Source: Thermoplasmatota archaeon
Lineage (GTDB): Archaea > Thermoplasmatota > Thermoplasmata > UBA10834
DNA length: 64,000 nt
Assembly (NCBI GenBank): GCA_018818785.1
Contig: JAHIRF010000002.1
Span: forward strand, 124,001-188,000
Reading direction: 5' to 3'
In this document: piece after piece, positions 1-64,000 of the stretch
Numbering within the stretch: position 1 is the stretch's first letter
How the letters are laid out: the number at the start of each line of letters is the position of its first letter
Program-made: the position numbers and the translations under genes
The notes under the pieces: generated by a model
The model's database searches: none
Seen by the model: only the letters and a program-made list of their open reading frames with translations
Told to the model about the DNA's origin: nothing

Positions 1-26
1 GCGGGTTCGAGGGTGGCGGCTGTCAT
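1..26 (-). CDS. N-terminus of an unidentified gene downstream of dapF (cut by window edge)
   Basis: An ATG on the minus strand overlaps the dapF stop codon as ATGA, the usual sign of translational coupling in this genome. Only eight codons (M-T-A-A-T-L-E-P) are inside the window, so no function can be assigned. Its position suggests it is co-transcribed with dapF. Confidence 0.4.
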
Positions 27-886
27 ACCTCGACCGTCAACTTTCCTTCAAACGCTTTCTCTGCGGGACCGGTCATGACCGCTCTCGCATTTTCATCGAT
101 TTCTATGACGAGCATTCCGCCTAGGGTCTTGACGTTGACCGGGCCTTGCTGTATCCTATCAAGCATCAACGAGGCTGCTGCACACGCAGTCGAACCAGTC
201 CCACAGGCCATGCTCTCATTGTAGACTCCACGCTCATATGTCCTCACACTTATATCGTGAGCTCCTGTGATCTGGACATAGTTGATGTTCATCCCCTTCG
301 GGAATCGTTTCCTGTCGCTATTGACATGCGTTCCGATCTCCACCATCGGGACCGATCTGATGTCATCTGTGAAGATTATTATGTGCGGCTCGCCAGTATT
401 AAGAAGCGATGCTTTGATAGTAGAATCGCCAATCGATAGGTCTATCGACATCATGGAGTCCTCCGGGTCGCCTTGGTCTGTGATATACTGGGCGAGATCC
501 TTCCGTTGGGTCCTGACCAATCCCATATCCACCCTGATCCCTTCAGGTGTGCGCTCGGCATGTTTGACGCCGTCTTTCGTCAAGACATCGACAGCAGTCA
601 TGTCGAGCTTCTCCATGAGAAACGCCGCCACGCATCTGAGTCCATTCCCACACATATCTGCCTCGTTACCCGCGGGTTCGAACAGGCGCATCGATCCGTC
701 CACTCCGGGAGCTTTCTCGACGAAGAGCACTCCATCTGCGCCTACCCAGAAATGTCTGTCCCAAAGGAACTTCGCCATCTCGCTTCGGTGGGCATCAGGT
801 ATCCTGTCATCATCCATCTCATCCTTGAGGATGAAATCGTTTCCACAGCCCTGATATTTCTCGAAACGGAACTCGTACCTCATCAT
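23..886 (-). CDS. dapF: Diaminopimelate epimerase
   Basis: This 287-residue protein is a diaminopimelate epimerase, which converts LL- to meso-diaminopimelate in lysine synthesis. The N-terminal GCGNDF motif, the first catalytic cysteine in MCGNGLRC and the second in MACGTGSTA are all present. The length is normal for the family, and both symmetric half-domains are complete. Two ATGs lie in tandem at the start and either could be used. It overlaps the next gene on the left by an ATGA. The divergent D-aminoacylase begins about 120 bases away, so the space between them should hold both promoters. Confidence 0.95.
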   Translation of the reverse strand: MMRYEFRFEKYQGCGNDFILKDEMDDDRIPDAHRSEMAKFLWDRHFWVGADGVLFVEKAPGVDGSMRLFEPAGNEADMCGNGLRCVAAFLMEKLDMTAVDVLTKDGVKHAERTPEGIRVDMGLVRTQRKDLAQYITDQGDPEDSMMSIDLSIGDSTIKASLLNTGEPHIIIFTDDIRSVPMVEIGTHVNSDRKRFPKGMNINYVQITGAHDISVRTYERGVYNESMACGTGSTACAAASLMLDRIQQGPVNVKTLGGMLVIEIDENARAVMTGPAEKAFEGKLTVEV

Positions 887-1008
887 GTCGATTAACGTGG
901 AGATATGATATAATCCTTGCCAGAGCGACGAACTGTTAAATAATCAGCTCAGAATGACATAGAATACTGAGATCCTATCTCCCTAGGACTGGTCTTTGGA
1001 GGCATCTT

Positions 1009-2619
1009 ATGCACGATATCCTTATTCGGAACGGCAAGGTCATAGACGGAACGGGCTCACCTGGCGTTATGATGGATCTTGTGATCGATGGAACCAAGAT
1101 CGGGAGATTATACAAACCTGGAGATGGCAAGGGATCCATGGAAATAGATGCCGAAGGCCTCGTGGTCTGCCCGGGTTTCGTAGACATTCACACTCATTCT
1201 GATTTCAGCCTATTGGGATGCCCGCTCGCGGAGAGCAAGATACGTCAAGGAGTCACGACTGAACTCTTGGGCAATTGCGGGGGCTCAGCTGCCCCCATTA
1301 TCGGAGCAGCGAGGAAGCAGGCTATGGATTATGCAAAGAAGCTCTGGGTCGATGTGACCTGGTCTAGCTTCGACGAATATCTTCTGCATCTATCTGATGT
1401 GAGGACCTCTGTCAATGTTGCATCACTCGTTGGCGCGGACACGCTGAGGCTTGGCGTGATTGGGGCGAATGACACTCTGGCAACCGAGAATCAGCTACGG
1501 CAGATGAACGAGTTATTAGCGCAGGCCATGATCGAAGGCGCCTATGGCCTCTCATCGGGTCTGATATACGCTCCAGGATGCTTCGCATCAACAGACGAGC
1601 TGACATCCCTCGCATCGACTTCGGCCTCCTTGGGTGGGTTCTATGCGAGTCACATCCGAGGAGAAGGGAGGACCGTCGTGAAAGCGGTGGCCGAAGCAAT
1701 CAAGATAGGTCGAGATGCAGACAGTCGTGTCCAGATATCCCATCATAAGGCGACAGGGATCGACAACTGGGGGCTGGTGTCCAAGACAATAACCATGATC
1801 GAGGCTGCAAGGTCAGAGGGCGTCGATGTCGTCTTCGACGTATATCCATACACTGCGTCCTCTACCTGGCTCAATTCAATTCTCCCGCCGGGCATCCGAG
1901 ACGGTGAGACGGATTCCATATTGAAGAGACTTGGAGATGAGAAGACTAGGGAAGAGATCAAGCGCGCGTTTCAGAACAAGGACACAGACTGGGAGAACAC
2001 GGTCGCAGAGGATGGTTGGGACAGAATAGTACTGATCGGGCTGAAGAGCGAGAAGTATGGCATGTTCGAGAACAAGTCCATATCCGACGCAGCATCCGCG
2101 CTGAATGTCAGCCCGGACGACCTCGCGCTCGATATACTCGCAGAGGACTATAAGGGGGCAATCGCGATATTCCACGAGATATCCGAGGATGACGTTAAGA
2201 CGGTCATCAGCCACCCGCTATCAGCCATAGGTTCGGATGGTGAGGCCGAGGCCCCATATGGGCCGACAGGAGACTCGGCGACCCATCCCCGATCCTACGG
2301 GACTTTCCCCAGGGTCATTAGGCGATATTCGATCGAGATGGGACTATTCCCCGTGGAGGAAGCCATTCGAAAGATGACCTCATGGCCAGCTGAACGAATT
2401 GGTCTAGATGACCGTGGAACAATTGCCAAGGGGATGGCCGCTGATGTCGTGGTATTCGATCCGGACAAGATCAGGGACATGGCCACGTTCGAGGATTCTC
2501 ACCGGTATCCTGAGGGTATTGTCCATGTATTGGTGAACGGACAGATCACCATCCAGGATGGAGAACATACGAAGGAGCGAGCGGGACAGGTATTTAGACA
2601 TAAGCCGCGCGTATCCTGA
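1009..2619 (+). CDS. N-acyl-D-amino-acid deacylase (D-aminoacylase), amidohydrolase superfamily
   Basis: A 536-residue amidohydrolase of the D-aminoacylase/dihydroorotase-like type, which hydrolyses N-acyl-D-amino acids to the D-amino acid and a carboxylate. The chain opens with the small beta-sandwich segment typical of the family. It then has the HxH metal motif (DIHTHSD), a conserved cysteine in GNCGGS, ASHIRGEG, the metal histidines in QISHH and the catalytic aspartate in AIGSDGE. Length matches the family. It converges on the M20 peptidase with a gap of only a few bases. Together with the peptide transporter nearby, it fits use of peptides or modified amino acids. The exact substrate cannot be read from sequence. 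Confidence 0.88.
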   Translation: MHDILIRNGKVIDGTGSPGVMMDLVIDGTKIGRLYKPGDGKGSMEIDAEGLVVCPGFVDIHTHSDFSLLGCPLAESKIRQGVTTELLGNCGGSAAPIIGAARKQAMDYAKKLWVDVTWSSFDEYLLHLSDVRTSVNVASLVGADTLRLGVIGANDTLATENQLRQMNELLAQAMIEGAYGLSSGLIYAPGCFASTDELTSLASTSASLGGFYASHIRGEGRTVVKAVAEAIKIGRDADSRVQISHHKATGIDNWGLVSKTITMIEAARSEGVDVVFDVYPYTASSTWLNSILPPGIRDGETDSILKRLGDEKTREEIKRAFQNKDTDWENTVAEDGWDRIVLIGLKSEKYGMFENKSISDAASALNVSPDDLALDILAEDYKGAIAIFHEISEDDVKTVISHPLSAIGSDGEAEAPYGPTGDSATHPRSYGTFPRVIRRYSIEMGLFPVEEAIRKMTSWPAERIGLDDRGTIAKGMAADVVVFDPDKIRDMATFEDSHRYPEGIVHVLVNGQITIQDGEHTKERAGQVFRHKPRVS

Positions 2620-2625
2620 ATCCAA

Positions 2626-3831
2626 CTAGCCAGATATGTCCATGGCGGTCTTGGCGTACACGTGCATGCACTTCTGCAGGTCGTCGACGAGCACGTATTC
2701 GATCCTCGAGTGCGCACCCTTCCCTCCAGGACCAAATATGACTGTGGGGGTCTTCCCGAAATGAGTCAGGAGAGCCGCATCCGTCCATCCCCAGAAGCTT
2801 GTCAGCTTCGCTGGTTTGCCCGTGACCGTCTTGACTGATTCGCGGAGGGATTTGACCAGCCTATGCTTGACAGGGACGACGTTCGGCACGTGCGTCATGG
2901 TCTTCATGTTAGTCGAATCACGCTTGAGCTCTGCCTTGAATCGAGGATCATCACGCTTGAGCTCGTCGAACAGTTTGTATATCTCCTTGAACACCTGCTG
3001 CAAGTCTTCCTCCGGTGTCCAGCGCCTATCCATCTTCACCACACAATGATCGGCGACTGAACTGGGCTGTTGACCACCCTGGATCAAACCGACATTGAGA
3101 GTGGGCGGGTCGGTATGTGCGCTCTTCCTCTCGCGAATGCGCGGCAAGAGCTCAGTATCCAACAGGTTCACGAACTTCGCAGCCATCGATATCGCATTTA
3201 CGCCCTGGGCCGCTTGTCCACCATGTGCCGCCTTCCCGTAGAAGTGCACTTCCAGCCATTCGAGGCCTCTGTGGGACGGTTGGATCTCCAAATCTGTGGG
3301 CTCCCCTACGATAGCCATGTCCGCCTTTGGACCTCTTATGACAATATCCTCTGTGCCCTCGCTCCGTTCCTCTTCTCCCACGACCGCAGTGAGATACACA
3401 TTTCCTTTCAGGTCTACCTTGGCGCGGTCTAGTGCGAGCATGGTTGCTGCCATTGCCCCTAGGCCACCCTTCATGTCTAGCGCGCCTCGTCCGTACAACT
3501 TCCCACCCTGCACCTTTGGGGTGAACGGTGGGATATCCATATCATACGGGGGTACCGTGTCCAGATGCCCATTTAGCATTAGACTGCTCCCGCTTCCCGA
3601 CCCCCTGAGCGTCGCTATGACGTTGTATCTGTCCTTCTCGACCTTTCTAAGCTTTGAATCGATCCCCTCATCTGTCAGGAACTCGTGCAGGAACTCCGCT
3701 ATCTCTTTCTCGCGGGTAGGTACCTGGCTATGACTCGGTATCCTGACAAGGTCCTTGACCAATGATTCGATCTCCGATCTCGGGACCGCTCGTTTGACGT
3801 TATTGAAAGTGTCTGTTCTCTCGACCTTCAT
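2626..3831 (-). CDS. M20 family metallopeptidase (ArgE/DapE/ACY1 type)
   Basis: A 401-residue zinc deacylase or peptidase. The metal ligands and catalytic residues are visible in LNGHLDTVPP, GRGALDMKGG and GEEERSEGT. The central dimerisation domain follows and a last histidine lies in GGKGAHSRIEY. DapE (succinyl-diaminopimelate desuccinylase), ArgE and aminoacyl-peptidase members cannot be separated from sequence alone. The nearby dapF makes DapE possible, and the neighbouring peptide transporter makes a peptidase equally possible. A TATA-like CTTAAATAG sits about 90 bases upstream on the minus strand, implying a long leader. Confidence 0.85.
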   Translation of the reverse strand: MKVERTDTFNNVKRAVPRSEIESLVKDLVRIPSHSQVPTREKEIAEFLHEFLTDEGIDSKLRKVEKDRYNVIATLRGSGSGSSLMLNGHLDTVPPYDMDIPPFTPKVQGGKLYGRGALDMKGGLGAMAATMLALDRAKVDLKGNVYLTAVVGEEERSEGTEDIVIRGPKADMAIVGEPTDLEIQPSHRGLEWLEVHFYGKAAHGGQAAQGVNAISMAAKFVNLLDTELLPRIRERKSAHTDPPTLNVGLIQGGQQPSSVADHCVVKMDRRWTPEEDLQQVFKEIYKLFDELKRDDPRFKAELKRDSTNMKTMTHVPNVVPVKHRLVKSLRESVKTVTGKPAKLTSFWGWTDAALLTHFGKTPTVIFGPGGKGAHSRIEYVLVDDLQKCMHVYAKTAMDISG

Positions 3832-3988
3832 TCAATCGACCATCTATGTGCCGCTTCGGCAGCCTGGAGCAATTGTCCCACACACTAAAAAAGTATCTCA
3901 TGCGCTCAGCAGACGCTATTTAAGTAGATGGTCAAAGAGTTTGAGGGGTTTGGATCGATAGACCTTCCGAATGGCTCAATCATACCGT

Positions 3989-5089
3989 CTATTTGGCCTG
4001 TCCCTTCTCGAGGTGACACGAGACCCAGTGGCCTTCCGAGACGAAAACCGTGGCCGGAGCTTCCTTCCGACAGATGTCCATCACAAATGGGCATCTCGGG
4101 TGGAACCTGCATCCAGGTGGCATGTTCGACGGGTCCGGTCTCTCACCCTTGAGGATGATCTGGTTTCGCCTCATCTCAGGGTCTGGGGTAGGAACGACGG
4201 ATATCAGGGCCTTGGTGTAAGGATGCGCCGGATGCTTGACGACCTCTTCAGTCGGTCCAAGCTCCACGATCTTGCCCAGGTACATGATGCCTATCCTGTC
4301 GCTGAACACATATGCCACTCCCAGGTCGTGCGTTATGAACAGGAATGCGAGACCTTTGTTGTCTCTCAGGTCGAGCATGAGCTTCAAGATCTCAGACCTG
4401 ATTGACACATCGAGCATTGACACCGGTTCATCGGCCACCAGGAACTCTGGCTCAAGCACGAGGGACCCTGCTATGCCGACCCTCTGCCTCTGACCACCAG
4501 ATACTTCATGGGGATATCTCCACATGAAATCCTTCGGGGGCCTGAGACCCGCATCCTCGAGTGCCTTCACGACCCTCTTTTCCCTCTCCGCTTCAGTCGC
4601 GCCAATCCCATTGACCACCAACGGCTCGGCGACTATGTCATAGACCGACTGCTTCGGATTGAGCGATTCGTATGGGTCCTGGAAGATTATCTGCATCTTC
4701 TGGCGAAGCTTTTTCATCTTGCTCTTATGGAGCGCACGGACATCTATCCCGCCTTCGGCGGTCATCTTCTCCGCCTGCGCCTTCGTGATCTTTCCCTTGG
4801 CAAGAGCATCAGATATCATGTCTTTGAGGAGAATCTCCTTGCCTTTGCCATAGTACTTGACGCTTCCGCCGGTTGGCTCGACGAGCCTGAGAATCCCCTT
4901 TCCCGTGGTGGTCTTGCCGCATCCCGATTCACCGACAAGGCAGAATATCTCCTTCTCCTTGATGTTGAACGATACGCCATCCACTGCTTTCACATATCGC
5001 TGCTCTTTCGAGACGAGACTCTCGATGAATCCTTGTCTCACTGGGAACCAGACCTGCAAGTCCTTGACAACCAGAATATCCTTAACCAT
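3989..5089 (-). CDS. oppF: Peptide ABC transporter ATP-binding protein, OppF/DppF type
   Basis: A 366-residue cytoplasmic ATPase of a di/oligopeptide importer. It has Walker A GESGCGKTT, a Q-loop in IIFQDPYESLNP, signature VSGGQRQRV, Walker B FLVADEP and the C-terminal oligopeptide-type region with cysteines (CRFHPRCP...C...C), which in this family can bind an Fe-S cluster. An insert of roughly 40 charged residues lies between Walker A and the Q-loop, longer than in typical bacterial OppF. It starts a few bases after the OppD gene and forms a two-gene operon with it. Permeases and binding protein are not adjacent, but a matching set lies at 47.9-52.7 kb. Confidence 0.93.
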   Translation of the reverse strand: MVKDILVVKDLQVWFPVRQGFIESLVSKEQRYVKAVDGVSFNIKEKEIFCLVGESGCGKTTTGKGILRLVEPTGGSVKYYGKGKEILLKDMISDALAKGKITKAQAEKMTAEGGIDVRALHKSKMKKLRQKMQIIFQDPYESLNPKQSVYDIVAEPLVVNGIGATEAEREKRVVKALEDAGLRPPKDFMWRYPHEVSGGQRQRVGIAGSLVLEPEFLVADEPVSMLDVSIRSEILKLMLDLRDNKGLAFLFITHDLGVAYVFSDRIGIMYLGKIVELGPTEEVVKHPAHPYTKALISVVPTPDPEMRRNQIILKGERPDPSNMPPGCRFHPRCPFVMDICRKEAPATVFVSEGHWVSCHLEKGQAK

Positions 5090-5095
5090 ATCAGA

Positions 5096-6061
5096 TCACC
5101 CCTTCATCGGTGGCACGAAATTACATGCAGCCCAGTGCCCTGGCTTTATCTCCACGAGCGGAGGCTCCTTCGTCTTGCAGATGTCCTGCTTCATGAAGCA
5201 CCTGTCATAGAACCTACAGCCCTTTGTTGGATTGATCAGGTTCGGTGGATTACCTGCGATCGATGCCGGCATCTTCTTCTCACCGTGAATATTCGGGAAA
5301 GCCGCGATCAGTCCCCTTGTGTAGGGATGGTGGGGGTCATAGAAGACCTCGCCCGCAGGAGCCCTCTCGACTATCTTCCCGGCGTACATGATTGCCAATA
5401 CGTCACAGGTCTCGGCGAGAACGGACAGATCATGGGAGATGACGATCATGGCCAGGTCGAGATCCTTCTGAAGGCTCTTGAGAAGTGCTATTATCTGCGC
5501 CTGTATCATCACATCGAGTGCCGTTGTGGGTTCGTCCGCAATCACAAGTCGGGGCTTGCATGCGAGTGCCATCGCGATCATGACTCTCTGCCTCATACCG
5601 CCGCTGAACTCGTGCGGATACTCCCGTATCCTGCTCGGGTTGATACCCACCATCTCGAAGAGCTCCTTGACGCGCTTCAATGCGACCTCTTCATCCACCT
5701 TCTCGTGTAGAATGATAGGTTCGATGATCTGCTCGCCAACGCGCTTGACTGGGTTGAGAGCGTTCATCGCACCCTGGAAGATGATGGATATATCCCTCCA
5801 CCTGATCGCACGGAGCTTGTCGCCCGTAACCCTTGCCATGTCCTGGCCCATGAAATTGATCTTTCCTCCAGCGATATATCCGTTTGCTGGCAGAAGCTTC
5901 ATGATGGACAGAGCCGCGGTGGTCTTCCCACAACCGGACTCTCCGGCTAGACCCAAGGCCTGACCCTTGTCCAGGTTGAAATCGATGCCGTCGACTGCTT
6001 GCAGTGTTCCTTCTTGCGTCTTGAAATATGTCCTTAACCCTTGAATTTCTAGTAAGGCCAT
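5096..6061 (-). CDS. oppD: Peptide ABC transporter ATP-binding protein, OppD/DppD type
   Basis: A 321-residue nucleotide-binding subunit of a peptide importer. Walker A (GESGCGKTT), Q-loop (IIFQGAMNALNP), signature (FSGGMRQRV), Walker B (LVIADEPTTALD) and the C-terminal cysteine-containing domain are all present. It is the first gene of the oppD-oppF pair. The start is preceded by a strong GAGGGGG ribosome site. An AT-rich TATA-like stretch lies near 6120-6131 on the minus strand, so the pair has its own promoter. Confidence 0.93.
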   Translation of the reverse strand: MALLEIQGLRTYFKTQEGTLQAVDGIDFNLDKGQALGLAGESGCGKTTAALSIMKLLPANGYIAGGKINFMGQDMARVTGDKLRAIRWRDISIIFQGAMNALNPVKRVGEQIIEPIILHEKVDEEVALKRVKELFEMVGINPSRIREYPHEFSGGMRQRVMIAMALACKPRLVIADEPTTALDVMIQAQIIALLKSLQKDLDLAMIVISHDLSVLAETCDVLAIMYAGKIVERAPAGEVFYDPHHPYTRGLIAAFPNIHGEKKMPASIAGNPPNLINPTKGCRFYDRCFMKQDICKTKEPPLVEIKPGHWAACNFVPPMKG

Positions 6062-6282
6062 CTCTTATTCCCCCTCAACTAATTCCGTTGTTGTTTGTGA
6101 GCGGATGCAGGAATAATGGGATAATAAAAATCTGACCCCGATTCAATCCCTGGATACCACGTGAATCGTATTATGCTATAAAGGCGTATCTAAACGACTG
6201 CGATAGATGTTGATGCGAATATCGAAGCAGACTTCGTTAGCGTAACGATTGCTGGACACATTCCGAGGACAAATCTTATCAT

Positions 6283-7191
6283 TCAATCTGGCAGATCGAT
6301 CACATATTCCGACAATTCATCTGGGACCATCGACTTCGCAAAGACCTCGACCGCTTCAGCGGTAAGCCGGCTAGAGTCATCGTATCTCGGGCTGATATGG
6401 ACGAGGAAAAGGCGGCCGACCCCCGCTTCGACCGCGACCTCCGCGGCCTGCCTTGCCGTCGAGTGACCATACTTGACTGCCTGCTCTTCAAGAGACGAAT
6501 CGAAGGTCGCGTCGTGTATGAGGACATCAGCAGCCCTCGCCAGGTCGGTCACCGATGAGCATTTCCTCGTATCACCCGTGTAGACCACCTTGCGACCTCT
6601 CCTTGGCTCACCGATCACATGTTCTGGATGGACCATTATCCCTTTGTGCTCGACGGTCTCACCGCATTGCAGACGGCTATAGAGCGGGCCAGGTTGTATC
6701 CCAAGCGCCAGTGCCTTGTCCAGCGAGAATCTACCCAGACGTGTCCTCTCTTCGATGGAATACGCCAACGAAGGCACGGTATGGTCCGCGTTAGCTGCAG
6801 TGATCCCGTATGTACCGGCGTCGATATAGTCTCCAGGGGCAAGTTCCTGTGATACGACCTCATATCCGCAATCGAAATGTCCGAGGTTCATTATTGATTC
6901 CACCATGTCTGCCGTTCCCTCGGGACCAAGAACCACGAGCTTGTCTTCTCGCCCGTTCAGGCTCATGCTCTGTATCAAGCCAGGTAATCCTAGGAAATGG
7001 TCTGCGTGAAGATGACTGATGAGGATCCTGGAGATCTTCATGAACGAGACGGAGGAACCCATCAGCTGTCGTTGCGTACATTCCCCACAATCCAGCAACA
7101 GCACTTCCGATCGAAGTTGGACCGCAATCGAAGTGACGCCGCGCTTCATGGAAGGATATGTCCCACCAGTCCCAAGGAATATCAGTCTCAT
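6283..7191 (-). CDS. rnz: Ribonuclease Z (tRNA 3' endonuclease)
   Basis: A 302-residue metallo-beta-lactamase-fold nuclease that cuts the 3' trailer from tRNA precursors. The signature HLHADHFLGLPG (H60, H62, D64, H65) and later metal ligands in YTGDTRKC, IHDATFD and GHSTARQAA are visible. The length matches short-form (RNase Z-S) enzymes. Its start overlaps the stop of the upstream MFS gene by ATGA, so the two are coupled. Neither tRNA in this window encodes a complete CCA after its discriminator base, which fits use of RNase Z. Confidence 0.94.
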   Translation of the reverse strand: MRLIFLGTGGTYPSMKRGVTSIAVQLRSEVLLLDCGECTQRQLMGSSVSFMKISRILISHLHADHFLGLPGLIQSMSLNGREDKLVVLGPEGTADMVESIMNLGHFDCGYEVVSQELAPGDYIDAGTYGITAANADHTVPSLAYSIEERTRLGRFSLDKALALGIQPGPLYSRLQCGETVEHKGIMVHPEHVIGEPRRGRKVVYTGDTRKCSSVTDLARAADVLIHDATFDSSLEEQAVKYGHSTARQAAEVAVEAGVGRLFLVHISPRYDDSSRLTAEAVEVFAKSMVPDELSEYVIDLPD

Positions 7192-8309
7192 GTCGGCCTC
7201 CCAAATAGCCTTCCCAGGCGATAGAGTTCTCCAGAGACGCGCAGTTCATAGAGGAATATGGTCAATGCGACCGCAGACATGACGCATGCGATTGCTATCG
7301 TACCCTTGAACCCTAATGCTGCCGCCGCCACGCCGCCGAGGATCGGGCCTGCAATGCCGGATATGCTCATCACGCTTGATAATATGCCTGATGCAGTTGC
7401 CTTTTCCTTGTTCTTGTCCATCACATATCGGAGGCTGCCGACGTACAAGGATGCCCAGGATGCCGCAAGAAGGAGTTGCGCGGGGATTATCTGCCAATGG
7501 GTTCCGACGAACAGGAAAGTGAGGAATGTGATGGACGAGCTACCCAGGCCAACTGCCACGAGCACTGCAGGGTCATATCGGTCAAGGATGTTCATTATCA
7601 AGAACTGGCCGAAAGCATTGACTGCGTATATCGCACCTATCCATGCGATGTCCGCACCGATGCTCTTCAAGAAGAGGGGATAGGTGACCCAGATCATGCT
7701 CGCGCCTGTGTGCCTTATGAGCATCGCCGAATAAACTGGCGCATTCCTTCTGATGAGTGCGATCGGGAATAGGGGGACGTCCATCCTGCACTCCTTGTCG
7801 AATTTCAGTGTCAGGGCTAGTCCGAAGGACACCATCAGTATGCCTGCGCAGTAGAAATATGCCCATTCGTAGAGTGAGCCGAAGACGCCCACTGAAAGGT
7901 TGCCTATGCCCCAGCCCGCTGCAGCCCAAGAACTGAACTTACCCATCTTGCTCTTGGCGTCATATGCATATGCCAGCAGTGCCGCCGGGAACATGCCCGC
8001 AGCGAAACCAATCAGTATCCTGACGAATACGAACGCCTCGAAGCTGTCGTATATGAGGGACATCGCCTGGGCGATGGTGGCGATTACAGTCAATCCTAGA
8101 CCTGCGAGCAGTATCTTGCGCCGGCCATAAACGTCCGATGCTCTTCCGAACGCATAGGTCGATATGAACCCTGCTGCGGCATACAGGCCTGCAATCAGGC
8201 CGATGAGGCTCTTTGATGCTTCGAAATGGTCAGCGAGTATGACTGGGACAATGATGGCGGGACCGAAAACTCCCGCGCTCGATAGAAGCTGAATGCCCTC
8301 CGGCTTCAC
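7188..8309 (-). CDS. Major facilitator superfamily transporter
   Basis: A 373-residue membrane protein with about twelve hydrophobic segments. The MFS loop motif GRASDVYGRRKIL (after segment 2) is present. The substrate is not evident. It is somewhat shorter than many MFS proteins but keeps both halves. It overlaps RNase Z by four bases. That link looks positional rather than functional. Confidence 0.82.
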   Translation of the reverse strand: MKPEGIQLLSSAGVFGPAIIVPVILADHFEASKSLIGLIAGLYAAAGFISTYAFGRASDVYGRRKILLAGLGLTVIATIAQAMSLIYDSFEAFVFVRILIGFAAGMFPAALLAYAYDAKSKMGKFSSWAAAGWGIGNLSVGVFGSLYEWAYFYCAGILMVSFGLALTLKFDKECRMDVPLFPIALIRRNAPVYSAMLIRHTGASMIWVTYPLFLKSIGADIAWIGAIYAVNAFGQFLIMNILDRYDPAVLVAVGLGSSSITFLTFLFVGTHWQIIPAQLLLAASWASLYVGSLRYVMDKNKEKATASGILSSVMSISGIAGPILGGVAAAALGFKGTIAIACVMSAVALTIFLYELRVSGELYRLGRLFGRPT

Positions 8310-8389
8310 GAGGGGGCGAATCAGGGTTCACTATTACCAATCTTTGCATATCACGCTGAAAACTGGGTCTGAGAAGGACCGCACTGGGA

Positions 8390-8608
8390 TTACCTGCCCA
8401 GTCGTTCGTATTCGCGGTCGGTCTTGGTCTTCTTCTTGAACTGCTTGTAGTGCTCCTTGCACAGATGAGCGTTCTTTGAAGGGTCGACCGTGATCTCGAA
8501 GCCCGCCTTCTCGACCTTCTTGCCTGAGATGGACCTGCTCGATTCAGCGTCACATCCCTCTATATCGCAAGTCGCAGCCTTTGACACCGCATGCTTTGGA
8601 TCGACCAT
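8390..8608 (-). CDS. Small cysteine-rich protein, probable zinc binder
   Basis: A 72-residue basic protein with a CxxxxC pair (CDIEGC) near the N-terminus and a CxxH pattern (LCKEH) later, followed by a lysine-rich tail. This suggests one zinc site. The reading frame is open further upstream. The start at 8608 is preferred because a TATA-like CTTATTTG lies 27 bases before it, which would give a leaderless message. I do not recognise a named family. It is transcribed divergently from rpe. Confidence 0.6.
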   Translation of the reverse strand: MVDPKHAVSKAATCDIEGCDAESSRSISGKKVEKAGFEITVDPSKNAHLCKEHYKQFKKKTKTDREYERLGR

Positions 8609-8688
8609 GTCAGTTAATTTATCAGGAACTACAAATAAGCTCGCACTATCGGAGAGATGCACCAAAACCCATAATACGAGGGTTGTTC
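8609..8688. promoter_or_regulatory. Divergent promoter region between a small zinc protein and rpe
   Basis: Eighty bases separate the two start codons. On the minus strand CTTATTTG (near 8631-8640) sits 27 bases from the start at 8608. On the plus strand an ATAATAC element near 8671 precedes the rpe start closely. Both messages would have very short leaders. Confidence 0.45.
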
Positions 8689-9363
8689 ATGAGCAGGTCG
8701 ATGCCATCAGTAGCACCGTCTATTCTAGCCGCAGACTTCGCGAGATTGGGAGAGGATGTTGCGAGGGTTTCGCTCGCTGGCGCGGATTACATACATATCG
8801 ATATCATGGACGGTGTGTTCGTACCCAACATAACGATGGGCCCGTCGACGGTGTCTAGCATAAGGGAATATTCGAAGCTGCCCTTCATCGCACATCTGAT
8901 GATAACGCATCCTGAACGGCATATCAAAGCCTTCGCGGATAGTGGTTCGGACATCATAGAAGTGCATATCGAAGCTGAACAGGATCTGGTCAAGACCCTG
9001 AGGTCGATACGTGACCATGGCAAAAAGGCCGCATTGGCAGTGAATCCGCCGACAGCCATTGAGAATGCCTTTCCCTATCTCCGGGAGATCGACCTTCTCC
9101 TGATAATGTCTGTGAACCCGGGATTCGGCGGACAGTCTTTCATCGAATCCTCGTTGCCCAAAATCGGGATCGCGAAGAAAGAGATGGAGCGCCAGGGATC
9201 GTCCGTCCCAGTCGAGATAGATGGCGGGATAAACGGCAAGACGGGCGAATTGGCAGCTCTTGCAGGTGCAGATATACTGGCAGCCGGCAGTTATGTGTTC
9301 AAGGCAGATGACATGCCTGCCGCGATAAGGACGCTCAGGGCCTGTGGCTCGTCGAAGCATTAA
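8689..9363 (+). CDS. rpe: Ribulose-phosphate 3-epimerase
   Basis: A 224-residue TIM-barrel epimerase that interconverts ribulose 5-phosphate and xylulose 5-phosphate. It shows the N-terminal APSILAADFARLGEDV, HIDIMDGVFVPNITMGP (metal histidine and catalytic aspartate), AHLMI, the loop MSVNPGFGGQSFI and the second catalytic aspartate in EIDGGI. The phosphate loop AAGSYVF is near the C-terminus. The ATG at 8689 matches the family's usual N-terminus. The frame extends upstream without similarity. Confidence 0.95.
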   Translation: MSRSMPSVAPSILAADFARLGEDVARVSLAGADYIHIDIMDGVFVPNITMGPSTVSSIREYSKLPFIAHLMITHPERHIKAFADSGSDIIEVHIEAEQDLVKTLRSIRDHGKKAALAVNPPTAIENAFPYLREIDLLLIMSVNPGFGGQSFIESSLPKIGIAKKEMERQGSSVPVEIDGGINGKTGELAALAGADILAAGSYVFKADDMPAAIRTLRACGSSKH

Positions 9364-9397
9364 TAGCCCACGTGTCGTTCAAGGTGATTGATAGACC

Positions 9398-9586
9398 ATG
9401 GCAGAAAGATTGTCTCAACATCCGATACTGAGCTACCTGACATTCGGGCTCCCGCTGATACTCCTTGCAATGGGGATAATCTTCGGTGCCAACGTGTTCC
9501 TATTTATCATAACGATCGTTTGGCTGGGAGTGGCATTCATGATATTCTTCGTGCCGATGTCGGACGACAATGGCTCATCCCGATAG
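9398..9586 (+). CDS. Small two-helix membrane protein
   Basis: A 62-residue protein with two hydrophobic helices (about residues 10-28 and 32-52) joined by a tight turn and ending in a short polar tail. A GGTGATT ribosome site precedes the ATG. It sits between rpe and fen on the same strand. No family is recognised. Confidence 0.55.
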   Translation: MAERLSQHPILSYLTFGLPLILLAMGIIFGANVFLFIITIVWLGVAFMIFFVPMSDDNGSSR

Positions 9587-9637
9587 GATGACTCGTCTAT
9601 CCAGCAGTCGAATAACCGCCTATGAGGTTCCGGTACC

Positions 9638-10657
9638 ATGGGAGTGGACATATCCGCCCTATTACGAGGTAAGCCCGTCAGGCTGGAAGACCTGACGGGA
9701 AGAACTGTAGCGATAGACGCGTTCAACACCATCTATCAATTCCTCTCTAGCATACGCCAACCTGACGGCACACCACTCATGGACCGGGATGGGAGGGTCA
9801 CCTCGCATCTGTCAGGATTGTTCTATAGGACCTCGAGTCTGATGCAATTCGGCCTTCGTCCCGCATTCGTATTCGACGGTGCACCACCGGAACTGAAGCG
9901 AAAGACGATAGAGGCGAGGCGTGCAATCCGAGAGGAGGCTGAGAAGGAATGGAAACTGGCCCTCGAGCGAGGGGACCAGAAGAGGGCTCTGTCCCTGGCT
10001 TCGAGGTCGTCTAGACTCGATAAGGACATGATCTCAGAATCCAAGTCGCTACTGCGTCTGATGGGTGTCCCGACCATAGATGCGCCAAGCGAGGGAGAGG
10101 CTCAGATGGCGTACATGGTCCAGAAGGGTGATGTCTGGGCGGGTGCGTCGCAGGATTTCGATGCCCTCCTATTCGGCACTACCACCCTCCTGAGGAATCT
10201 CACACTCGCAGGCAGAAGACGCCTTCCTTCTGGCAAGTTCCAGGATGTCGTCCCCGAGATCCTGAAGTTGGGCGATGTGCTCTCCGCACTCGAGGTGACG
10301 CGAGAGCAATTAGTTGACATGGCGATATTGATAGGTACGGATTTCAATGATGGAGTGCACGGTATCGGACCGAAACGAGCACTCGTGTCCATAAAGAGGT
10401 CAGGAAGTCTCGAATCGCTCGCGTCCGAGGGCAAAGTGGAGATTCCGTCAGGTTACGAGGATATACGGAAGATATTCCTCGATCCGCCAACTACAGATGA
10501 ATACATCCTTGATTGGCGAATGATGGACGCGGAAGGTATCCGCAGGCTGATGTGCGACATGCATGGATTTTCGGTGGATAGGATAGACACCATTCTCGGG
10601 AAGCTCGATTTAGCCGAGAGATCGTCCCACCAGAGGTGCCTGGACCAATGGGGTTGA
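9638..10657 (+). CDS. fen: Flap endonuclease 1 (FEN-1)
   Basis: A 339-residue structure-specific nuclease that removes 5' flaps in replication and repair. The N domain starts MGVDISALL and has acidic residues in AIDAFN and FVFDGAPP. The I domain has EGEAQMAYM and SQDFDAL, and a helix-hairpin-helix follows in IGTDFNDGVHGIGPKRAL. The C-terminus ends Q-R-C-L-D-Q-W-G, which fits a PCNA-binding PIP box (QxxLxxW) but with Trp-Gly in place of two aromatics. Start and length match archaeal FEN1. Confidence 0.95.
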   Translation: MGVDISALLRGKPVRLEDLTGRTVAIDAFNTIYQFLSSIRQPDGTPLMDRDGRVTSHLSGLFYRTSSLMQFGLRPAFVFDGAPPELKRKTIEARRAIREEAEKEWKLALERGDQKRALSLASRSSRLDKDMISESKSLLRLMGVPTIDAPSEGEAQMAYMVQKGDVWAGASQDFDALLFGTTTLLRNLTLAGRRRLPSGKFQDVVPEILKLGDVLSALEVTREQLVDMAILIGTDFNDGVHGIGPKRALVSIKRSGSLESLASEGKVEIPSGYEDIRKIFLDPPTTDEYILDWRMMDAEGIRRLMCDMHGFSVDRIDTILGKLDLAERSSHQRCLDQWG

Positions 10658-10712
10658 CGTTCTGTCTAAGGACCAACTCGTAAAATCAATATGCGATACT
10701 TTGTCCATCACG

Positions 10713-10722
10713 TTTAAAATAC
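10713..10722 (+). promoter_or_regulatory. TATA box of ileS
   Basis: TTTAAAATAC lies in the gap after fen, with a predicted transcript start about 25 bases on. That gives a leader of roughly 14 bases before the ATG at 10756. Confidence 0.5.
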
Positions 10723-10755
10723 CTCGCATCAATATGGTTCAAAGGAAGATGGATC

Positions 10756-13700
10756 ATGCGTCAAGTAGACGAGAATTACTCCCCTGTCCAGCTTGAGAAA
10801 GGCATGAGGGAGCAGTGGGACCGTACCCGGATCTACGAGAAAGTCAAGAAGGCTCGCGAGTCAGGCAAGCCTTATTACTTCCTCGACGGCCCGCCCTATA
10901 CGACCGGCTCGATTCACATAGGTACTGCATGGAACAAGATACTGAAGGACACCTACATCAGGTTCCGGAGGATGCAAGGATTCCAGGTAAGGGACCAGCC
11001 AGGCTATGACATGCATGGGCTCCCCATCGAGGTGAAGGTAGAGCAATCCCTCGCCATGAAGAACAAGAAGGACATTGAAGAGCATGGCATAGACAAATTC
11101 GTGAACACATGCCGCGAGTTCGCTATCAAGTTCAAATCGAAGATGACCGACGAGTTCAAACTACTCGGTGTGTGGATGGACTGGGAGAGTCCATACCTCA
11201 CGGTCAACCCATCATACATGGGATCTGTCTGGTGGACACTCAAGCAGGCCCATGATAAGAAACTCTTGACGACGGACCTTAGGGTCCTTCCATGGTGCCC
11301 GCGTTGCGAGACGGCTCTTGCAGAGGCGGAGATAGAGTATTGGGATGAGGCTGATCCATCGATATACGTCAAGTTCCAGATCGAAGGGACGGACGATGAG
11401 TTTCTACTAATATGGACGACGACCCCCTGGACCATACCTGGAAACCTGGCCGCTGCCGTTCACCCCGAGTTCACATACGCGAAGGTATGGGTGAGACGGG
11501 GAGGGACTGAAGAGAAGCTGGTATTCCTCGAAGAGAAGGTAGAAGAGCTCAGGAATACAGCAGGCATCGAGGAGCTCAAGATTCTAGAGACGATGAAGGG
11601 AGCAGACTTACTGGGCTTGCATTACAGACACCCACTCGCCGATGTGGTGCCATACCAGCAGCAGATAAAGGGCGAATGGGTCCATGCTATTGTGCCGTCT
11701 GAAACGGTCACCGCCGAGAGCACTGGTATCGTTCATATAGCTCCAGGGCACGGTCCTGATGACTTCGACATAGGCATCGCGCACGATATCGAACCGTTCT
11801 CGCCCGTCGATGAGGCGGGGTCTTACACAGATGATGTGGGTGAGAGGTATGCCGGCAAGAGCGTCAAAGAATCAAATGACCTTATCAGATCAGATCTCGT
11901 CGACAGGGGTGCCATGTTCCATGAAGGGCAGATCACGCACAGATACGGGCACTGCTGGCGATGTAAGAGGCCGATCATATACAGGATAACCGAGCAATGG
12001 TTCCTGAAGGTCACCGACATAAAGGCGCAGCTCGAAGCTGCCAACGACCAGATCAAGTGGTATCCCGACTGGGCCGGCTCATCCAGGGAGAAGGACTGGA
12101 TAGCCAATGCAAGGGACTGGTGCATCAGCAGGCAGAGGTACTGGGGGACACCCGTTCCCATCTGGAGATGCGCATGCGGCAACGTCAAGGTGATCTCATC
12201 GATTGAGGAGCTCAAGTCTGGCCGAGGATACGTGGACGGTATGGATGTGCATCGCCCATGGATCGATAATATCACATTCGATTGCGAGAAGTGCGGGCAG
12301 ACGATGACCAGGACACCAGATGTTCTGGATGTCTGGTTCGACGCGGGAGTCTGTTCTTGGGCGTCCTTGGGATACCCAGCGAGCAAGGATGACTTCGATA
12401 AATGGTGGCCAAGCGAGTGGGTCACCGAGGCTCACGATCAGACCCGAGGCTGGTTCTACTCTCAGCTAGTGACGGGAGTTGTTGCATTCGGCAGATCACC
12501 ATACAATTCCGTTCTCATGCACGGATGGGCACTTACGCCCCAGGGAGAGGCCATGTCTAAGAGCGAAGGCACGGCAATAGACCCAATAGGTGCGGTGAAC
12601 ACACTTGGCGCCGACGCGCTGAGACTATATCTCCTGAAGGCCAACGCCCCTTGGGAGGACATTCTCTTCCAGACTGAGGGCGTCAAGGCGGCTAACAGGA
12701 TCATAAACATCTTCTGGAACGTCTACAAATTCGCAGTCCTGTACATGTCGATAGATAAATTCGACGAATCACAATGGCGGACCCAATCTCTCAGAGAGAC
12801 CTTCAGGCCAGAGGATCGATGGATGCTCTCCCGCATCGAGACGATGAAGAGGGACTTCACGCAGGCAATGGAGATATATGAGGTGCATCGAGCGGCGAGG
12901 ATACTCGAGGACTTCATAGTGACGGATCTCTCGCGATGGTACGTCAAGGTAGTGAGGGATAGACTCTGGAAGGAGGGGGATGACAGGGACAAGACCGCTG
13001 CGTTCAAAGTGCTGCACGAGGCGCTGTCAACATCTGCGACCATGCTCGCTCCAATAGCACCTCATGTTTGCGAAGCAATCTACACCAACCTCAACTCAAG
13101 GCCTGAGAGCGTGCACATGGTTCAATGGCCGACTCATGATCCAAGTTGGATCGATGAGGGTCTGGAAGAGGGCATGGACCTCGTAAGGGAGATATCCGAG
13201 GTGATCGCCCGCATGCGCCAGGAGGCGAATGTGAACCTCCGATGGCCCTTGAAGCGCATCATCATCAAACCGCAGAATGATGATGTCGCTGATGCGCTGA
13301 TACAGCTCAAGAATGTCATCCTGTCCCAGAACAACATCAAGGATATGCATGTCGTGCCGGTAGGTGAGGAATGGGACGAGATGGTCCTGAGCGTGGTTCC
13401 GAACCCCAACGCCATAGGGAAGGTCTATCGCCAGTGGTCGAGCAAGATCGCGGTTCTTCTCAAGAACAGGCCTGCGAAGTCGATCAAGGCCGGTATCGAC
13501 AAGGGCGAGTACTCACTCGGTATCGAGGGCCAACTCGTCAAGATCCTTCCGAACATGGTGTCCTTCACTTCGACGCTCCCACCAGATGTGGTCAGTGACG
13601 AGTTCTCCAAGGGTCTGTTCTATGTCGACCTCGAGGAGACCCCCGCGCTCGAAGCGGAGGGATTCGCGAGAGAGACCATCAGACGGATACAGCAGATGAG

Positions 13701-14880
13701 AAAGGACATGGGCCTCAACGTAGAGGAATTCATAAAGATAGAGATAGAGTGTTCGCGCAAGATCGAGAACGCCATAGAGACCTGGAAGGACCATATCTCA
13801 AGGGAGACCAGGGCCAAACGGCTCGAGGTCGCCAATTCTCCAAGAGGGGAATACATCGTCGAGTGGAATGTCTCGAATGAACAACTCCTGATAGGCATAA
13901 CCTCACTTAAGATGAAGAAGGCATTGGACGAGCTCGGAGCGATTCCTGGCATGACCGCCGAAAAGGCGCTCAAGATATTCGACCATGGCTACACTACGGT
14001 TGACGCCCTCAAGAACGCATCGATCGAAGACATAGCCTCGATCGATGGCATCACGAACGTCGATGGTAAGAAGATCCATGACCATCTAAATGGGGTCGTC
14101 CACACAGAACCAGCTCCTGCAGCACCGCCAGCCCCGAGTGTCGCGCAGGCTACTACGGACGTAGCAGCTGCCCCTCCCCCGAACGAATTCATCGAGCGAT
14201 TGAAAGCCGTTCCCGGCATGACAGCATCGCTGGCGGACGGATTGTACAGGGCAGGTTTCGTGTCCGAGGAATCCATCAGGAACGCTTCTGTGGACGATAT
14301 GATGAAGGTGGACGGAATAAGTCTCGATGTCGCAACCCAGTTATTGGACGCATCCATGAACCCTTCCGTTTCTGACGGAGCGGCTCAAGTAGCACCCAAG
14401 AAGATAGAGCCAGGCGTGAGCGATCTCGAAAGGTCGTTTTCATACCTTGTCGAAGAGGACAGGCCCGAGACATCGTACAGTCTGTTCGTAAGCGCGCTCA
14501 ATAAGGGCATGAAGGGATATTGTGTCACGAGGAATTATCCCGCGAAGATACGCACCAAATTCGACCTCAAGGATACGCCATTGGTTTGGCTCTCTAATGT
14601 AGGTCGCGAGAACGCCATCAGACCGAAGGACCTCGAGAAGCTGAGCGTCTCCCTGGAACAATTCCTCTCGCAACCGGGCGGGGGAATCGTGCTCCTGGAT
14701 GGTCTGGAGTATCTGATCACCAATAACAATTTCATAACCGTGTTGAGGCTGATACAATCCCTGAGGGATCAGGTCGCGATCAATCAATCCATACTCCTCA
14801 TGGCTGTGAACAAGTCGACACTTGAGAGCCATCAGCTCAATCTGCTGGAGCGAGAGGTGGACTACACCATAACTGGATGA
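10756..14880 (+). CDS. ileS: Isoleucyl-tRNA synthetase with C-terminal HhH-HhH-DUF835 extension
   Basis: A 1374-residue IleRS, about 320 residues longer than the usual archaeal enzyme. The class I core is intact: HIGT at residues 54-57, an editing (CP1) domain with TTPWTIPGN, and AMSKSEGT near residue 600. An anticodon-binding domain follows. From about residue 1056 two helix-hairpin-helix-like repeats appear (GAIPGMTAEKALKIFDHGY and AVPGMTASLADGLYRAGF), split by an Ala/Pro linker. The last 135 residues or so resemble DUF835, with IVLLDGLEYLITNNNF as the typical core strand and helix. The frame is unbroken. DUF835 is usually found in archaeal signalling or regulatory proteins, and its role on a synthetase is unknown. 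Confidence 0.93.
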   Translation: MRQVDENYSPVQLEKGMREQWDRTRIYEKVKKARESGKPYYFLDGPPYTTGSIHIGTAWNKILKDTYIRFRRMQGFQVRDQPGYDMHGLPIEVKVEQSLAMKNKKDIEEHGIDKFVNTCREFAIKFKSKMTDEFKLLGVWMDWESPYLTVNPSYMGSVWWTLKQAHDKKLLTTDLRVLPWCPRCETALAEAEIEYWDEADPSIYVKFQIEGTDDEFLLIWTTTPWTIPGNLAAAVHPEFTYAKVWVRRGGTEEKLVFLEEKVEELRNTAGIEELKILETMKGADLLGLHYRHPLADVVPYQQQIKGEWVHAIVPSETVTAESTGIVHIAPGHGPDDFDIGIAHDIEPFSPVDEAGSYTDDVGERYAGKSVKESNDLIRSDLVDRGAMFHEGQITHRYGHCWRCKRPIIYRITEQWFLKVTDIKAQLEAANDQIKWYPDWAGSSREKDWIANARDWCISRQRYWGTPVPIWRCACGNVKVISSIEELKSGRGYVDGMDVHRPWIDNITFDCEKCGQTMTRTPDVLDVWFDAGVCSWASLGYPASKDDFDKWWPSEWVTEAHDQTRGWFYSQLVTGVVAFGRSPYNSVLMHGWALTPQGEAMSKSEGTAIDPIGAVNTLGADALRLYLLKANAPWEDILFQTEGVKAANRIINIFWNVYKFAVLYMSIDKFDESQWRTQSLRETFRPEDRWMLSRIETMKRDFTQAMEIYEVHRAARILEDFIVTDLSRWYVKVVRDRLWKEGDDRDKTAAFKVLHEALSTSATMLAPIAPHVCEAIYTNLNSRPESVHMVQWPTHDPSWIDEGLEEGMDLVREISEVIARMRQEANVNLRWPLKRIIIKPQNDDVADALIQLKNVILSQNNIKDMHVVPVGEEWDEMVLSVVPNPNAIGKVYRQWSSKIAVLLKNRPAKSIKAGIDKGEYSLGIEGQLVKILPNMVSFTSTLPPDVVSDEFSKGLFYVDLEETPALEAEGFARETIRRIQQMRKDMGLNVEEFIKIEIECSRKIENAIETWKDHISRETRAKRLEVANSPRGEYIVEWNVSNEQLLIGITSLKMKKALDELGAIPGMTAEKALKIFDHGYTTVDALKNASIEDIASIDGITNVDGKKIHDHLNGVVHTEPAPAAPPAPSVAQATTDVAAAPPPNEFIERLKAVPGMTASLADGLYRAGFVSEESIRNASVDDMMKVDGISLDVATQLLDASMNPSVSDGAAQVAPKKIEPGVSDLERSFSYLVEEDRPETSYSLFVSALNKGMKGYCVTRNYPAKIRTKFDLKDTPLVWLSNVGRENAIRPKDLEKLSVSLEQFLSQPGGGIVLLDGLEYLITNNNFITVLRLIQSLRDQVAINQSILLMAVNKSTLESHQLNLLEREVDYTITG

Positions 14881-14886
14881 GCCTGC

Positions 14887-15666
14887 TCAGGACAGCAGTT
14901 TGCAGACGATCTTCTGCAATCCGGGGACTGTGGGGAATCTTCCGACATCCTCGGGAGATACCCATTCATATCCTTGGTGTTCCCAATCTATCGATACCTG
15001 TGGATCGCGCACATCGAACAGGAATGAGTGTACGGTCCACACGACGTCGCCGTCTCTGAAGCTCTGAGGGTCGATCGAGCGTGCCATGCGGGCGTTCTTC
15101 AAACTGACTTCCTCTTCGAGTTCACGTTTTGCGGCAACCTTCGGAGCCTCTCCCGGCTCTATGAACCCAGAAACTCCGGCCCATAGTCCGCGATAGGAAC
15201 CGACCTCGAGGCTCCTCTGCAACAGGAGTATCTTCCCTTTGTGCCTGAGAATGTTGGTGACGACCTGTTTCTCCTCCACATTCCTCAATTCGAGAGTCCC
15301 TGACTCTGCATCGACTATGGCCTTGTCCGATGTCCTCAAGAGGGATACGTCGATGCCATCTATCATCGGTATGCCCGCGATTATCGCACCCGTCGCCACA
15401 ATAGGCTCCGCGATTGTATTGACTATAGCAGCTGGAGACGCATTCAGGATCTTGAGCTGATACATAGAATAGGAGCCGACCGTGCTGCCTTTACCATATG
15501 GGAATGCCAGGACGGTCTTCGAGACGCTCTTGCCCCTGCACTCGCATTCTGGATCGAGGATCCGGCCAGTCTTGGGGTCCACTCCTCCCAGGAATGAGAG
15601 TGGGATGCTGCTGGCCAGTACGGCGCCCTTTGCCATGCCGGCTCTGATGCACCTTCCCTTTATTAT
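14887..15666 (-). CDS. Phosphomevalonate dehydratase small subunit (AcnX swivel domain) fused to a Nudix hydrolase domain
   Basis: About 259 residues. The N-terminal 130 or so match the aconitase-X small subunit (DUF126): PLSFLGGVDPKTGRI, the loop FPYGKGSTVGSYSMY and the IAGIPMIDGID core. In archaea this domain pairs with the AcnX large subunit in the modified mevalonate pathway, making trans-anhydromevalonate 5-phosphate. The C-terminal half is a Nudix domain whose box GFIEPGE(x7)RELEEEVSL keeps all catalytic glutamates, with Ser for the last Gly. The start is problematic. No ATG, GTG or TTG lies near the domain start, yet GGAGG sits at 15677-15681, just before in-frame ATC, ATA and ATA codons (15672-15661). 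The first in-frame ATG (15636) would remove the first strand. Confidence 0.82.
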   Translation of the reverse strand: MIKGRCIRAGMAKGAVLASSIPLSFLGGVDPKTGRILDPECECRGKSVSKTVLAFPYGKGSTVGSYSMYQLKILNASPAAIVNTIAEPIVATGAIIAGIPMIDGIDVSLLRTSDKAIVDAESGTLELRNVEEKQVVTNILRHKGKILLLQRSLEVGSYRGLWAGVSGFIEPGEAPKVAAKRELEEEVSLKNARMARSIDPQSFRDGDVVWTVHSFLFDVRDPQVSIDWEHQGYEWVSPEDVGRFPTVPGLQKIVCKLLS

Positions 15667-16832
15667 CGTGATATCGCCTCCAGGAGTTGGTCCGTGGTTC
15701 TGAATGTCGCCCTCTGTTTCCCAAGGGTCGGCAGATATACCATGGCCTTGCCTGAGTCTGAGGCCGTCCTCTTGAACATCTTCTCGATCGGCGCGACCAC
15801 CATGCATGTATCGCATAGCACTTTGCCGAACCGCTTCAAGGTCTTGACTGCGTCAGGTGCGTTGGCATATGCTTTGCGCGAAGTGCAGAACCAGACGTTG
15901 CAGTCCTTTCGAGGGCGCTTTCCGTCCAGAGTACGAGCCATCCTGCGCAACTCCTGAGTGGAACAGTGGGGGCATCCTATCGCCACCAGGTCCCATGAAT
16001 CATCGCCAGAGAGAGAATCCTGGCATTCCTTCAATTCGGATTCAGGAAGCGAAACACATTCCTCTATCCTGCTTGTATCAATCTTCGATCTGACACCTGG
16101 TCTTCCGTAGAGATACATCGATACTGCACTCGTAGCGGCCATTGCGGCACCGAAGGATTTGTGTTCATCATTCGTCAAAGTAAGGTTAGTGATGTAGGGT
16201 ATCCTGTTGCCAGCTATCCTGCCGACGACATAACCCAGCAACGGCACAGAGCCTTGAGGTATCGATTCCACATCTATCTGCACGCTGGGAAGTCTGTTCT
16301 CGATGAGATGCAGCCCGTACTCGGCTGTCTTGCCGATGACGGCAGCTGCCAATGCAGAAGGCCCACCCTCTCTGTTGGTCAACGCCCCTAATACGGAGTT
16401 CGCGAATACCGTAGCGGACGACTCTGCCCACGCGATATGTTGTCCGGCCCGGGGTCGATTGCCTGCCAAATAGGGCGTGCAACTGTATAATGGTTCAAGG
16501 CCCATCGAAGCATATGCTCTGACGATCCTCATCTGCTTCTCCTTGAATCTCTCGTCGATACCCATCGATCGCCATCTCAACACATCCATGCCCAAAGGGT
16601 TGACGGAAGCCCTCACTGAAACATGTGCCTCTGACGAGAAATCCTCGATGAACTTTATTCCCGCATCCCCGACCGTCTTGAATGACGCTCCCGAGACCTG
16701 GGCCGATGATATCGGGACGAGTCTCTTCGCGCCATAGATATCACCTAGAGCGACCAGAAGCTCTATCGCCTTCTGTCTCCCGAACCCTTCCTCGCCTTTC
16801 AGAATCCGCTCTTCCTTCGAAGTGAGATGCAT
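15663..16832 (-). CDS. Phosphomevalonate dehydratase large subunit (aconitase X type)
   Basis: A 389-residue AcnX catalytic subunit that dehydrates 5-phosphomevalonate in the archaeal mevalonate pathway. The N-terminus has LTSKEERILKGEEG, followed by the substrate-binding segments QVSGASFKTVGDAG and TPYLAGNRP. Iron-sulfur cysteines are visible in IGCPHCST, WFCTSRKAY and LCDTCMVV. A TATA-like ATTATACTGG about 25 bases before the ATG suggests an almost leaderless message. Its TAA stop lies within the ATAATAAAG that begins the small-subunit frame, so the two are closely coupled. Confidence 0.88.
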   Translation of the reverse strand: MHLTSKEERILKGEEGFGRQKAIELLVALGDIYGAKRLVPISSAQVSGASFKTVGDAGIKFIEDFSSEAHVSVRASVNPLGMDVLRWRSMGIDERFKEKQMRIVRAYASMGLEPLYSCTPYLAGNRPRAGQHIAWAESSATVFANSVLGALTNREGGPSALAAAVIGKTAEYGLHLIENRLPSVQIDVESIPQGSVPLLGYVVGRIAGNRIPYITNLTLTNDEHKSFGAAMAATSAVSMYLYGRPGVRSKIDTSRIEECVSLPESELKECQDSLSGDDSWDLVAIGCPHCSTQELRRMARTLDGKRPRKDCNVWFCTSRKAYANAPDAVKTLKRFGKVLCDTCMVVAPIEKMFKRTASDSGKAMVYLPTLGKQRATFRTTDQLLEAISR

Positions 16833-16879
16833 CGTCTAGAAAAAGGGCGCCCAGTATAATATTGTGATGGGAGTGGAGG

Positions 16880-16979
16880 CGGGCCTGTCGGGAATTTCGG
16901 ACGCATATTATTGACGTCTTTCGAACCCGAGTTCGAGGCTCCGGAAGCCCCTGTGATATCCAAGCTACACTACAGGCCC
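16880..16979 (-). tRNA. tRNA-Arg (anticodon CCG) with a 26-base intron in the T loop
   Basis: The acceptor is GGGCCTG (16979-16973) paired with CAGGCCC (16887-16881). The D arm is GTG..CAC and the anticodon stem GGGGC/GCCTC surrounds loop TTCCGGA (anticodon CCG, 16944-16942). The T stem TCGGG/CCCGA encloses 33 bases instead of 7. Removing 16919-16894 leaves the canonical loop TTCGAAT. The junction folds as a textbook bulge-helix-bulge: central helix TTCG/CGAA, 3-base bulges AAA and ATT, and inner helix GACG/CGTC. Discriminator G, no encoded CCA. A TATA element TAGATATACG (17010-17001) precedes it. Confidence 0.93.
16894..16919 (-). other. Noncanonical tRNA intron (between tRNA positions 59 and 60)
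   Basis: Twenty-six bases between A59 and T60 of tRNA-Arg(CCG). Both cut sites fall between the second and third base of 3-base bulges separated by four base pairs, as archaeal splicing endonuclease requires. The intron core is a GACG/CGTC stem with an 11-base loop. Confidence 0.88.
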
Positions 16980-17062
16980 AGTCTGTCGAAAAGCAGAGTG
17001 CGTATATCTACCTTGGCAATGCCGGCGCTCCATGGTCGTCTCGTCAAATATGATGATCATGG

Positions 17063-17935
17063 CTACATGGAAATGCCGATCAATGTCAAGCCGAAGACGA
17101 CAGTCATGACTGCTACGGCCTGGACCCAGTTAATCTTCTCCTTGAGAATGGAAAGGGCCAATATCACAGTCACTATGGGATATGCACTTGATATCGGCAC
17201 CACCAACGATGCGTTGCCTCCCTCGAGCGCGTACGTGTACGCGAATGCGCCGACAACATTCAATGACAGGGCCACAGCACCGAATGTCCAAGCCATTCGT
17301 GTCGGGTCTTCAGACCTCATAGGTGCAGGCCGGATCCTCCGAGCCCATGCGTAGATCAAGGGCGCGGTCAGAGATGAAAGGACGTAGAACCCGAATAGGT
17401 TCCCTGGGCCAACGCGATCGACAGCTACCTTTGAGGACAGACTCCATACACCCCATGCAAAGAATGCAATTATCGCGAATATCATCGATCGTTTGCTCAA
17501 TGCGTTGACTGCTTTCTTGTCAGGCTCATACGATAGGGCAATCACCCCTGCCACTATGGCTGCTACCCCCATCACCTGTGTGAAACTGAGATCTTCGGAT
17601 AGGAGAAGCACCGCTCCCAAGACCGTGAGCGCAGGATATGCGGCGGATATCGTCCCGGCTATCGCCACCTGCCCATCCAATATAGACTCGAAATAGCATA
17701 GGAAACCGGATATTCCTATTATGCAGGAGCCTGCCGCGAGGAGGGCATCGTCGAGGGATATGGGAATGTCCTCACGCCAGAGCAGGAACGCAATGGTATA
17801 CATCACACCTTCGACCAGTGTGATCAGGAGTGCGACCCTGGCTACGCCTAGACGACCTGTGCTGTACTTGGCGAATATACCGCTAAGACCCCAGAATAGG
17901 GCAACAACCGCCGCTAGCAGGAACCAGCTCTCCAT
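17063..17935 (-). CDS. EamA/DMT family transporter
   Basis: A 290-residue protein with ten predicted membrane helices in two homologous halves, the drug/metabolite transporter layout. The first half has WGLSGIFAKYSTGRLG and the second WGVWSLSSKVAVDRVG, each matching the start of an EamA repeat. Each half ends with a pattern like AVLLLSEDLSFTQVMG or LSILKEKINWVQAVAV. The transported compound cannot be told. It lies just upstream of tRNA-Arg on the same strand. Confidence 0.82.
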   Translation of the reverse strand: MESWFLLAAVVALFWGLSGIFAKYSTGRLGVARVALLITLVEGVMYTIAFLLWREDIPISLDDALLAAGSCIIGISGFLCYFESILDGQVAIAGTISAAYPALTVLGAVLLLSEDLSFTQVMGVAAIVAGVIALSYEPDKKAVNALSKRSMIFAIIAFFAWGVWSLSSKVAVDRVGPGNLFGFYVLSSLTAPLIYAWARRIRPAPMRSEDPTRMAWTFGAVALSLNVVGAFAYTYALEGGNASLVVPISSAYPIVTVILALSILKEKINWVQAVAVMTVVFGLTLIGISM

Positions 17936-18071
17936 CGAAACCCAACCTATGAATCAATGCGTAGCTGGCGGTGAATCAACCATCTGCTAATCAAGCTTTC
18001 TGAGCATTGACGCAAAAGAGACGGACGGGTGAGCAAACCTAATAGCCATATGGCCATCATGCGGGTAGATA

Positions 18072-18461
18072 ATGACTCGTAGACGACCTTTCGGGGTGAC
18101 GATCCTCGCAATAGCACAATTGGTCTCAGCGATCCAGTTCCTGTTCGTGGCCTTTGTCATATTGGCGATCTCAGATTCATCGACTGAGCACACGGGGATC
18201 CTTTTCGCGACTGGCCTCGTCTACTTGGCAATGAGCGTATTGTACTTCTTCATCACTGCAGGGTATCTCAAAGGACGCGAATCATCGAGACGATGGGGGA
18301 GGAGGGCTGCGATCTTCGCAATGATAATCGCAGTCGCTGTAATATCTCTGAATGGAGTGATCACAGATCCTCGAACTCCAGTGCTGACTCTAATCCTCAA
18401 TCTCTTCATATTCATCTATCTGGGCCGAAAGAAGGTCCGATCTTACTTCAGGTATCGCTAG
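18072..18461 (+). CDS. Four-helix membrane protein of unknown function
   Basis: A 129-residue protein starting MTRRRPFGVTILAI, with four hydrophobic segments (about 9-31, 43-66, 76-95, 103-118) and a basic C-terminal tail. It resembles small archaeal membrane proteins with no assigned role. It converges on the S27ae operon. Confidence 0.6.
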   Translation: MTRRRPFGVTILAIAQLVSAIQFLFVAFVILAISDSSTEHTGILFATGLVYLAMSVLYFFITAGYLKGRESSRRWGRRAAIFAMIIAVAVISLNGVITDPRTPVLTLILNLFIFIYLGRKKVRSYFRYR

Positions 18462-18541
18462 AACCGATTAGAATCTATGCAGAAATATGAAAGGGATTTA
18501 TGTTGGGTTTGATCAAAGGCGAATCGTTCCATCGATGGAAC

Positions 18542-18739
18542 TTACTTCGCCTTCTTGAACTCGGTGTATCCGCACTTGCCGCAGGCGACTCGGTTCGGGT
18601 GCTCGGCCATGAAGACGCCTGGTCCGCACTTGGGACAGTGATTCCGCGTCCTCTTGATCTTGCCATCCTCGACCTTGAAGAAATCCTTCTTCGCCGTCCT
18701 GATCTGCTTCGGCTTCGGTTTCTTGTCCTTTTCCGCCAT
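18542..18739 (-). CDS. rps27ae: Ribosomal protein S27ae
   Basis: A 65-residue small-subunit protein with a C4 zinc ribbon (CPKCGPG...CGKCGYT) after a lysine-rich N-terminus. It lacks the ubiquitin domain of eukaryotic homologues, as in other archaea. It is the last gene of the rpb7-spt4-DPCK-S24e-S27ae operon, 13 bases after S24e. Confidence 0.95.
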   Translation of the reverse strand: MAEKDKKPKPKQIRTAKKDFFKVEDGKIKRTRNHCPKCGPGVFMAEHPNRVACGKCGYTEFKKAK

Positions 18740-18752
18740 AGTCGCTACCTCC

Positions 18753-19100
18753 TCACTTCGCCTTCGGTGGTGCGCGTGCAGCCTTCTGCTTCTTCACGAC
18801 TGCAACCTTTTCCTTGAGCTTGTTCCTTACGAGTATGTGCTCACGCTCGTACTTCATGACTGCGTCCTTGGTCTTGTACACCTTGGCATAGCCGACCGTC
18901 TCCATCCTGCCGAACTCGGAGGTCATGGAATCAATGACGATTCTCTCCTTCGGGGCCTTCAGAAGCGATGACAGTTTGTCCTTTACAGCATCTCTCTGGG
19001 GAGTTCCCTCCTTTGAGTGGGATGCCTTGAATGTGACCTCGATCCTCTCGAGCAGCTCGTTTTCCTTCTTGTCGACAATCTCGATCTCCATGGTCTTCAC
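18753..19100 (-). CDS. rps24e: Ribosomal protein S24e
   Basis: A 115-residue protein with the family core ERIEVTFKASHSKEGTPQR, a VVIDSM-like strand (IVIDSMTSEFG) and a basic C-terminal tail. The ATG at 19100 overlaps the dephospho-CoA kinase stop as ATGA. A second ATG three codons on is an alternative. It is next to S27ae, the common archaeal order. Confidence 0.95.
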   Translation of the reverse strand: MKTMEIEIVDKKENELLERIEVTFKASHSKEGTPQRDAVKDKLSSLLKAPKERIVIDSMTSEFGRMETVGYAKVYKTKDAVMKYEREHILVRNKLKEKVAVVKKQKAARAPPKAK

Positions 19101-19645
19101 CGTATCATGCGATTTATGGCCGCTGTCGCGAACGCCCGCGATTCGCCATTCACGTCTACTACTGCTAACCCCTTATTGGGTATTCCATATATGATTTGCG
19201 CTCCCTCAGGGGCGTATGCTATGGCCACAAGGGCTGCCAGATCCTCTTCGCCCTCCACCTTCACCTTGGTGCGTGCATCCGATCTCGCGGCGTCCCTCAC
19301 AGCCCTCCACATTCCGGGAGTTATCTTCCCGGCAGGATTCACGACTGTCACCAATGTCCCGGACATTGTCTCTATGCGATTCCTCGAACCGCAATCTATG
19401 GACCGTTGCGTTTTGTAATCGAACACCGCCAGATCGGGTTCGATGCCCAAGTCCAGAAGTGTCGTCGTTACGACATCACCAACGGTTATGACGCGCCTTG
19501 CGCCCTTGATTCGCTCATTCAAGTCGGTGACTCCGACCAACTCACCGAAGGGTCTCGCGAGCTCTTCTCGCATATCATCTGGAAGGACAAGGTCATCTGC
19601 TGGGAACGATTCATCGAACCCGCAGGGCGAACTTGCCGTTGACAC
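19097..19645 (-). CDS. GTP-dependent dephospho-CoA kinase (DUF359)
   Basis: A 182-residue protein of the family shown to phosphorylate dephospho-CoA with GTP in archaea, the last step of CoA synthesis. Typical blocks are FGELVGV, ITVGDVVTTTLLDLG, AVFDYKTQRS, VVNPAGKIT, VEGEEDLAAL and IYGIPNKGLAVV. The GTG at 19645 overlaps spt4 by 35 bases. A later ATG at about 19573 would begin just before the conserved region and is possible. Its place between Spt4 and S24e is conserved in many euryarchaea. Confidence 0.9.
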   Translation of the reverse strand: MSTASSPCGFDESFPADDLVLPDDMREELARPFGELVGVTDLNERIKGARRVITVGDVVTTTLLDLGIEPDLAVFDYKTQRSIDCGSRNRIETMSGTLVTVVNPAGKITPGMWRAVRDAARSDARTKVKVEGEEDLAALVAIAYAPEGAQIIYGIPNKGLAVVDVNGESRAFATAAINRMIR

Positions 19646-19796
19646 TTAAGCCCATCCTCCTGGCGATCTCGGACTTGCTGTGGTCAATGATTACCACGTA
19701 ACCCTGCCACTCCTTGGAGGTATCGGCACCGCAGAGAGGGCATTTATCGGCTTCGGTGATCGCGCTGCACTTCTTGCAGGCCCTCTCAATCTTCAT
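19611..19796 (-). CDS. spt4: Transcription elongation factor Spt4 (RpoE2)
   Basis: A 61-residue zinc-ribbon protein that pairs with Spt5 to keep RNA polymerase processive. Its four zinc cysteines are in ACKKCSAI and KCPLCGAD, followed by WQGYVVIIDHSKSEIARRMG. The ATG at 19796 overlaps the rpb7 stop as ATGA. The longer frame upstream is not needed. Confidence 0.94.
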   Translation of the reverse strand: MKIERACKKCSAITEADKCPLCGADTSKEWQGYVVIIDHSKSEIARRMGLSVNGKFALRVR

Positions 19797-20356
19797 TTCT
19801 TGTCCTCCTTCTTCATCCGTTCTTCCTGGATCCATTCGATCTTCCCAAGGCCAGGTTGACGCATCGTCAGTCCAATCTTGCTCTCCCTCGGGTTCCTCTC
19901 GTTGATGCTCAATGACACTATCCTTGCTCTTACGCTGTCGCCAATGCGCAGCTCACGCTTGGTATCCTTGCCGAGCAAGCGTCTGCCGTCCACATCGACA
20001 TCGATCCGATCGTCCATGATCTGACTGATGTGGAGAAGTCCATCAAGCGGGCCGAATCTGACGAACGCGCCGAACTTCATCACCTCACATACAGTACCTT
20101 CAACTATCTCATGCAAGGTGGGTCGGAACATCAGAGTCTCAAACTGGACCTTCTGATATATCGCTCCGTCTCCATGGATTATCCTACCATCACCCTGAGG
20201 TTCGATGTTCCTGACGAGCACGGTGTAGCTGCCATCACCCTCGACCTTGTTCTGGAAGGATTCTTGGGTCAGGCGCTCGGCAAGCTTATGGAAATCCTCT
20301 CCCAGCAAGTTCGGAGGGACCCTGACGACGTCCTCTTTTGATGCTATTACGTACAT
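19793..20356 (-). CDS. rpoE1: RNA polymerase subunit Rpb7 (RpoE1)
   Basis: A 187-residue stalk subunit of archaeal RNA polymerase. The N-terminal tip domain starts MYVIASKEDVVRVPPNLLGED. The S1 RNA-binding domain has EGTVCEVMKFGAFVRFGPLDGLLHIS and ends with VRARIVSLS. First gene of the operon ending in S27ae. A TATA stretch at 20402-20417 predicts a leader of about 27 bases. Confidence 0.95.
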   Translation of the reverse strand: MYVIASKEDVVRVPPNLLGEDFHKLAERLTQESFQNKVEGDGSYTVLVRNIEPQGDGRIIHGDGAIYQKVQFETLMFRPTLHEIVEGTVCEVMKFGAFVRFGPLDGLLHISQIMDDRIDVDVDGRRLLGKDTKRELRIGDSVRARIVSLSINERNPRESKIGLTMRQPGLGKIEWIQEERMKKEDKK

Positions 20357-20401
20357 TTAGACAGTCCTCTAATGCAACGGATCGCAGGTTTCTCGATTAC
20401 G

Positions 20402-20417
20402 CTTTATATATATATGG
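20402..20417 (-). promoter_or_regulatory. TATA box of the rpb7-spt4-DPCK-S24e-S27ae operon
   Basis: The minus strand reads CCATATATATATAAAG, a long TATA element about 50 bases before the rpb7 ATG. It is the strongest promoter-like sequence between rpb7 and hppA. Confidence 0.6.
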
Positions 20418-20421
20418 TTTG

Positions 20422-20443
20422 CCGAGGGGATTGACCCCCTCGG
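20422..20443. terminator. Inverted repeat between hppA and the rpb7 promoter
   Basis: CCGAGGGG and CCCCTCGG form an eight-pair stem with a short loop, just after the hppA stop. No clear T-run follows on the minus strand, so it may be a terminator, an RNA 3' end stabiliser or an insulator from the rpb7 promoter. Confidence 0.4.
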
Positions 20444-20451
20444 GTCTGAGT

Positions 20452-22596
20452 TTAAGATATCACGAACAGTCCGACGAACACGAGCGTCACTGTCGAGAGC
20501 AGTTTGACGAGCACGTGTATCGAAGGTCCTGCAGTGTCCTTCAACGGGTCACCGACGGTGTCTCCTACGACCGCAGCTGCGTGCGTGGGTGATCCCTTTC
20601 CACCAAAGTTCCCAGACTCGACGTATTTCTTGCCGTTGTCCCATGCCCCGCCGCCGTTGTTGAACATGTTGGCGACCATGATTCCAGTGATCGTGCCGAC
20701 CATGAGCAGACCGCCGACGGCCTGTGGCGCATCGTAGCCGGCCTGGTTCATCAGGACTCCGAAGAGCACTGGCACGAGGACGGGCAACAATGCGGGAAGG
20801 ATCATAGCTTTCAATGCGCCCTTTGTAGCGATATCGACACAGGCCGCATAGTCTGGCTTTGCGGTTCTCTCCATTATTCCAGGTATCTCCTTGAACTGCC
20901 TGCGGACTTCAGTGATCATCTTCCCTGCGGTCTTTCCGACGGCCCTGATGGCCAATGAAGCGAACAGGAAGACAAGCATGGCTCCGAGCAACGCACCCGC
21001 GAAGACATCCGGTTGAGCGAGATCCACCTTGAATGCATCTGCCAGGCTGCCTCCGGTCTTGTCGGCAACACGCTCGAAATAGGCGCCGAACAATAGGAAT
21101 GCTGCAAGTGCTGCACTTGCCATCGCGTATCCCTTGGTCAAGGCCTTTGTGGTGTTCCCACAGGCATCGAGCCTGTCGGTCCTCCGTCTGATATCCTCTG
21201 GCTGCCTTGACATCTCGACTATTCCACCAGCGTTATCTGTGATGGGTCCGAAAGTGTCCGTTGCAAGTATGAATGCACATGTGGCGAGCATACCCATGGT
21301 AGCCACTGCGGTGCCGTAGAACCCGTAGACCAGGTGTATAGTTGCGTCATCCACAGCCTCTGCAGGAGCTGCTGCCTGTCCGAGTGCGAATGCACCCAAG
21401 AGAGCAATGATTATTGCGATAACCGGGAGAGCCGTGCTCTCCATCGCGATGGACAAACCGGTTATGATGTTCGTCGCCGGTCCAGTCTTCGAAGCCTCTG
21501 CTATCTCCTTTACAGGTCTCCAGCTTCCAGATGTGTAGTATTGAGTTATGTATACGATTACTATGCTCAGGCCGATTCCGATGAGTCCTGCAGCGAAGAA
21601 GTACAGGTAATTGTCTCCCAACATGTACTTGGTAGATATGTAGAAGAACACCGCTGCGAGCAGGCACGTCACATAAAGGCCCTTGTTAATCCCGCTCATC
21701 GGGTCCTTGTTTTCATCCTTTATCTTGACGAGCAATACACCAGCCATCGATGCGAATATTCCGAACGATCTGGCGACCAGAGGGAAGAATATCCACGCGA
21801 GGGCGGCCTCTGGAGTCCAGCCAAGAGTCGTTATAGAGAATCCGTATAGTGTCAGACCGAGAACCATCGCACCGATATTCTCTGCGGCCGTCGACTCGAA
21901 CAGGTCGGCGCCTCTGCCTGCGCAGTCACCGACATTGTCACCGACGAGGTCAGCTATGACTGCAGGGTTCCTCGGGTCGTCCTCTGGAATTCCGGCCTCA
22001 ATCTTTCCGACGAGGTCCGCGCCAACATCAGCAGCTTTTGTGTATATCCCGCCACCAAGCTGAGCGAACAGCGCAGCGAAACTGGCCCCGAACGCGAACC
22101 CAATGGCTGCGTTGAGGGAGTCTCTCACTTCGAGCCCGACGCCAGCAGAGAAAACATAATAGATGCCGGCTACTCCAATCAAGCTGAGCGAAACGACCGC
22201 CATGCCAGAGACAGCTCCGCCGCGGAACGATGTGACAAGAGCCTCGTTCAGAGATCTCCTTGCAGCAGCTGCCGTCCTTATGTTGGACCGGACGCTGACA
22301 TACATTCCAATGTAGCCAGATAGTGCAGACGCGCCCGCACCGACCATGAATGATGCGCCTACCCAATAATAGGGTTCGATGAAGATTCCAATGAGGACTG
22401 CCAGTATCACGCTGATTATGATGATGGTCGTGTACTGGCGCTTCATATAAGCCATCGCACCCTGCTTGATAGCGTCACTGATCTCCTGCATCTCGGGTGT
22501 CCCAAGATCCTTTCTGAAAACATACCAGGTCAGATAGCCTGCGAAGGCAAGACCGACCAATCCCGCAATCGGAATCACAAGTGTGATGTCTACCAT
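20452..22596 (-). CDS. hppA: Membrane-bound proton-translocating pyrophosphatase
   Basis: About 714 residues, an integral membrane pump that uses pyrophosphate hydrolysis to move H+ (or Na+). It has about sixteen hydrophobic segments and the substrate motifs GGGIYTKAADVGADLVGK, DNVGDCAGRGADLFES, TDNAGGI and GNFGGKGSPTHAAAVVGDTVGDP. The GNTTKALTKG segment has Lys and Thr at the two positions that mark potassium-independent proton pumps. The ATG at 22596 is preferred over the upstream one at 22656 because the AT-rich TATA-like region lies over that earlier start. Confidence 0.94.
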   Translation of the reverse strand: MVDITLVIPIAGLVGLAFAGYLTWYVFRKDLGTPEMQEISDAIKQGAMAYMKRQYTTIIIISVILAVLIGIFIEPYYWVGASFMVGAGASALSGYIGMYVSVRSNIRTAAAARRSLNEALVTSFRGGAVSGMAVVSLSLIGVAGIYYVFSAGVGLEVRDSLNAAIGFAFGASFAALFAQLGGGIYTKAADVGADLVGKIEAGIPEDDPRNPAVIADLVGDNVGDCAGRGADLFESTAAENIGAMVLGLTLYGFSITTLGWTPEAALAWIFFPLVARSFGIFASMAGVLLVKIKDENKDPMSGINKGLYVTCLLAAVFFYISTKYMLGDNYLYFFAAGLIGIGLSIVIVYITQYYTSGSWRPVKEIAEASKTGPATNIITGLSIAMESTALPVIAIIIALLGAFALGQAAAPAEAVDDATIHLVYGFYGTAVATMGMLATCAFILATDTFGPITDNAGGIVEMSRQPEDIRRRTDRLDACGNTTKALTKGYAMASAALAAFLLFGAYFERVADKTGGSLADAFKVDLAQPDVFAGALLGAMLVFLFASLAIRAVGKTAGKMITEVRRQFKEIPGIMERTAKPDYAACVDIATKGALKAMILPALLPVLVPVLFGVLMNQAGYDAPQAVGGLLMVGTITGIMVANMFNNGGGAWDNGKKYVESGNFGGKGSPTHAAAVVGDTVGDPLKDTAGPSIHVLVKLLSTVTLVFVGLFVIS

Positions 22597-22832
22597 CCTA
22601 AACTCTCCGTTACCGATTGCCGCAGGATTAGGCTCCCAATATAAATTATTAACCAACTAAGTGCGCAGCTTGTGCTCTTGAATGTCCGTTATGCCAGCAT
22701 TATAAACGGCGATACAAATCATGTGTGATAGCCGCTGACAATACGAATCACGACTCGTCGGGTCGAAACAGACCGAAAACGATAGAGAAATGATTTGGGG
22801 AAAATGGTTTGCGGGCAAATATCGCCGAACGC

Positions 22833-23054
22833 CTATCTCTCGATGAGCGTCTCGACGTATCTCACGAAGCCAAGCTTCTGGATCTTATCTGCGATCTGGC
22901 CGACCTTCTCGAGACCCTGCACGTCCAAGAATGCGACGTAGTCATAGTGTCCGAACACTGTGAATCCGTCTTTGACTCCAGGGATCTTCGTTATCTTCCC
23001 CGCGTCCGTGTATGTCTTAGGCTCCAACATTACGAGTACAACTGCCTTAACCAT
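22833..23054 (-). CDS. Stand-alone Lrp/AsnC ligand-binding (RAM) domain protein
   Basis: A 73-residue protein matching the C-terminal effector-binding domain of Lrp/AsnC regulators, without the DNA-binding half. It starts MVKAVVLVML and shows GVKDGFTVFGHYDYVAFLDV. Such proteins bind amino acids or assemble with full-length regulators. The ATG at 23054 follows a GAGGTGA ribosome site. It is the second gene of a pair with a similar RAM protein. Confidence 0.88.
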   Translation of the reverse strand: MVKAVVLVMLEPKTYTDAGKITKIPGVKDGFTVFGHYDYVAFLDVQGLEKVGQIADKIQKLGFVRYVETLIER

Positions 23055-23064
23055 TTGAATCACC

Positions 23065-23298
23065 TCAGATCTCCGGGAATCCGATCAGGGTTTCGACTAT
23101 CTCGACGCCCTCGGAGCCGTATATGGTCATCCCTATCTTCGCGATCTTTGCCAGATCCATGTCCTCGGTTTCGATAGCTACATCCCATCTTCCATGCACT
23201 GGGAAAGCTTCGACTACGCCTGGCAGTTTCTTAGCAATATCCACGATCTTCTTGGTCTTCAGCAACTTGCAGCAGACTAATATGCATGCCTTTACCAT
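23065..23298 (-). CDS. Stand-alone Lrp/AsnC ligand-binding (RAM) domain protein
   Basis: A 77-residue RAM-domain protein starting MVKACILVCCKLLKT, with GVVEAFPVHGRWDVAIETE as the central strands. It is a paralogue of the following gene, ten bases away, and the two may form a hetero-oligomer. A GGAAGGGA ribosome site precedes the ATG, and a TATA-like run lies 35-50 bases upstream (near 23332-23347). Confidence 0.88.
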   Translation of the reverse strand: MVKACILVCCKLLKTKKIVDIAKKLPGVVEAFPVHGRWDVAIETEDMDLAKIAKIGMTIYGSEGVEIVETLIGFPEI

Positions 23299-23497
23299 GG
23301 AATCCCTTCCGTTGAGGCAGCAAACGGAGTCTATATGTATATAATCTATCCGAAACCACGCATGGAATGGATTTATGGAGTCTTGGGGAACCACGTTACG
23401 CCATTATCATCATTCGTGACGATTCGAACAAAAAGCATTATGACGCAACACAATGATTTTACACATGAGACGCAATGGCGTCGTATAGGTGATTCAT

Positions 23498-24190
23498 ATG
23501 GGTCCTCCGGAGGAAAGCGTCCAGAAGAAGCGTGATTTTCAGAAAACCAAAGATGATGATCTAGATGCATTCCTTACGAAGAGGGAACCTTCCAAGAACG
23601 CTAAGCCAGTATCATCTGAACTATCGACTAAGAAGCCCCAATCATCGGAATCGGATGAGGATCAACCACCTAAGGAGACTTCCGATGAGGAGCACGATAA
23701 TCAGATCAAAGCCGCTAGGACTGGCAGGGCTGCCGCCGAAGCATATCACGATGTCGCTGTCCTGAGGAAGAAATCGCATGAACACAGTCACAAGGCGTCC
23801 AAGTTCTTCCACAAATACAAGAGCAACGAGGCCAGACGCCAGAAATGCTCCTCCAGGGCCGTCGCATACCGCGAGAAGGCGTCTGAGCGGAGGGAGAAGG
23901 CAAAGGAGCACAGAGCGGCTACCAAAGAATATGATCTGGAGCTGAGGGGCGCTGCGCAGGGCAAGGGGGATCTGAGCCCTGAGGCACTGAGGAACAAGAT
24001 CGCTGTCCTTGAGCGCAAGACGGCGAAGCAGGAGTCAAAAGCGAGAAAATACGAATCACTGGCTGCTGATCAGACTGAGAAGGCCGCCAAATACAGGACG
24101 AGAGCGGCCAAGTTCCTCGAGAAGAACAAGTCGCACGAGAGCGAGTCCCGGATGTATGGGAAGAGGGCAGACAACCTCGAGAAGGTCTAG
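23498..24190 (+). CDS. Charged alpha-helical (coiled-coil) protein of unknown function
   Basis: A 230-residue hydrophilic protein. Residues 1-70 are low-complexity and probably disordered (Ser, Pro, Glu, Lys). The rest is helical with repeated patterns such as KASKFFHKYKS, RAVAYREKASERREKAKEH and KAAKYRTRAAKFLEKNKSHE, suggesting a long single helix or coiled coil. It has no signal peptide. The ATG at 23498 has a GGTGA site six bases upstream. No family is recognised. Confidence 0.65.
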   Translation: MGPPEESVQKKRDFQKTKDDDLDAFLTKREPSKNAKPVSSELSTKKPQSSESDEDQPPKETSDEEHDNQIKAARTGRAAAEAYHDVAVLRKKSHEHSHKASKFFHKYKSNEARRQKCSSRAVAYREKASERREKAKEHRAATKEYDLELRGAAQGKGDLSPEALRNKIAVLERKTAKQESKARKYESLAADQTEKAAKYRTRAAKFLEKNKSHESESRMYGKRADNLEKV

Positions 24191-24200
24191 AATCTCGATA

Positions 24201-24620
24201 TCATCGTGTCTTCCGACTCATCTCCTGGCCTTGGGCAGACCAGTGTAGGAAGGATGGTTCATCTTCCAGATCGACCGTTTCTGAGCTAGATTCGCCGTTG
24301 GCTTTGACGAATACGCGCAGTCTCCCGTCCTGAAGGACCACCTCGGCGGATTCGACCGTCGAACGGTACATAGCCACGGACTTGCCACCGATGGACACTG
24401 CCTTGTCCTCTTCTCGGATCATGCCCGCCTGTTTGAGCAGACGTATCCGTCTGTAGCAGGCCGCGATGGGTATCCCTAGCGCTTCGCTGATCTCCGTGGC
24501 GTTCATGGCCTGCACCTCCGTCATGGAGAGTATCTCCGATGAATGTTCGTCGAGCATGAGTTTGAAGGAATCCATGGCATTCATCGAGTCACGACCTATA
24601 TCCTCGACAGACCTGACCAT
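24201..24620 (-). CDS. Winged helix-turn-helix regulator (paralogue of 30395-30766)
   Basis: A 139-residue protein with an ArsR-like helix-turn-helix: MNATEISEALGIPIAACYRRIRLLKQAGMI, then a wing (IREEDKAVSIGGKSVAMYRS). The C-terminal part forms strands and an acidic tail. The recognition helix IPIAACYRRI is shared with the gene at 30395-30766. It overlaps the upstream zinc-ribbon gene by 25 bases if the first ATG is used. The ATG at 24584 would remove the overlap. Confidence 0.75.
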   Translation of the reverse strand: MVRSVEDIGRDSMNAMDSFKLMLDEHSSEILSMTEVQAMNATEISEALGIPIAACYRRIRLLKQAGMIREEDKAVSIGGKSVAMYRSTVESAEVVLQDGRLRVFVKANGESSSETVDLEDEPSFLHWSAQGQEMSRKTR

Positions 24621-25543
24621 TCCTGGTCGAAGTTGCTGCCTCCAATACCTTGTAGATGGACAGATGAGTGTTCGAAACCCGGCTTGTTGGCGGCCCTTTG
24701 GAGATAATTCACATCACCAGTCTCTATATCGAGATGAAGGAACACGACATTGTCCACTTTGAGGACTGGCAGTATCTTGCCCGCATCCATGCCTTCGGGG
24801 TTCTCCACCATCTGGCCACACGCGGAACACTTGCCTGAATCGAGAGGTCCATGCTGTCCACAGAACGGACAGTCTACCTCGTCGAGTGGGTTGTTGTCGA
24901 ACTCCATGTCTGTGAATATTCCTACGATACCGGTGTCTCCCAGCTCCAACCGGGTGCCGCATATCGGACACCTGTCAGTGTTCAATTCAACGACAGTACC
25001 ACAATGTGTGCACTCGAAAACGAAGTCGGGACCACCTTTGTCGTCCTGCAGATAATGCAGGATGCCCAACTCGGCATCGAAGTGTATCAGGGGATTGCCG
25101 TCCTTCGTGACGAAATCCTCGGGTTGGAATTCTTTGAGATTCTCAGCGCGCAGGAGTTCCTCCATCTCAGCCTCGTCTATTCCTTGTATGTACAATGCGC
25201 GGCACTTCGGACACCTCTCTGCGCCATCGGGCATCTGGGTGTTGCACTCGAAGCATTGGAATGTCTTCATGACGGGTCTTGGAGGAGCGTTAGAAGATCT
25301 AGCGACAAACTGGTCTAGAACTTGAGCGGTGATCTGGATATCATCGCGTGTAATCTTGGGCGCCTTCAGGGCATCAGCCATATGTTTCCTGCTCATAGGC
25401 TTCGCCTTGACAACCCGTCTTAGATGCCTCTTCTCTTCCTTGACAGTGATGAAGGTACCTTTCTTTCCTAATCTCCTGGCCTTCGCTGGGGCATTCGCAT
25501 CCTCGTCGACCCCTTCATCAGTCTGTTGGCGTTTCGCTTTCAT
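24596..25543 (-). CDS. Protein with three zinc ribbons
   Basis: A 315-residue protein with a basic N-terminal 80 residues and then three CxxC...CxxC modules: CFECNTQ...CPKCRALY, CTHCGTV...CPICGTR and CPFCGQH...CSACGQM. Between ribbons are short acidic segments, and the C-terminus is a mixed strand/helix domain. It may be a scaffold or nucleic-acid-binding protein. It is followed by a wHTH regulator on the same strand, and the KaiC pair lies just downstream on its 5' side. No named family is recognised. Confidence 0.65.
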   Translation of the reverse strand: MKAKRQQTDEGVDEDANAPAKARRLGKKGTFITVKEEKRHLRRVVKAKPMSRKHMADALKAPKITRDDIQITAQVLDQFVARSSNAPPRPVMKTFQCFECNTQMPDGAERCPKCRALYIQGIDEAEMEELLRAENLKEFQPEDFVTKDGNPLIHFDAELGILHYLQDDKGGPDFVFECTHCGTVVELNTDRCPICGTRLELGDTGIVGIFTDMEFDNNPLDEVDCPFCGQHGPLDSGKCSACGQMVENPEGMDAGKILPVLKVDNVVFLHLDIETGDVNYLQRAANKPGFEHSSVHLQGIGGSNFDQEWSGLSRI

Positions 25544-25678
25544 ATCCCAGATCCTCTCGTCAGATGTTTCGAATCGTTTCTCTCAGCTCAACGATTGGAT
25601 AGGATTACTTATACCGGTGTCGACACGGTAATCAGCGCTGATAACACCAGACCCTGCCAGTCTTCAGGCGTCGGAGGC

Positions 25679-26371
25679 TCAGAATCGCGCCTTCAGCACT
25701 ATCACGCCGTCTTTGCGTGTTATATCAACCGATTGCTTCCCAGTCAGATGGTTGGTGCCTCTCATCTTGAGCACCTCTATGTATTTGCGCCTGGCATCTC
25801 CTTCGTCGGAGAGCATCAGAAGGATGACCCCATCTACCGCGTACGATATCTCCGCGGGGTACAGTTCACCCGGATGTACTTCACCTGTCAGAATGGTGAC
25901 GGCCTGCCAGTTCTTCAATCGGGTCGCGAGATCGAACGCGAATACCCTGTAGTCATCTTTCATCATCGTACCCACCACCGTGATTGGATCGATGACGATC
26001 CTGTTGGGCATCACCTCGGCGATCTTCTTGTCTATGATGTCGAGTATCTCTTCACCACTCCTCTTTCGGAGTTCGAGGCCGAGGTCGAAGTAGACTATCT
26101 CCTTGCCGTAGAACTCACGCTTGGCGAACTCGAACTGAGTGGCATATCTCAGCATCCACTGCGCAGGCTCGCTGAGTGTGCTTATGTAGAGGCACTGCTC
26201 GCCATTCTCAGCACCTGAGAACATGAATTTCTGGGCGAACGTGGTCTTGCCAGATCCCGCACCGCCAGCTACGAGGACAACCGATGGATAGGGGAAGCCT
26301 CCTTCGATCATATCGTCCAGGCCAGGAATGCCACTGCTCAGTCTCGGGAAGCCATTCTCGATCATATTCAA
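25679..26371 (-). CDS. KaiC/RadA-superfamily ATPase
   Basis: A 230-residue single-domain KaiC-like ATPase. It begins with the family segment RLSSGIPGLDDMIEGGFPYPSV, then Walker A GGAGSGKTT and Walker B RIVIDPITVV, and ends with the strand EVLKMRGTNH. Archaeal members act in signalling or filament assembly. Its ATG overlaps the stop of the next gene upstream as ATGA, so it is coupled to the degenerate partner at 26368-27081. Confidence 0.85.
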   Translation of the reverse strand: MNMIENGFPRLSSGIPGLDDMIEGGFPYPSVVLVAGGAGSGKTTFAQKFMFSGAENGEQCLYISTLSEPAQWMLRYATQFEFAKREFYGKEIVYFDLGLELRKRSGEEILDIIDKKIAEVMPNRIVIDPITVVGTMMKDDYRVFAFDLATRLKNWQAVTILTGEVHPGELYPAEISYAVDGVILLMLSDEGDARRKYIEVLKMRGTNHLTGKQSVDITRKDGVIVLKARF

Positions 26372-27081
26372 ATCACTCCTTTCGAAATATCGCTCTTCGC
26401 CAGTCCTCCGGGACTGCCCTGGAAGACATGTCTTATCTGCATATCAGGTGACAGTTCGATCGTCTTCGTCGCGATTTCAGACACAAACTCGAAGAGGACC
26501 GGATGAACCTCCTTGTCCATCGCCAAGACGGTGATCACTCTCTGGGAGGCTCTGTTCCTCAGCACCGCGAGATACTTCGTGAAGAATGTCTCCACGCTCG
26601 CCATCGTGTTATAGGTCAGCAGGGTGGATACATTGTCCATCACGACGAACTCGACCATTGAGAACTCTGATGAGATATCAGGGTTCGAGCCATTCGAACC
26701 TGCTATGAACTCCGGTAGAACCTCGATGTGAAACGGTCCTTTCTGGAATTCAGCAGCGACCGCACCGCCTTTCGTATCTGACGATTGGACCGATATGGCA
26801 TCAACGAAAGACAGATTGGTCTGATCGATGCCATGGAGCTGGAGGAGATGTGAGACATATTGGTGGGGTCTATCGATCGTTATCATGATGCCTTTCTTCT
26901 GTTTTCGCTCCAGGAGCGCTTTCAGAAGAACCAAGTTCAATCGGACCAGATTCGTATACTTCACCGATATGAGATACAGCCCGCTCTCTCCTTCAGTCTG
27001 AATCTCTGAGCTGATGATCTTGACTAGCTGGAGATCCTTCTCATTCACTCGTCGCACACCCACTACACGACTATCACTCAA
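26368..27081 (-). CDS. KaiC-like protein lacking Walker A (likely inactive partner)
   Basis: A 237-residue protein with RecA-like strand/helix layout, including a Walker-B-like strand VEFVVMDNVSTLLTYN and a downstream helix, but no GxxxxGKT loop. Residues near GIMITIDRPHQYVSHLLQLHGID resemble the segment after Walker A in KaiC relatives. It is co-translated with the active ATPase downstream (ATGA overlap), so the two probably form a complex. The assignment rests on fold-like patterns, not on a firm family match. Confidence 0.6.
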   Translation of the reverse strand: MSDSRVVGVRRVNEKDLQLVKIISSEIQTEGESGLYLISVKYTNLVRLNLVLLKALLERKQKKGIMITIDRPHQYVSHLLQLHGIDQTNLSFVDAISVQSSDTKGGAVAAEFQKGPFHIEVLPEFIAGSNGSNPDISSEFSMVEFVVMDNVSTLLTYNTMASVETFFTKYLAVLRNRASQRVITVLAMDKEVHPVLFEFVSEIATKTIELSPDMQIRHVFQGSPGGLAKSDISKGVI

Positions 27082-27290
27082 TAATGCGTTATTTCATATA
27101 AGCAGATTCCCGAGATTATCCAGTGAGATATGCATTCGAACGACCATTGATCCTCAATCTAAACGGCCCGACTCATTCCCAGCAGACATTACCAAGCGTT
27201 TGCCATACATCGAAAAAGATATAAACGGGACCTATCATTGTCCTCACTGCGTCCACAGTCTAATGGGTGTTCTGACGGCGTTGGTACAGT

Positions 27291-28163
27291 ATGACGGAAG
27301 AGCTTGTTGCAGAACTCGAAGAAAAGCGGGCACGGCACAATGCCGATGCCGAACGGCACAAGAGGCTCAGAGATGAGCTTAATGAGAAGACTAGGGAATG
27401 GGCCGACCGAAGAGATGAATTGAATGCACAGGTTCGAAAGCTCATAGAAGAGGCCAACGCCAGACGCGAGACGAGGGACAAGCTCAACGCCGAGGTCAGA
27501 GAGGTCAAAGCCAAGAGAGACGATTGGAACAGGAAGTTCAACGACCAGAGCGATAAGGTCATCACACTCAAGCGGGAGAACATGCCCAAGAGCGGCCAAT
27601 CAATCCGAAAGTACAAGGCTGAGCTCAGGACGCTCGAGAAGAGACACATGACCTCGGTCCTCACCACCGAGAAGGAGAGAGCCCTGGTCGAAGAGATATC
27701 ATCGCTCAGCAACAAGATACGCTCCCTCGAGAAAGAGATGGAGCAGTTCACCGAGGTCAAGACTGCCGAGCACGACGCAAGAGAGGCGAAGGATCAGGCT
27801 GAGACATTCCACAGGCAGGTCTCCGAATACGCCGAGAAGGCGCAGATGGAGCACGATGCCATGCTGAAGCTCTACGAGGAAGCGGACGCCATCAGAAAGG
27901 AGGCCGACGATGCCCAAGAGAAGTTCATCGATGCCAAACTAACCGCTGACGAGGAGCACCGTGAGCATATAGAGCACATCCGACAGGTTCACGATTTCGA
28001 CAAGATCATAACTGGCATCCGTGACAAGAGTCGCAAGTCCCGCAGAGAGAATGACGAGAGTTCTGTCAAGAAAGAGGCCGAGGAGATCTACGATAAGTTC
28101 CGGAGCGGAGAGAAGCTCAGCACCGAGGACATCATGGTGCTTCAGAAATCCGGTTACATGTGA
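27291..28163 (+). CDS. Archaeal coiled-coil protein (COG1340-like)
   Basis: A 290-residue protein that is almost entirely coiled coil, beginning EELVAELEEKRARHNADAERHKRLRDEL in heptads. The C-terminal KEAEEIYDKFRSGEKLSTEDIMVLQKSGYM is the conserved end of a widespread archaeal family, sometimes misannotated as phosphoserine phosphatase. A TATA-like GATATAAAC near 27217 predicts a leader of about 45 bases. The cellular role is unknown. Confidence 0.78.
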   Translation: MTEELVAELEEKRARHNADAERHKRLRDELNEKTREWADRRDELNAQVRKLIEEANARRETRDKLNAEVREVKAKRDDWNRKFNDQSDKVITLKRENMPKSGQSIRKYKAELRTLEKRHMTSVLTTEKERALVEEISSLSNKIRSLEKEMEQFTEVKTAEHDAREAKDQAETFHRQVSEYAEKAQMEHDAMLKLYEEADAIRKEADDAQEKFIDAKLTADEEHREHIEHIRQVHDFDKIITGIRDKSRKSRRENDESSVKKEAEEIYDKFRSGEKLSTEDIMVLQKSGYM

Positions 28164-28292
28164 GGTGCACCGGCTCCACATGAAGCGGGGGTTCTGCCAG
28201 TTGAAAAAGCGACGTTATTCCCGCGATATGCTGGCTATGTACTTCGTTTAAGACCTCTGCCCCGGCAAAGTATTTAAGGGCTGATTCGATAA

Positions 28293-28301
28293 TTATAAAT
28301 A
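28293..28301 (+). promoter_or_regulatory. TATA box of a candidate small RNA
   Basis: TTATAAATA sits about 27 bases before the predicted 5' end of the hairpin RNA at 28322 and far (160 bases) from the SRP54 ATG. SRP54 has its own TATA-like ATATTTATCC near 28422. Confidence 0.55.
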
Positions 28302-28321
28302 GGGCACCGCCAATATATCAC

Positions 28322-28397
28322 CCGGGAAATTTTGGGCTAGTTGTTAGAGTGCATCCCATCCCTTCTGACAAGGCTAGCCCTTCCCTTCCCTTTTTTT
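28322..28397 (+). ncRNA. Candidate structured small RNA upstream of srp54
   Basis: A 76-base unit lies between a strong TATA box and a T7 run (28391-28397). It folds into one long hairpin: GGGAA/TTCCC outer stem, GGGCTAG (28334-28340) with CTAGCCC (28374-28380), and TTGTTAG (28341-28347) with CTGACAA (28365-28371, one G-U pair). A 17-base loop holds CATCCCATCCC. The T-run is a normal archaeal stop signal. No C/D box pair, tRNA or SRP motif is visible and no ORF fits. It could also be a large terminator for the upstream coiled-coil gene, but that gene ends 160 bases earlier. Confidence 0.5.
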
Positions 28398-28464
28398 GTA
28401 AATGGAAGAACGGTTGCACAACATATTTATCCGAAGCGTAGCTTAGCGGCGGAAGTAGATTCAG

Positions 28465-29805
28465 ATGGTGCTGGAAAACCTCGGTGGCGCTCTGAAAGAC
28501 GCAATCAAAAAGATCGCCAACGCATCACATGTTGACCAGAAGCTTGTCAAGGAAGTCGTGAAGGATATTCAGCGCGCGCTCCTTCAGGCAGATATCAATG
28601 TCAAACTAGTCATCTCGATGACTAAGGAGCTCGAGCAACGGGCGCTCACGGAGAAGCCCCCTGCAGGCATGAGCTCGCGGGAACATGTCATAAAGATAGT
28701 GTATGAGGAGCTAGTGAAGCTCATCGGAAAGGGAGGGGAGATACCTGCCAAACCCCAGCGGATACTTATGGTGGGGCTCTATGGTCAGGGAAAGACTACC
28801 ACATCGGGCAAATTGGCTAAGGACCTCCACAAGAGAGGCATGAAGGTCGGCCTTGTCGCTGCCGATGTCCACCGACCTGCTGCCTTTGATCAGCTCACCC
28901 AGATTGGCGCCAAGATAAACGTGCCAGTGTTCGGCGACCCCAAGGAGAAGAGCGCAGTCAAGATAGCCAAGCGGGCAATGAAAGAGTTCGAGGGCTACGA
29001 TGTCATCATATTCGACACATCAGGCAGACACGCCCTGGAGGCCGACCTCATCGATGAGATAGAATCGGTCGCCAAGATAGTCGACGCGGAGCAGAAGATA
29101 CTCGTCCTTGACGCGCAGACTGGGCAGCAGGCAGGGCCTCAAGCCAAGGCGTTCCATGATGCAGTCCATGTCACTGGCGTCATAATAACCAAGTTGGATG
29201 GCACTGCCAAGGGCGGAGGGGCGCTCAGCGCAGTCGCGGAGACCGGCGCCCCGATCTGTTATGTGGGAGTGGGCGAGCATCTTGAGGATATCGAGCGGTT
29301 CGACCCCGATCGTTTCATAAGCAGGCTTCTGGGGATGGGGGATATCAAGTCCCTCATAGAGGTCGCGAGCGAGGTCATGGATGAGGAGAAGGCCGAAGAG
29401 GCTGCGCGTAAGATGATGTCCGGCAAGTTCTCCTTGAAAGAGATGTACGATCAGATGGAGATGCTCCAGGGTATGGGGCCTCTGAAGAAGATCGCGTCCA
29501 TGCTTCCGGGTATGTCTGACAAGCTACAAGAGCAGGACATGGAGGCGACCCAGGAGCGCTTGGTAAGGTTCAGGGTCATAATGGATTCGATGACCGAGGA
29601 GGAGCTTGAGAACCCCAAGCTCATCAAGTCGTCCAGGATCATAAGGGTCGCGCGCGGGAGCGGCACGACCACAAAAGAAGTCAAGGAGCTGCTGAAGCAG
29701 TATGACATGTCCAAGAAAGCCATGAAGGGTTTCATGGGCAACCGGAAGATGCGGAGGCAGCTCATGAAGCAGTTCAAGGGCGCTGACTTCTCCAAGGAGG
29801 CATGA
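28465..29805 (+). CDS. srp54: Signal recognition particle protein SRP54
   Basis: A 446-residue GTPase that binds SRP RNA and signal peptides. The N domain is followed by the G domain with G1 GLYGQGKTTTSGKL (near residue 104), DVHRPAAFDQL, DTSGRH and TKLDGTAKGGG. The methionine-rich M domain contains the RNA-binding stretch PKLIKSSRIIRVARGSG. Length is typical. Its RNA partner is encoded at 52921-53245. The stop overlaps the TrmY start. Confidence 0.97.
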   Translation: MVLENLGGALKDAIKKIANASHVDQKLVKEVVKDIQRALLQADINVKLVISMTKELEQRALTEKPPAGMSSREHVIKIVYEELVKLIGKGGEIPAKPQRILMVGLYGQGKTTTSGKLAKDLHKRGMKVGLVAADVHRPAAFDQLTQIGAKINVPVFGDPKEKSAVKIAKRAMKEFEGYDVIIFDTSGRHALEADLIDEIESVAKIVDAEQKILVLDAQTGQQAGPQAKAFHDAVHVTGVIITKLDGTAKGGGALSAVAETGAPICYVGVGEHLEDIERFDPDRFISRLLGMGDIKSLIEVASEVMDEEKAEEAARKMMSGKFSLKEMYDQMEMLQGMGPLKKIASMLPGMSDKLQEQDMEATQERLVRFRVIMDSMTEEELENPKLIKSSRIIRVARGSGTTTKEVKELLKQYDMSKKAMKGFMGNRKMRRQLMKQFKGADFSKEA

Positions 29806-30398
29806 CAATGAGACGATTCGTCGTATTGGGCCATAGGGCCATCACGTCTGCTGATTTCAAACTCGATGACCTCTGCGGGTCAACCGGTCGGTTGGATATC
29901 CTCCTCAGATGCGTCAATTCGGCGTTCTTCCTATCACATTCGATCCGAAGGGATGTGGAGATCACGCTCATGCTCCTCGGAGAGCCCAACCCACCAAAGA
30001 CCATACGGATCGACGGCTCGGAGGTCAAATACCTCAATCCTGACGAGAGGAGCACCGCCGCCCTGATAAGGAACGCACTCATGCAGAAGGGCGAGGGCGA
30101 GAGAAGGTGCTCTCCGGGCATATATGTCTCTGAGCGGAGCTACCAGGATGTCCTGTCGAACATATCGAAGGAGTCCCAGATGTACTATCTCAAAGAGGAT
30201 GGGGCGGACATCAGGTCTTGCGACTTCGTCCAGGACAACACATTCGTCATGGGGGACGATCAGGACCTCACTCCTGAGGAGGAGGAGATACTGATGAACT
30301 ACGAGCCGAAGAAGATATCATTGGGACCTGTCAGCTACCACGCGGACCATTGCGTGACACTAGTCAATAACGAGCTCGACCGAAAGAACATCGCCTAA
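29802..30398 (+). CDS. trmY: tRNA (pseudouridine-54 N1)-methyltransferase TrmY
   Basis: A 198-residue SPOUT-fold enzyme that makes N1-methylpseudouridine at position 54 of archaeal tRNAs. The start MRRFVVLGHRAITS, the block YLNPDERSTAALIRNAL and the C-terminal SLGPVSYHADHCVTLVNNELD are diagnostic. The ATG at 29802 overlaps the SRP54 stop; the ATG at 29808 gives the usual N-terminus. Its target loop is the one interrupted by the intron in tRNA-Arg(CCG). Confidence 0.92.
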   Translation: MTMRRFVVLGHRAITSADFKLDDLCGSTGRLDILLRCVNSAFFLSHSIRRDVEITLMLLGEPNPPKTIRIDGSEVKYLNPDERSTAALIRNALMQKGEGERRCSPGIYVSERSYQDVLSNISKESQMYYLKEDGADIRSCDFVQDNTFVMGDDQDLTPEEEEILMNYEPKKISLGPVSYHADHCVTLVNNELDRKNIA

Positions 30399-30766
30399 GA
30401 ATATTTGGTCCCGAGACGCGTGACCCTATTCCCTGCGTCTGGCTCATCCGAATCGCCGTTCTCAGGGTGAACATCGAACTTCAGCGAGAACCTGCCTTTT
30501 GAGAATTTGATCGCAGCCGACTTGAGACGGCACTTGTACATCCTCACTCTACGACCTTTATAGACCTCCTTGTCCTGGTCTATGGTAATGAGCCCTGCAT
30601 CTTCCAGCTCATGTATACGCCTATAGCAGGCCGCGATGGGTATACGGCATAGCTTGCTCAGCTTCTGGGCGGACATGGGGGATGTATAGGTGTACGCAAG
30701 GATCTTCTGGGAATAATTATCCGCCAGAAGCTTGGACACCTCCTTGGACTTCTCTTCGGGGGTCAT
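30395..30766 (-). CDS. Winged helix-turn-helix regulator (paralogue of 24201-24620)
   Basis: A 123-residue ArsR-type helix-turn-helix protein: MSAQKLSKLCRIPIAACYRRIHELEDAGLI, followed by a wing (TIDQDKEVYKGRRVRMYKC) and a polar tail. It shares IPIAACYRRI and the general layout with the protein at 24201-24620. Its 3' end overlaps the end of trmY by four bases, convergent. Likely a DNA-binding regulator of unknown targets. Confidence 0.75.
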   Translation of the reverse strand: MTPEEKSKEVSKLLADNYSQKILAYTYTSPMSAQKLSKLCRIPIAACYRRIHELEDAGLITIDQDKEVYKGRRVRMYKCRLKSAAIKFSKGRFSLKFDVHPENGDSDEPDAGNRVTRLGTKYS

Positions 30767-30921
30767 CTAGCTCCATTGAATGAGTAATTGCAGCATTTAA
30801 GCTGGTTTTCGTCAGGTTATCAGTGGTGATAAGGAACCTGGCAATATCCGGAATGTCCGATTCATACGCGCGAAACAATTATCTCTCCCGGGTATATGTC
30901 CTATCATCGGGAGAAAGTCCC

Positions 30922-32259
30922 ATGCCAGTCTGTCCATTGGATTTCAGGTACGGCAGAGCCGAGATGAAGGAGACATTTGACGAGGAGAACCGTCTTCAGC
31001 GACTGCTAGATGTGGAGGCGGCGTTGTCGCTGGCTCATGCGAAGGTCGGGAACATCAAACAGGACCATGCAGACATCATAAAGAAGACTGCATCCACAAG
31101 GTACGTCAAACTCTCTCGGGTGCAGGAGATCGACGCCAAGATAAACCATGAGATAACGGCGTTGATACGCGCGTTGAGCGAGCAATGTGGCGAGAGCGGG
31201 AAATACGTACACGTGGGCGCTACCTCCAATGACATCCTCGATACGGCTGCCGCACTACAGATCAAGGACGCTATCGAGATCATCCAGAAGGATCTTGCCG
31301 AGTTCAAGAAGGTGCTTGCAGAGAGAGCCAGGGAGCACCGAGACACGATCATGGTCGGAAGGACACATGGCCAATATGCCTTGCCGATCACATTCGGACT
31401 GAAGGTCGCCAACTACGCTCTCGAGATGCACAGGCAGGAGCAGCGGCTGAGGGAATGCTCCGCACGGATACTCGTAGGCAAGATGAGTGGGGCGGTAGGT
31501 ACCGGCGCAGGCTTCGGGCCCAAGGCAACGGAGATCCAGAAGGCAGTGATGGAGGAACTTGGCCTAGGAGTTGAGGAAGGACCGACCCAGATAGTAGGTC
31601 GTGACAGGTATGTCGAGCTCATGTCCGTGCTTACGAACATCGCGTGCTCCATCGAGAAGTTCGCGACGGAGGTCAGGAACCTCCAGAGAGGGGAGCTTGG
31701 AGAGGTATCCGAGCCGTTCGATGAGAACAACCAGGTCGGCAGCTCTACGATGGCGCATAAGAAGAATCCTGTCACGGCAGAGAATGTATGCGGCCTAGCG
31801 AGGATCGTCCGCGGCTTCATGACACCTGCTTTCGAGAGCGCGATCCTATGGCACGAGAGGGACCTTACAAACTCATCAGCGGAGCGATTCTTCATCCCGC
31901 ATTCGTTCATACTCTTGGATGACATGCTCGCAAAGATGACCAAGATGTACGCGGGCCTCGTCGTCAACAAGGAGCAGATGCAACGCAACCTTGCCAGAGC
32001 TGGTAGCGTCATAATGGCAGAATCAGTCATCCTCGCCCTTGTCGGGAAAGGCATGGGCAGACAGGATGCTCACGAACTGATACGGAAATGCAGCATGGAA
32101 TCCCAGCGTGCATGCGAGGATTTCAAATCATATCTGATGGCGAACAAGGACGTAACTGGCCTGCTGTCGGAGGCGGATATAGATGCCGCATTGGATCCCA
32201 GGGCGTATCTTGGTACGACGGGACAGACTGTGGACAACATTCTAAAAATTGTAGGCTGA
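30922..32259 (+). CDS. purB: Adenylosuccinate lyase
   Basis: A 445-residue enzyme of purine synthesis that splits SAICAR and adenylosuccinate. It has the family signature SSTMAHKKNP, the catalytic histidine block MVGRTHGQYALPIT and HVGATSNDILDTA. The frame is open further upstream, but the ATG at 30922 gives the standard N-terminus (MPVCPLDFRYG) and follows GGGAG. It is the last core gene before tRNA-Ala and the island. Confidence 0.95.
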   Translation: MPVCPLDFRYGRAEMKETFDEENRLQRLLDVEAALSLAHAKVGNIKQDHADIIKKTASTRYVKLSRVQEIDAKINHEITALIRALSEQCGESGKYVHVGATSNDILDTAAALQIKDAIEIIQKDLAEFKKVLAERAREHRDTIMVGRTHGQYALPITFGLKVANYALEMHRQEQRLRECSARILVGKMSGAVGTGAGFGPKATEIQKAVMEELGLGVEEGPTQIVGRDRYVELMSVLTNIACSIEKFATEVRNLQRGELGEVSEPFDENNQVGSSTMAHKKNPVTAENVCGLARIVRGFMTPAFESAILWHERDLTNSSAERFFIPHSFILLDDMLAKMTKMYAGLVVNKEQMQRNLARAGSVIMAESVILALVGKGMGRQDAHELIRKCSMESQRACEDFKSYLMANKDVTGLLSEADIDAALDPRAYLGTTGQTVDNILKIVG

Positions 32260-32265
32260 CGAAAG

Positions 32266-32276
32266 TTAGAAATATC
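32266..32276 (+). promoter_or_regulatory. TATA box of tRNA-Ala
   Basis: TTAGAAATATC lies about 30 bases before the first base of the tRNA. Confidence 0.5.
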
Positions 32277-32302
32277 TCTCGTCAGCTCCCCAGCTAGCAT
32301 AC

Positions 32303-32374
32303 GGGCCCTTAGATCAGTGGAAGATCGCTTCCTTCGCAAGGAAGAGGTCGTGGGTTCAAATCCCACAGGGTCCA
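32303..32374 (+). tRNA. tRNA-Ala (anticodon CGC)
   Basis: All arms pair: acceptor GGGCCCT/AGGGTCC, D stem GATC/GATC, anticodon stem CTTCC/GGAAG with loop TTCGCAA (anticodon CGC), T stem GTGGG/CCCAC with loop TTCAAAT, and discriminator A. CCA is not encoded. The 3' end is the attachment site of an integrated element, and the tRNA remains intact because the element supplies no change before base 32374. Confidence 0.96.
32363..32374 (+). repeat. attL: tRNA-Ala 3' end shared with attR
   Basis: CCACAGGGTCCA, the end of the T stem, the acceptor 3' strand and the discriminator. It is repeated exactly at 39865-39876 and 41692-41703. Confidence 0.85.
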
Positions 32375-33569
32375 TTCTAAGCCTGACTGGCCAATTTTCA
32401 ATCAGCCGGAATTGATTTCTCCCCTGTCCCAACAAACTCCTTCATCTTCTTTCTCTTCCGAAGCCTCCCGGGACCATGAAGATTATCGAATCTTTCAGTA
32501 TGTCAACGACTTCGAGGAGGTCAGGCTCAAGCTAGTAAAGGGCAAATTAGACCTGAACCTGCCTGAGGACCGGGATCTATGCATAAAACTCTATCAGAAA
32601 TGGGTCACAGACGACAATTACATGGTTCTGAGAAAAATCGACCCTCGTGGACCAATCGAGTATCAGGTATGCAAGGCTCGCAAGCGTGGAAACGATGTAG
32701 ACGCATACAGGATCCATCGACAGCTTCGCATCATAAAGGACTCAATCGTCGAATATGCTCAAAGCAATCAACGCCTGAGGGCTACTAGGGCCGTCCATGT
32801 GACGGGCACGATTGACCCTAGATTGGTCGATAATGATCTCGAATACGCTTGGCAGTACCTTGGATACTGGTTCAATATGTTCCTGGCAAGCCTGAGAAAG
32901 CGATGTGTCAGAAACATCACGCTCAAGGAAGAGAAGGAAAAAGCCAAGGAACTCAAGATTCGAGTATATCGGTCCTGGGAGTCCCATGGATCGGGATGGC
33001 CCCATTTCCATGCTATTCTATGTTTTGAGGGATACTCCTGGACAATCTTCCAAGATTCAAAGTCGAGGTGGCGACTCAATGACAAGGACACATTCCAAGA
33101 TGCTTGGAGCTTCGGATGGATAGATGTAGTAGCCCTCACCCCTGGCACGACTAACAAGAATGTCGAGAAGGTCGTATCGTATGTCAGCAAGTATGTGGGC
33201 AAAGGGGCCACTGAGATGGATTATCGTCATGTGGAATCCTGGCCTCGAAAGAGACTCCTGACCGAATCGCTTTTATGGTACTTTGGCAAAAGGTCATATT
33301 CGATCAGTCGTGGGCTATTGGAGGGACATGACCACCCTAACGACTTGAAAAAACGTATAAGCACAATTCAAACGAACATAGAAGGAGAATGCGTCCCAGA
33401 GCTTGAAATTGTGTGGGAATTCATTGGAATGGTGCGCGGAAAAGACACCGAATTGGATGGCTACACCTGGGTCAAGACGTATACGGATCCACCTGATTGG
33501 CTAGACCTATGCTGGAAACCTTGTCGTAGCTACGTGGGAACATGTTGGATGAATACTTGGGGGAGTTGA
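32364..33569 (+). CDS. rep: Rolling-circle replication initiator (HUH Rep), start cut off by integration
   Basis: The frame is open from the tRNA 3' end to 33569. From the TTG at 32412 it encodes 385 residues. Motif 2 is WPHFHAIL (H198, H200), the metal-binding HUH pair. Motif 3 is SYVSKYVGKG, with Y257 and Y261 as candidate nicking tyrosines and K260 between them, as in archaeal and phage RCR Reps. VHVTGTID is a likely motif 1. No ATG, GTG or ribosome site precedes the domain here. In the excised circle the frame would join ATG AGG AGC at 39857, giving MRSHRVHSKPDW and about 404 residues, overlapping the integrase stop as ATGA. In the integrated state the gene is probably silent or starts weakly at TTG 32412. 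Confidence 0.85.
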   Translation, partial: HRVHSKPDWPIFNQPELISPLSQQTPSSSFSSEASRDHEDYRIFQYVNDFEEVRLKLVKGKLDLNLPEDRDLCIKLYQKWVTDDNYMVLRKIDPRGPIEYQVCKARKRGNDVDAYRIHRQLRIIKDSIVEYAQSNQRLRATRAVHVTGTIDPRLVDNDLEYAWQYLGYWFNMFLASLRKRCVRNITLKEEKEKAKELKIRVYRSWESHGSGWPHFHAILCFEGYSWTIFQDSKSRWRLNDKDTFQDAWSFGWIDVVALTPGTTNKNVEKVVSYVSKYVGKGATEMDYRHVESWPRKRLLTESLLWYFGKRSYSISRGLLEGHDHPNDLKKRISTIQTNIEGECVPELEIVWEFIGMVRGKDTELDGYTWVKTYTDPPDWLDLCWKPCRSYVGTCWMNTWGS

Positions 33570-33570
33570 G

Positions 33571-33780
33571 ATGTTCGTTTGCGACGGATGTCAACATGAA
33601 TTCGATTTTCTAATGATTATCTGTGGCCTAGCGTTGTGCAATGAATGTCTTAAACCGTACGATGACGCATTATCGGAATGTCAATCGCATAAAGAATTGG
33701 ACATTGTGGGTCGACGGATACGTTCGGATATTCTGTCTTTTCGAAAAGGGGAGAGAGTCAATAAGTGTTTTAGAGAGTAG
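33571..33780 (+). CDS. Small zinc-finger protein of the element
   Basis: A 69-residue protein with CDGCQHEFDF and CGLALCNEC, a two-cysteine-pair zinc site, followed by a charged helix. The ATG comes one base after the rep stop, so it is likely translated with rep. It may be a replication or copy-control accessory protein, which is a guess from position. Confidence 0.6.
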   Translation: MFVCDGCQHEFDFLMIICGLALCNECLKPYDDALSECQSHKELDIVGRRIRSDILSFRKGERVNKCFRE

Positions 33781-33799
33781 TGGTCGGAGGTCGTCAGTC

Positions 33800-34555
33800 T
33801 CATGATTCGTTATGCTTTTCGCAAGTGATAGTTCTTGTATTGATTTCCTTGAGCAGTTCTTTGACTCCAGGCAATTTCGTCAGAGAGCGTTGCCATCGGT
33901 CGAATGATTCAGTATAGAATTCAATGACAAAACCTTCGGAGAAGACAAGCAAAGTACGGTCTGGACGATTGAGGAATGCGAGTTCTAGATTCTTAGGCTT
34001 GATCTCGTCTTCGAATTTCCACTCGTACTTTTGATTCTTGCTTACCCTTTTGTCCTTGCGGTTGATGAATTCGTCGATTTCGAAGGTGAGATTATCTGGA
34101 TCTTCTTGATTCAGTAGCGGCATTATTGCGTCTCTCAATGGTCCGCTTTTCAGAACCATGGCTTTTCTATGCTTCGGAGGGTGGATGAATCGAGATAAGG
34201 ATTTCTTGAAGTAGAGATTCATTCTTTCCATGTCTTTCTTGTTATTGACTGATGTGATCTTTGGCGGAGGAGAACCCGGCCTCGAAAGGAGAATCATGAA
34301 AGAGTTCAGAAACTCTTCAATCGTGATGAGTCTGTAATATTTATGAGCTTTTTCTCGGTCTGGTTCTCTTTCGTCAGTGAGGTGGGGTTCGAATCCAAGC
34401 GACTTCTGAACCAGACCCAGATGGACAGATGGGTCAATACTTGCGTGTGCCTTCACAATTGTTTCGTATTCGTTGATTTGTTTTGATACAATTTTGAGAA
34501 TTGCGATTCCTTCAGCTGAAATCGTCATCTTCTTCTTGATGTGCTTCTTGCTCAT
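33800..34555 (-). CDS. Hypothetical element protein
   Basis: About 251 residues from MSKKHIKKKMTISAEG. The first 60 residues look helical and basic and may hold a helix-turn-helix (ISAEGIAILKIVSKQI). The rest is mixed and contains YYRLITIEEFLNSFMILL. The start at 34555 is chosen because CTTTATAT lies 27 bases upstream, giving a leaderless message. The frame is open another 35 codons upstream. No family is recognised. Confidence 0.6.
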   Translation of the reverse strand: MSKKHIKKKMTISAEGIAILKIVSKQINEYETIVKAHASIDPSVHLGLVQKSLGFEPHLTDEREPDREKAHKYYRLITIEEFLNSFMILLSRPGSPPPKITSVNNKKDMERMNLYFKKSLSRFIHPPKHRKAMVLKSGPLRDAIMPLLNQEDPDNLTFEIDEFINRKDKRVSKNQKYEWKFEDEIKPKNLELAFLNRPDRTLLVFSEGFVIEFYTESFDRWQRSLTKLPGVKELLKEINTRTITCEKHNES

Positions 34556-34577
34556 CCTTTCGGAATAATATTGCTTT

Positions 34578-34586
34578 GATATAAAG
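34578..34586 (-). promoter_or_regulatory. TATA box for the hypothetical gene at 33800-34555
   Basis: CTTTATATC on the minus strand, centred about 27 bases before the ATG. It implies a leaderless message. Confidence 0.5.
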
Positions 34587-34850
34587 CGTGAGAGGTATGG
34601 ATCGAATGCTGTTGCTTGTGAGGATAGAATAATGCCTTTAGGCTGCCGAAACCGAATCAAGAGGGGGTATGAGCGCAGTTGCGTTAGAGGCGTTCTAGAG
34701 GGGGCTTGGAAGAGGTCAGATGAAGAGGGAGGGAACAGAAGAAGACTGGTAATGAGAGTTGGCTCTTAGCCTGGTGGCAGGACTGAATGGGGATTCCCCG
34801 GAAGCCTTTATGTAGCGAGTTGACGGTCAGAGAAGACAAGGGGTGGAATT

Positions 34851-35141
34851 GTGAATAGCAGTGAACCCGATTCAGATCAGGGAGAACCAACCTGGTTCAA
34901 GACATGGTGGGAGAGGGAGGAGAAACGTCGCTCGAGACGCGAGCTGACTGAAGGCGGTTTTGGCATATTCACCATCGGTCTCGGAGGCATCGCAGTCGGT
35001 CTGGGATTGGCCGCACTTGAGGACGCCAATACTGTGGCGGTTGCCCAAGTCCTCTTGGTCAGCATGTTCGCCATGATTGTGGGGATGGTGATAGCTATGG
35101 CCAGTCTGTTCGGTTACAGGCGGAAAAGGGGTCCCAAATGA
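34851..35141 (+). CDS. Small membrane protein of the element (two helices)
   Basis: A 96-residue protein with a GTG start after a GGGGTGG ribosome site. The N-terminal 38 residues are charged with many Trp, Arg and Glu. Two hydrophobic helices follow (about 38-60 and 65-88) and then a basic tail RRKRGPK. It overlaps the next small gene as ATGA. The arrangement recalls structural or lysis proteins of small archaeal viruses, but no homology is claimed. Confidence 0.6.
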   Translation: MNSSEPDSDQGEPTWFKTWWEREEKRRSRRELTEGGFGIFTIGLGGIAVGLGLAALEDANTVAVAQVLLVSMFAMIVGMVIAMASLFGYRRKRGPK

Positions 35142-35308
35142 CGAATTTTCTGGAGGGACTTGTTGGCTTATCTGTTGGTTTGGTGCTTTCCGCGATTATA
35201 GCAAATGCTCTATGGACGATACAGCCAATTGGTACAGTGCTGATTGGTGTCATAGATGTCGTGGCCGTCGTCGCATACGTCAAGGGATTGGCGGGTGGCA
35301 GAGGATAG
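35138..35308 (+). CDS. Second small membrane protein of the element (56 residues)
   Basis: It begins MTNFLEGLVGLSVGLVLSAI and continues with a second hydrophobic stretch (GTVLIGVIDVVAVVAYV), ending in GGRG before TAG. The ATG overlaps the previous stop as ATGA, so the pair is translated together. It has two predicted helices and almost no soluble part. Confidence 0.6.
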   Translation: MTNFLEGLVGLSVGLVLSAIIANALWTIQPIGTVLIGVIDVVAVVAYVKGLAGGRG

Positions 35309-35366
35309 AGTCCGGTTCTAATCTGACTGGGAGAAGACCATAGAGTGGAAATGTGCCACTCGAGCA

Positions 35367-35918
35367 TTAGTAGAGTTTGCCTCGCTCATATCTGAACGAA
35401 GCGTGCTCATGCTTCTTGTCTCGTAACACTGATCTGAACAGGCTAGGGTACTCGATTTCCTCAAGAGGTAGGCAATAGACTTCGTCTGGCATTGACGGCT
35501 CTCCCCCTAGGCCCAGAACCATAAACACAGTCTCTGGACATACTCCCTTCTGAAAGCTGCGATACGCTTCCAGGCGGTCCTGTTCACATATCTTGAACTT
35601 GTCATCATAGAGTCTGGCTCTCCATTTCGCTTCGACCCAGAACTTGTCCCTGCTCCTTCGGTCCTTTATGTAGAGGTCCGGCTTTCTGCTGCCTTCGGGA
35701 TCATCCCTCTGCTTGATTTCGAAATCGCGATTCGGAAACATGTTTTCCACGAACGCTTCGAAATCCTTGCCTTTCGCATACTGGACAGGATCATAGTTTC
35801 GCTTCAATTGAACCAATCCCGGACATTGATGACAAGGAGACCAGATAGTTGTTTCGGAAGGTCCCGCCTGGGTCTCCAGGCTTTTTTGCTCAGAAAAGCC
35901 CAGAGAGAGGAGACACAA
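35367..35918 (-). CDS. PD-(D/E)XK-like nuclease 1
   Basis: Up to 183 residues (TTG start at 35918; the true start may be up to 38 codons later, near LVQLKRNYD). The restriction-endonuclease-like core is clear: E54 in KDFEAFVENM, D81 in KPDLYI, and E96-x-K98 in FWVEAKWR. Stand-alone proteins of this kind act as restriction, repair or mobile-element nucleases. It is divergent from the second nuclease-like gene 120 bases away. Confidence 0.7.
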   Translation of the reverse strand: MCLLSLGFSEQKSLETQAGPSETTIWSPCHQCPGLVQLKRNYDPVQYAKGKDFEAFVENMFPNRDFEIKQRDDPEGSRKPDLYIKDRRSRDKFWVEAKWRARLYDDKFKICEQDRLEAYRSFQKGVCPETVFMVLGLGGEPSMPDEVYCLPLEEIEYPSLFRSVLRDKKHEHASFRYERGKLY

Positions 35919-36039
35919 TCAGGATTACGTTGTCTGCGTACCTCAATCCAAAAAGCATAATTCTCATTGATTACCAGCCAAGCACCCGTATTCTGAGGGG
36001 AGATGCTTGGCTTATGGTGGCAAAGGAACTAATCGGAGT

Positions 36040-37032
36040 ATGACAATTAGGTGCCTATATGTTGGTTTGCCAACAGGGAGGTTGACAGATACGGAGAGCG
36101 AATCGGAGACTAGAAGTCACAACAAGAAGGTTGATAGCATCAACAAATCAGGCTATGGTTTCCAGAGAAAGATTGCACTTGAGATCTCTAGCACCGAGAA
36201 ATGGGATGTTGAGATTGAGAAGCCCCTCGTAAGATTCGAAGAAAGGTCGGTGGAAGAGGTCAAGGTTGACATCTTAGCTCGCTCCAGACGGAAGTTCAGC
36301 GATATGCCTAGAGCAGTTTCTGTGATTGAATGCAAGAGACATGATCCCAAGTATTCAGAATGGCTCTTCTTCTCTCGAGGCAGCAATCTTGGAGAGATTG
36401 AAGGTCGAGAGAAATTCCCATCAGTTTGGTGTCACCTCACCGGTGGCAGTTATTCCTTCGATAACAAACATCACAAGACGGGTAGAATGGGGATGTACGA
36501 GGGTTATTTCCCAAGTCTGGCTGAATGGGCTGATATCAAATACAGTGATTCTTTTGGGGTTCCGACGAGGCGCGATGGTACGATTGGTGCCGCAGACTCA
36601 GGAGTGATTCAGCATGCTGCTAACCAGGTGGCTCGGGGAGTGCTCGGCGCTGTTCATAGCCTCCACGAATACCGAAACTCGCGGAGGAAAGAGCGATTTC
36701 TTCCTCTTACGGGGAATCATCTAGTCCTTCCAGTCCTTGTCACAACTGCTCCAATTTACGTGTGCCATGTTGATGATGCAGCCACGGACTTACTGCAGGG
36801 CAGTATTCCTCCCGACGGTCTAGAGACTGAATCGAAGAAGTGTCTGCTATTCAGATATTCGCTCCCTATAGGTCTTTGGTTCCCACCTGATACGCTCGCA
36901 GGAGACGGATTGCCGGACCTGACGTCACTCTCCGTATGGGTAGTCAGTTCATCATTCTGCAAAGAGTTCTTTTCGCTCGTTGACAAAGACGCTGCTCATT
37001 GGCAAGAAATGGCTCCGATTCAGGGACAGTGA
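36040..37032 (+). CDS. PD-(D/E)XK-like nuclease 2
   Basis: About 330 residues. After a polar N-terminus come GYGFQRKIALEIS (E48), D77 in KVDILAR and E97-C-K99 in VSVIECKRHD, the catalytic pattern of the fold. The C-terminal 200 residues are of unknown type and contain an HAANQVARGVLGAVHSLHEYR helix. The ATG at 36040 follows CGGAG; an upstream TTG (36007) is less likely. It converges on the third nuclease-like gene. Confidence 0.65.
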   Translation: MTIRCLYVGLPTGRLTDTESESETRSHNKKVDSINKSGYGFQRKIALEISSTEKWDVEIEKPLVRFEERSVEEVKVDILARSRRKFSDMPRAVSVIECKRHDPKYSEWLFFSRGSNLGEIEGREKFPSVWCHLTGGSYSFDNKHHKTGRMGMYEGYFPSLAEWADIKYSDSFGVPTRRDGTIGAADSGVIQHAANQVARGVLGAVHSLHEYRNSRRKERFLPLTGNHLVLPVLVTTAPIYVCHVDDAATDLLQGSIPPDGLETESKKCLLFRYSLPIGLWFPPDTLAGDGLPDLTSLSVWVVSSSFCKEFFSLVDKDAAHWQEMAPIQGQ

Positions 37033-37044
37033 TACAGGAAGAAT

Positions 37045-38373
37045 TCATTCTTCTGAAATGATGTCTCTGAAGTCCTCGAATGTCTCTGGATAGAAGACCT
37101 CGATGTCACACGGGATTTCAGAGAATTCCTTTAATGACAGAATATTGTCGACGACGGATGCTCCAACGCACTGGGGGATATTCGTTACAAGGTATGCGCT
37201 GCTAACGTGAATATCGGCCTTGTCATAGGTCCTCCAATGATTGGAAAGCTGGTTGAGATCTTCACGGATTTGCGATTCCAGGGTTCGTCCAGGTGAGTCG
37301 AGATGGTGAACCTTAGATTCGACGATTCCAATTTCGTTCTCATCCTCCATTTGAAATACCGCGTCCTTCTCGGTGTCATCGGCCAGTCCTTCCACATATA
37401 CACCAGGTGCCCAGCTGCGGCCGCTTTCTCGGAGGCTCCAGTGTACCGTGGTGCCCAGCAAACCGTCGCGGGCATCCAGCAATTTGGCAAGTGGCGATTT
37501 TGGGTAGTAGAATGTACCCACAGCCATTTCGGACTTGCAGACTGGGCAGGTCGAGACCGGAGGGTCCTGGCTAGCTACCGCAAAGTACGATTGAGGATGT
37601 TTCCTGCATTGAGTGCACCAAACTAGCGATGTCGCCGGGGACAAGAGACAGAAGCGGTCGGCAAGCTGTTTTAGTGTGCGGTGATATTCTTCATAGCTCT
37701 GTCTGGAGGACACAAGGAGATTTTCTAGGTGCTTCCGGCCGAATTGCAGCGCACCATATTTCCATATTGAAAAAATGCTAGCTAGGGCAGGAACCACCAA
37801 ATCTCCGGCTCTGCTCGTGATTGTGTTTACGACTTTTCTTAGCCCATCTTCACTGTACATCTGAATGATTCTGTTTGTTACCTCTCTGGTGACGATCTCC
37901 GTCCTGATCTCTTCCTCTCGTTCAGTTTCAAGTGATGGAAGCTTCGCGGTCGTTTCCTGAAACTGCTCTTCAAAACCCGCGAGAATATCAGGTAGGATTG
38001 GAAGAAACCTATTCAAGGCGTCGTATACATGGACTCGGAGCTCGGCGTCAGACTTGCTTGCTTCGTAGGCCAATGGATCGTGGTCACGGAAGGGCATGCT
38101 TTCATCATAAAAGATGGGGAGAACAACTCCCTTGAATGGCATGTAGTCATGCCTGTGGCGCCAGAGAAACTTGCGAATGTCCTCCTCCGTCGCGACCGCG
38201 TCAAAAAGCTGTGTAAGTTCTGGGACCGATTGAATGGTCTTCAACGAATTCAGCTGGTCTGAATCACACTTCAGCTTCCTTTTGGAGCCGTCCCTGAGGG
38301 TGACCGTTTCAAGAATGTTCATTAGGTCATGGTCATCGATTTTCACAGCCCTCGGATGGGGTCTACATGCCAT
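37045..38373 (-). CDS. Zinc-ribbon protein with C-terminal PD-(D/E)XK-like domain (nuclease 3)
   Basis: A 442-residue protein. The first 230 residues are mostly helical and contain an acidic stretch. A zinc ribbon follows (WCTQCRKH...CPVCKSEM, about 255-285). The last 110 residues carry D337, then EIGIVESKV (E352-S-K354), compatible with a restriction-endonuclease-like core. It may recognise DNA or RNA through the ribbon. A near-palindrome at 38401-38420 lies just upstream of the start. The nuclease assignment is less certain than for the other two. Confidence 0.55.
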   Translation of the reverse strand: MACRPHPRAVKIDDHDLMNILETVTLRDGSKRKLKCDSDQLNSLKTIQSVPELTQLFDAVATEEDIRKFLWRHRHDYMPFKGVVLPIFYDESMPFRDHDPLAYEASKSDAELRVHVYDALNRFLPILPDILAGFEEQFQETTAKLPSLETEREEEIRTEIVTREVTNRIIQMYSEDGLRKVVNTITSRAGDLVVPALASIFSIWKYGALQFGRKHLENLLVSSRQSYEEYHRTLKQLADRFCLLSPATSLVWCTQCRKHPQSYFAVASQDPPVSTCPVCKSEMAVGTFYYPKSPLAKLLDARDGLLGTTVHWSLRESGRSWAPGVYVEGLADDTEKDAVFQMEDENEIGIVESKVHHLDSPGRTLESQIREDLNQLSNHWRTYDKADIHVSSAYLVTNIPQCVGASVVDNILSLKEFSEIPCDIEVFYPETFEDFRDIISEE

Positions 38374-38400
38374 AAACCTTCAGGTCCGGTATTAGGTCTA

Positions 38401-38420
38401 CTACAGACTATAGACTGTAG
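38401..38420. promoter_or_regulatory. Operator-like inverted repeat between nuclease 3 and the integrase
   Basis: CTACAG and CTGTAG flank the eight bases ACTATAGA, which also contain a direct AGACT repeat. It sits about 28 bases before the nuclease-3 start and in the gap from which the integrase is transcribed, so a regulator bound here could affect both. Confidence 0.4.
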
Positions 38421-38555
38421 AAAGTAGTCAGTTATCTTACTGGCCTTGGGGCGAACCGCAAGATACAAATGCACGAAGTCTGTTAAGATTTATGGATCGT
38501 GTAACCTGGAATTTTGGCTTTGGTCTGATTCCTTTCGCGGCCTAGTGGCCCTCTG

Positions 38556-39860
38556 TTGTATTTAATTTTGATATTGTTGATCCAGCCAGCACGACTAGGT
38601 TGCGAAAGATTGATCAACAAAGGAGACGAAGAATCGTCGTGGGCGGGCAGTTGGCGCTTGAGAGAAAACGTTAACTCCCTAGATAGTGATGTAACGAGCG
38701 GTCCTGAGGATGGGACAACTCAGGACCGCAAGGGATACAATGAACCCGGTCGTGAACCCAGATCGGGGCAGGGGAGACGGAAGAGCTCGACGCATAGAAG
38801 AAGGAAGCCAGGAAGGGAGCGTGGTCCGAGGTCAAATGGCCCTTATCCGTTCCTGACTGAGCTTAAGGTCTATCTGAAGGACGTGGAGCATGCACATGCG
38901 GAATCCACACTGACAGACATGGCAAGGAAGCTGCGGCATATCCATGATGTTCTCAAGGAGCTGAAATCGAAGGGACTTGTACAGACTACAAGTCCCCGAA
39001 AGATGGGAGAACAAGAGATCTTTGCATTTGTTGCATGGATGAACGCCAAGGATGGCCTGCGTTCAAGGCCTTTGGGCGAAGCCACTCAGAAGAAGACGCT
39101 TCACCAGTTGAAGAGCTTCCTGGCGCATCTCGACAATGGCGTAATCGACAGAATGCTGAAGAAGAAGCAGCTGAGGATGCCGCGAGAACGGAATGTTCCT
39201 CGTGAATCGTTTGAGGCGGATGAGCTTGCCCAGATTATGACGAGTCTCAAAGAGGCGGCTGCCAAGGGGTCAATGAATGCCTTCGGCGTGTTTGGCCATG
39301 CTCTGTTCTGCGGATATGCGGGCACGAGACTCAAGGAGGTCAGGCTAGCTCAGAGAGGCGACTACTTGGCCAAGTTCTATGAATTGACCGTGCTTCATCC
39401 AAAGGGCGAGAAGTCCTGGGGAGATCCACGAATAGCACAAATCTGCCCTCCTGGGAGGCCGTTCGCCGACGATTTCATGGCTATGCGCGACCGAGAGCTA
39501 AGGAAGTCCGACATCCTTGACAGCAAGGCGATCCCATTGGTGCCTAGAGTCATAGGAGGCAGAGTCGAACGCTGGCCAGATTCGGTCCTTCATAACGTGA
39601 AGTGCGAGGTCGAGCGTGACCGTATGCTGCAGTTCGACTTTCGCAAGCTGAGAAGAACTTACGGCCAGAACGCTTTAGATGCCGGTACGCCAATGGACTT
39701 CGTGAGTGGAGCTCTAGGTCACGCACACGTGGCGACGACTCAAAGGTCCTACGTCCGTCTGAAAAGCAGTAGAGTCTTTGCGGAGATAGACCGTGCCTAT
39801 GCGAATGCGTCTGTAAATTCAATCCCCGTTGATTGCGATAAGGCCAGGTGTTCGAAATGA
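38556..39860 (+). CDS. int: Tyrosine recombinase (element integrase)
   Basis: Up to 434 residues. The core-binding helices lie around residues 95-210. The catalytic set is R258 (GYAGTRLKEV), K283 or K286 (HPKGEKSW), K364-L-R-R367 in place of HxxR, H389 (GALGHAH) and Y399 (TQRSYVRL). The N-terminal 90 residues are low-complexity and basic. The first TTG overlaps a TATA-like TATTTAATTTT (38559-38569), so the true start is more likely a TTG near 38610. The stop TGA overlaps an ATG that becomes the rep start when attL and attR recombine. Confidence 0.88.
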   Translation: MYLILILLIQPARLGCERLINKGDEESSWAGSWRLRENVNSLDSDVTSGPEDGTTQDRKGYNEPGREPRSGQGRRKSSTHRRRKPGRERGPRSNGPYPFLTELKVYLKDVEHAHAESTLTDMARKLRHIHDVLKELKSKGLVQTTSPRKMGEQEIFAFVAWMNAKDGLRSRPLGEATQKKTLHQLKSFLAHLDNGVIDRMLKKKQLRMPRERNVPRESFEADELAQIMTSLKEAAAKGSMNAFGVFGHALFCGYAGTRLKEVRLAQRGDYLAKFYELTVLHPKGEKSWGDPRIAQICPPGRPFADDFMAMRDRELRKSDILDSKAIPLVPRVIGGRVERWPDSVLHNVKCEVERDRMLQFDFRKLRRTYGQNALDAGTPMDFVSGALGHAHVATTQRSYVRLKSSRVFAEIDRAYANASVNSIPVDCDKARCSK

Positions 39861-39876
39861 GGAGCCACAGGGTCCA
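39857..39876 (+). repeat. attR with the lost rep start codon
   Basis: ATGAGGAGCCACAGGGTCCA. The last 12 bases equal attL. The ATG overlaps the integrase stop and is in frame with rep across the recombined junction. In the integrated state this short frame ends after nine codons. Confidence 0.8.
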
Positions 39877-39882
39877 CCATCC

Positions 39883-40101
39883 ATGAGAAAAGGACATAAG
39901 GGCGGACTACCAGGGAAAGATTCTTGTGCTGAAGAGAACGATTGCAGCAAGGGAGTCGACTTGAATTCTGATTCAGAGAGACCCGTCAAGGCCAATGCTC
40001 CTGTCCGAATTCCCCGGATACTGCTCATGATTGGCAGTATTGGGGTGATCCGAGGGGTTCTAGCATGCATCAGGCGTGTAGGAAGAAGAAAAGGAGTTTA
40101 G
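39883..40101 (+). CDS. Possible small protein downstream of attR
   Basis: A 72-residue frame starting MRKGHKGGLPGKDS with one weakly hydrophobic stretch (IPRILLMIGSIGVIRGVLA) and a basic tail. Its first codons overlap one copy of the GAGAAAAGG repeat, so coding is doubtful. The rest of the 380 bases between integrase and 40241 holds no other gene that I can see. Confidence 0.25.
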   Translation: MRKGHKGGLPGKDSCAEENDCSKGVDLNSDSERPVKANAPVRIPRILLMIGSIGVIRGVLACIRRVGRRKGV

Positions 40102-40156
40102 CTCCGGGCCAATTCCCCGCTGATTGAATCCGAGTCCTGACATACTGGCTCCTCAG

Positions 40157-40184
40157 GGATTCAAATCCCCTTCAGTTTGAATCC
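40157..40184. repeat. Inverted repeat upstream of a membrane-anchored protein gene
   Basis: GGATTCAAA (40157-40165) and TTTGAATCC (40176-40184) are exact inverted copies with a 10-base spacer. The left arm plus ATCCCC resembles a tRNA T arm but no complete tRNA can be folded around it. Confidence 0.4.
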
Positions 40185-40240
40185 TGATGTAAGGGGCCGT
40201 AGACACGGAATAGGAATCTTCAAGCCATGAACAGCGATTT

Positions 40241-40741
40241 ATGGTTGAGGAAATGGCGCTTAGATTGAGCAGATCGATTAGACAATTCGGCCTGATAGCT
40301 GCAGTGGTGGGCGTAGTGGCCATTCTTGCATTTGCAGCCTATGTTCTTGTCTTCTCGACCATTACGGTGTCCGGCGTGGTGGACCACAAGACGATTGTTG
40401 GAATAAGGGACGACTGTCAGTACACCCTTGTGGTCATCGTTCCCTGGGGCATACAGGTCCAGGATTCAGCCCTTCAGAGTCTCTTCTCTGATAAGGATGT
40501 CAATTTGACGATTGACGAGTCATTGGAGTGGGATATCAGGTCTTGCGGATATGCAGAGATACGCTACCTAGCTAGCGTGAGATTGTCAACGGGAGACTCG
40601 GTCAATGATATTGAACCAGGAGGAACTCTCGCCTACTTCGTTAAGAGAGATGACTTCAACAAACTAGGATTCATTGATAACCACACAATCAGTGTAGAGA
40701 AGTTCGAATTCGCCACCATCAGAGATGTGGACAAGGGTTGA
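40241..40741 (+). CDS. Membrane-anchored extracellular protein of unknown function
   Basis: A 166-residue protein with a basic N-terminus, one hydrophobic helix (about residues 17-38, LIAAVVGVVAILAFAAYVLVF) and an outside domain rich in strands, with two cysteines (DDCQYT and RSCGYA) that could form a disulfide. ATG codons at 40241 and 40253 are both possible starts. Unknown family. Confidence 0.6.
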   Translation: MVEEMALRLSRSIRQFGLIAAVVGVVAILAFAAYVLVFSTITVSGVVDHKTIVGIRDDCQYTLVVIVPWGIQVQDSALQSLFSDKDVNLTIDESLEWDIRSCGYAEIRYLASVRLSTGDSVNDIEPGGTLAYFVKRDDFNKLGFIDNHTISVEKFEFATIRDVDKG

Positions 40742-40782
40742 ACGCCTTCTGATGTGCAGTTACGATGAATCCTGTGTAGAAT

Positions 40783-40918
40783 GATGGAAGGGGTTTGGTG
40801 AGGGGCAACGATCCCCTCCTAAAATGACCAAAGCGTTTGCTATCTCTCAACGCGTCTCCTCGGCGAAGGTGCCCTAACAAGGGCATTTTGGACTATGAGC
40901 CAGTCATCTTCGTGGTCC
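40783..40918 (+). repeat. Long direct repeat, copy 1
   Basis: About 135 bases closely matching 41549-41684. Shared blocks include TCCTCGGCGAAG, GCCCTAACAAGGGCATTT and GAGCCAGTCATCTT. It contains the exact hairpin TGCCCT-AACA-AGGGCA (40870-40885) and an earlier GAGGGG/CCCCTC stem. No ORF is conserved between copies, so it may be a structured RNA, an origin or an element end. Confidence 0.65.
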
Positions 40919-41014
40919 ATCATCCCAATGAGTCGATGAGAAGAAGCCATAAGAGCGGAATGCCTGAGTAAACTAGATAACAATCCATGTCCATCAACAT
41001 ATAGAGGACTGGCG

Positions 41015-41407
41015 ATGAGGTGTCCGCATTGTGCATTTGAGAGTCCACCAGATAACAATTACTGCGGCCGCTGTGGAGGAAAACTGGGAGCGATGAGTCC
41101 TAACTCAAACGTGCCTGAATGGTTGCGTGACGAAGGGAGAGGTGTTGGAGGAAGCCTATATCCTGAGGCGTCCTTCATCGACCCTGCTTCGTGGAGCATT
41201 GCCCAGAAGAAGAGATGGACAGCATTGGGTGGCATTGCGATGGCATTCATGGTTACATTCATTCTGGCGATAGCGTTCACGACCACTGACGCATTCACAC
41301 GAGACCTCTTCTTAATCATGGCCCTTGTCCTTGCGTTCGTATTTGGGTCGATGATTGCTGCCCGCTGCTACAGAATGTCTATCCGCAAGAAGGAACTCGA
41401 GCAATGA
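41015..41407 (+). CDS. Zinc-ribbon membrane protein A
   Basis: A 130-residue protein. The N-terminal zinc ribbon CPHCAFESPPDNNYCGRCG is followed by a linker and two hydrophobic helices (about 70-92 and 96-116) with a short charged tail. It has the same layout as the proteins at 41787-41996 and 44657-45031. The function is unknown. Confidence 0.65.
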   Translation: MRCPHCAFESPPDNNYCGRCGGKLGAMSPNSNVPEWLRDEGRGVGGSLYPEASFIDPASWSIAQKKRWTALGGIAMAFMVTFILAIAFTTTDAFTRDLFLIMALVLAFVFGSMIAARCYRMSIRKKELEQ

Positions 41408-41548
41408 ACCGTCACTGGTGCAAAATGTATGCATGAACCGATTCGGAGAACTCGGATGCGAACATCAATTTTATGAGATTCATTGATTGCTATGATGATT
41501 CATTGCGATTAGATCGTGGGTGTACCTGTTGAAGGGTCATGAGCTGAG

Positions 41549-41684
41549 GATGTTGAAGAGGTTTAGTGAAGGGTAATTAACCCCTCTAAAAAGAACAACG
41601 GGTTTGCTACCTCTCAATCCGCTTCCTCGGCGAAGATGCCCTAACAAGGGCATTTCGGGGTGTGAGCCAGTCATCTTGATGGTC
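41549..41684 (+). repeat. Long direct repeat, copy 2, abutting an att copy
   Basis: Second copy of the 135-base repeat. Its hairpin is extended to ATGCCCT-AACA-AGGGCAT (41636-41653). The first stem differs between copies yet still pairs (GGGT/ACCC here), which hints that RNA or DNA structure matters. It ends a few bases before the tRNA-end copy at 41688. Confidence 0.65.
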
Positions 41685-41687
41685 CCT

Positions 41688-41703
41688 AATCCCACAGGGT
41701 CCA
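41688..41703 (+). repeat. Third copy of the tRNA-Ala 3' end (att-like)
   Basis: AATCCCACAGGGTCCA, sixteen bases identical to the tRNA-Ala end (32359-32374), followed by CCA and then TCTGAGAAAAGGCC, as at 39877-39897. No intact tRNA precedes it. Confidence 0.7.
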
Positions 41704-41786
41704 CCAATTCTGAGAAAAGGCCAAAGGGGGGCAAATAGAGGCTTCCCCAGCAAATGATATATGTTCACGATTCAGTGGCAATCATC

Positions 41787-41996
41787 ATGCAATGCATGCA
41801 ATGCGGTGCCTCCAATCCGGAAAATGCCAAATCCTGTCAACTTTGCATGAACTCTTTGGAGATAGAAGATTACAAAGATCCAGCATTCTACGCAGAGTCA
41901 CCTTCTTGGAACTCATATGGCAACATCATACTCATACTGGGGCTGCTGTTCACGGCATTCTTCTTGGTGTCGATGCTCCTTGTATTCTTCTTTTGA
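41787..41996 (+). CDS. Zinc-ribbon membrane protein B
   Basis: About 69 residues. Zinc ribbon CMQCGASNPENAKSCQLC, a short acidic linker and one or two C-terminal hydrophobic helices (GNIILILGLLFTAFF and VSMLLVFFF). An ATGATATATG run about 30 bases before the start is TATA-like, giving a leaderless message. Related in layout to proteins A and C of the island. Confidence 0.6.
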   Translation: MQCMQCGASNPENAKSCQLCMNSLEIEDYKDPAFYAESPSWNSYGNIILILGLLFTAFFLVSMLLVFFF

Positions 41997-42096
41997 CGGA
42001 AGAAGAGAATGAGTTCGAGCTGAGTTTTCGCATGTCTTCCAAAGATGCTGGGGTAAGAAAATGTGATAGAGGCGGAAGAGCTGACTGTGGAAATGG

Positions 42097-43143
42097 CTAC
42101 TCAGAATTACTCTTCAGGCGCCATATCTTACGATCTCCTGGCGCGCCATACTGAAAGTAGTGAAAGAGAATCACTGAGGTAAGCATGATCAGCTGACCTA
42201 TCACGCACAGATACCATCCAAGCTGAAGCTTTGCAGCGAATACAGCGCCAACAGTCATAGTTCTGTACTCCCCGAACACCAGTCCCCAAAACAGAGTCAA
42301 TGCAAGAGTGACGATCAGTAGGTCCTGAGCGAACTGCAAGATAACCAGACCACTCATCTTGCGGACGAACAAGCACAGAATGACCAGCGCAGTGGACAGG
42401 ACTGCTATAACAAGCACAAGGTATACCAGTGGTGAGACTTCGGACCCGTTGTTGGAATAAGGACTCTGACCGTACAAGCTTGATGCGGACCCGGAGTTCC
42501 AGGCCAGGAAGAATCCCGCCACTGTAATGGCACATCCAAAGACGATGATGGGAATGGATACCCAGAAGAGAGATGCTGTGTGGGATTTCGCGGGTGACAG
42601 TCTAATCGAATTGCGATTTCCGTCATTTGACTTACAGGCTTCATGATACATGCCCAGTGTTAGCAGGCACGCGGCCGAACCAGAAAACAACGCAATGAAC
42701 CACCCAATCACCATTTCGTCAAGTGCAGACCAGAGAACAGATAGATCTGCCGACCCAATTGGCCAAGGCAATTCCCAGTGGACATAGAGCAATGGTCCCG
42801 CCAGGGCCAAGCTGTTCAACATCGACGAGGCACGAAGGGCTACGGTATGCTCCCTCTTCTTGGCGATGGCGAACATAGAGAGGAGAAGGGAGATGATTGC
42901 GGCCGTAAAGCATATAAAGAGTGCGATCGCCGTGTAGAAAGTAAGACCACTTGAAGGACCGTCCATAAGACTCGGATACAGCAATTCAAGCGGTCCAGCA
43001 TAAGAGATACTCGCATAGATCCGCTCCCAGGGAAGGAAATATGCGACTATTACGAGAACCTGAGCGAGCGCTAGACAATAGCGAAGCCAGAATGCCTTTG
43101 CCTTAACCGTACCCTTCAACGATGCTCGCTTCCACCCAGACAT
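42097..43143 (-). CDS. Multi-pass membrane protein of unknown function
   Basis: A 348-residue protein with about eight hydrophobic segments (for example 22-40, 68-92, 105-120, 140-160, 190-212, 235-262, 268-290, 300-325). There are no clear transporter motifs. The N-terminus MSGWKRASLKGTVKAK is basic. It is on the minus strand, opposite to most genes of the island. Confidence 0.6.
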   Translation of the reverse strand: MSGWKRASLKGTVKAKAFWLRYCLALAQVLVIVAYFLPWERIYASISYAGPLELLYPSLMDGPSSGLTFYTAIALFICFTAAIISLLLSMFAIAKKREHTVALRASSMLNSLALAGPLLYVHWELPWPIGSADLSVLWSALDEMVIGWFIALFSGSAACLLTLGMYHEACKSNDGNRNSIRLSPAKSHTASLFWVSIPIIVFGCAITVAGFFLAWNSGSASSLYGQSPYSNNGSEVSPLVYLVLVIAVLSTALVILCLFVRKMSGLVILQFAQDLLIVTLALTLFWGLVFGEYRTMTVGAVFAAKLQLGWYLCVIGQLIMLTSVILFHYFQYGAPGDRKIWRLKSNSE

Positions 43144-43244
43144 CCATTTAAATCATGCTTTTGCGCTATATTAATATCACTCGGATAGACAAGGATTGTA
43201 GCTGGAATGCAGATTCGCATATACCGTGGGAAAGGCCATAGGAC

Positions 43245-43709
43245 CTATTTCTTCTGAGGCGCGCCACAAAACGGGCACTTGCTTGACGTGACCTCTATCA
43301 AGGCGTTGCAGTATGGGCATGGATACTTGACAATCTCCCTGACCACTTCCTTCACGATCGTTGGCTGTGAAGAGTGAGTAGTCTCTGCACTCTGGCTTGC
43401 CATTCCGCTCTGAATAGCAGTTATCCACGGTTCAGGCGTATCGACTTGGAATTCATGGCGGGGAATCCCTGACATCTCTGTAGTGTCAACTACTACCACA
43501 AGAATCGGCTTCTGAACCATCCCAAGGATCTTGTTCGCCCTCTGGACATTCATTGACTTAATTGCCTTGAGCGGAATGGATTGGGTAACATAGTCCTTCC
43601 GATTTACCAGACCGCTTCGAGTGACGAACTTGAGCTGCCCGTTCTCCAGCTCAAGAACGCCTGGATTGCCCCTATACCAAGCTGGCGATGAATAGGACAG
43701 CACACTCAC
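43245..43709 (-). CDS. PH-like domain protein with C-terminal zinc ribbon
   Basis: A 154-residue protein. Residues 10-105 show the strand pattern of a bacterial PH-like domain (GVLELENGQLKFVTRSG ... IPLKAIKSMNVQ ... ILVVVVDT). A linker helix leads to the zinc ribbon CPYCNALIEVTSSKCPFCG at the C-terminus. The GTG start comes directly after the stop of the interrupted zinc-ribbon gene upstream. Confidence 0.55.
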   Translation of the reverse strand: MSVLSYSSPAWYRGNPGVLELENGQLKFVTRSGLVNRKDYVTQSIPLKAIKSMNVQRANKILGMVQKPILVVVVDTTEMSGIPRHEFQVDTPEPWITAIQSGMASQSAETTHSSQPTIVKEVVREIVKYPCPYCNALIEVTSSKCPFCGAPQKK

Positions 43710-43904
43710 CTATCTGTTCATCGTTCTGCCGCACTGCGGACAAACCGCCTTGGGAGCTGACAGCAATGCCTTGTGCTTTGGAACGCATCCGAAACAGTAG
43801 ACCTTCCCAGCGTTCTGTCATCCCTGAGTCTTGCAGATCAATCCCGGTGGCTGCATTAATCCTCCAACCGATTTCCCACAGTTCACACATATGCCTCGCA
43901 CCAT
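43710..43904 (-). pseudogene. Zinc-ribbon gene interrupted by an in-frame TGA
   Basis: One frame from ATG 43904 to TAG 43712-43710 encodes ICVNCGKSVGG, then an in-frame TGA at codon 29 (43820-43818), then GKVYCFGCVPKHKALL and CPQCGRTMNR. The cysteine pairs on both sides of the TGA belong to one zinc-finger pattern. So it looks like a single nonsense change, a read error, or less likely recoding. It is followed without a gap by the PH-like gene. Confidence 0.55.
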
Positions 43905-43967
43905 AACCACTCCGACCTGGCATTTTCCTTTCGGCTCATAAGCCTTCCTGTATTCTCTCTTTAGAAA

Positions 43968-43983
43968 AGGCCATAGAGGCGGA
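43968..43983 (+). repeat. Copy of the island repeat motif (CATAGAGGCGGA type)
   Basis: AGGCCATAGAGGCGGA after TTTAGAAA. Similar copies are at 39886-39905 (diverged), 41711-41725 (diverged), 42060-42075 and 44608-44626, all on the plus strand. Three of them (39.9, 41.7 and 44.6 kb) follow an AGGGTCC as at the tRNA end. Confidence 0.5.
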
Positions 43984-44029
43984 TAGGTATTTAGCCAACT
44001 GAGGGCTTTCAGCTATCGGGGGATCCAGA

Positions 44030-44593
44030 ATGGCGAAAGCGGCACTTATGATGGGGATTGCAGTCGCTGTTGTTGCTCTGATTATCGTTTCATTGTCGTG
44101 GGCATACTACAGTCCAGAGTATTCGTGGGATGCCTCTATACGGGACAGCGACGGCGATGGTTATCCCGATAACATCGATCCATATCCTGATGACCCTGCG
44201 AAGTGGACATCCCCTTCGGTGACTCCTACAACATCAATTGCGCATGTCACCGTATTCAACGGCATCAAGTTCATAATTGGCGCAGGCGCTGAGGTGCCTT
44301 GGTCAGATGTCACAATCATACTTTCGGATGGGAGCCAACATGAGGCATGGGACAACATCTCGTCATCAGATCTGGATGACACAATCTATGATTCCCAAAG
44401 CTACGGAGATGAATATGTCGGCGAGTTATGCGTCTCTCTCGTCGTCACAGACCTAGACGGTAATGGTCGAATGGACGAAATGGACTACTTCACCCTGATA
44501 GCAGACGAGTTCTCATATGGGCAGACCTACAGCATTTTCTTGGTCTATGATCCCACTGCAGAGGAAATCACTCGATGCATCTTCACTGGGTAG
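44030..44593 (+). CDS. Membrane-anchored calcium-binding-type protein
   Basis: A 187-residue protein with an N-terminal hydrophobic helix (residues 4-26), then DSDGDGYPDNIDPYPDD, a thrombospondin-type-3 or dockerin-like calcium loop, and a second loop DLDGNGRMDEMDYFT near the C-terminus. The region between is strand-rich, with VTVFNGIKFIIGAGAEVPWSDV, as in archaeal pilin-like secreted proteins. Likely outside the cell. Confidence 0.6.
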   Translation: MAKAALMMGIAVAVVALIIVSLSWAYYSPEYSWDASIRDSDGDGYPDNIDPYPDDPAKWTSPSVTPTTSIAHVTVFNGIKFIIGAGAEVPWSDVTIILSDGSQHEAWDNISSSDLDDTIYDSQSYGDEYVGELCVSLVVTDLDGNGRMDEMDYFTLIADEFSYGQTYSIFLVYDPTAEEITRCIFTG

Positions 44594-44607
44594 AGGGTCC
44601 TTGTACC

Positions 44608-44626
44608 GAGAAAACGCCATAGAGGC
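44608..44626 (+). repeat. Island repeat motif preceded by AGGGTCC
   Basis: GAGAAAACGCCATAGAGGC, preceded by AGGGTCC seven bases earlier (44595-44601), the same order as in the att copies at 39.9 and 41.7 kb. It may mark the decayed end of another insertion. Confidence 0.45.
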
Positions 44627-44656
44627 GGAAGGACATGCAGCGAACGGTCGATAGAA

Positions 44657-45031
44657 ATGGCAAAGAAGATGATTGTATGCAAGAAATGTGGAGTCAAGAA
44701 TCCAGACTATGCCTTCCGTTGTGGCTCTTGTGCCTCCACGCTCCGCAGTCCTACTGCCAAGGATTCGCGTGCAACTCGAGGAGAACAGACATCAGAGGGC
44801 CTAGTCGATTCCGTCGACGGACATATGACCAATGACCGAAAACCGATCTGGCAAACAAGATATCGTAACCGCGTTGCGTTGAACTTGTTCTTGATCGCCC
44901 TTTTCGCATTCATTCTTATCATGGACATATTGTCTGGTGCAAGCGCTCTCAACATTGCTGTTGTGCTGGTGTTTCTGGCTCTTTCCACCACGCGGTTCCT
45001 CCTTACTTGGCGGAGGATCCAACAAGCGTAG
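44657..45031 (+). CDS. Zinc-ribbon membrane protein C
   Basis: A 124-residue protein with zinc ribbon CKKCGVKNPDYAFRCGSC, a polar linker and two hydrophobic helices (about 76-93 and 97-114), ending RRIQQA. Third member of the zinc-ribbon-plus-membrane set in the island. Confidence 0.62.
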   Translation: MAKKMIVCKKCGVKNPDYAFRCGSCASTLRSPTAKDSRATRGEQTSEGLVDSVDGHMTNDRKPIWQTRYRNRVALNLFLIALFAFILIMDILSGASALNIAVVLVFLALSTTRFLLTWRRIQQA

Positions 45032-45151
45032 CATCGTTCCTCTGATCCAATCCTATTCAGACGATCATCGACTAGTTGCTACTCCCGTTGCATAGACCCT
45101 GGCGAATGTGTCTGTCCAGAAGGATCTCAGGCATTGGACTCTAGTCTCAGC

Positions 45152-45700
45152 CTATGCAAGCAGGCCAGCGGACTTCAGCTCTTCTGTGATCTTGTCGACG
45201 GCAGTCTCGGCATCCTCAGGCTTTCGGGCGCCAGTGCAAACAAGTTTCCCGCTGCCGAACAGAAGCATAACTACCTTCGGCACGTCGAGACGGTACACGA
45301 GTCCGGGGAATTGCTCAGGTTCGTACTCGACCTTCTCAAGACCAAGTGTGATAGCCGTCGCATTGAGGTTGATCTTCGCCCCGAGGTTGCTTGTGGCAAC
45401 GATGTTCTGCACCACGATATCTGGCTCTTTCGTGATCACAACACCAGCAGCTTCTATCTCCTTGACCACCTTGCCAACAGCAGTCTTGACCTGCTCGAGG
45501 CTCTTGGCTCCCGTGCAAACGACCTTTCCGCTCCTGAAAAGCAGCGTCGCCGTCTTAGGTTCTTTGAGCCTGTATATCAGACCTGGGAACTGCTCAGGTT
45601 CGTATTCCGCACCGTCAAGCGTAATCGCAATCGCCTGAAGATCTAGCTCCACCCCTAGAGATGCTGAGGCGACAACGTTCTCTATCTTAATCACTGCCAT
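45152..45700 (-). CDS. tbp: TATA-binding protein
   Basis: A 182-residue protein with two direct repeats of the TBP fold: IENVVASASLGVELDL ... YEPEQFPGLIYRLKEPKTATLLFRSGKVVCTGAK and the matching VQNIVATSNLGAKINL ... YEPEQFPGLVYRLDVPKVVMLLFGSGKLVCTGAR. Start and length are standard. It is the first core gene after the island. A long TATA region (45736-45756) precedes it. Confidence 0.97.
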   Translation of the reverse strand: MAVIKIENVVASASLGVELDLQAIAITLDGAEYEPEQFPGLIYRLKEPKTATLLFRSGKVVCTGAKSLEQVKTAVGKVVKEIEAAGVVITKEPDIVVQNIVATSNLGAKINLNATAITLGLEKVEYEPEQFPGLVYRLDVPKVVMLLFGSGKLVCTGARKPEDAETAVDKITEELKSAGLLA

Positions 45701-45737
45701 AGGATATGCACCGACCTAACAGTAATGCAATGGATGG

Positions 45738-45755
45738 CTTATATAGTTTATAAAT
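45738..45755 (-). promoter_or_regulatory. TATA region of tbp
   Basis: The minus strand reads TTTATAAACTATATAAGC, two overlapping TATA-like elements about 40-55 bases before the tbp ATG. Confidence 0.55.
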
Positions 45756-45891
45756 GAGCGCTTAGTCGGCAATGAAGCTCCTCAAAATCGAAAATGTCGA
45801 TTGTGGCTCATCTTTTATATCCATTTTGGTTTAATTCGAATTGTAGCACGCTGCCCTTATAGCGTCTTCGTCACTATCCTATACGATACCA

Positions 45892-46281
45892 TCATTTCCG
45901 GCGAATATCACGCAGCTTCACCTCAAGGGCGATAGTATCGAGCAACATACGGAGGCGTCGTCCCTTGCTTTCCACCTCTTCGCGGCTAACCGAAGAAGAC
46001 TCAGGACACAGTTCGTCCACCATCACCTCACCGTCGACAGACATGTTCACAGGGTAGATGACGCAGCCTAAGGGCCTACGCGAGTACTCCCTGCATCGCT
46101 TCATCCCATGATCGTAGAAGAAACAGTATCCTCCAATGTTGCGCAGCCTAGGTATACTATCAACGCCGCGATTCACGAAATCCTCTCGATTATGACCATT
46201 TCTCTCGAGTCGCGCAATATCTGCATCGCATAGCTCCATCTCAGTATCGCTACAGCACTTCTCGCAATGAGAACATCGCAT
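45892..46281 (-). CDS. YkgJ-family cysteine cluster protein
   Basis: A 129-residue protein of the YkgJ/zinc- or iron-chelating type. Cysteines are in MRCSHCEKCCSDTE, YCFFYD, RCREYSRRPLGCVIYP and ELCPES. The family is thought to bind metal or an Fe-S cluster, and its function is unknown. It is a stand-alone gene. Confidence 0.8.
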   Translation of the reverse strand: MRCSHCEKCCSDTEMELCDADIARLERNGHNREDFVNRGVDSIPRLRNIGGYCFFYDHGMKRCREYSRRPLGCVIYPVNMSVDGEVMVDELCPESSSVSREEVESKGRRLRMLLDTIALEVKLRDIRRK

Positions 46282-46412
46282 CGAACCTACGAGGTCTGCG
46301 GGATAGTTAAAGCTTGGGGCCGTCCGAGCAGATATGTGTTGTGAAAAGAGGCTGGCGCCATTGGTGCGATCGGTCTCCTTGAAATGCCATTTGCATCAGC
46401 CTGCAACAGATG

Positions 46413-46976
46413 TCATTGCAGCTGTTTTCGGCGGTAACAATCCCTCGAATGGTCGTTTACCATACCCACTGCCTCCATGAAGGCGTAGCATATTGTGGGT
46501 CCCACGAATCTGAATCCCCTTCTCTTGAGATCCTTGCTCATCTCGATGGCCTCATCGGACGTAGTCAAGAGTCTGCACGATTCTCTCTTGGGAGTCATTG
46601 TTGGCTTTCCCCTGACGAATTGCCATATGTATGAGTCGAAGGTCCCGAATTCATGCTGAACCCTCACGAATGCCTTTGCATTGGTTATCGCCGATTCAAT
46701 CTTCAAACGGTTCCGAATGATGCCCCCATTAGATAATAGCCTGCGGATGTCTTTAGGTCCATAGGCTGCGACCTTCACGGGATTGAAGTCATCAAACGCC
46801 TTCCGATAATTCTCCCGCCTGCGCAATATCGTCATCCACGTGAGGCCTGCCTGCGCCCCCTCAAGCACGAGGAATTCGAATAATCTACATTCGTCATGTA
46901 CCGGCACGCCCCATTCCTTGTCATGGTATTCTATCGAAAGTGGGTCGTCACTAACCCATTCACAGCGCTTCTTCAT
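46413..46976 (-). CDS. tag: DNA-3-methyladenine glycosylase I
   Basis: A 187-residue base-excision enzyme that removes 3-methyladenine. The start MKKRCEWVSDDPLSIEYHDKEWG gives the first zinc ligands (Cys, His). LEGAQAGLTWMTIL and the C-terminal FVGPTICYAFMEAVGMVNDHSRDC (HxxxC zinc ligands) complete the family pattern. The ATG at 46976 fits the family N-terminus better than the one eight codons upstream. Confidence 0.92.
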   Translation of the reverse strand: MKKRCEWVSDDPLSIEYHDKEWGVPVHDECRLFEFLVLEGAQAGLTWMTILRRRENYRKAFDDFNPVKVAAYGPKDIRRLLSNGGIIRNRLKIESAITNAKAFVRVQHEFGTFDSYIWQFVRGKPTMTPKRESCRLLTTSDEAIEMSKDLKRRGFRFVGPTICYAFMEAVGMVNDHSRDCYRRKQLQ

Positions 46977-47168
46977 CCTATCCCACATAAATATCATCAA
47001 ATGGCGGATAATAGCTTCGCAAATAGAGAGCCGTAATACTATGGATTACCCAACGATGTTGAATTCGACTTGACCAAAATATAGAAAATATGCGACACTC
47101 ATGATGGTCTGAGGGATTTCATCACCTCATTGGGCCTCAATGAATGATCAATCTATGACGGGAATCGT

Positions 47169-47846
47169 GTGCCGATGATGACCATGAACAAGAAACAGAC
47201 TGTGAGCACAGAGGAGGTCGGAAGGAAGCTGCACCTCGATTACATGTACTCCTCCAAGGACGAATATCAGAAGATCCTTGACAATACCAACACCCTTCTG
47301 AAACATATACGCAAGCAAAGCCTGGATATCGACAAATTCTTCGACGAGATCATCACGGTCATCAGAAGACGTCTTTGGATAAGAGAAGTCACTGTCGCTC
47401 TGTTCAATCCCGAGAAGAGCTGCTACATGTACAGGTACATGGGCGGTCTCAGGAACGATACCTGGGAAGCACATAAAAGCCTATCATACACAAAAGAGGA
47501 GCTTGTCAACCCTAATGTGTACAAATCGAGGGAGATCAGCAAAGAGACCATCCTCTTCCTGGCAGAGGACAACCCCTACGGGGAGGGTGAGGCTAAGACA
47601 TACAATCGTCCTGCGATGCTGGAATCCATGAGGCGCTCGGCTGAGGACAGCATAGAGGGCGACTACTTCGATATCTGGATACGTGGGAAAAACGACGATA
47701 TACTGGGCTGGATAGAGATATCTGGAACCATTGATTACAAATTTCCCACCATAGAATCGCTGAAATGGATAGAGATACTGGCTTCACTGGCAGGCTTGGC
47801 AATAGGACTCTCAAATGTCAAGAATGAAAAGGGAAGAAGATTTTGA
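47169..47846 (+). CDS. GAF-like sensor domain protein
   Basis: A 225-residue protein. A helical N-terminus (to about residue 50) leads into a GAF-like fold: IRRRLWIREVTVALFNPEKSCYMYRYMGG, then DDILGWIEISG and the final helix LKWIEILASLAGLAIG. There is no output domain, so it may regulate a partner. A TATA-like AATATAGAAAATATG lies about 90 bases upstream. Confidence 0.6.
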   Translation: MPMMTMNKKQTVSTEEVGRKLHLDYMYSSKDEYQKILDNTNTLLKHIRKQSLDIDKFFDEIITVIRRRLWIREVTVALFNPEKSCYMYRYMGGLRNDTWEAHKSLSYTKEELVNPNVYKSREISKETILFLAEDNPYGEGEAKTYNRPAMLESMRRSAEDSIEGDYFDIWIRGKNDDILGWIEISGTIDYKFPTIESLKWIEILASLAGLAIGLSNVKNEKGRRF

Positions 47847-47899
47847 CCAGACCCGTTCGTTCAAGCCTGGTCGTCGGGTTTTCCTCTGAACTTGTTCCA

Positions 47900-48907
47900 C
47901 TAGCGCTTTCTCAGTTTTGGATTGAATATCTCGTCCATTGCATATCCAATGAGGGTGAACCCAAGAACGACAGCCACAATGCACAACCCAGGCACCACAA
48001 TCCATAAATAGAGGCCTTGGCGAATGGCGAATGCTGCGTCGGCATCAGCAATCATGTTCCCCCAGGTCACCACCTTTGATGAATCGGGTCCGAGTGAGAT
48101 GTAGCTCAAGGTGCTCTCCGAGAGGATCGAAAGCGCTATCGTCAATATCGCGTTGGCAAACATCAACGGGAAGACATTCGGGAAGATATGCTTCCTGACG
48201 ATGTAATAGTCGCCCGCGCCTACGGCCTTGGCACGTTCCACGAAGGATCGTTCCTTGAGAGAGAACACCTGCGCCCTGACTATCCTCGCTGTGCTTGACC
48301 ATCCAGTTATCCCGATGACGAACACGACCTTGGTGACGCTAGCACCTCCTGGCAAGACCGCTGCAAAGACTATCATCAATGCCAGCCAAGGTATGACGAG
48401 GAACACGTCAGTGATTCTCATCAGGACGTCGTCCTTTATGCCACCCCAATATCCGCTGAGCAATCCAACACCAGCGCCCATACCCATGGATACCGCTGTA
48501 GCCACCAATCCAACTAATAGCGAGACTCTCGTGCCATATACAACTCTTGCTAGAACATCCTGATAGTATGAATCCGTGCCCAGCCAGTGTTTGAGTGAAG
48601 GCGGCGACTCCTTTGGTGTGCTGTAATCCTGGTCAAAGGGTCCGTATGCCTGGTCCCAACCGCCGATGATAGAGAGTAATGACATCACCAGTGGAGAGAA
48701 CACGGCCATCACCACGAATATCATCAGTATTATCAAGCCGGCCATTCCTAGCCGGTTCTTGCGGTATATGCGCCACATTTTCAACGCATTCTTCTTCATC
48801 AGGCGCATTTTCTCTATCGTAGGTTCGGATAGACCAATACGAAATCGAGGTTTGGTCGGAGCCTTGCTGTCCTTGGGAATATGTATTGAATCATCCATAG
48901 CAATCAC
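47900..48907 (-). CDS. oppC: Peptide ABC transporter permease, OppC/DppC type
   Basis: A 335-residue inner permease with an extended N-terminal cytoplasmic stretch and six membrane helices. The binding-protein-dependent transport signature is in ERAKAVGAGDYYIVRKHIFPNVFPL. It overlaps the OppB gene by ATGA. The third gene of a binding protein-OppB-OppC operon on the minus strand, whose ATPases are likely those at 3989-6061. Confidence 0.92.
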   Translation of the reverse strand: MIAMDDSIHIPKDSKAPTKPRFRIGLSEPTIEKMRLMKKNALKMWRIYRKNRLGMAGLIILMIFVVMAVFSPLVMSLLSIIGGWDQAYGPFDQDYSTPKESPPSLKHWLGTDSYYQDVLARVVYGTRVSLLVGLVATAVSMGMGAGVGLLSGYWGGIKDDVLMRITDVFLVIPWLALMIVFAAVLPGGASVTKVVFVIGITGWSSTARIVRAQVFSLKERSFVERAKAVGAGDYYIVRKHIFPNVFPLMFANAILTIALSILSESTLSYISLGPDSSKVVTWGNMIADADAAFAIRQGLYLWIVVPGLCIVAVVLGFTLIGYAMDEIFNPKLRKR

Positions 48908-49884
48908 TCCATCTTCACCCTCGGGTCCATATAGACCAGCAGCACGTCAGCAATCAAATTAGCGATGATCACTACTACGGCAATCAAGAAAAATGCCGCC
49001 TCTAATAATGGAAAATCCTTATCGATGGTGGCCTTCACGGTCAACCACCCTATCCCGGGATAATCGAAGACGACTTCGGCTTGGAAGGCGCCACCTACGA
49101 CGAATGCGATATCGATCGCAATCAGCGCGACCATAGGAAGCATGGCATTGGGTAGTGCGTGATCCTTCAGGACCTTTCGTTCGGTCATACCCTTGGCCCT
49201 GGCAGTGGTTATGTACTCCTCGGTCATCACATCGATCAAAGAACCCCGCATGATGAGGGAAAAAGCGGCAATACTCCCTATGGTCAGGGCCGTAGCTGGT
49301 AATACCAAATGCGATAACATGTCTTTGATCGAGATCCATGTGAACTCGAACCTCGTGCCGTACTCCAATGCACCACCAGAGGGGGTCCACTTGAGTTCGG
49401 TAGCGAATATGACGATGAGCATCATCGCAAACCAGAAGGTTGGCATTGCATAGAAGAACAATGAAAATGCCATTGATCCAGTGTCGAAGGCGCCTCCACG
49501 CTTCCATGCAGCCAGAATTCCAATCGACATCCCGATGACTATCATAAGTATCGACGAAGTTCCCGTGAGAATCAGGGTCCACACCATGTTGTCAAGTATG
49601 ATGTCCATGGCGGGCCTAAGCGGTTCCGAGATAGCATTCCCGAAGTTGAGTGTGAACACGTTCTCAATGTACTTGAGAAATTGCACATAAATCGGTTGAT
49701 CGAGCCCGAAATCATGAATGAACTGTTCCTTATATTCATCGGATACCCTAGTATTGTTCCTGAGATTCATCAAAGGGTCACCGGGTATGACTCGGAAAAG
49801 GAAGAAGTTCATCACGACTACCATGAGGAGGGTTATGAAGGAGTTAAAGGCCTTTCTTGCAATCAATATCTTGCCGTTTCTCAT
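48904..49884 (-). CDS. oppB: Peptide ABC transporter permease, OppB/DppB type
   Basis: A 326-residue permease with six membrane helices. It starts with the family segment FFLFRVIPGDPL and carries the coupling loop YITTARAKGMTERKVLKDHALPNAMLPMV. It lies about 140 bases after the binding protein gene and overlaps oppC. Confidence 0.93.
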   Translation of the reverse strand: MRNGKILIARKAFNSFITLLMVVVMNFFLFRVIPGDPLMNLRNNTRVSDEYKEQFIHDFGLDQPIYVQFLKYIENVFTLNFGNAISEPLRPAMDIILDNMVWTLILTGTSSILMIVIGMSIGILAAWKRGGAFDTGSMAFSLFFYAMPTFWFAMMLIVIFATELKWTPSGGALEYGTRFEFTWISIKDMLSHLVLPATALTIGSIAAFSLIMRGSLIDVMTEEYITTARAKGMTERKVLKDHALPNAMLPMVALIAIDIAFVVGGAFQAEVVFDYPGIGWLTVKATIDKDFPLLEAAFFLIAVVVIIANLIADVLLVYMDPRVKME

Positions 49885-50025
49885 CGTAGCACCTAATGCA
49901 TTGTTACCTTGAGAGGACTGAGCACGGATTCCACCTATTCACTATCCACACTTCTCTCCAGCTTATGCACTGCATCCTGGAATGAAATGGAAAACGGTTT
50001 GAAGAAGGGGTTTATCACGACACTA

Positions 50026-52689
50026 TCAGGATGTCAGTGGCGGTTCTTCAGGCGGGGATGGTGGCTCGGCGCTCTTCCTGCGCTTCATCATCATGATAGC
50101 AGCCAATGCTCCGACTATCGCGATCACCGCGATTATCCCCGCGATGGCCACTGCGCTTATTCCGCCAGAATCATCCTTCACTGGTGTCAGATTCACATTG
50201 CATACGGTCGTATTGCCAGCTGTGACCTCCGCGGTGGTGACATTCTTCTCGTATCCAATCTTTGTCACGTTGACGATCACAGTCCCTGCTTCGACAGCGA
50301 TGAACGAATAGAATCCTGTAGCGTTCGTCGTGAATTTCTTCGTCTTATCGCCATACGTTATCTCCACGGTAGCACTTGCGATCGATGCACCTGTCTCGTT
50401 GTCGTATACGTAGCCAGACAGAGTTCCAGATGTCAGTGCCAGCGTAAGGTTCACCCATGTTGTCTCACCGGCAACGATAATGGCATCACCGGAAGCTATT
50501 CCATATCCGGTCTTCGATGCATTGACCATATACGAACCTTCAGGCAATGACACCATGTATGCTCCATCGACGTCAGTTGATCTCGACTGGTCACTAACGA
50601 GGATTGTCGCTCCTACGATACCAACAGAGTCCTCATCGGACACGACGCCTCTTAGCCATCCACTACCCTCCGCCAAATCGGTTACATTGACGACAAGATC
50701 ATCCACACCGGAAAGTCCGCCTGGATCTGTGACCCTCAACATCACGCTGACAATGCCAGTCTGGTCGAATTTATATGATACCGTACGACCATCAAGCACT
50801 GTGCTGGACAAATCCGGTTCTGTGAACTCCCACTCCCAGGTGAGCGTTTCTGTTGCATCGTTCTCGTCATCCGCTTCACCTGTGAACGACAATGTCTCTC
50901 CAACAGTACACGATTGATCCTGGCCCGCGTTCACGTTCTCCGGAGGCATCGGATCGACCCAATCTGCCACAGGCGTGACTTCGAAGAAGAACCACATCGA
51001 TCCAGGAGTCATACCCGCATTGGCCGTCATGTCTGGATAGTTGGTGAATCTCTCTGTGGTGTATGCATATAGACCCATTGGATAGTACAACACAACATAC
51101 GGGCACTGATCATAGAGGAGCGCCTGCATTTCGAGGATGATAGATTGTCTTTCCTCTTTATCCACCGTGGTTTGCTGTTCTAGGTACATACGATCATAGG
51201 TCGCATTGGACCAGAAGGAGTCAGACCACCGTGTCCAGTCCTGTGGACTCTGCGGAATCTGGTCAGTTGTCTGCGTCGAAAGCATGAAGTTCGGATCAAC
51301 ATCGGTGTCCCATGCCCATATGAACAGATCCATCTGACAGCCGAGCCATAGGTTGTACATCTGCCCCTCGGATATACCCGCAGGAGTAGCCTTTATGCCA
51401 ATCTCAGCTAGCGAGTCCTCAATGTCAATCGCAGCTGAACGGTCGTCGGTCTTGTCACTCCTGTAGTAGAACGAGAATTCCAGATCGACTCCAGATGTGC
51501 CGTTGTCTCTGATATCGTTGCCGTCAGTGTCAACGTATCCAGCTGCGTCCAGAAGTGCATTCGCCTTGGCGATCTGATAATCCCACCTGGTCTCCTCATC
51601 GACATAGTAATGCCAATATGAAGTCGCGGTCGGAATAATCGAATCACCGACTTCTGCGAGTCCTTCCATGACGTCGTTGACAATGTAGTCCTTGTCCGTC
51701 GCCATAGCGATCGCCTGACGAACAGAAAGGTTGGTAGTCTCGAGATTGTCACTGGCCTTGGGGAAGTTCTCTCGCAGTTCAGGAGAGGCACAGTTGATAC
51801 CTAGTTCGAATATCGACAGAGCCTTTACAGCCTGTCCCGCGATTCCATCCGTCTCAAGCGTCTCAGTCCAGAGTCTTGCGGGAACACCCATTGCGACATC
51901 GATATCATCCGCCCAGAGTGCCTCCATCATCGTGGTATCTGACAAGAATATCTTGAAGAGAACCTGATCGACCACGACCTGGTCGATATAATACTCGTCC
52001 CAGGCAAGCATTCGAATCCACCCAAGCGTGGCATCATACTCATCGAGGATCAGCGGCCCAGAGCCGATGGGGCCGTCAGGAAATGCGGTCTGGTCCCATG
52101 GATCAATCTTGTCAAGTTTGTCCACATCGACTTCGCTCCATAGATGCTCGGGCAATATCGGCACCATGATGGTCAACATCGTGGCCTTCTTGACATCAGT
52201 GGTGATCTGTACGGTGTAATCATCGATAGCAACAACAGGATGCACAATGTTTGACAGATAGTCGATCCAGAGCGCGCATGTGTCTGGATTCTCAAGTATC
52301 GTATTGTATGTGAATACTACATCATCTGCGGTCACATCCTGGCCGTCGTGCCATTTGGCGTTCTCAACGAGGTTGAATGTCCAGACGAGACCAGATGCGT
52401 CAGTCGTCCAGGATTCCGCCAACTGATCTCCTGGAGATAGGTCCGGTTCAACGGATGTGAGCGTGTCATACACGAGGAAATTTATCGTGTACGATATGCT
52501 CAAGGCCATCTTGAATGGATTCAGAGTATCCGGTTTCTGAAGGACTCCAACGATCAACTCGGAGTCCTCTTCAGCTGCCCCAGATTGTTTCGAAACCATT
52601 GGGAAGGCAAATAGCCCCACCAACAGAACAAGCGCACATATAGCCGCGGCAAGGTGCCGTCTTCCTGCACCGTAGTTCAGATGATTCAC
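50026..52689 (-). CDS. oppA: Peptide-binding lipoprotein-like protein with PKD and carboxypeptidase-regulatory-like domains
   Basis: An 887-residue extracellular solute-binding protein. A signal peptide (residues 10-35) is followed by an SBP_bac_5 domain (about 45-560: VGVLQKPDTLNPF, ESWTTDASGLVWTFNL). A PKD-like domain follows (about 585-690, with TWEWEF and VSVMLRVTDPGG), then two carboxypeptidase-regulatory-like beta domains (WLRGVVSDEDSVGIVGATI and LSGYVYDNETGASIASATV). One membrane helix and a basic, Pro-rich tail come last. So it is anchored at the C-terminus. The extra beta domains are unusual for OppA and may raise the binding lobe above the cell surface. Confidence 0.9.
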   Translation of the reverse strand: MNHLNYGAGRRHLAAAICALVLLVGLFAFPMVSKQSGAAEEDSELIVGVLQKPDTLNPFKMALSISYTINFLVYDTLTSVEPDLSPGDQLAESWTTDASGLVWTFNLVENAKWHDGQDVTADDVVFTYNTILENPDTCALWIDYLSNIVHPVVAIDDYTVQITTDVKKATMLTIMVPILPEHLWSEVDVDKLDKIDPWDQTAFPDGPIGSGPLILDEYDATLGWIRMLAWDEYYIDQVVVDQVLFKIFLSDTTMMEALWADDIDVAMGVPARLWTETLETDGIAGQAVKALSIFELGINCASPELRENFPKASDNLETTNLSVRQAIAMATDKDYIVNDVMEGLAEVGDSIIPTATSYWHYYVDEETRWDYQIAKANALLDAAGYVDTDGNDIRDNGTSGVDLEFSFYYRSDKTDDRSAAIDIEDSLAEIGIKATPAGISEGQMYNLWLGCQMDLFIWAWDTDVDPNFMLSTQTTDQIPQSPQDWTRWSDSFWSNATYDRMYLEQQTTVDKEERQSIILEMQALLYDQCPYVVLYYPMGLYAYTTERFTNYPDMTANAGMTPGSMWFFFEVTPVADWVDPMPPENVNAGQDQSCTVGETLSFTGEADDENDATETLTWEWEFTEPDLSSTVLDGRTVSYKFDQTGIVSVMLRVTDPGGLSGVDDLVVNVTDLAEGSGWLRGVVSDEDSVGIVGATILVSDQSRSTDVDGAYMVSLPEGSYMVNASKTGYGIASGDAIIVAGETTWVNLTLALTSGTLSGYVYDNETGASIASATVEITYGDKTKKFTTNATGFYSFIAVEAGTVIVNVTKIGYEKNVTTAEVTAGNTTVCNVNLTPVKDDSGGISAVAIAGIIAVIAIVGALAAIMMMKRRKSAEPPSPPEEPPLTS

Positions 52690-52896
52690 TTATACTAGTC
52701 CCCCTACTATCCGCCTGAACCTGGAGAATTAGATCCCCCGGCCCTAAGCAATGCAAGCCGGATTATACAAGATGCTATAAAAACGATGGCATTTACAGAC
52801 ACGAATGCGGAGCATAATCGAATAATGATGTCGATTACCGACGCATCTGAAAGGCCAGAATCAAAATCTATGCACGTAAATAACCATTCGAACTCC

Positions 52897-52907
52897 TTTT
52901 ATATTAG
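52897..52907 (+). promoter_or_regulatory. TATA box of the SRP RNA gene
   Basis: TTTTATATTAG, about 20-25 bases before the first paired base of the SRP RNA. Confidence 0.7.
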
Positions 52908-52920
52908 GTGCATGCATTTG

Positions 52921-53245
52921 CGAGTCGCTAGGCTTGACCGGGACGTTCGGCGTGTCCTTATACACCAAAATCGTCGACAGTGGGGGTGACAGCTGGGGAC
53001 GTCGTAACCGAACCGGCGCCAGTCCAGAAGCCGACAGTGAGGCCCTGTCCGATGGGGTTGAAGGGGGCTATATGCTCCTGCCGGAGGGCGGGGGTGTGTG
53101 CCTTTGTCGCGGAGATCGGGTCAGGCCCTGACGGGAGCAGCCTTACCGCGAACTATCAACGCTCACCGGGAAGCGGGACCGAGGAGGTTTCTGGGTCGCT
53201 GGCGCATGGAGAGGCCGGCAACCCCAGTGGCCTAGCACTCCTCCT
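52921..53245 (+). ncRNA. ffs: Signal recognition particle 7S RNA
   Basis: About 320 bases, normal for archaeal SRP RNA. Helix 1 closes the ends: GAGT-C-GCTAGGC (52922 on) with GCCTAGCACTC (53230-53240). The helix 8 S-domain has GTCAGG-CCC (53120-53128), tetraloop TGAC and GGG-AGCAGCC, the SRP54-binding core with its asymmetric AGCA loop. The 5' Alu-type region has GGGACGTTCGGCGTGTCC. Termination is probably at the CTCCTTTTCTC run. The tetraloop is of the URRC type instead of the common GNAR. Confidence 0.92.
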
Positions 53246-53404
53246 TTTCTCTCAAGAGAGTCGAGCACGGCGGACGCCGCAGCGTGACAGCATCCTTTTA
53301 CTAGCTCAACCTACCCGAGCGTTTAGGCGCCCTCTCGGATTGGTTGCTAACCGCTGTGTTACCGTGTTTCTCGCTCTTCCTATCAACATGAAGCGCCAGC
53401 GTGC
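53246..53404. other. Convergent spacer after SRP RNA, no gene seen
   Basis: The spacer holds a hairpin CGGCG-GA-CGCCG near 53269-53280 and GGTTGC-TAACC near 53340-53351. I tried to fit tRNA and RNase P patterns and found none. Confidence 0.4.
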
Positions 53405-54385
53405 TCATAGCTTTTGCGGAGTCGAGCATCCAAAGGTATCAGTCCCGAAATCGAACAGGGTGCGACTCTCACCTTGGTGGATCAAATCGAGTCTTTGTGA
53501 GCTGGTGACCACGCCGCAGCGCGCGCCCTGTACGCCTGCGCGCTTGAACCCGTTCAAGACGGATCTGGCCTTGCTTGGCTCACATGTCACGACGAAACCG
53601 AATCCCTGATACGCGAGGAGCCATTGCAGGAGGTCGACATTGCGGGGTCTGGGTATCAACGATACATCTACCTCCGCTCCGCACGAGCTTGATTCCAAGA
53701 GCATGCCAAGCGTGCCCAACGATCCTGGATTGCTGATATCCTTCCCAGAGCTGAGCATTGGCGCCATCCTGTGCATCAACCTCACAAGTTTCTGGACCTC
53801 AAGGGAGGTTTTCATGCTCGTCGTATCCCAGGAATATCTGAGTCCCCGAGTGAATCTTCCTACCAAATCCATCGCGAATATGATCGAATCGCCGGCCTTT
53901 GCCCCGGAGCTCAGTAGGAGATGCTCCCTGTCAGTCCTTCCCAGTATCGCCACATCGATCGCGTCATAAATCGTGTCAGGGTGCAGGTGCCCACCCACCA
54001 TGGGGACACCGAACTTATCACAAGCGGACCTCATGCCATCGACGATCTTCCTGCGTTTCGCCGCATCAGAGCACGATAAGACATTGACTGCTGCCATGGG
54101 CAAGCCACCCATCGCGGAGATGTCGTTGACGTTGACAAGCACTGCGCAATAGCCCGCCCATCGCGGATTCTTCTGTATTAGGTCAGGTCGTATGCCATCA
54201 GCAGCCATCAGCAACACTTCCGACCCGAACTCCATGGCGGCCGCATCCTCCCCGTGGGTCGCGATCACGCCCTTGGCATAAAGGGGGAGCAGCCTCGAAG
54301 CGACTGAGGATATAGCGGATTTCCTGACCACCCCTCGATAGGCTCTGATCGCCTCAACCAGCTTGTCAGCATCTATCATGTCCAC
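53405..54385 (-). CDS. AIR-synthase-related protein (PurM/HypE/ThiL superfamily), Mmp2-like
   Basis: A 326-residue ATP-grasp-like PurM-fold protein. It shows THGEDAAAMEFG, LLMAADGIRPDL, YCAVLVNVNDISAMGGLPMAAVNVLS, FGVPMVGGHLHPDT and GKDISNPGSLGTLGMLLE, the superfamily's metal and nucleotide loops. The wording is close to methanogenesis marker protein 2, whose role is unknown, though related proteins occur in non-methanogens. Last gene of the likely operon 57109 to 53405. Confidence 0.75.
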   Translation of the reverse strand: MDMIDADKLVEAIRAYRGVVRKSAISSVASRLLPLYAKGVIATHGEDAAAMEFGSEVLLMAADGIRPDLIQKNPRWAGYCAVLVNVNDISAMGGLPMAAVNVLSCSDAAKRRKIVDGMRSACDKFGVPMVGGHLHPDTIYDAIDVAILGRTDREHLLLSSGAKAGDSIIFAMDLVGRFTRGLRYSWDTTSMKTSLEVQKLVRLMHRMAPMLSSGKDISNPGSLGTLGMLLESSSCGAEVDVSLIPRPRNVDLLQWLLAYQGFGFVVTCEPSKARSVLNGFKRAGVQGARCGVVTSSQRLDLIHQGESRTLFDFGTDTFGCSTPQKL

Positions 54386-54413
54386 GACACCGCCATCTAT
54401 CGGATACTTCGAT

Positions 54414-54989
54414 TCAGAGTTTGGTCTGGACGGTCTCCTTCATGTGCGATCGTAGGTTGAACCGTTCGGCCACGATCTCCGCCAGAACCTTCATGAACTC
54501 CTCTTCGAGATCTGCTTCCACTATCGTCGGTATGTCGCTGTTCGGGACCTTGTATCCCATGCGAGTCAACACAACCTTCGCGTCGGTCCGTTCCTCTGGG
54601 GTGGCCTTCCTCCCCTCGATGACACCATCCAGATTGCATCTGCGGACCTCCATATCGAACACAGCCCTCTTGAAGAGTCTTTGGAGACAGTAGGCAGCCA
54701 GTGAGGCTCTCTCGGTAGCCGTCCCTGCATTCATAGAGGCGGCCTCGCCTATGAGTTCGTATATGTTCTTCTCCCTGGTGGATGATATTGAGAATACTTT
54801 TGCGGGCTTGATATCTCTAGCTCTGAGTATGTTCATGTCTGCGAGGGCCTTCAGATACCCTGTCAACTCAAGCCTATGGAGCTTGATGCCCTTGGTGCCG
54901 AGCTCCCGACATATGCCGCTTATCGATGCGGGGTCCTTCTTCAGTATCTCGAGGACGAGTTCCTTCATGTCCTTCTCTGGCGAGAACAT
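54414..54989 (-). CDS. Helix-turn-helix protein of unknown function
   Basis: About 191 residues from the ATG; 206 if the TTG at 55034, overlapping the protease stop as TTGA, is used. Residues 10-75 form a winged-helix-like domain (ISGICRELGTKGIKLHRLELTGYLKALADMNIL in pattern). The rest is helical and contains a cysteine in YCLQRLFKRAVFD. Its place between a site-2 protease and the AIR-synthase-like gene suggests a regulator coupled to membrane proteolysis, which is inference. Confidence 0.6.
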   Translation of the reverse strand: MFSPEKDMKELVLEILKKDPASISGICRELGTKGIKLHRLELTGYLKALADMNILRARDIKPAKVFSISSTREKNIYELIGEAASMNAGTATERASLAAYCLQRLFKRAVFDMEVRRCNLDGVIEGRKATPEERTDAKVVLTRMGYKVPNSDIPTIVEADLEEEFMKVLAEIVAERFNLRSHMKETVQTKL

Positions 54990-55030
54990 AGTACCGGACT
55001 TGGTAACAGATTCGGTAATAAAACCCTTTC

Positions 55031-56638
55031 TCAATTCAGCAGGGCGGGCCCGATCAATTGCCAGAGGATTAGGAATAGCACGGACAACGCGAACATGAGC
55101 GTGAGGGTGCCGACGGCTTTCTCCCTCTGCTCGGTCGAAAGGCCTTTCCTGATCTTGCTGAGCAGATAATCCGCCGAATCACGGAACAGATATCCTCCAT
55201 CTAGAGGTACCGCAGGCAGGACGTTGGTCAGGCCGAGCATCAAGTTCAGCCAGAATATCCAATACAATGAATTGGTGAGGATCCAGAAGGCTCCCGCAGG
55301 CATCCACGCGAACGCACCGCTCGGTTCGTAGAGGTCAGTGACCGGTGACCGCAACGGAGCCAAATCAAGGAACGGCAGCGCTATCAGTCTAAGCCAGGAC
55401 CTGGAGAAATCGTCTAGATTCCTGTCGCCATCGAATGGATCGGAAAGAATAGCCGCATAGTAATCGGCATCTTCGACGTCGAGCCCCATGTTGAGGAAGC
55501 CCGCCCCGAGATATCCCTGACCATAGAATGAATCCTCGTTGTCCGAGGGGTAGAATTCATCATAGAAATCGTACTTATCTGAAAGCGTGAGCGAAGTTAT
55601 CGTCTCATTGAACTGGAAGGATTCGCTCGCATCATCGTAGCTCATGATGGAGACATTGACGACCTGGTCCGAGTGGGTCGCCACCATCGCCTGCCTCAGG
55701 TCGTCCAGGTTCCTGAGCTCAGTATCGTTCAACGAGAGGATTACCATCCCTGCATGCAGGCCGCCGATGTTCGCAGCATAATCCTTCACAGTGTACGAAA
55801 CGACTAATCCGTACACGACACCCGAGGCAGTCAGATGTTCTCCAGAGAAGGTGTATTCGACATCCACCAAGGAGCCAGGGGCTATGGAAGATAGCTCATC
55901 GAGATCTTCAGCAGAGGTCAACCCGACACCGCCGACGGAGGTAACCACGCTCGAGGTCGTGACACCTGCGAAATTGACAGGCGAACCCTCCACCACACCC
56001 ATGGTTAGAGCCCCATCCTCGGCAGGTTCCACGGAGGCCATCATGACGCCTGAGAACAAGGATAGTACCACAATGGCGACGATTATGTTCGTCGCCGGAC
56101 CCGCCGCGAAGACTCTCGCCCTGATCTTCCGCGTGGTCGACCGCAGCTCCATCTCATCAGGTTCCACAAATGCTCCCACGGGGAACACGAAGAAGAGCAC
56201 TCCCAGGGATACGAGCTTCAAGTTGCCCAGGCGGGTCATGATGCCATGTGCCAGTTCATGCACGACGATGGCGACCACGAGCCCCAGTATGCCGTATCCC
56301 AGAGGTATGATAGGGTTTATTCCCGGGATCCCAAGTATCAGCTCAGGGGAAGGGGCTTGCGCGACCTGGTCGACTATGGTCGCCTCCCACAAGAGGAGCA
56401 CCATGATAATCACCATGGACCCTGCACATATCCATAGTGACAGCTTCCCATAGATGGTCCAGAGCAGCTTTCGTTGTGATACTCGGTCGATGAAGTCCCT
56501 GCCCTTCTGGGTCTTCATCATTATCATCGGACCCATTAGACTCAAGTTGTGACGTTCGAGCCATTTGGTCCTGTTCAGAACGTATATCAGAAGAATCCAA
56601 GCGATGAACACTATGAGCGCGATAAGGTATCCGTTCAT
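55031..56638 (-). CDS. Site-2-protease-like membrane metalloprotease (M50) with PDZ-like domains
   Basis: A 535-residue intramembrane protease. The zinc motif HELAH lies in VVHELAHGIMTRLG, and the third ligand in VPLDGGYLFRD near the C-terminus. Between them are PDZ-like regions (SPVNFAGVTTSSVVTSVGG and IGGLHAGMVILSLND) and a large outside loop. It has about seven membrane helices. Members cut membrane-bound regulators or signal peptides. A winged-helix gene follows with a 4-base or short gap. Confidence 0.87.
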   Translation of the reverse strand: MNGYLIALIVFIAWILLIYVLNRTKWLERHNLSLMGPMIMMKTQKGRDFIDRVSQRKLLWTIYGKLSLWICAGSMVIIMVLLLWEATIVDQVAQAPSPELILGIPGINPIIPLGYGILGLVVAIVVHELAHGIMTRLGNLKLVSLGVLFFVFPVGAFVEPDEMELRSTTRKIRARVFAAGPATNIIVAIVVLSLFSGVMMASVEPAEDGALTMGVVEGSPVNFAGVTTSSVVTSVGGVGLTSAEDLDELSSIAPGSLVDVEYTFSGEHLTASGVVYGLVVSYTVKDYAANIGGLHAGMVILSLNDTELRNLDDLRQAMVATHSDQVVNVSIMSYDDASESFQFNETITSLTLSDKYDFYDEFYPSDNEDSFYGQGYLGAGFLNMGLDVEDADYYAAILSDPFDGDRNLDDFSRSWLRLIALPFLDLAPLRSPVTDLYEPSGAFAWMPAGAFWILTNSLYWIFWLNLMLGLTNVLPAVPLDGGYLFRDSADYLLSKIRKGLSTEQREKAVGTLTLMFALSVLFLILWQLIGPALLN

Positions 56639-56686
56639 TTCAGGTGACCAACTGTCTGCGCATCAGGATACTGATATTAATTGGTT

Positions 56687-57109
56687 TCATTCTTTTTCGT
56701 TGTGATCATCTGGGGAACCAGGCACTTCGGGGCGATGTCGGGCCCATTCCTCATCCGACAATTCATCGTATACATCCGTCGAATGATCCACATCCACCTT
56801 GACTGCCTCATCCATCTGCGCCAGTCTGATGATCTGATCCTTCTTCAGTATCCAGAAATGAATCCGCCAGAGCTTGCCCTTCTTGATCAGGACCTCTTCC
56901 TGTGTCGTTGTGAGCATTCCGGCCTCCTCGAGCATGTAGAAGACATCTCGATCCTCTGGAGTCAGTCTATTATCGATGACTTCGTCTGTGTATCCGAAGA
57001 AACTCATCAGGTATTCTGCTAGCTTCGCGATCTCCTCAGAGGACATCCCTTTCTTGCCGATGGTCCTCTTGAGAGCTAGTTCCACCTGCTGCATGGTGAC
57101 AATAGTCAT
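56687..57109 (-). CDS. Helical archaeal protein, DUF6015-like
   Basis: A 140-residue protein, mostly helical with a winged-helix-like middle (SEEIAKLAEYLMSFFGY ... TPEDRDVFYMLEEAGMLTTTQEEV ... LWRIHFWIL) and an acidic tail. It resembles a small family found in Thermoplasmata-type archaea (DUF6015). I hold that name loosely. It precedes the site-2 protease by 48 bases. Confidence 0.6.
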   Translation of the reverse strand: MTIVTMQQVELALKRTIGKKGMSSEEIAKLAEYLMSFFGYTDEVIDNRLTPEDRDVFYMLEEAGMLTTTQEEVLIKKGKLWRIHFWILKKDQIIRLAQMDEAVKVDVDHSTDVYDELSDEEWARHRPEVPGSPDDHNEKE

Positions 57110-57174
57110 CCCAATCCCGAAGATGAAACTCAGTACACTCCTATAAGACTGTCGAATAAGAATAATGCAGAGGT

Positions 57175-57861
57175 CTATGTCCGGGACCTGTGATCCACGA
57201 CTTTGAAATCAGGCCCAGAGATGCCGGCAATGATACGCTCGGCCCAGTGCAACTTCCTTCGCTTGACTGCCAATGTCTTCCCCGGCTTGGACGAGGGGTT
57301 GTCGAAGTCGAATCCGATCAGATGCGCCTTCTTTGCCCCCAGCTCCGAGGATATGCACACTGCTCTGTCCCCGTCAGTGAATCCACCGAAATTGTAGAGG
57401 CCTGTCACCGGTTCGCACTGACATGTCCCCACGATCGGCCCAGTGAATAGTGGGACATAGGCCTTGAGCGACGGGACGTTGTCGCCGTGGGCATGTACGA
57501 ACACCACGGTCCCCTCCGCGTTCGCGTCCACCTGGTCTCCGACCACACCATCCAAGTCGGTCACGATCAGCTTAGGCTTGATTCCAGAATCCAATAGGTG
57601 CGTGGTTGCGCCATCTGCCGCGATCACGAAAGCCTGCGAGGGGATGGATGACAATTCATTCGAGAGGCACTCCCCTCCACCGCAGACATACACCTCATCC
57701 GGAAACCCTCTCAGGAGGTAATCCATGACTCCAACGCAATCAGTCGCTCGGGGCATCAGCAGTTCGGCGAGGGTATGCGCAGATACGATATCCTCATCTT
57801 CGGAGAATCCGAACTCGGAAGAGATATGCCGGTAGATCGGCATCCAATCCGCGAGTCTCAA
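57175..57861 (-). CDS. mptE: 6-hydroxymethylpterin diphosphokinase MptE-like (DUF115)
   Basis: A 228-residue protein of the archaeal MptE family, which pyrophosphorylates 6-hydroxymethyl-7,8-dihydropterin in methanopterin or tetrahydrofolate synthesis. Markers are GGGECLSNEL, VIAADGATTHLLDSGIKPKLIVTDLDG, VHAHGDN, YNFGGFTDGDRAV and HLIGFDFD. It starts four bases after the DUF373 gene, so the two form an operon, as seen in other archaea. Confidence 0.87.
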   Translation of the reverse strand: MRLADWMPIYRHISSEFGFSEDEDIVSAHTLAELLMPRATDCVGVMDYLLRGFPDEVYVCGGGECLSNELSSIPSQAFVIAADGATTHLLDSGIKPKLIVTDLDGVVGDQVDANAEGTVVFVHAHGDNVPSLKAYVPLFTGPIVGTCQCEPVTGLYNFGGFTDGDRAVCISSELGAKKAHLIGFDFDNPSSKPGKTLAVKRRKLHWAERIIAGISGPDFKVVDHRSRT

Positions 57862-57865
57862 GAGG

Positions 57866-59023
57866 TCACGCTCCGGACGCCTGACGCGTTTTGCCCGCCT
57901 CGCTTCTGAGAGATGCGTTCAATACTGAGCTGAATATGGCGATTAGGATACCGGTTATCATCTCTGCGATTACCACGGTGAGGTCGTAGTCTCCATATCC
58001 GATGAAATAGGATAGGGCGTCTGCGGAACCCTGGACGATGAAACCCGTTGCGAGCACGGAGACCATCATGACGATGAACGACCAACGGATCTTTCCCGTC
58101 TGCATGAATGTCGTGACAGACTTGCCCGATTCGAAGGCGAACACGCCGAATACGATGAACCACACAGCACCGGATACGAAAATCAGTATCGAGATGGCCA
58201 GGCTCCGCTCATGCGACAGGAGTGATTCACGATATACCGTGGCCATATCGAACCCTATCAGCAGGCCTACAACCCCGAGGACCAGCCCTATTATTGCGAA
58301 CGGGATCGCAAGGCTTCCCTGTCTAATGGATCTCTTGGTCCGGACGATGCGCTCGCGCAGGGCATCCGCCCACCTGTAGGACCACCCCAGCAGGTACAGC
58401 CCAAGGACGATGCCTATGACCCCGACGGCCATCTGAGAAAGCAGACCGATATCTTCGTAATTCTGTTCTACGAATTCCACGATCTTGACTATCAGCGATA
58501 GCATGCCCCAGATGATGAGCACGAGTGAGAGAGGGACTACCCATTTCCGTCTCATCTTCTCGTCCTGGAGGGTCTTGACGATGAGGTAATATGTGCCCTC
58601 GATGCTCTTGCTCTGCTTCACGTAGACGCGCCGTACAGAATCGATCTTGATCCTCGAGGAAATCACGGGGTATATCGCCTCGTCCTCGACCCCGTCACTG
58701 ACGAGGATGGCACGGTCGGGTTTCACGACCTCAAGGACGTTCTCCAGCTGAGTAGCGAGTATGAGGTCGGATTGGAAGCCCACATGCGAATCACCCGAGA
58801 TGGTAGCTATCTCCGCGTCCATACCCCGTTTCACAAGGTCGTCGTAGAGCTGCAAGCCAGACAGGATGGTGTTCGTGTCGACCTCCTCGGGGTCCGCAAG
58901 TCCGAGCGCCAGTGCAGATTCGATGTTCTCTTCTCTACCGATGACAGGACCGTTTATACCCGCCTTTGAGCCTAGGTCGTCATCCCTGTCTACGCATAGA
59001 ACGAGAATCCTCATCAGACCCAC
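57866..59023 (-). CDS. DUF373 family membrane protein
   Basis: A 385-residue protein. The N-terminal 170 residues form a soluble domain starting RILVLCVDRDDDLGSKAGINGPVIGREEN with AILVSDGVEDEAIYPVISSRIKIDSVRRVYVKQS. About seven membrane helices follow. The family is archaeal and of unknown function. First gene of the operon with the MptE-like enzyme. Confidence 0.85.
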   Translation of the reverse strand: MGLMRILVLCVDRDDDLGSKAGINGPVIGREENIESALALGLADPEEVDTNTILSGLQLYDDLVKRGMDAEIATISGDSHVGFQSDLILATQLENVLEVVKPDRAILVSDGVEDEAIYPVISSRIKIDSVRRVYVKQSKSIEGTYYLIVKTLQDEKMRRKWVVPLSLVLIIWGMLSLIVKIVEFVEQNYEDIGLLSQMAVGVIGIVLGLYLLGWSYRWADALRERIVRTKRSIRQGSLAIPFAIIGLVLGVVGLLIGFDMATVYRESLLSHERSLAISILIFVSGAVWFIVFGVFAFESGKSVTTFMQTGKIRWSFIVMMVSVLATGFIVQGSADALSYFIGYGDYDLTVVIAEMITGILIAIFSSVLNASLRSEAGKTRQASGA

Positions 59024-59127
59024 CTAATGGCCCGCAGGGTTATTTTACTCTGCGCCTGGGAGATACTGGCTCAGACAATCATGGGTTTGGTTAAAAATGC
59101 TTATATAATAACCACCGATTTATCTGT

Positions 59128-59772
59128 ATGATGGCCAAAAAATTCGACCGCGCCGAACCCAAGAAAGAATGCCCTAGTTGTGGTCTCGGCGTTTCACTCG
59201 AGGCCAACATATGTGAATTCTGTGGCTGGGACTTCGAAGAGGAGGATGAGTGGATACTCCAGATCGAGAAGCTCGAGAGGGAGCTCATGCTCGAGAAGCA
59301 GAAGTTCGAGCCCGGTTCAGTCAACCACATGATAGAATCAACGCTCAGTAATCCTGTCCTTGATAGAACCGAGACGCGTTGCGATGATGATAAGCCCGCG
59401 ACTGCTAGCGACCTCCTTGCAGGTGGAAGAGCAGCGAACAACCCGCCTGTGAGAAGGGTACAAGAGCCAGCATCCGTACACATGGCACATCCTAAGGCGG
59501 CGATGCCGAAGAACGAACCCAAGGTCGCCGCGGAACCCACTCCAAAGACAAGGACTGTCAGGAGCGTCAAGAAACCATCTCCTGCGCCGGTCGTCGAGCC
59601 CGAACCCCTGGTCGAGGAGCAGTCGCTCCCCGAATTCGTGCCGGAGACCCGAGCACCCGCTCAGAGGACTATCAGGAAGGTGCGGCAGGTGGCTGCACCA
59701 AAGCCCGCGCCGATGCCCGTGCCAACGGAACCTCCGAAGAAGACCCGCGCGATCAGGCGCGTGAAGGATTGA
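59128..59772 (+). CDS. Zinc-ribbon protein with proline-rich repeats
   Basis: A 214-residue protein. An N-terminal zinc ribbon CPSCGLGVSLEANICEFCG leads into an acidic, then helical segment (to residue 75). The rest is Pro/Ala-rich with four or more copies of a short basic motif: PVRRVQEP, TRTVRSVKK, QRTIRKVRQV and TRAIRRVKD at the very end. The repeats could bind RNA, DNA or a protein partner. No family is recognised. Confidence 0.65.
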   Translation: MMAKKFDRAEPKKECPSCGLGVSLEANICEFCGWDFEEEDEWILQIEKLERELMLEKQKFEPGSVNHMIESTLSNPVLDRTETRCDDDKPATASDLLAGGRAANNPPVRRVQEPASVHMAHPKAAMPKNEPKVAAEPTPKTRTVRSVKKPSPAPVVEPEPLVEEQSLPEFVPETRAPAQRTIRKVRQVAAPKPAPMPVPTEPPKKTRAIRRVKD

Positions 59773-59855
59773 GATGACGGAATATCGGTCCGGCACCACC
59801 GCTCTTGTTAAGTACGGATTGGATTATTATCTCAATTCCCGGGGAGAGTAGATAA

Positions 59856-60497
59856 TTGCGCATTCGTTGGCATGGCCATGCGTGTTTTGAGGTCGGAGGG
59901 AGCGTCGATGTCGTCACGGACCCTCACGATGGTAAATCGATCGGCATACATGCACCTGACGCCAAGGCAGATCTAGTGTTGATATCTCACGGTCATTTCG
60001 ACCACAACTGCCCTAAGGCCGTCGAGAAGGAAGATACAACGGTCATATCGGATCCGATCATGACCGTCGAGCAAGGGGTCAGAGTGGAAGGCATAGAAGC
60101 CGACCACGATGATGCTGGAGGGAAGAAGAGAGGAAAGGTGACCATCTTCAAGTTCGAGCTTGACGGCATGTCCTTCTGTCATTTGGGTGACCTCGGCCAC
60201 GAACTCGACGATTCGACGGTTGAGCAGCTTGCACCGATCGATTTCCTGTTCGTCCCTGTCGGGGATGTGTTCACGATAGGACCTGAATCCGCTGTGAGAA
60301 CGATAAAGAAGCTCGGACCCAAAGTGGCAGTGCCCATGCATTACCGCACTTCGGGCCTTTCCCTATCAATCAAGCCTATACAGAATTTCCTCGACCTCTG
60401 CGACAAGGGACAAGTCGTCAGAGTCGGCAACGAAGTCGACTTCTCGTCGGAAGATCTACCAGAGGAAGGCACGGAGATCTGGCTGTTCTCGCTTTAG
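59856..60497 (+). CDS. Metallo-beta-lactamase-fold hydrolase (UPF0173-like)
   Basis: A 213-residue metal-dependent hydrolase. It starts with RIRWHGHACFEV, then SHGHFDHN (metal histidines and aspartate), FCHLGDLGH and the final PMHYRTSG. Length and motifs match the UPF0173 family of unknown substrate. The start is TTG at 59856, preceded by GGGGAGAG. No ATG lies close to the domain start. Confidence 0.85.
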   Translation: MRIRWHGHACFEVGGSVDVVTDPHDGKSIGIHAPDAKADLVLISHGHFDHNCPKAVEKEDTTVISDPIMTVEQGVRVEGIEADHDDAGGKKRGKVTIFKFELDGMSFCHLGDLGHELDDSTVEQLAPIDFLFVPVGDVFTIGPESAVRTIKKLGPKVAVPMHYRTSGLSLSIKPIQNFLDLCDKGQVVRVGNEVDFSSEDLPEEGTEIWLFSL

Positions 60498-60506
60498 CCA
60501 ACCACA

Positions 60507-61190
60507 TCAGTATAGCCCTAGACCGTCCTCTAGTTTACCCAGCTCTATGGGGGTGCTCTTGCCACCGATGTACGCACCCTTGCTGTTCGCAACGGCGCAT
60601 GCACCGAGGTACGGCGTCCCGTAGTTCAATGTTGCAAGCGCGGCAGGCACTTTGAAGAACGCGGATATCTCCTTCAGCTCGTCCTGCGATGTCCGCGGGT
60701 GACATACGATGCCCTTTGATGTCACAATAGCTACTGAGCCCACAGTATCTATGCAAGCGATGGTCCTGCGCAGAACCTCAACTCCAAGGGTATCTTCTAT
60801 GATCTTAACAGATGATCGGGACGCATTGAGATTTACAAACGCCCCATGATCGTTGGCCAATATGTTATTCCCGGCGGCGTTCAACTTCTCCTCCATTATG
60901 CCTACCCTGAGGTCCTTCGGCAATCTCTTCAATTCGGACTTATCGGCGAAGTTCGTCACGACTATCCCGTTGGAATTCATCGAAGCGAGCGAACCGATCA
61001 AGACGGAGCCAGCGAGATACGTGCACAGGACATCGACGCCTAGAGCCTCCTGCAAATCGTCCTTGACCCAGGGATCGGTCGCCTCGGGCAATATCGCCAG
61101 TTTCTCACTGGCTGCGCAAAAGACACCCACATAGGGACTACCCATCATCATGCCGATCTTGAGCATCGATTCTACTCCGAAAATCCTCAC
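60507..61190 (-). CDS. eif6: Translation initiation factor 6 (aIF6)
   Basis: A 227-residue anti-association factor that binds the large ribosomal subunit. The pentein-fold repeats are visible: YVGVFCAASEKLAILP, NSNGIVVTN, ANDHGAFVNLNA, SKGIVCHP and NSKGAYIGGKSTP. The ATG overlaps the L31e stop as ATGA. If the ATG at residue 9 is used, the N-terminus better resembles other aIF6 proteins. Last gene of the S19e operon. Confidence 0.94.
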   Translation of the reverse strand: MRIFGVESMLKIGMMMGSPYVGVFCAASEKLAILPEATDPWVKDDLQEALGVDVLCTYLAGSVLIGSLASMNSNGIVVTNFADKSELKRLPKDLRVGIMEEKLNAAGNNILANDHGAFVNLNASRSSVKIIEDTLGVEVLRRTIACIDTVGSVAIVTSKGIVCHPRTSQDELKEISAFFKVPAALATLNYGTPYLGACAVANSKGAYIGGKSTPIELGKLEDGLGLY

Positions 61191-61480
61191 TCATCAGGAA
61201 GGGACACTTCGATCAGACCATCCTCGAACCGGATAGCCTTTACGCGCACCTTGCTGGGAGGATTCTCAATACCCTTCGACCACAGAAACTCATTCAGACG
61301 GTAATCGATCCATACATCCTTCTTAGGGGCATCCGCCTCATCCGAGGGGGCCCTGTCGGCCAGATGTCGGAGGACATATTCCTTGATCTCCTTGATAGCT
61401 CTGGGCGCGCGCTTCGTCTTTGGCACATTCCTCGTCATGGGTAACGGAATTGTGAAAACTCTCTCTACTTCTTCGACCAT
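61187..61480 (-). CDS. rpl31e: Ribosomal protein L31e
   Basis: A 97-residue large-subunit protein with ERVFTIPL, PRAIKEIKEYVLRHL and VWIDYRLNEFLWSKGIENPPSKVRVKA in pattern. It follows L39e by nine bases. Acidic insertion SDEADAPK in the middle is short and unremarkable. Confidence 0.95.
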   Translation of the reverse strand: MVEEVERVFTIPLPMTRNVPKTKRAPRAIKEIKEYVLRHLADRAPSDEADAPKKDVWIDYRLNEFLWSKGIENPPSKVRVKAIRFEDGLIEVSLPDE

Positions 61481-61489
61481 GGTAAGCCC

Positions 61490-61645
61490 TCACACCTTCA
61501 ACTTGGTCCTTCTCCAGTGCCTTCGCTTCGGATGCCTGAGGAAGGTTCTGTTCGTCCTCATCATGACCCAGGCAGGGACTCTCCTGTTACTCTTGATGGC
61601 CTTCATTAGCCTGAGTTTTCTAGCAGTCGGTTTGTGCTTGGACAT
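61490..61645 (-). CDS. rpl39e: Ribosomal protein L39e
   Basis: A 51-residue basic protein starting [20 protein letters not shown], with [11 protein letters not shown] and [14 protein letters not shown] at the end, the full L39e pattern. It lies between the PDCD5-like gene and L31e, four bases after the former. Confidence 0.95.
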
Positions 61646-61649
61646 CGGG

Positions 61650-61991
61650 TCATCTCCTCTCAATCTTGATCTCTCTTTTCGTCGGCATGATCTTCCGCAG
61701 CAATTGCCTCAGGGTGTAATCGTCTATCTTCTGGTTCACCCGTCCCGATTGGACTAGCGTTATCAGCTGGTTCTCGACAGACTCGACCAGGTCGGGTCGG
61801 GTCATGCGCAAGTTGGCGAGCCTTTCTCTCGCCTCAGGGGTCAGTATCTGCCGCATGACCATGGCCTTCTGGGCGTCTACCTGCTTCGTCTGCTCATGCG
61901 CCATGGCCTCCTGCTGTGCTCTCAACTGGAGTTCCTGGATCTTGCGTTGCCTCAGAGCCGCTAGCTCATCTTCGTCTGGCATATCGCTCAC
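61650..61991 (-). CDS. PDCD5/TFAR19-family DNA-binding protein
   Basis: A 113-residue protein with the family's helical bundle: [49 protein letters not shown] and the basic end [12 protein letters not shown]. It binds DNA or chaperonin in studied homologues. It is encoded directly after S19e, a conserved archaeal order. Confidence 0.92.
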
Positions 61992-62447
61992 TTAAAGATA
62001 TTTTGTGAGTTCGGGGTTCTTGGCCGCAAGTTCCTTCAGGACCACGGTGGACACGCTGTCCACTAGTTTCTGGCCCATGGGGGAGATCTTCCTGCCTCCG
62101 TCCCGCTCTTTCTGTATCAGTTGGCTTTTCTCTAGCAATTGAATCGTCGAACGTGCTATCGAGCGCGAGCCCCTGACCGCCTTGTCGGGTTTGGCGCCGC
62201 GGTCCGCGTAACCACCATAGCAGGCGGCGAGCCTCGTCGAACCCATCGGACCGTCGATGTATATCTTCCTGAGGACGGCAGCGGACCTGATATACCACCA
62301 GTCTTCCTGCACAGGACTCTTTTCCTTGTGTCGTCCGGTCTTGACATATGCAGCCCATTCTGGCGGTTTTATCGTCTCGATCTTCTTCAGCTCTTCCGCA
62401 AGCCTTGGAATGAGCTTGTCTGCGGGCACATCAAACGCCGTAGCCAT
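61992..62447 (-). CDS. rps19e: Ribosomal protein S19e
   Basis: A 151-residue small-subunit protein. It shows TAFDVPADKLIPRLAEELK, PPEWAAYVKTGRHKE, DWWYIRSAAVLRKIYIDGP and ARSTIQLLEKSQLI. First gene of the S19e-PDCD5-L39e-L31e-aIF6 operon. Its leader holds a hairpin at 62490-62505. Confidence 0.96.
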   Translation of the reverse strand: MATAFDVPADKLIPRLAEELKKIETIKPPEWAAYVKTGRHKEKSPVQEDWWYIRSAAVLRKIYIDGPMGSTRLAACYGGYADRGAKPDKAVRGSRSIARSTIQLLEKSQLIQKERDGGRKISPMGQKLVDSVSTVVLKELAAKNPELTKYL

Positions 62448-62489
62448 TGGATTACCTCAAACGAGTGTGACTTACATACTGAAAGCATG

Positions 62490-62505
62490 TGCCACATGGG
62501 TGGCA
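62490..62505 (-). promoter_or_regulatory. Hairpin at the start of the S19e operon leader
   Basis: TGCCAC-4-GTGGCA is an exact six-pair stem. The TATA-like AGCATTTAAATATG (62540-62527) predicts a transcript start near 62507, so the stem would be the first structure of a 60-base leader. Confidence 0.4.
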
Positions 62506-62627
62506 AAACGCGGATAAGTTGGTGCTCATATTTAAATGCTTGTTGCCTATCGATATCGCCAGCATATGGACCGTATCTCTTTGGTAGCATATACACGACC
62601 AGGGGAAAAGGCTTTTGAGAGAAGTCG

Positions 62628-63191
62628 ATGCTTGTGGCAGCCGTGAGAACTGTAATCGGCATCACGGGAGCATCGGGAACGACCTACGGCATAAGGCTTC
62701 TGAAAGCGCTCCCCGGCCATAAGACCGTCATCTTGTCCGAGGACGGGATGCATGTGGCCAGGATCGAGATGAACCTCGATAGGATGGACATAGAAGCTCT
62801 GGCAGATTGCCATAATGACAACTCAGATCTGGCAGCTCCAGTTGCATCGGGATCGAGCAGATTCGATAATGTCATCATAGCCCCTTGCAGCGTATCAACC
62901 ATGTCTAAGATCGCCTGCGGGATATCGGACACGTTGATAACGAGAGTGGCATCGATCGCATTGAAGGAGAGGCGGAAGCTCGTCCTGCTCGTGCGCGAAA
63001 CCCCTCTGTCGACGATACATCTGGAGAATATGCATAGGCTCTCAGCAGCCGGTGCCGTCATCATGCCCGCAAGTCCAGCGTTCTATCCGAACCCAGATAC
63101 GGTCGATGACATGGTCGACTTCCTCGTCGGGAGAATCCTCGACGTACTCGACATAGAGAACTCATTATACAAGCGCTGGGAAGGAGAGTAG
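62628..63191 (+). CDS. ubiX: UbiX-like flavin prenyltransferase
   Basis: A 187-residue flavoprotein that makes prenylated FMN for UbiD-type decarboxylases. The N-terminal GITGASGTTYGIRLL, the central IIAPCSVSTMSKIACGISDTLITR and the RETPLSTIHLENMHRLSAAGAVIMPASPAFY block are diagnostic. The ATG at 62628 could be replaced by a later GTG near 62643, since the family usually starts just before the RTVIGITG-like strand. Divergent from S19e. Confidence 0.93.
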   Translation: MLVAAVRTVIGITGASGTTYGIRLLKALPGHKTVILSEDGMHVARIEMNLDRMDIEALADCHNDNSDLAAPVASGSSRFDNVIIAPCSVSTMSKIACGISDTLITRVASIALKERRKLVLLVRETPLSTIHLENMHRLSAAGAVIMPASPAFYPNPDTVDDMVDFLVGRILDVLDIENSLYKRWEGE

Positions 63192-63196
63192 GTCCG

Positions 63197-64000
63197 TCAC
63201 AGGTAATCGTGTACCTCGTCGAACTCGTCGCTGATGATCTTGTACTCATCCTCGGGAATGCGTTCCTTGTTCACTGGGACGATGACCGATGCGCCGTGAA
63301 TCGCGGATAGGTCGTTCACCCGCTTCACGAATGCCAGCGCCGCTTCGAACCCGTTTTCAGATAGTATGACCTCAAGGCCCTCTATCAGCAGTCCTGAGCG
63401 CTTCGTCGTCATCAGGAAAGTGGAGACGGTCTCCATCGCGTCCCCGTCCAGGTCGTGGATGTTCACGCTGTCTATGTCGGTGGTGCTGTCGCACATGCAT
63501 TTCACGTCGAAATCATCGCCGAGGTCGTGTTGCTCGCGCACCTTACCTGGGAATTCGTTCGTCATGATGAGCGCGGGTCGTCCAGAAAGTCCCATGGCGC
63601 GTATCATGCTGTATCCTCTTCGTGAATCGATGTCCACGATGATGTAGCTTCTACCGCCCTTCACCTCCTCCTGGAATGCACCACATCTAGTGCACTGAAG
63701 AGTATAGGGGTCTTCTTCGCCGGTTGACAGGAAGGTCTCATCACATGCCTTGCACTGGATCGACCGCGTGTGCTCTGGGAACAACACCTCGCCGCATTGC
63801 GGGCACGCCTGCGCCTTCTCCGCACAATCCATGTGCATCTGATGTCCGCAGATGCATTCGTAGAGTTCCTTCTCCGCATCAATCGGACGCATGCACATCT
63901 GACATCTCAGCATGTGGGAATCGTCATCCTGCTTCACGACCGCCTGCTTCACGGGGATGACGAGATCATCCGGTATCTCTAACGTCGCACGGTCATAGAG
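63197..64000 (-). CDS. RING/zinc-ribbon protein with C-terminal DUF835 domain (cut by window edge)
   Basis: At least 268 residues; the frame stays open to the right edge, so the N-terminus is missing. Visible are DDLVIPVKQ, then a zinc region (CQMCMRPI, CICGHQMHMDC, CPQCG, CKACDETF, CTRCGAF) that looks like a RING-type finger followed by a ribbon. The last 150 residues resemble DUF835 (SYIIVDIDSRRGYSMIRAM, SGLLIEGLEVILSENGF, ASVIVPVNKERIPEDE in pattern). It converges on ubiX. The same domain ends the IleRS at 10756-14880. Confidence 0.8.
   Translation of the reverse strand, partial: LYDRATLEIPDDLVIPVKQAVVKQDDDSHMLRCQMCMRPIDAEKELYECICGHQMHMDCAEKAQACPQCGEVLFPEHTRSIQCKACDETFLSTGEEDPYTLQCTRCGAFQEEVKGGRSYIIVDIDSRRGYSMIRAMGLSGRPALIMTNEFPGKVREQHDLGDDFDVKCMCDSTTDIDSVNIHDLDGDAMETVSTFLMTTKRSGLLIEGLEVILSENGFEAALAFVKRVNDLSAIHGASVIVPVNKERIPEDEYKIISDEFDEVHDYL

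Follow-up and report, generated by a model that had tools for sequence, protein, structure and literature searches.

The window, a stretch of 64,000 nucleotides from a Thermoplasmatota archaeon, contains ileS as a single uninterrupted frame of 1374 aa, encoding an archaeal-type isoleucyl-tRNA synthetase (IleRS) with a C-terminal extension of two helix-hairpin-helix (HhH) domains and a DUF835 domain. The TIGR00392 ileS profile matched aa 5-846 with 952.6 bits against a cut-off of 621.4, and the extension occupied aa 1056-1374 (nt 13921-14877). The features of the gene and of its downstream neighbours were as follows; pseudo-IleRSs are relatives with lost catalytic signatures, described below.

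10756-14880 (+): ileS, archaeal-type isoleucyl-tRNA synthetase with HhH-HhH-DUF835 (1374 aa; TIGR00392, Pfam)
10807-12645 (+): class I catalytic domain with CP1 editing insert, intact (aa 18-630; PF00133 tRNA-synt_1, 405 bits)
10915-10926 (+): HIGT (aa 54-57), a signature of the HIGH type; 31/31 intact extended IleRSs have the H and G of HxGx
12553-12564 (+): MSKS (aa 600-603), a signature of the KMSKS type; found in 31/31 intact extended IleRSs and 0/20 pseudo-IleRSs
12814-13260 (+): anticodon-binding domain Anticodon_1 (aa 687-835; PF08264, 124 bits)
13315-13902 (+): DUF5915, IleRS C-terminal domain (aa 854-1049; PF19302, 74.5 bits)
13375-13590 (+): conserved core of DUF5915 (aa 874-945, PNPNAIGKVYRQWSSKIAVLLKNRPAK..GEYSLGIEGQ), from the sequence comparison of IleRS groups
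13927-14088 (+): helix-hairpin-helix domain 1 (aa 1058-1111; best stretch of PF14520 HHH_5)
14089-14196 (+): Pro/Ala-rich linker, from sequence; AlphaFold pLDDT <50 at model residues 268-292
14197-14355 (+): helix-hairpin-helix domain 2 (aa ~1148-1200; second stretch of PF14520/PF00633, helices in the AlphaFold model)
14467-14856 (+): DUF835 (aa 1238-1367), KaiC/ArlH-like RecA fold without Walker A (PF05763, 119.3 bits against a gathering cut-off of 33.1)
14887-15816 (-): AcnX swivel domain fused to a NUDIX domain, neighbour of ileS (domain match)
15663-16832 (-): large aconitase X gene, adjoining the AcnX swivel-NUDIX gene (domain match)

The window also held an archaeal SRP RNA gene at 52926-53237 (+) (Rfam RF01857, 166.8 bits).

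An earlier sequence-only reading of this DNA had described a continuous frame with a complete synthetase core and a true fusion of about 320 extra residues. Both points were borne out by the profile score, by the presence of HIGT and MSKS, and by the recurrence of the fusion in independently assembled relatives; profile searches, through which it had seen a possible refutation, identified the extension as HHH_5 twice plus DUF835. Archaeal-type IleRSs of the outgroup likewise showed the H and G of HxGx together with MSKS. Given its intact motifs, and as sister families yielded no IleRS other than the extended type, the window IleRS presumably charges tRNA(Ile).

The distribution of the extension was then determined, with families designated by arbitrary codes, f1 being the family of the window organism. 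In a search of 60 relatives, the same C-terminus was found throughout f1 and across many further families of the class, with named matches from Thermoplasmata and Methanomassiliicoccales, including Methanomassiliicoccus sp. In an ileS-profile survey of 200 genomes of the class, IleRS frames of approximately 980-1080 aa occurred in some families, and frames of 1240-1740 aa in other families. No IleRS frame longer than 1206 aa was found outside the class, with 145 genomes sampled in the phylum, and in two long DUF835 frames from outside it (G203, G214) the sequence read upstream of the domain contained no IleRS. The search for the same architecture suggested by the sequence-only reading thus found it in more than 12 Thermoplasmata families and not in the other archaea surveyed. 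Misassembly, named there as a finding that would overturn the claim, was rejected, as the fusion is conserved in independent genomes, with the extension 41-85% identical among relatives. A misassembly, a chance occurrence, or a recent neutral fusion can be dismissed when the same fusion, strongly conserved, appears in independent assemblies of many families.

Domain scans recovered IleRS with DUF835 in f3, f5, f15, f16, f20, and f29, where the spacers differed; DUF835 was preceded by HhH domains, by zinc ribbons or, in f17, by a TPR-like repeat. In the f5 and f16 members, domain scanning gave no HhH match and a zinc ribbon stood there instead; consequently, HhH is not the essential element. 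Moreover, identity of the HhH domains between families was only 0.28 and 0.25. The HhH pair was accordingly rejected as the main element, and the weight placed on these repeats in the sequence-only reading was not sustained.

The structure prediction proposed for the extension was carried out with AlphaFold2. For aa 850-1374, with 41 sequences, a mean pLDDT of 87.5 and a pTM of 0.44 were obtained, with confident domains and flexible linkers; given this pTM, no docking between the domains is predicted. DUF835 alone reached a pLDDT of 91.1 and a pTM of 0.85. The best structural match of this model was FlaH/ArlH (4yds; Z 14.9, 153 residues, rmsd 3.4), followed by KaiC (8dba; Z 14.7, 142 residues, rmsd 2.6), and a Walker A motif GxxxxGK[ST] was present in 0/51 rows. 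On the basis of the model, DUF835 is a KaiC relative by fold and not an ATPase of the KaiC/ArlH family. The HhH pair with DUF835 might also be taken for a RadA-like DNA-binding module that connects IleRS with the chromosome or with repair, since Foldseek aligned HhH plus DUF835 with RadA/Rad51 (E 2.5e-6) and the HHH_5 matches resembled the N-terminal domains of RadA and eL32. However, RadA/Rad51 proteins combine HhH with a RecA core carrying a P-loop, which is missing here, and DUF835 alone is closest to KaiC/ArlH. With the low conservation of HhH between families and its replacement by a zinc ribbon in f5 and f16 members, this explanation was considered very improbable.

In archaeal two-component proteins, DUF835 has been classed as an inactivated KaiC (PMC5847659), and architectures such as REC-DUF835 and REC-PAS-PAS-DUF835 agree with the earlier statement that the domain is mostly seen in archaeal regulators (PMC5847659). 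Elsewhere, DUF835 was partnered with REC, V4R, 7TM-like, and coiled-coil parts. There were 14 DUF835 matches in the genome of the window organism, of which only that in ileS was found to be fused to a synthetase, and a limited literature search found no link between DUF835 and a synthetase. Two other DUF835 genes of this genome are recorded here. One encodes an archaeal protein in which a DnaA AAA+ domain of the bacterial type (PF00308, E 6e-50) is combined with DUF835 at the end of the chain (L039:1317-3728 +, G000:C12). A 1624-aa protein encoded about 27 kb upstream of ileS (L133:502-5373 +, G000:C9) has DUF835 near its N-terminus, with a very long, coiled-coil-like region after it; its DUF835 is the best match in the genome to that of IleRS (49%), and in several f1 genomes a gene of this type lies at a similar distance of 27-30 kb from ileS.

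Two types of IleRS were distinguished within the class. The long proteins were of the archaeal type, with the signature GPPYTTGxIHxGT, while the short IleRSs of f4, f7, f12, f14, f17, f18, f22, f25, f26, and f28 carried the GPPTANGxPHIGH-like signatures of IleRS2; the short IleRS of f25 matched P. megaterium IleRS2 with 899 bits. In f4, f7, f12, f17, f22, f25, and f28, the extended archaeal-type protein occurred alongside IleRS2 and had lost its catalytic signatures. Among these pseudo-IleRSs (n = 20, seven families), a MSKS-like motif was found in 0/20 and a complete HIGH only in two f25 sequences, whereas the MSKS-like motif was present in 31/31 intact extended, 10/10 extension-less archaeal-type, and 4/4 outgroup IleRSs; a control for misalignment was performed. 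Because the motifs are lost, the pseudo-IleRSs presumably have no charging activity, and the genomes with a pseudo-IleRS had an intact IleRS2. These 20 relatives, unlike the window protein, thus show what defines a pseudo-aminoacyl-tRNA synthetase: a synthetase body with lost signatures and a retained frame. They were open frames of 1310-1825 aa with clear homology to synthetase domains, and their dN was low against a saturated dS, so that dN/dS of pairs is only rough. Plain pseudogenes were rejected in view of the long open frames, the low dN, and the conservation of the C-terminal module described below.

The f12 pseudo-ileS was flanked by neighbours of the window ileS, namely a gene for a DUF359 protein and, as judged by eye, Rpb7/S1-like and membrane-pyrophosphatase-like genes. 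These shared flanks point to the same gene in place, and the f12 copy is therefore most likely the ancestral gene, with catalysis lost in situ. As for the number of such losses, two groups were seen in the module tree, where a single clade was not rejected (p-AU 0.099); trees of the catalytic domain were distorted by long branches. In f2, f3, f5, f9, f11, f13, f15, f16, f20, f23, f27, and f29, the archaeal-type IleRS was the only IleRS found in the genomes checked, and it carried the extension except in G159 of f29. A second, IleRS2-like IleRS in an f19 genome (L292, G043:C27:100751-103333) had GVHH in place of HIGH, a non-canonical IleRS2 signature tied to mupirocin hyper-resistance (PMC10485003).

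To compare the parts of the protein, 65 sequences were scored by identity to the extended-IleRS consensus over the catalytic region, the DUF5915 core (aa 874-945), and DUF835, in that order. The intact extended IleRSs (n = 31) scored 0.83, 0.83, and 0.82, and the pseudo-IleRSs (n = 20) 0.44, 0.70, and 0.70. For archaeal-type IleRSs without the extension (n = 10), the values were 0.79 and 0.13 with DUF835 absent, and for outgroup archaea (n = 4) they were 0.80 and 0.26, again with DUF835 absent. In a sliding profile of the most degenerate pseudo-IleRSs against the intact ones, retention was 0.20-0.55 in most catalytic windows, with three at 0.65-0.79, and reached 0.74-0.94 at aa 871-960, 0.93-1.04 at aa 1021-1080, and 0.73-0.85 over DUF835. 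The constraint that survived the loss of catalysis thus mapped to aa 871-960, 1021-1080, and 1225-1350. Extension-less members of f6 had the DUF5915 core deleted outright, while the f6 member with the extension (G130) retained it; in f21 and G159, which are without the extension, the core was present but diverged. The extension seems to have been lost three separate times (in f6, f21, and G159), each time with loss or decay of the core. The exceptions were the f4 pseudo-IleRSs, with a diverged DUF835 (0.26 of consensus) and a kept core (0.88), and f17, with a kept DUF835 and a diverged core (0.43), indicating that the two parts are not perfectly coupled.

Judged by sequence conservation, the conserved unit is the DUF5915 segment (aa ~871-960) plus DUF835, and not the HhH pair. 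As delimited by the same alignments, the module comprises the DUF5915 core (aa ~871-960), a junction (aa ~1021-1080), and DUF835 (aa 1228-1370), with HhH or zinc-ribbon spacers joining the parts. DUF5915, counted as ordinary synthetase in the sequence-only reading, has therefore to be divided, as the segment at aa ~871-960 appears to belong functionally with the extension. The comparison shows that the parts of the module largely evolve together, that their evolution is independent of that of the catalytic domain, and that constraint on them persists after catalysis is lost. Owing to this double dissociation of catalytic region and module, the extended IleRS very probably has a second, non-charging function as such.

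An ordinary accessory domain for tRNA binding or stability, supporting charging in cis in the manner of the domains appended to eukaryotic synthetases, would fit the correspondence of the DUF5915 region with the C-terminal tRNA-binding domain of the IleRS2 structure 8c8v, and HhH domains can bind nucleic acids. However, the extension was retained in the 20 relatives without KMSKS and was dispensable in f6, f21, and G159, whose only IleRS found was an intact archaeal-type enzyme without it. Moreover, we know of no RNA-binding role for DUF835, and this explanation was regarded as unlikely. The earlier suggestion that the extension could tether the synthetase, sense a signal, or regulate isoleucine charging thus held in kind, because the module is kept by IleRS relatives without charging motifs; regulation of charging did not hold as the main role, because extension-less IleRSs work alone elsewhere and dead IleRSs retain the extension.

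The window family presented the mirror image. All f1 genomes searched had an IleRS2 or a fragment of one. The IleRS2 of the window organism itself (G000:C12:148574-151717; L253:2075-5224 +) had HFGD in place of HIGH and KMRNV in place of KMSKS, and its editing site was altered. Across the f1 copies, KMSKS was lost in 14/14, HIGH was altered in 8/14, and the editing-site motif was changed in most. Pairs of f1 IleRS2 gave a dN/dS of 0.12-0.19, as expected of constrained proteins under purifying selection. Judged from these motifs, charging in f1 most likely falls to the extended IleRS, and it is IleRS2 that has been altered.

This arrangement could suggest a two-subunit IleRS, a heteromer of the extended protein with IleRS2 in which one subunit is catalytic and the other structural or tRNA-presenting, the extension being the contact surface. 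Wherever both types were found in the families checked, one was degenerate, namely the extended IleRS in f4, f7, f12, f17, f22, f25, and f28 and IleRS2 in all 14 f1 copies examined, the latter being itself under purifying selection. However, the module was well conserved in twelve families with no IleRS2 found in the genome, IleRS2 carried no complementary extension, and loss of redundancy after the gain of a second IleRS explains the same pattern. A heteromer was accordingly given a low probability.

Regarding the gene neighbourhood, aconitase-X genes adjoined ileS in f1, f2, f15, f19, f20, f27, and f29. A tandem winged-HTH protein (~355 aa, HTH_24/TrmB/MarR-like) was encoded convergently, 3-167 bp from the 3' end of ileS, in f11, f13, f16, and f19 with intact IleRS and in f12 and f17 with pseudo-IleRS. 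This gene is convergent and not co-transcribed, and it was not beside ileS in f1 (the window), f15, f20, f27, f29, and others; being common to active and dead forms, its product is a candidate partner, no more. Directly downstream of pseudo-ileS, a ketopantoate reductase gene lay on the same strand in three f7 genomes (L242:2424-3335, L243:6095-7027, L250:6258-7160); as it was seen only in f7, it was left out of the interpretation. In two f25 genomes, a coiled-coil-like protein with no family assigned was encoded at this position (L247:11649-12530).

Taken together, a bifunctional IleRS was considered the probable explanation, in which the module would be a non-catalytic interaction hub acting through DUF835, with the IleRS body as input and a regulatory output. 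The P-loop-less KaiC/ArlH-type RecA domain would anchor the protein, whether synthetase or pseudo-synthetase, in an assembly with other proteins. There, either the IleRS body or the half of it that binds tRNA(Ile) would report the state of isoleucine or tRNA(Ile), and the output of this assembly would be regulatory. In the window organism, the same polypeptide would still perform charging. We infer an assembly or signalling role for this hub, perhaps with the neighbouring tandem winged-HTH regulator. A more elaborate version, possible though doubtful, would place IleRS at the core of KaiC-like signalling, with a BCAA or tRNA(Ile) sensor acting via DUF835 on a transcription regulator; after IleRS2 was acquired, the old enzyme would have given up catalysis and become a dedicated sensor in several families, while in f1 the newcomer would have been silenced.

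That tRNA synthetases can have second functions is well established for eukaryotes, whereas such roles are difficult to establish in archaea. The comparison reported here separates the charging from the non-charging parts of one protein and points to the residues of each, with natural separation-of-function versions available as an active enzyme without the module and a module without an active enzyme. The active extended form is also present in records named Methanomassiliicoccus, and the system offers a direct route to the function of DUF835, a multi-copy domain in this genome.

Compared with DUF835 of archaeal two-component proteins (PMC5847659), that of IleRS belongs to the same domain family and has the same RecA/KaiC fold without Walker A; however, the domain usually sits on REC, PAS, or membrane sensor parts and here on a tRNA synthetase. 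Co-existing IleRS types are known as IleRS1/IleRS2 and as archaeal IleRS with IleRS2 in Lokiarchaeota (PMC4861432, PMC10485003), that is, two types per genome, including an archaeon, as here. In the bacterial pairs described, both enzymes are active and their co-existence is accounted for by mupirocin resistance (PMC4861432, PMC10485003), whereas here one has lost its catalytic motifs. HisZ and SLIMP are pseudo-synthetases serving as regulatory or partner subunits (PMC9437257), likewise synthetase bodies reused for regulation or partnering, but they are relatives of HisRS and SerRS from other lineages with no appended KaiC-like domain described. Similarly, LeuRS-I of Sulfolobaceae and LeuRS2 of Halobacteria are archaeal copies of a class I synthetase that charge little or not at all and are retained next to a functional enzyme (PMC9437257). 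These concern another amino acid, with no DUF835 or HhH module described, and, in contrast to them, the IleRS module also sits on a working and often single-copy enzyme.

Follow-up and report, generated by a model that had tools for sequence, protein, structure and literature searches.

We describe here a 7,502-bp element inserted in the tRNA-Ala(CGC) gene of an uncultivated Thermoplasmatota archaeon. As judged from its sequence, this element most likely (with a probability of about 0.78) keeps the ribosome-binding site and the start codon of its own replication initiator at the opposite end when it is integrated, and Rep would be made only from circles. Since the start signal sits at the far end, the rep gene should be readable only after excision and closure of the circle.

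The element was analysed within a stretch of 64,000 nucleotides, hereafter called the window. On its left side lies the gene of a rolling-circle Rep and on its right side that of a tyrosine integrase (int), with cargo genes in between (Table 1). Its features are those of a tRNA-targeting tyrosine-recombinase element: an att repeat at the 3' end of the tRNA gene, an integrase and an empty site in a relative. In that relative (G015, locus L150), the tRNA gene is directly joined to the sequence found to the right of attR, which supports the ends of the element; the circle would likewise measure 7,502 bp. In this family, purB precedes tRNA-Ala(CGC) at 14 of the 16 loci fetched. Across the family, many different sequences lie 3' of this tRNA gene behind purB (L140-L152), and the site is probably an integration hot spot for several elements. 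As for the cargo (33800-38373), it comprises ORFs of 286, 183, 341 and 442 amino acids with no family match above the cut-off; the region 35367-35918 is weakly nuclease-like (Mrr), and a scan of the cargo for defence families gave no matches. The small zinc-ribbon-like ORF, one base past the rep stop, is probably co-switched with rep.

Table 1. Features of the integrated element and of its target gene (positions in the window)
Feature	Position	Strand	Basis or remark
tRNA-Ala(CGC), integration target; 3' end forms attL	32303..32374	+	ARAGORN
attL core CCACAGGGTCCA	32363..32374	+	Exact 12-base repeat of 39865-39876; empty site in L150
rep (rolling-circle initiator) frame, open through attL	32364..33569	+	No ATG from tRNA to conserved domain
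Block near-identical in the G014 relative, third positions included, inside rep 5' end	32396..32437	+	Sequence comparison
TTG, sole in-frame NTG between tRNA and rep domain, without Shine-Dalgarno	32412..32414	+	Start scan, duplex energy
Zinc-ribbon-like small ORF, one base past rep stop	33571..33780	+	ORF list; weak Pfam match
int, tyrosine recombinase, intact	38556..39860	+	ORF list, Pfam; TGA 39858-39860
Shine-Dalgarno-like AGGTG, 6 bases before ATG 39857	39846..39850	+	Sequence; duplex energy -9.1
ATG overlapping int stop (ATGA), proposed rep start in the circle	39857..39859	+	Sequence
9-codon decoy ORF from ATG 39857 in the integrated state	39857..39886	+	Sequence
attR core CCACAGGGTCCA	39865..39876	+	Sequence; copy of last 12 tRNA bases

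The original prediction held that rep has no good start after the tRNA gene and is open through the 12-base attL, that attR begins 4 bases after the int stop, and that an ATG overlaps this stop as ATGA. The bases bear out all three points. The rep frame is already open inside the tRNA gene and stays so up to its stop codon at 33569; the sole in-frame candidate start is a TTG devoid of a Shine-Dalgarno sequence (duplex energy of -2.4 vs. -9.1 for the ATG at the int end), the start scan after the tRNA using a fixed anchor in the window as in the relatives. A value of -9.1 is reached by 3.5% of random 20-mers; these energies rest on an assumed anti-Shine-Dalgarno sequence, the search for the 16S 3' end having given no match. 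At the other end, four bases (GGAG) separate the int stop from attR. Joining 39857-39864 to 32363 gives ATG AGG AGC CAC AGG GTC CAT TCT and so on, open to 33569, i.e. a Rep of 404 residues, as had been predicted. The excess at third codon positions is 0.31-0.51 over the first 45 or so codons after the tRNA vs. 0.51-0.72 in the rest of the gene. This weak codon-position bias counts against the reading proposed above: the 5' segment of rep could be an unconstrained linker, could serve as a DNA site or could be coding to a lesser degree than assumed. The near-identical block that it contains is a candidate for such a site, either an integrase arm or an origin, and we read the 5' stretch as a linker that may overlap integrase or origin sites.

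From the observed anatomy, together with the natural junctions and the frame match presented below, we infer the following mechanism. In the integrated state, rep would lie silent behind the tRNA gene with neither ATG nor Shine-Dalgarno sequence, and translation from the start at the int end would enter the decoy ORF. The integrase, whose gene is intact in this state, would excise the element and thereby rejoin int, the start codon, the att core and rep. The joined int and rep would form one translationally coupled operon, driven by a promoter located inside int or ahead of it, so that Rep would come from circles only. Such an arrangement may serve to keep Rep from nicking the host chromosome and firing replication in it, replication being turned on when the element is free. 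If this is true, integration is tied to initiator translation by geometry alone, a repressor being unnecessary. This would also explain the integrated Rep genes of these archaea that have no plausible start, and would make the real N-termini of Rep predictable from integrated copies.

The switch put forward by the original prediction (no Rep from the integrated element, Rep production after excision) thus stands here as a proposal, with a parallel in the SNJ2 provirus (Betapleolipovirus) of haloarchaea. In SNJ2, experiments have shown that a replication operon containing int is rebuilt only after excision, that replication requires the coding sequence of int, and that circularisation creates, downstream of int, an attP-spanning ORF (orf26) that is both translated and needed (PMC13107129). 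As in SNJ2, int and the replication genes are co-oriented and adjacent across attP in the window element and in two relatives described below (G125 and G372), and the initiator of the window element is of the rolling-circle type. However, the attP-spanning ORF of SNJ2 is orf26 and not the initiator, whereas in the window it is the start codon of rep itself that is severed. Furthermore, the SNJ2 Rep (ORF19) ends an 11-gene operon, whereas int and rep are direct neighbours in the window, and the SNJ2 initiator is a Rep-Arvir (DUF7845, PF25227), a family to which the window Rep had no match at E 0.1.

Other systems offer further likenesses. In the integration-dependent immunity of mycobacteriophage BPs, attP lies inside the repressor gene, and int and the repressor share an operon (PMC4557955); the product of this regulatory gene is altered by integration because the attachment site is inside the gene. 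Integration removes the 3' end of the BPs repressor gene and yields a stable, active form, whereas in the window the 5' end of rep is lost, with predicted silencing. In archaeal suicidal SSV-type integrases (PMC8371274), a gene is likewise interrupted at an att site in a tRNA gene, but there int itself is split, whereas in the window int (38556-39860) is a single open frame and rep is split. The tRNA-integrated mobile elements of Thaumarchaeota are likewise described as integrated archaeal elements with an integrase (PMC6563490). PMC5882170 contained nothing relevant as a precedent for start swapping. Given SNJ2, the principle that excision rebuilds a replication operon is already known. What is new is that the initiator's own start codon is severed, in a different Rep family and recurrently, of which we found no description in the literature searched. 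Together with SNJ2, our data suggest that archaea may repeatedly have met the danger of a rolling-circle origin firing inside the chromosome by severing the replication operon at the att site.

The comparison with SNJ2 also brings in a mainly transcriptional reading of the switch, in which rep would gain a promoter from the int side and the position of its start would follow from the compactness of the int-rep operon and not be the control step itself. The SNJ2 operon transcript begins inside int and the operon exists in the circle only (PMC13107129); moreover, transcription could still be what controls L100, L113, L116 and L118, four related elements in which rep has a start of its own behind the tRNA gene. 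This reading nevertheless leaves unexplained both the many elements lacking a usable start after the tRNA gene and the frame-matched start kept at the int end, and we consider it unlikely.

The severed start of the preferred reading is also seen in relatives. The closest named relative of the window element lies on the MAG contig JAJISI010000006.1 ('Candidatus Thermoplasmatota archaeon'; G014), from another genus of the same family. Its Rep is 72% identical, and its rep gene lies behind the same tRNA gene downstream of purB, again without ATG, with its first codons in the same frame as in the window and the TTG at 32412 kept. Its attR is unseen, since the contig end truncates rep, and this contig yielded no int. 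Another family of the class, f6, is distant but rich in Rep relatives (present in 23-25 of some 100 genomes) and has many tRNA-Tyr elements with the layout of a startless rep. One of these genomes, G125 (locus L031), contains a tandem array at tRNA-Tyr, in the order tRNA-rep1-...-int1-att-rep2-...-int2-att. At its middle junction, the int stop, the start, the core CAAATCAGGGAGTGGGGACCATCC and rep2 make up a single frame of 433 residues: int ends in ...AGATGA, rep starts at that ATG or at the ATG 9 bases on, and the 24-base att core is read through. A second tandem array, in G372 (L098), has a natural junction of the same kind. Relatives with int and rep joined by ATGA, which the original prediction had suggested looking for, thus exist, and the G125 and G372 junctions are the predicted sequences found in nature, not reconstructions.

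These relatives also bear on the idea that the integrated rep is translated after all, from TTG 32412, from another unusual start or as a leaderless gene, in which case there would be no off switch. The conservation of this TTG in G014 is in keeping with it. Yet the TTG has no Shine-Dalgarno sequence, and several tRNA-Tyr elements have no NTG at all ahead of the conserved domain: none over 60 codons in rep1 of G125, directly behind the tRNA gene, and none in L090 and L087 either, over a stretch of at least 60 codons. We regard translation from the integrated copy as highly improbable.

We then considered the reading frame across rebuilt attP junctions. Depending on the subgroup, the 3' end of tRNA-Tyr is read by these elements in one of three frames (KSGSGDH, IREWGP and NQGVGT). 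Of the eight junctions rebuilt from elements with a visible int end, seven (the window, two elements in G125, G342, G215 C48, G357 and G246) provide a start that matches the frame of rep, mostly with a strong Shine-Dalgarno sequence; these counts include related elements and represent about four independent lineages. The two remaining frames of these seven junctions offer no comparable start, save a TTG in L031. In G342 and in element 2 of G125, the int stop sits inside the Shine-Dalgarno sequence (GGAGATGATC), and the weakest Shine-Dalgarno of the matching junctions is that of element 1 of G125 (-6.7). The exception, L091 (G215:C32, core at reverse-complement coordinate 10041), has an int fragment only and a start in the wrong frame; it is a probable hybrid or decayed element. 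In L100, L113 and L116, three related elements in which a Shine-Dalgarno sequence and a start codon for rep lie 3' of the tRNA gene, the int end has no good start in the rep frame. In addition, 13 startless 5' stretches (about 805 codons) contain no stop in the rep frame vs. 25 and 37 in the others, a result that is supportive only, since openness helped to define the class. That the window element is simply decayed, its rep 5' end lost and the in-frame ATG coincidental, is hardly credible: a chance frame fit would occur about one time in three for a single junction alone, but rep and int are intact, two tandem arrays provide natural in-frame junctions and 7/8 of the rebuilt junctions match the frame.

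The window Rep scores 29.0 bits against the Pfam family REP_ORF2-G2P (PF23343; cut-off 27.8) and displays the motifs PHFHA (HUH) and SYVSKYVGK (catalytic tyrosine motif). By score and motifs, it is an HUH-type rolling-circle Rep. The distant Rep of L031, of the tRNA-Tyr type, scores 18.1 against PF23343, under the cut-off. Y315, K318 and Y319 are invariant in A1, and the Reps of the tRNA-Tyr type retain the first His only. Long branches make the deep part of the Rep tree uncertain, but startless elements do not form a single clade in it: they are spread over the tree, with at least 6 changes of state required by well-supported branches. The window pair stands far apart from the tRNA-Tyr group. 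On balance, we lean slightly towards the view that the lock, in which only the circle would have the tRNA 3' end translated as codons, recurs in Thermoplasmatota elements, that it arose more than once and that the frame of the core can change together with the start.

The original prediction had named a free relative whose rep starts elsewhere as evidence against the lock. The sole case is L028 (G046:C5, 1-8679), a complete, virus-like circular contig with a 121-base terminal overlap, which encodes an ATPase, a large WD40-like membrane protein and a distant Rep (about 30% identity) with its own ATG, and no integrase. Very distant and devoid of integrase, it represents another kind of element. 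The collections of viral contigs, plasmids and phages contained no free circular relatives.

Several elements were set apart from the lock class. Five of them (L100, L113, L115, L116 and L118) have their own start and Shine-Dalgarno sequence after the tRNA gene. At the int 3' end of L113 and L116, a strong Shine-Dalgarno and a start lie in a different frame that crosses att, possibly a separate attP-spanning ORF as in SNJ2 orf26. The L092-L104 group has the tRNA gene in the other orientation, and in L092, L093, L101, L102 and L104 a second tyrosine-recombinase-like gene overlaps the end of rep. In G171, G159 and G231, from other families, either rep has a start of its own or no core can be seen. 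The attR of the G114 element was not found.

Two further observations concern the tRNA-Tyr group. In L087 (G342:C3), near position 2531, the left att core is preceded by the end of a triosephosphate-isomerase-like gene and not by a tRNA gene, an unusual context that would reflect an unusual insertion or a rearrangement. Finally, the first 75 bases past the att core of L089, L091, L095 and L098 contain paired direct repeats (ACGAGTACCA and variants). Such pairs, present in part of the group, are made of repeats of 10-14 bases, exactly 27 bases apart; as they lie inside the 5' end of rep, they are candidate integrase-arm or origin sites.
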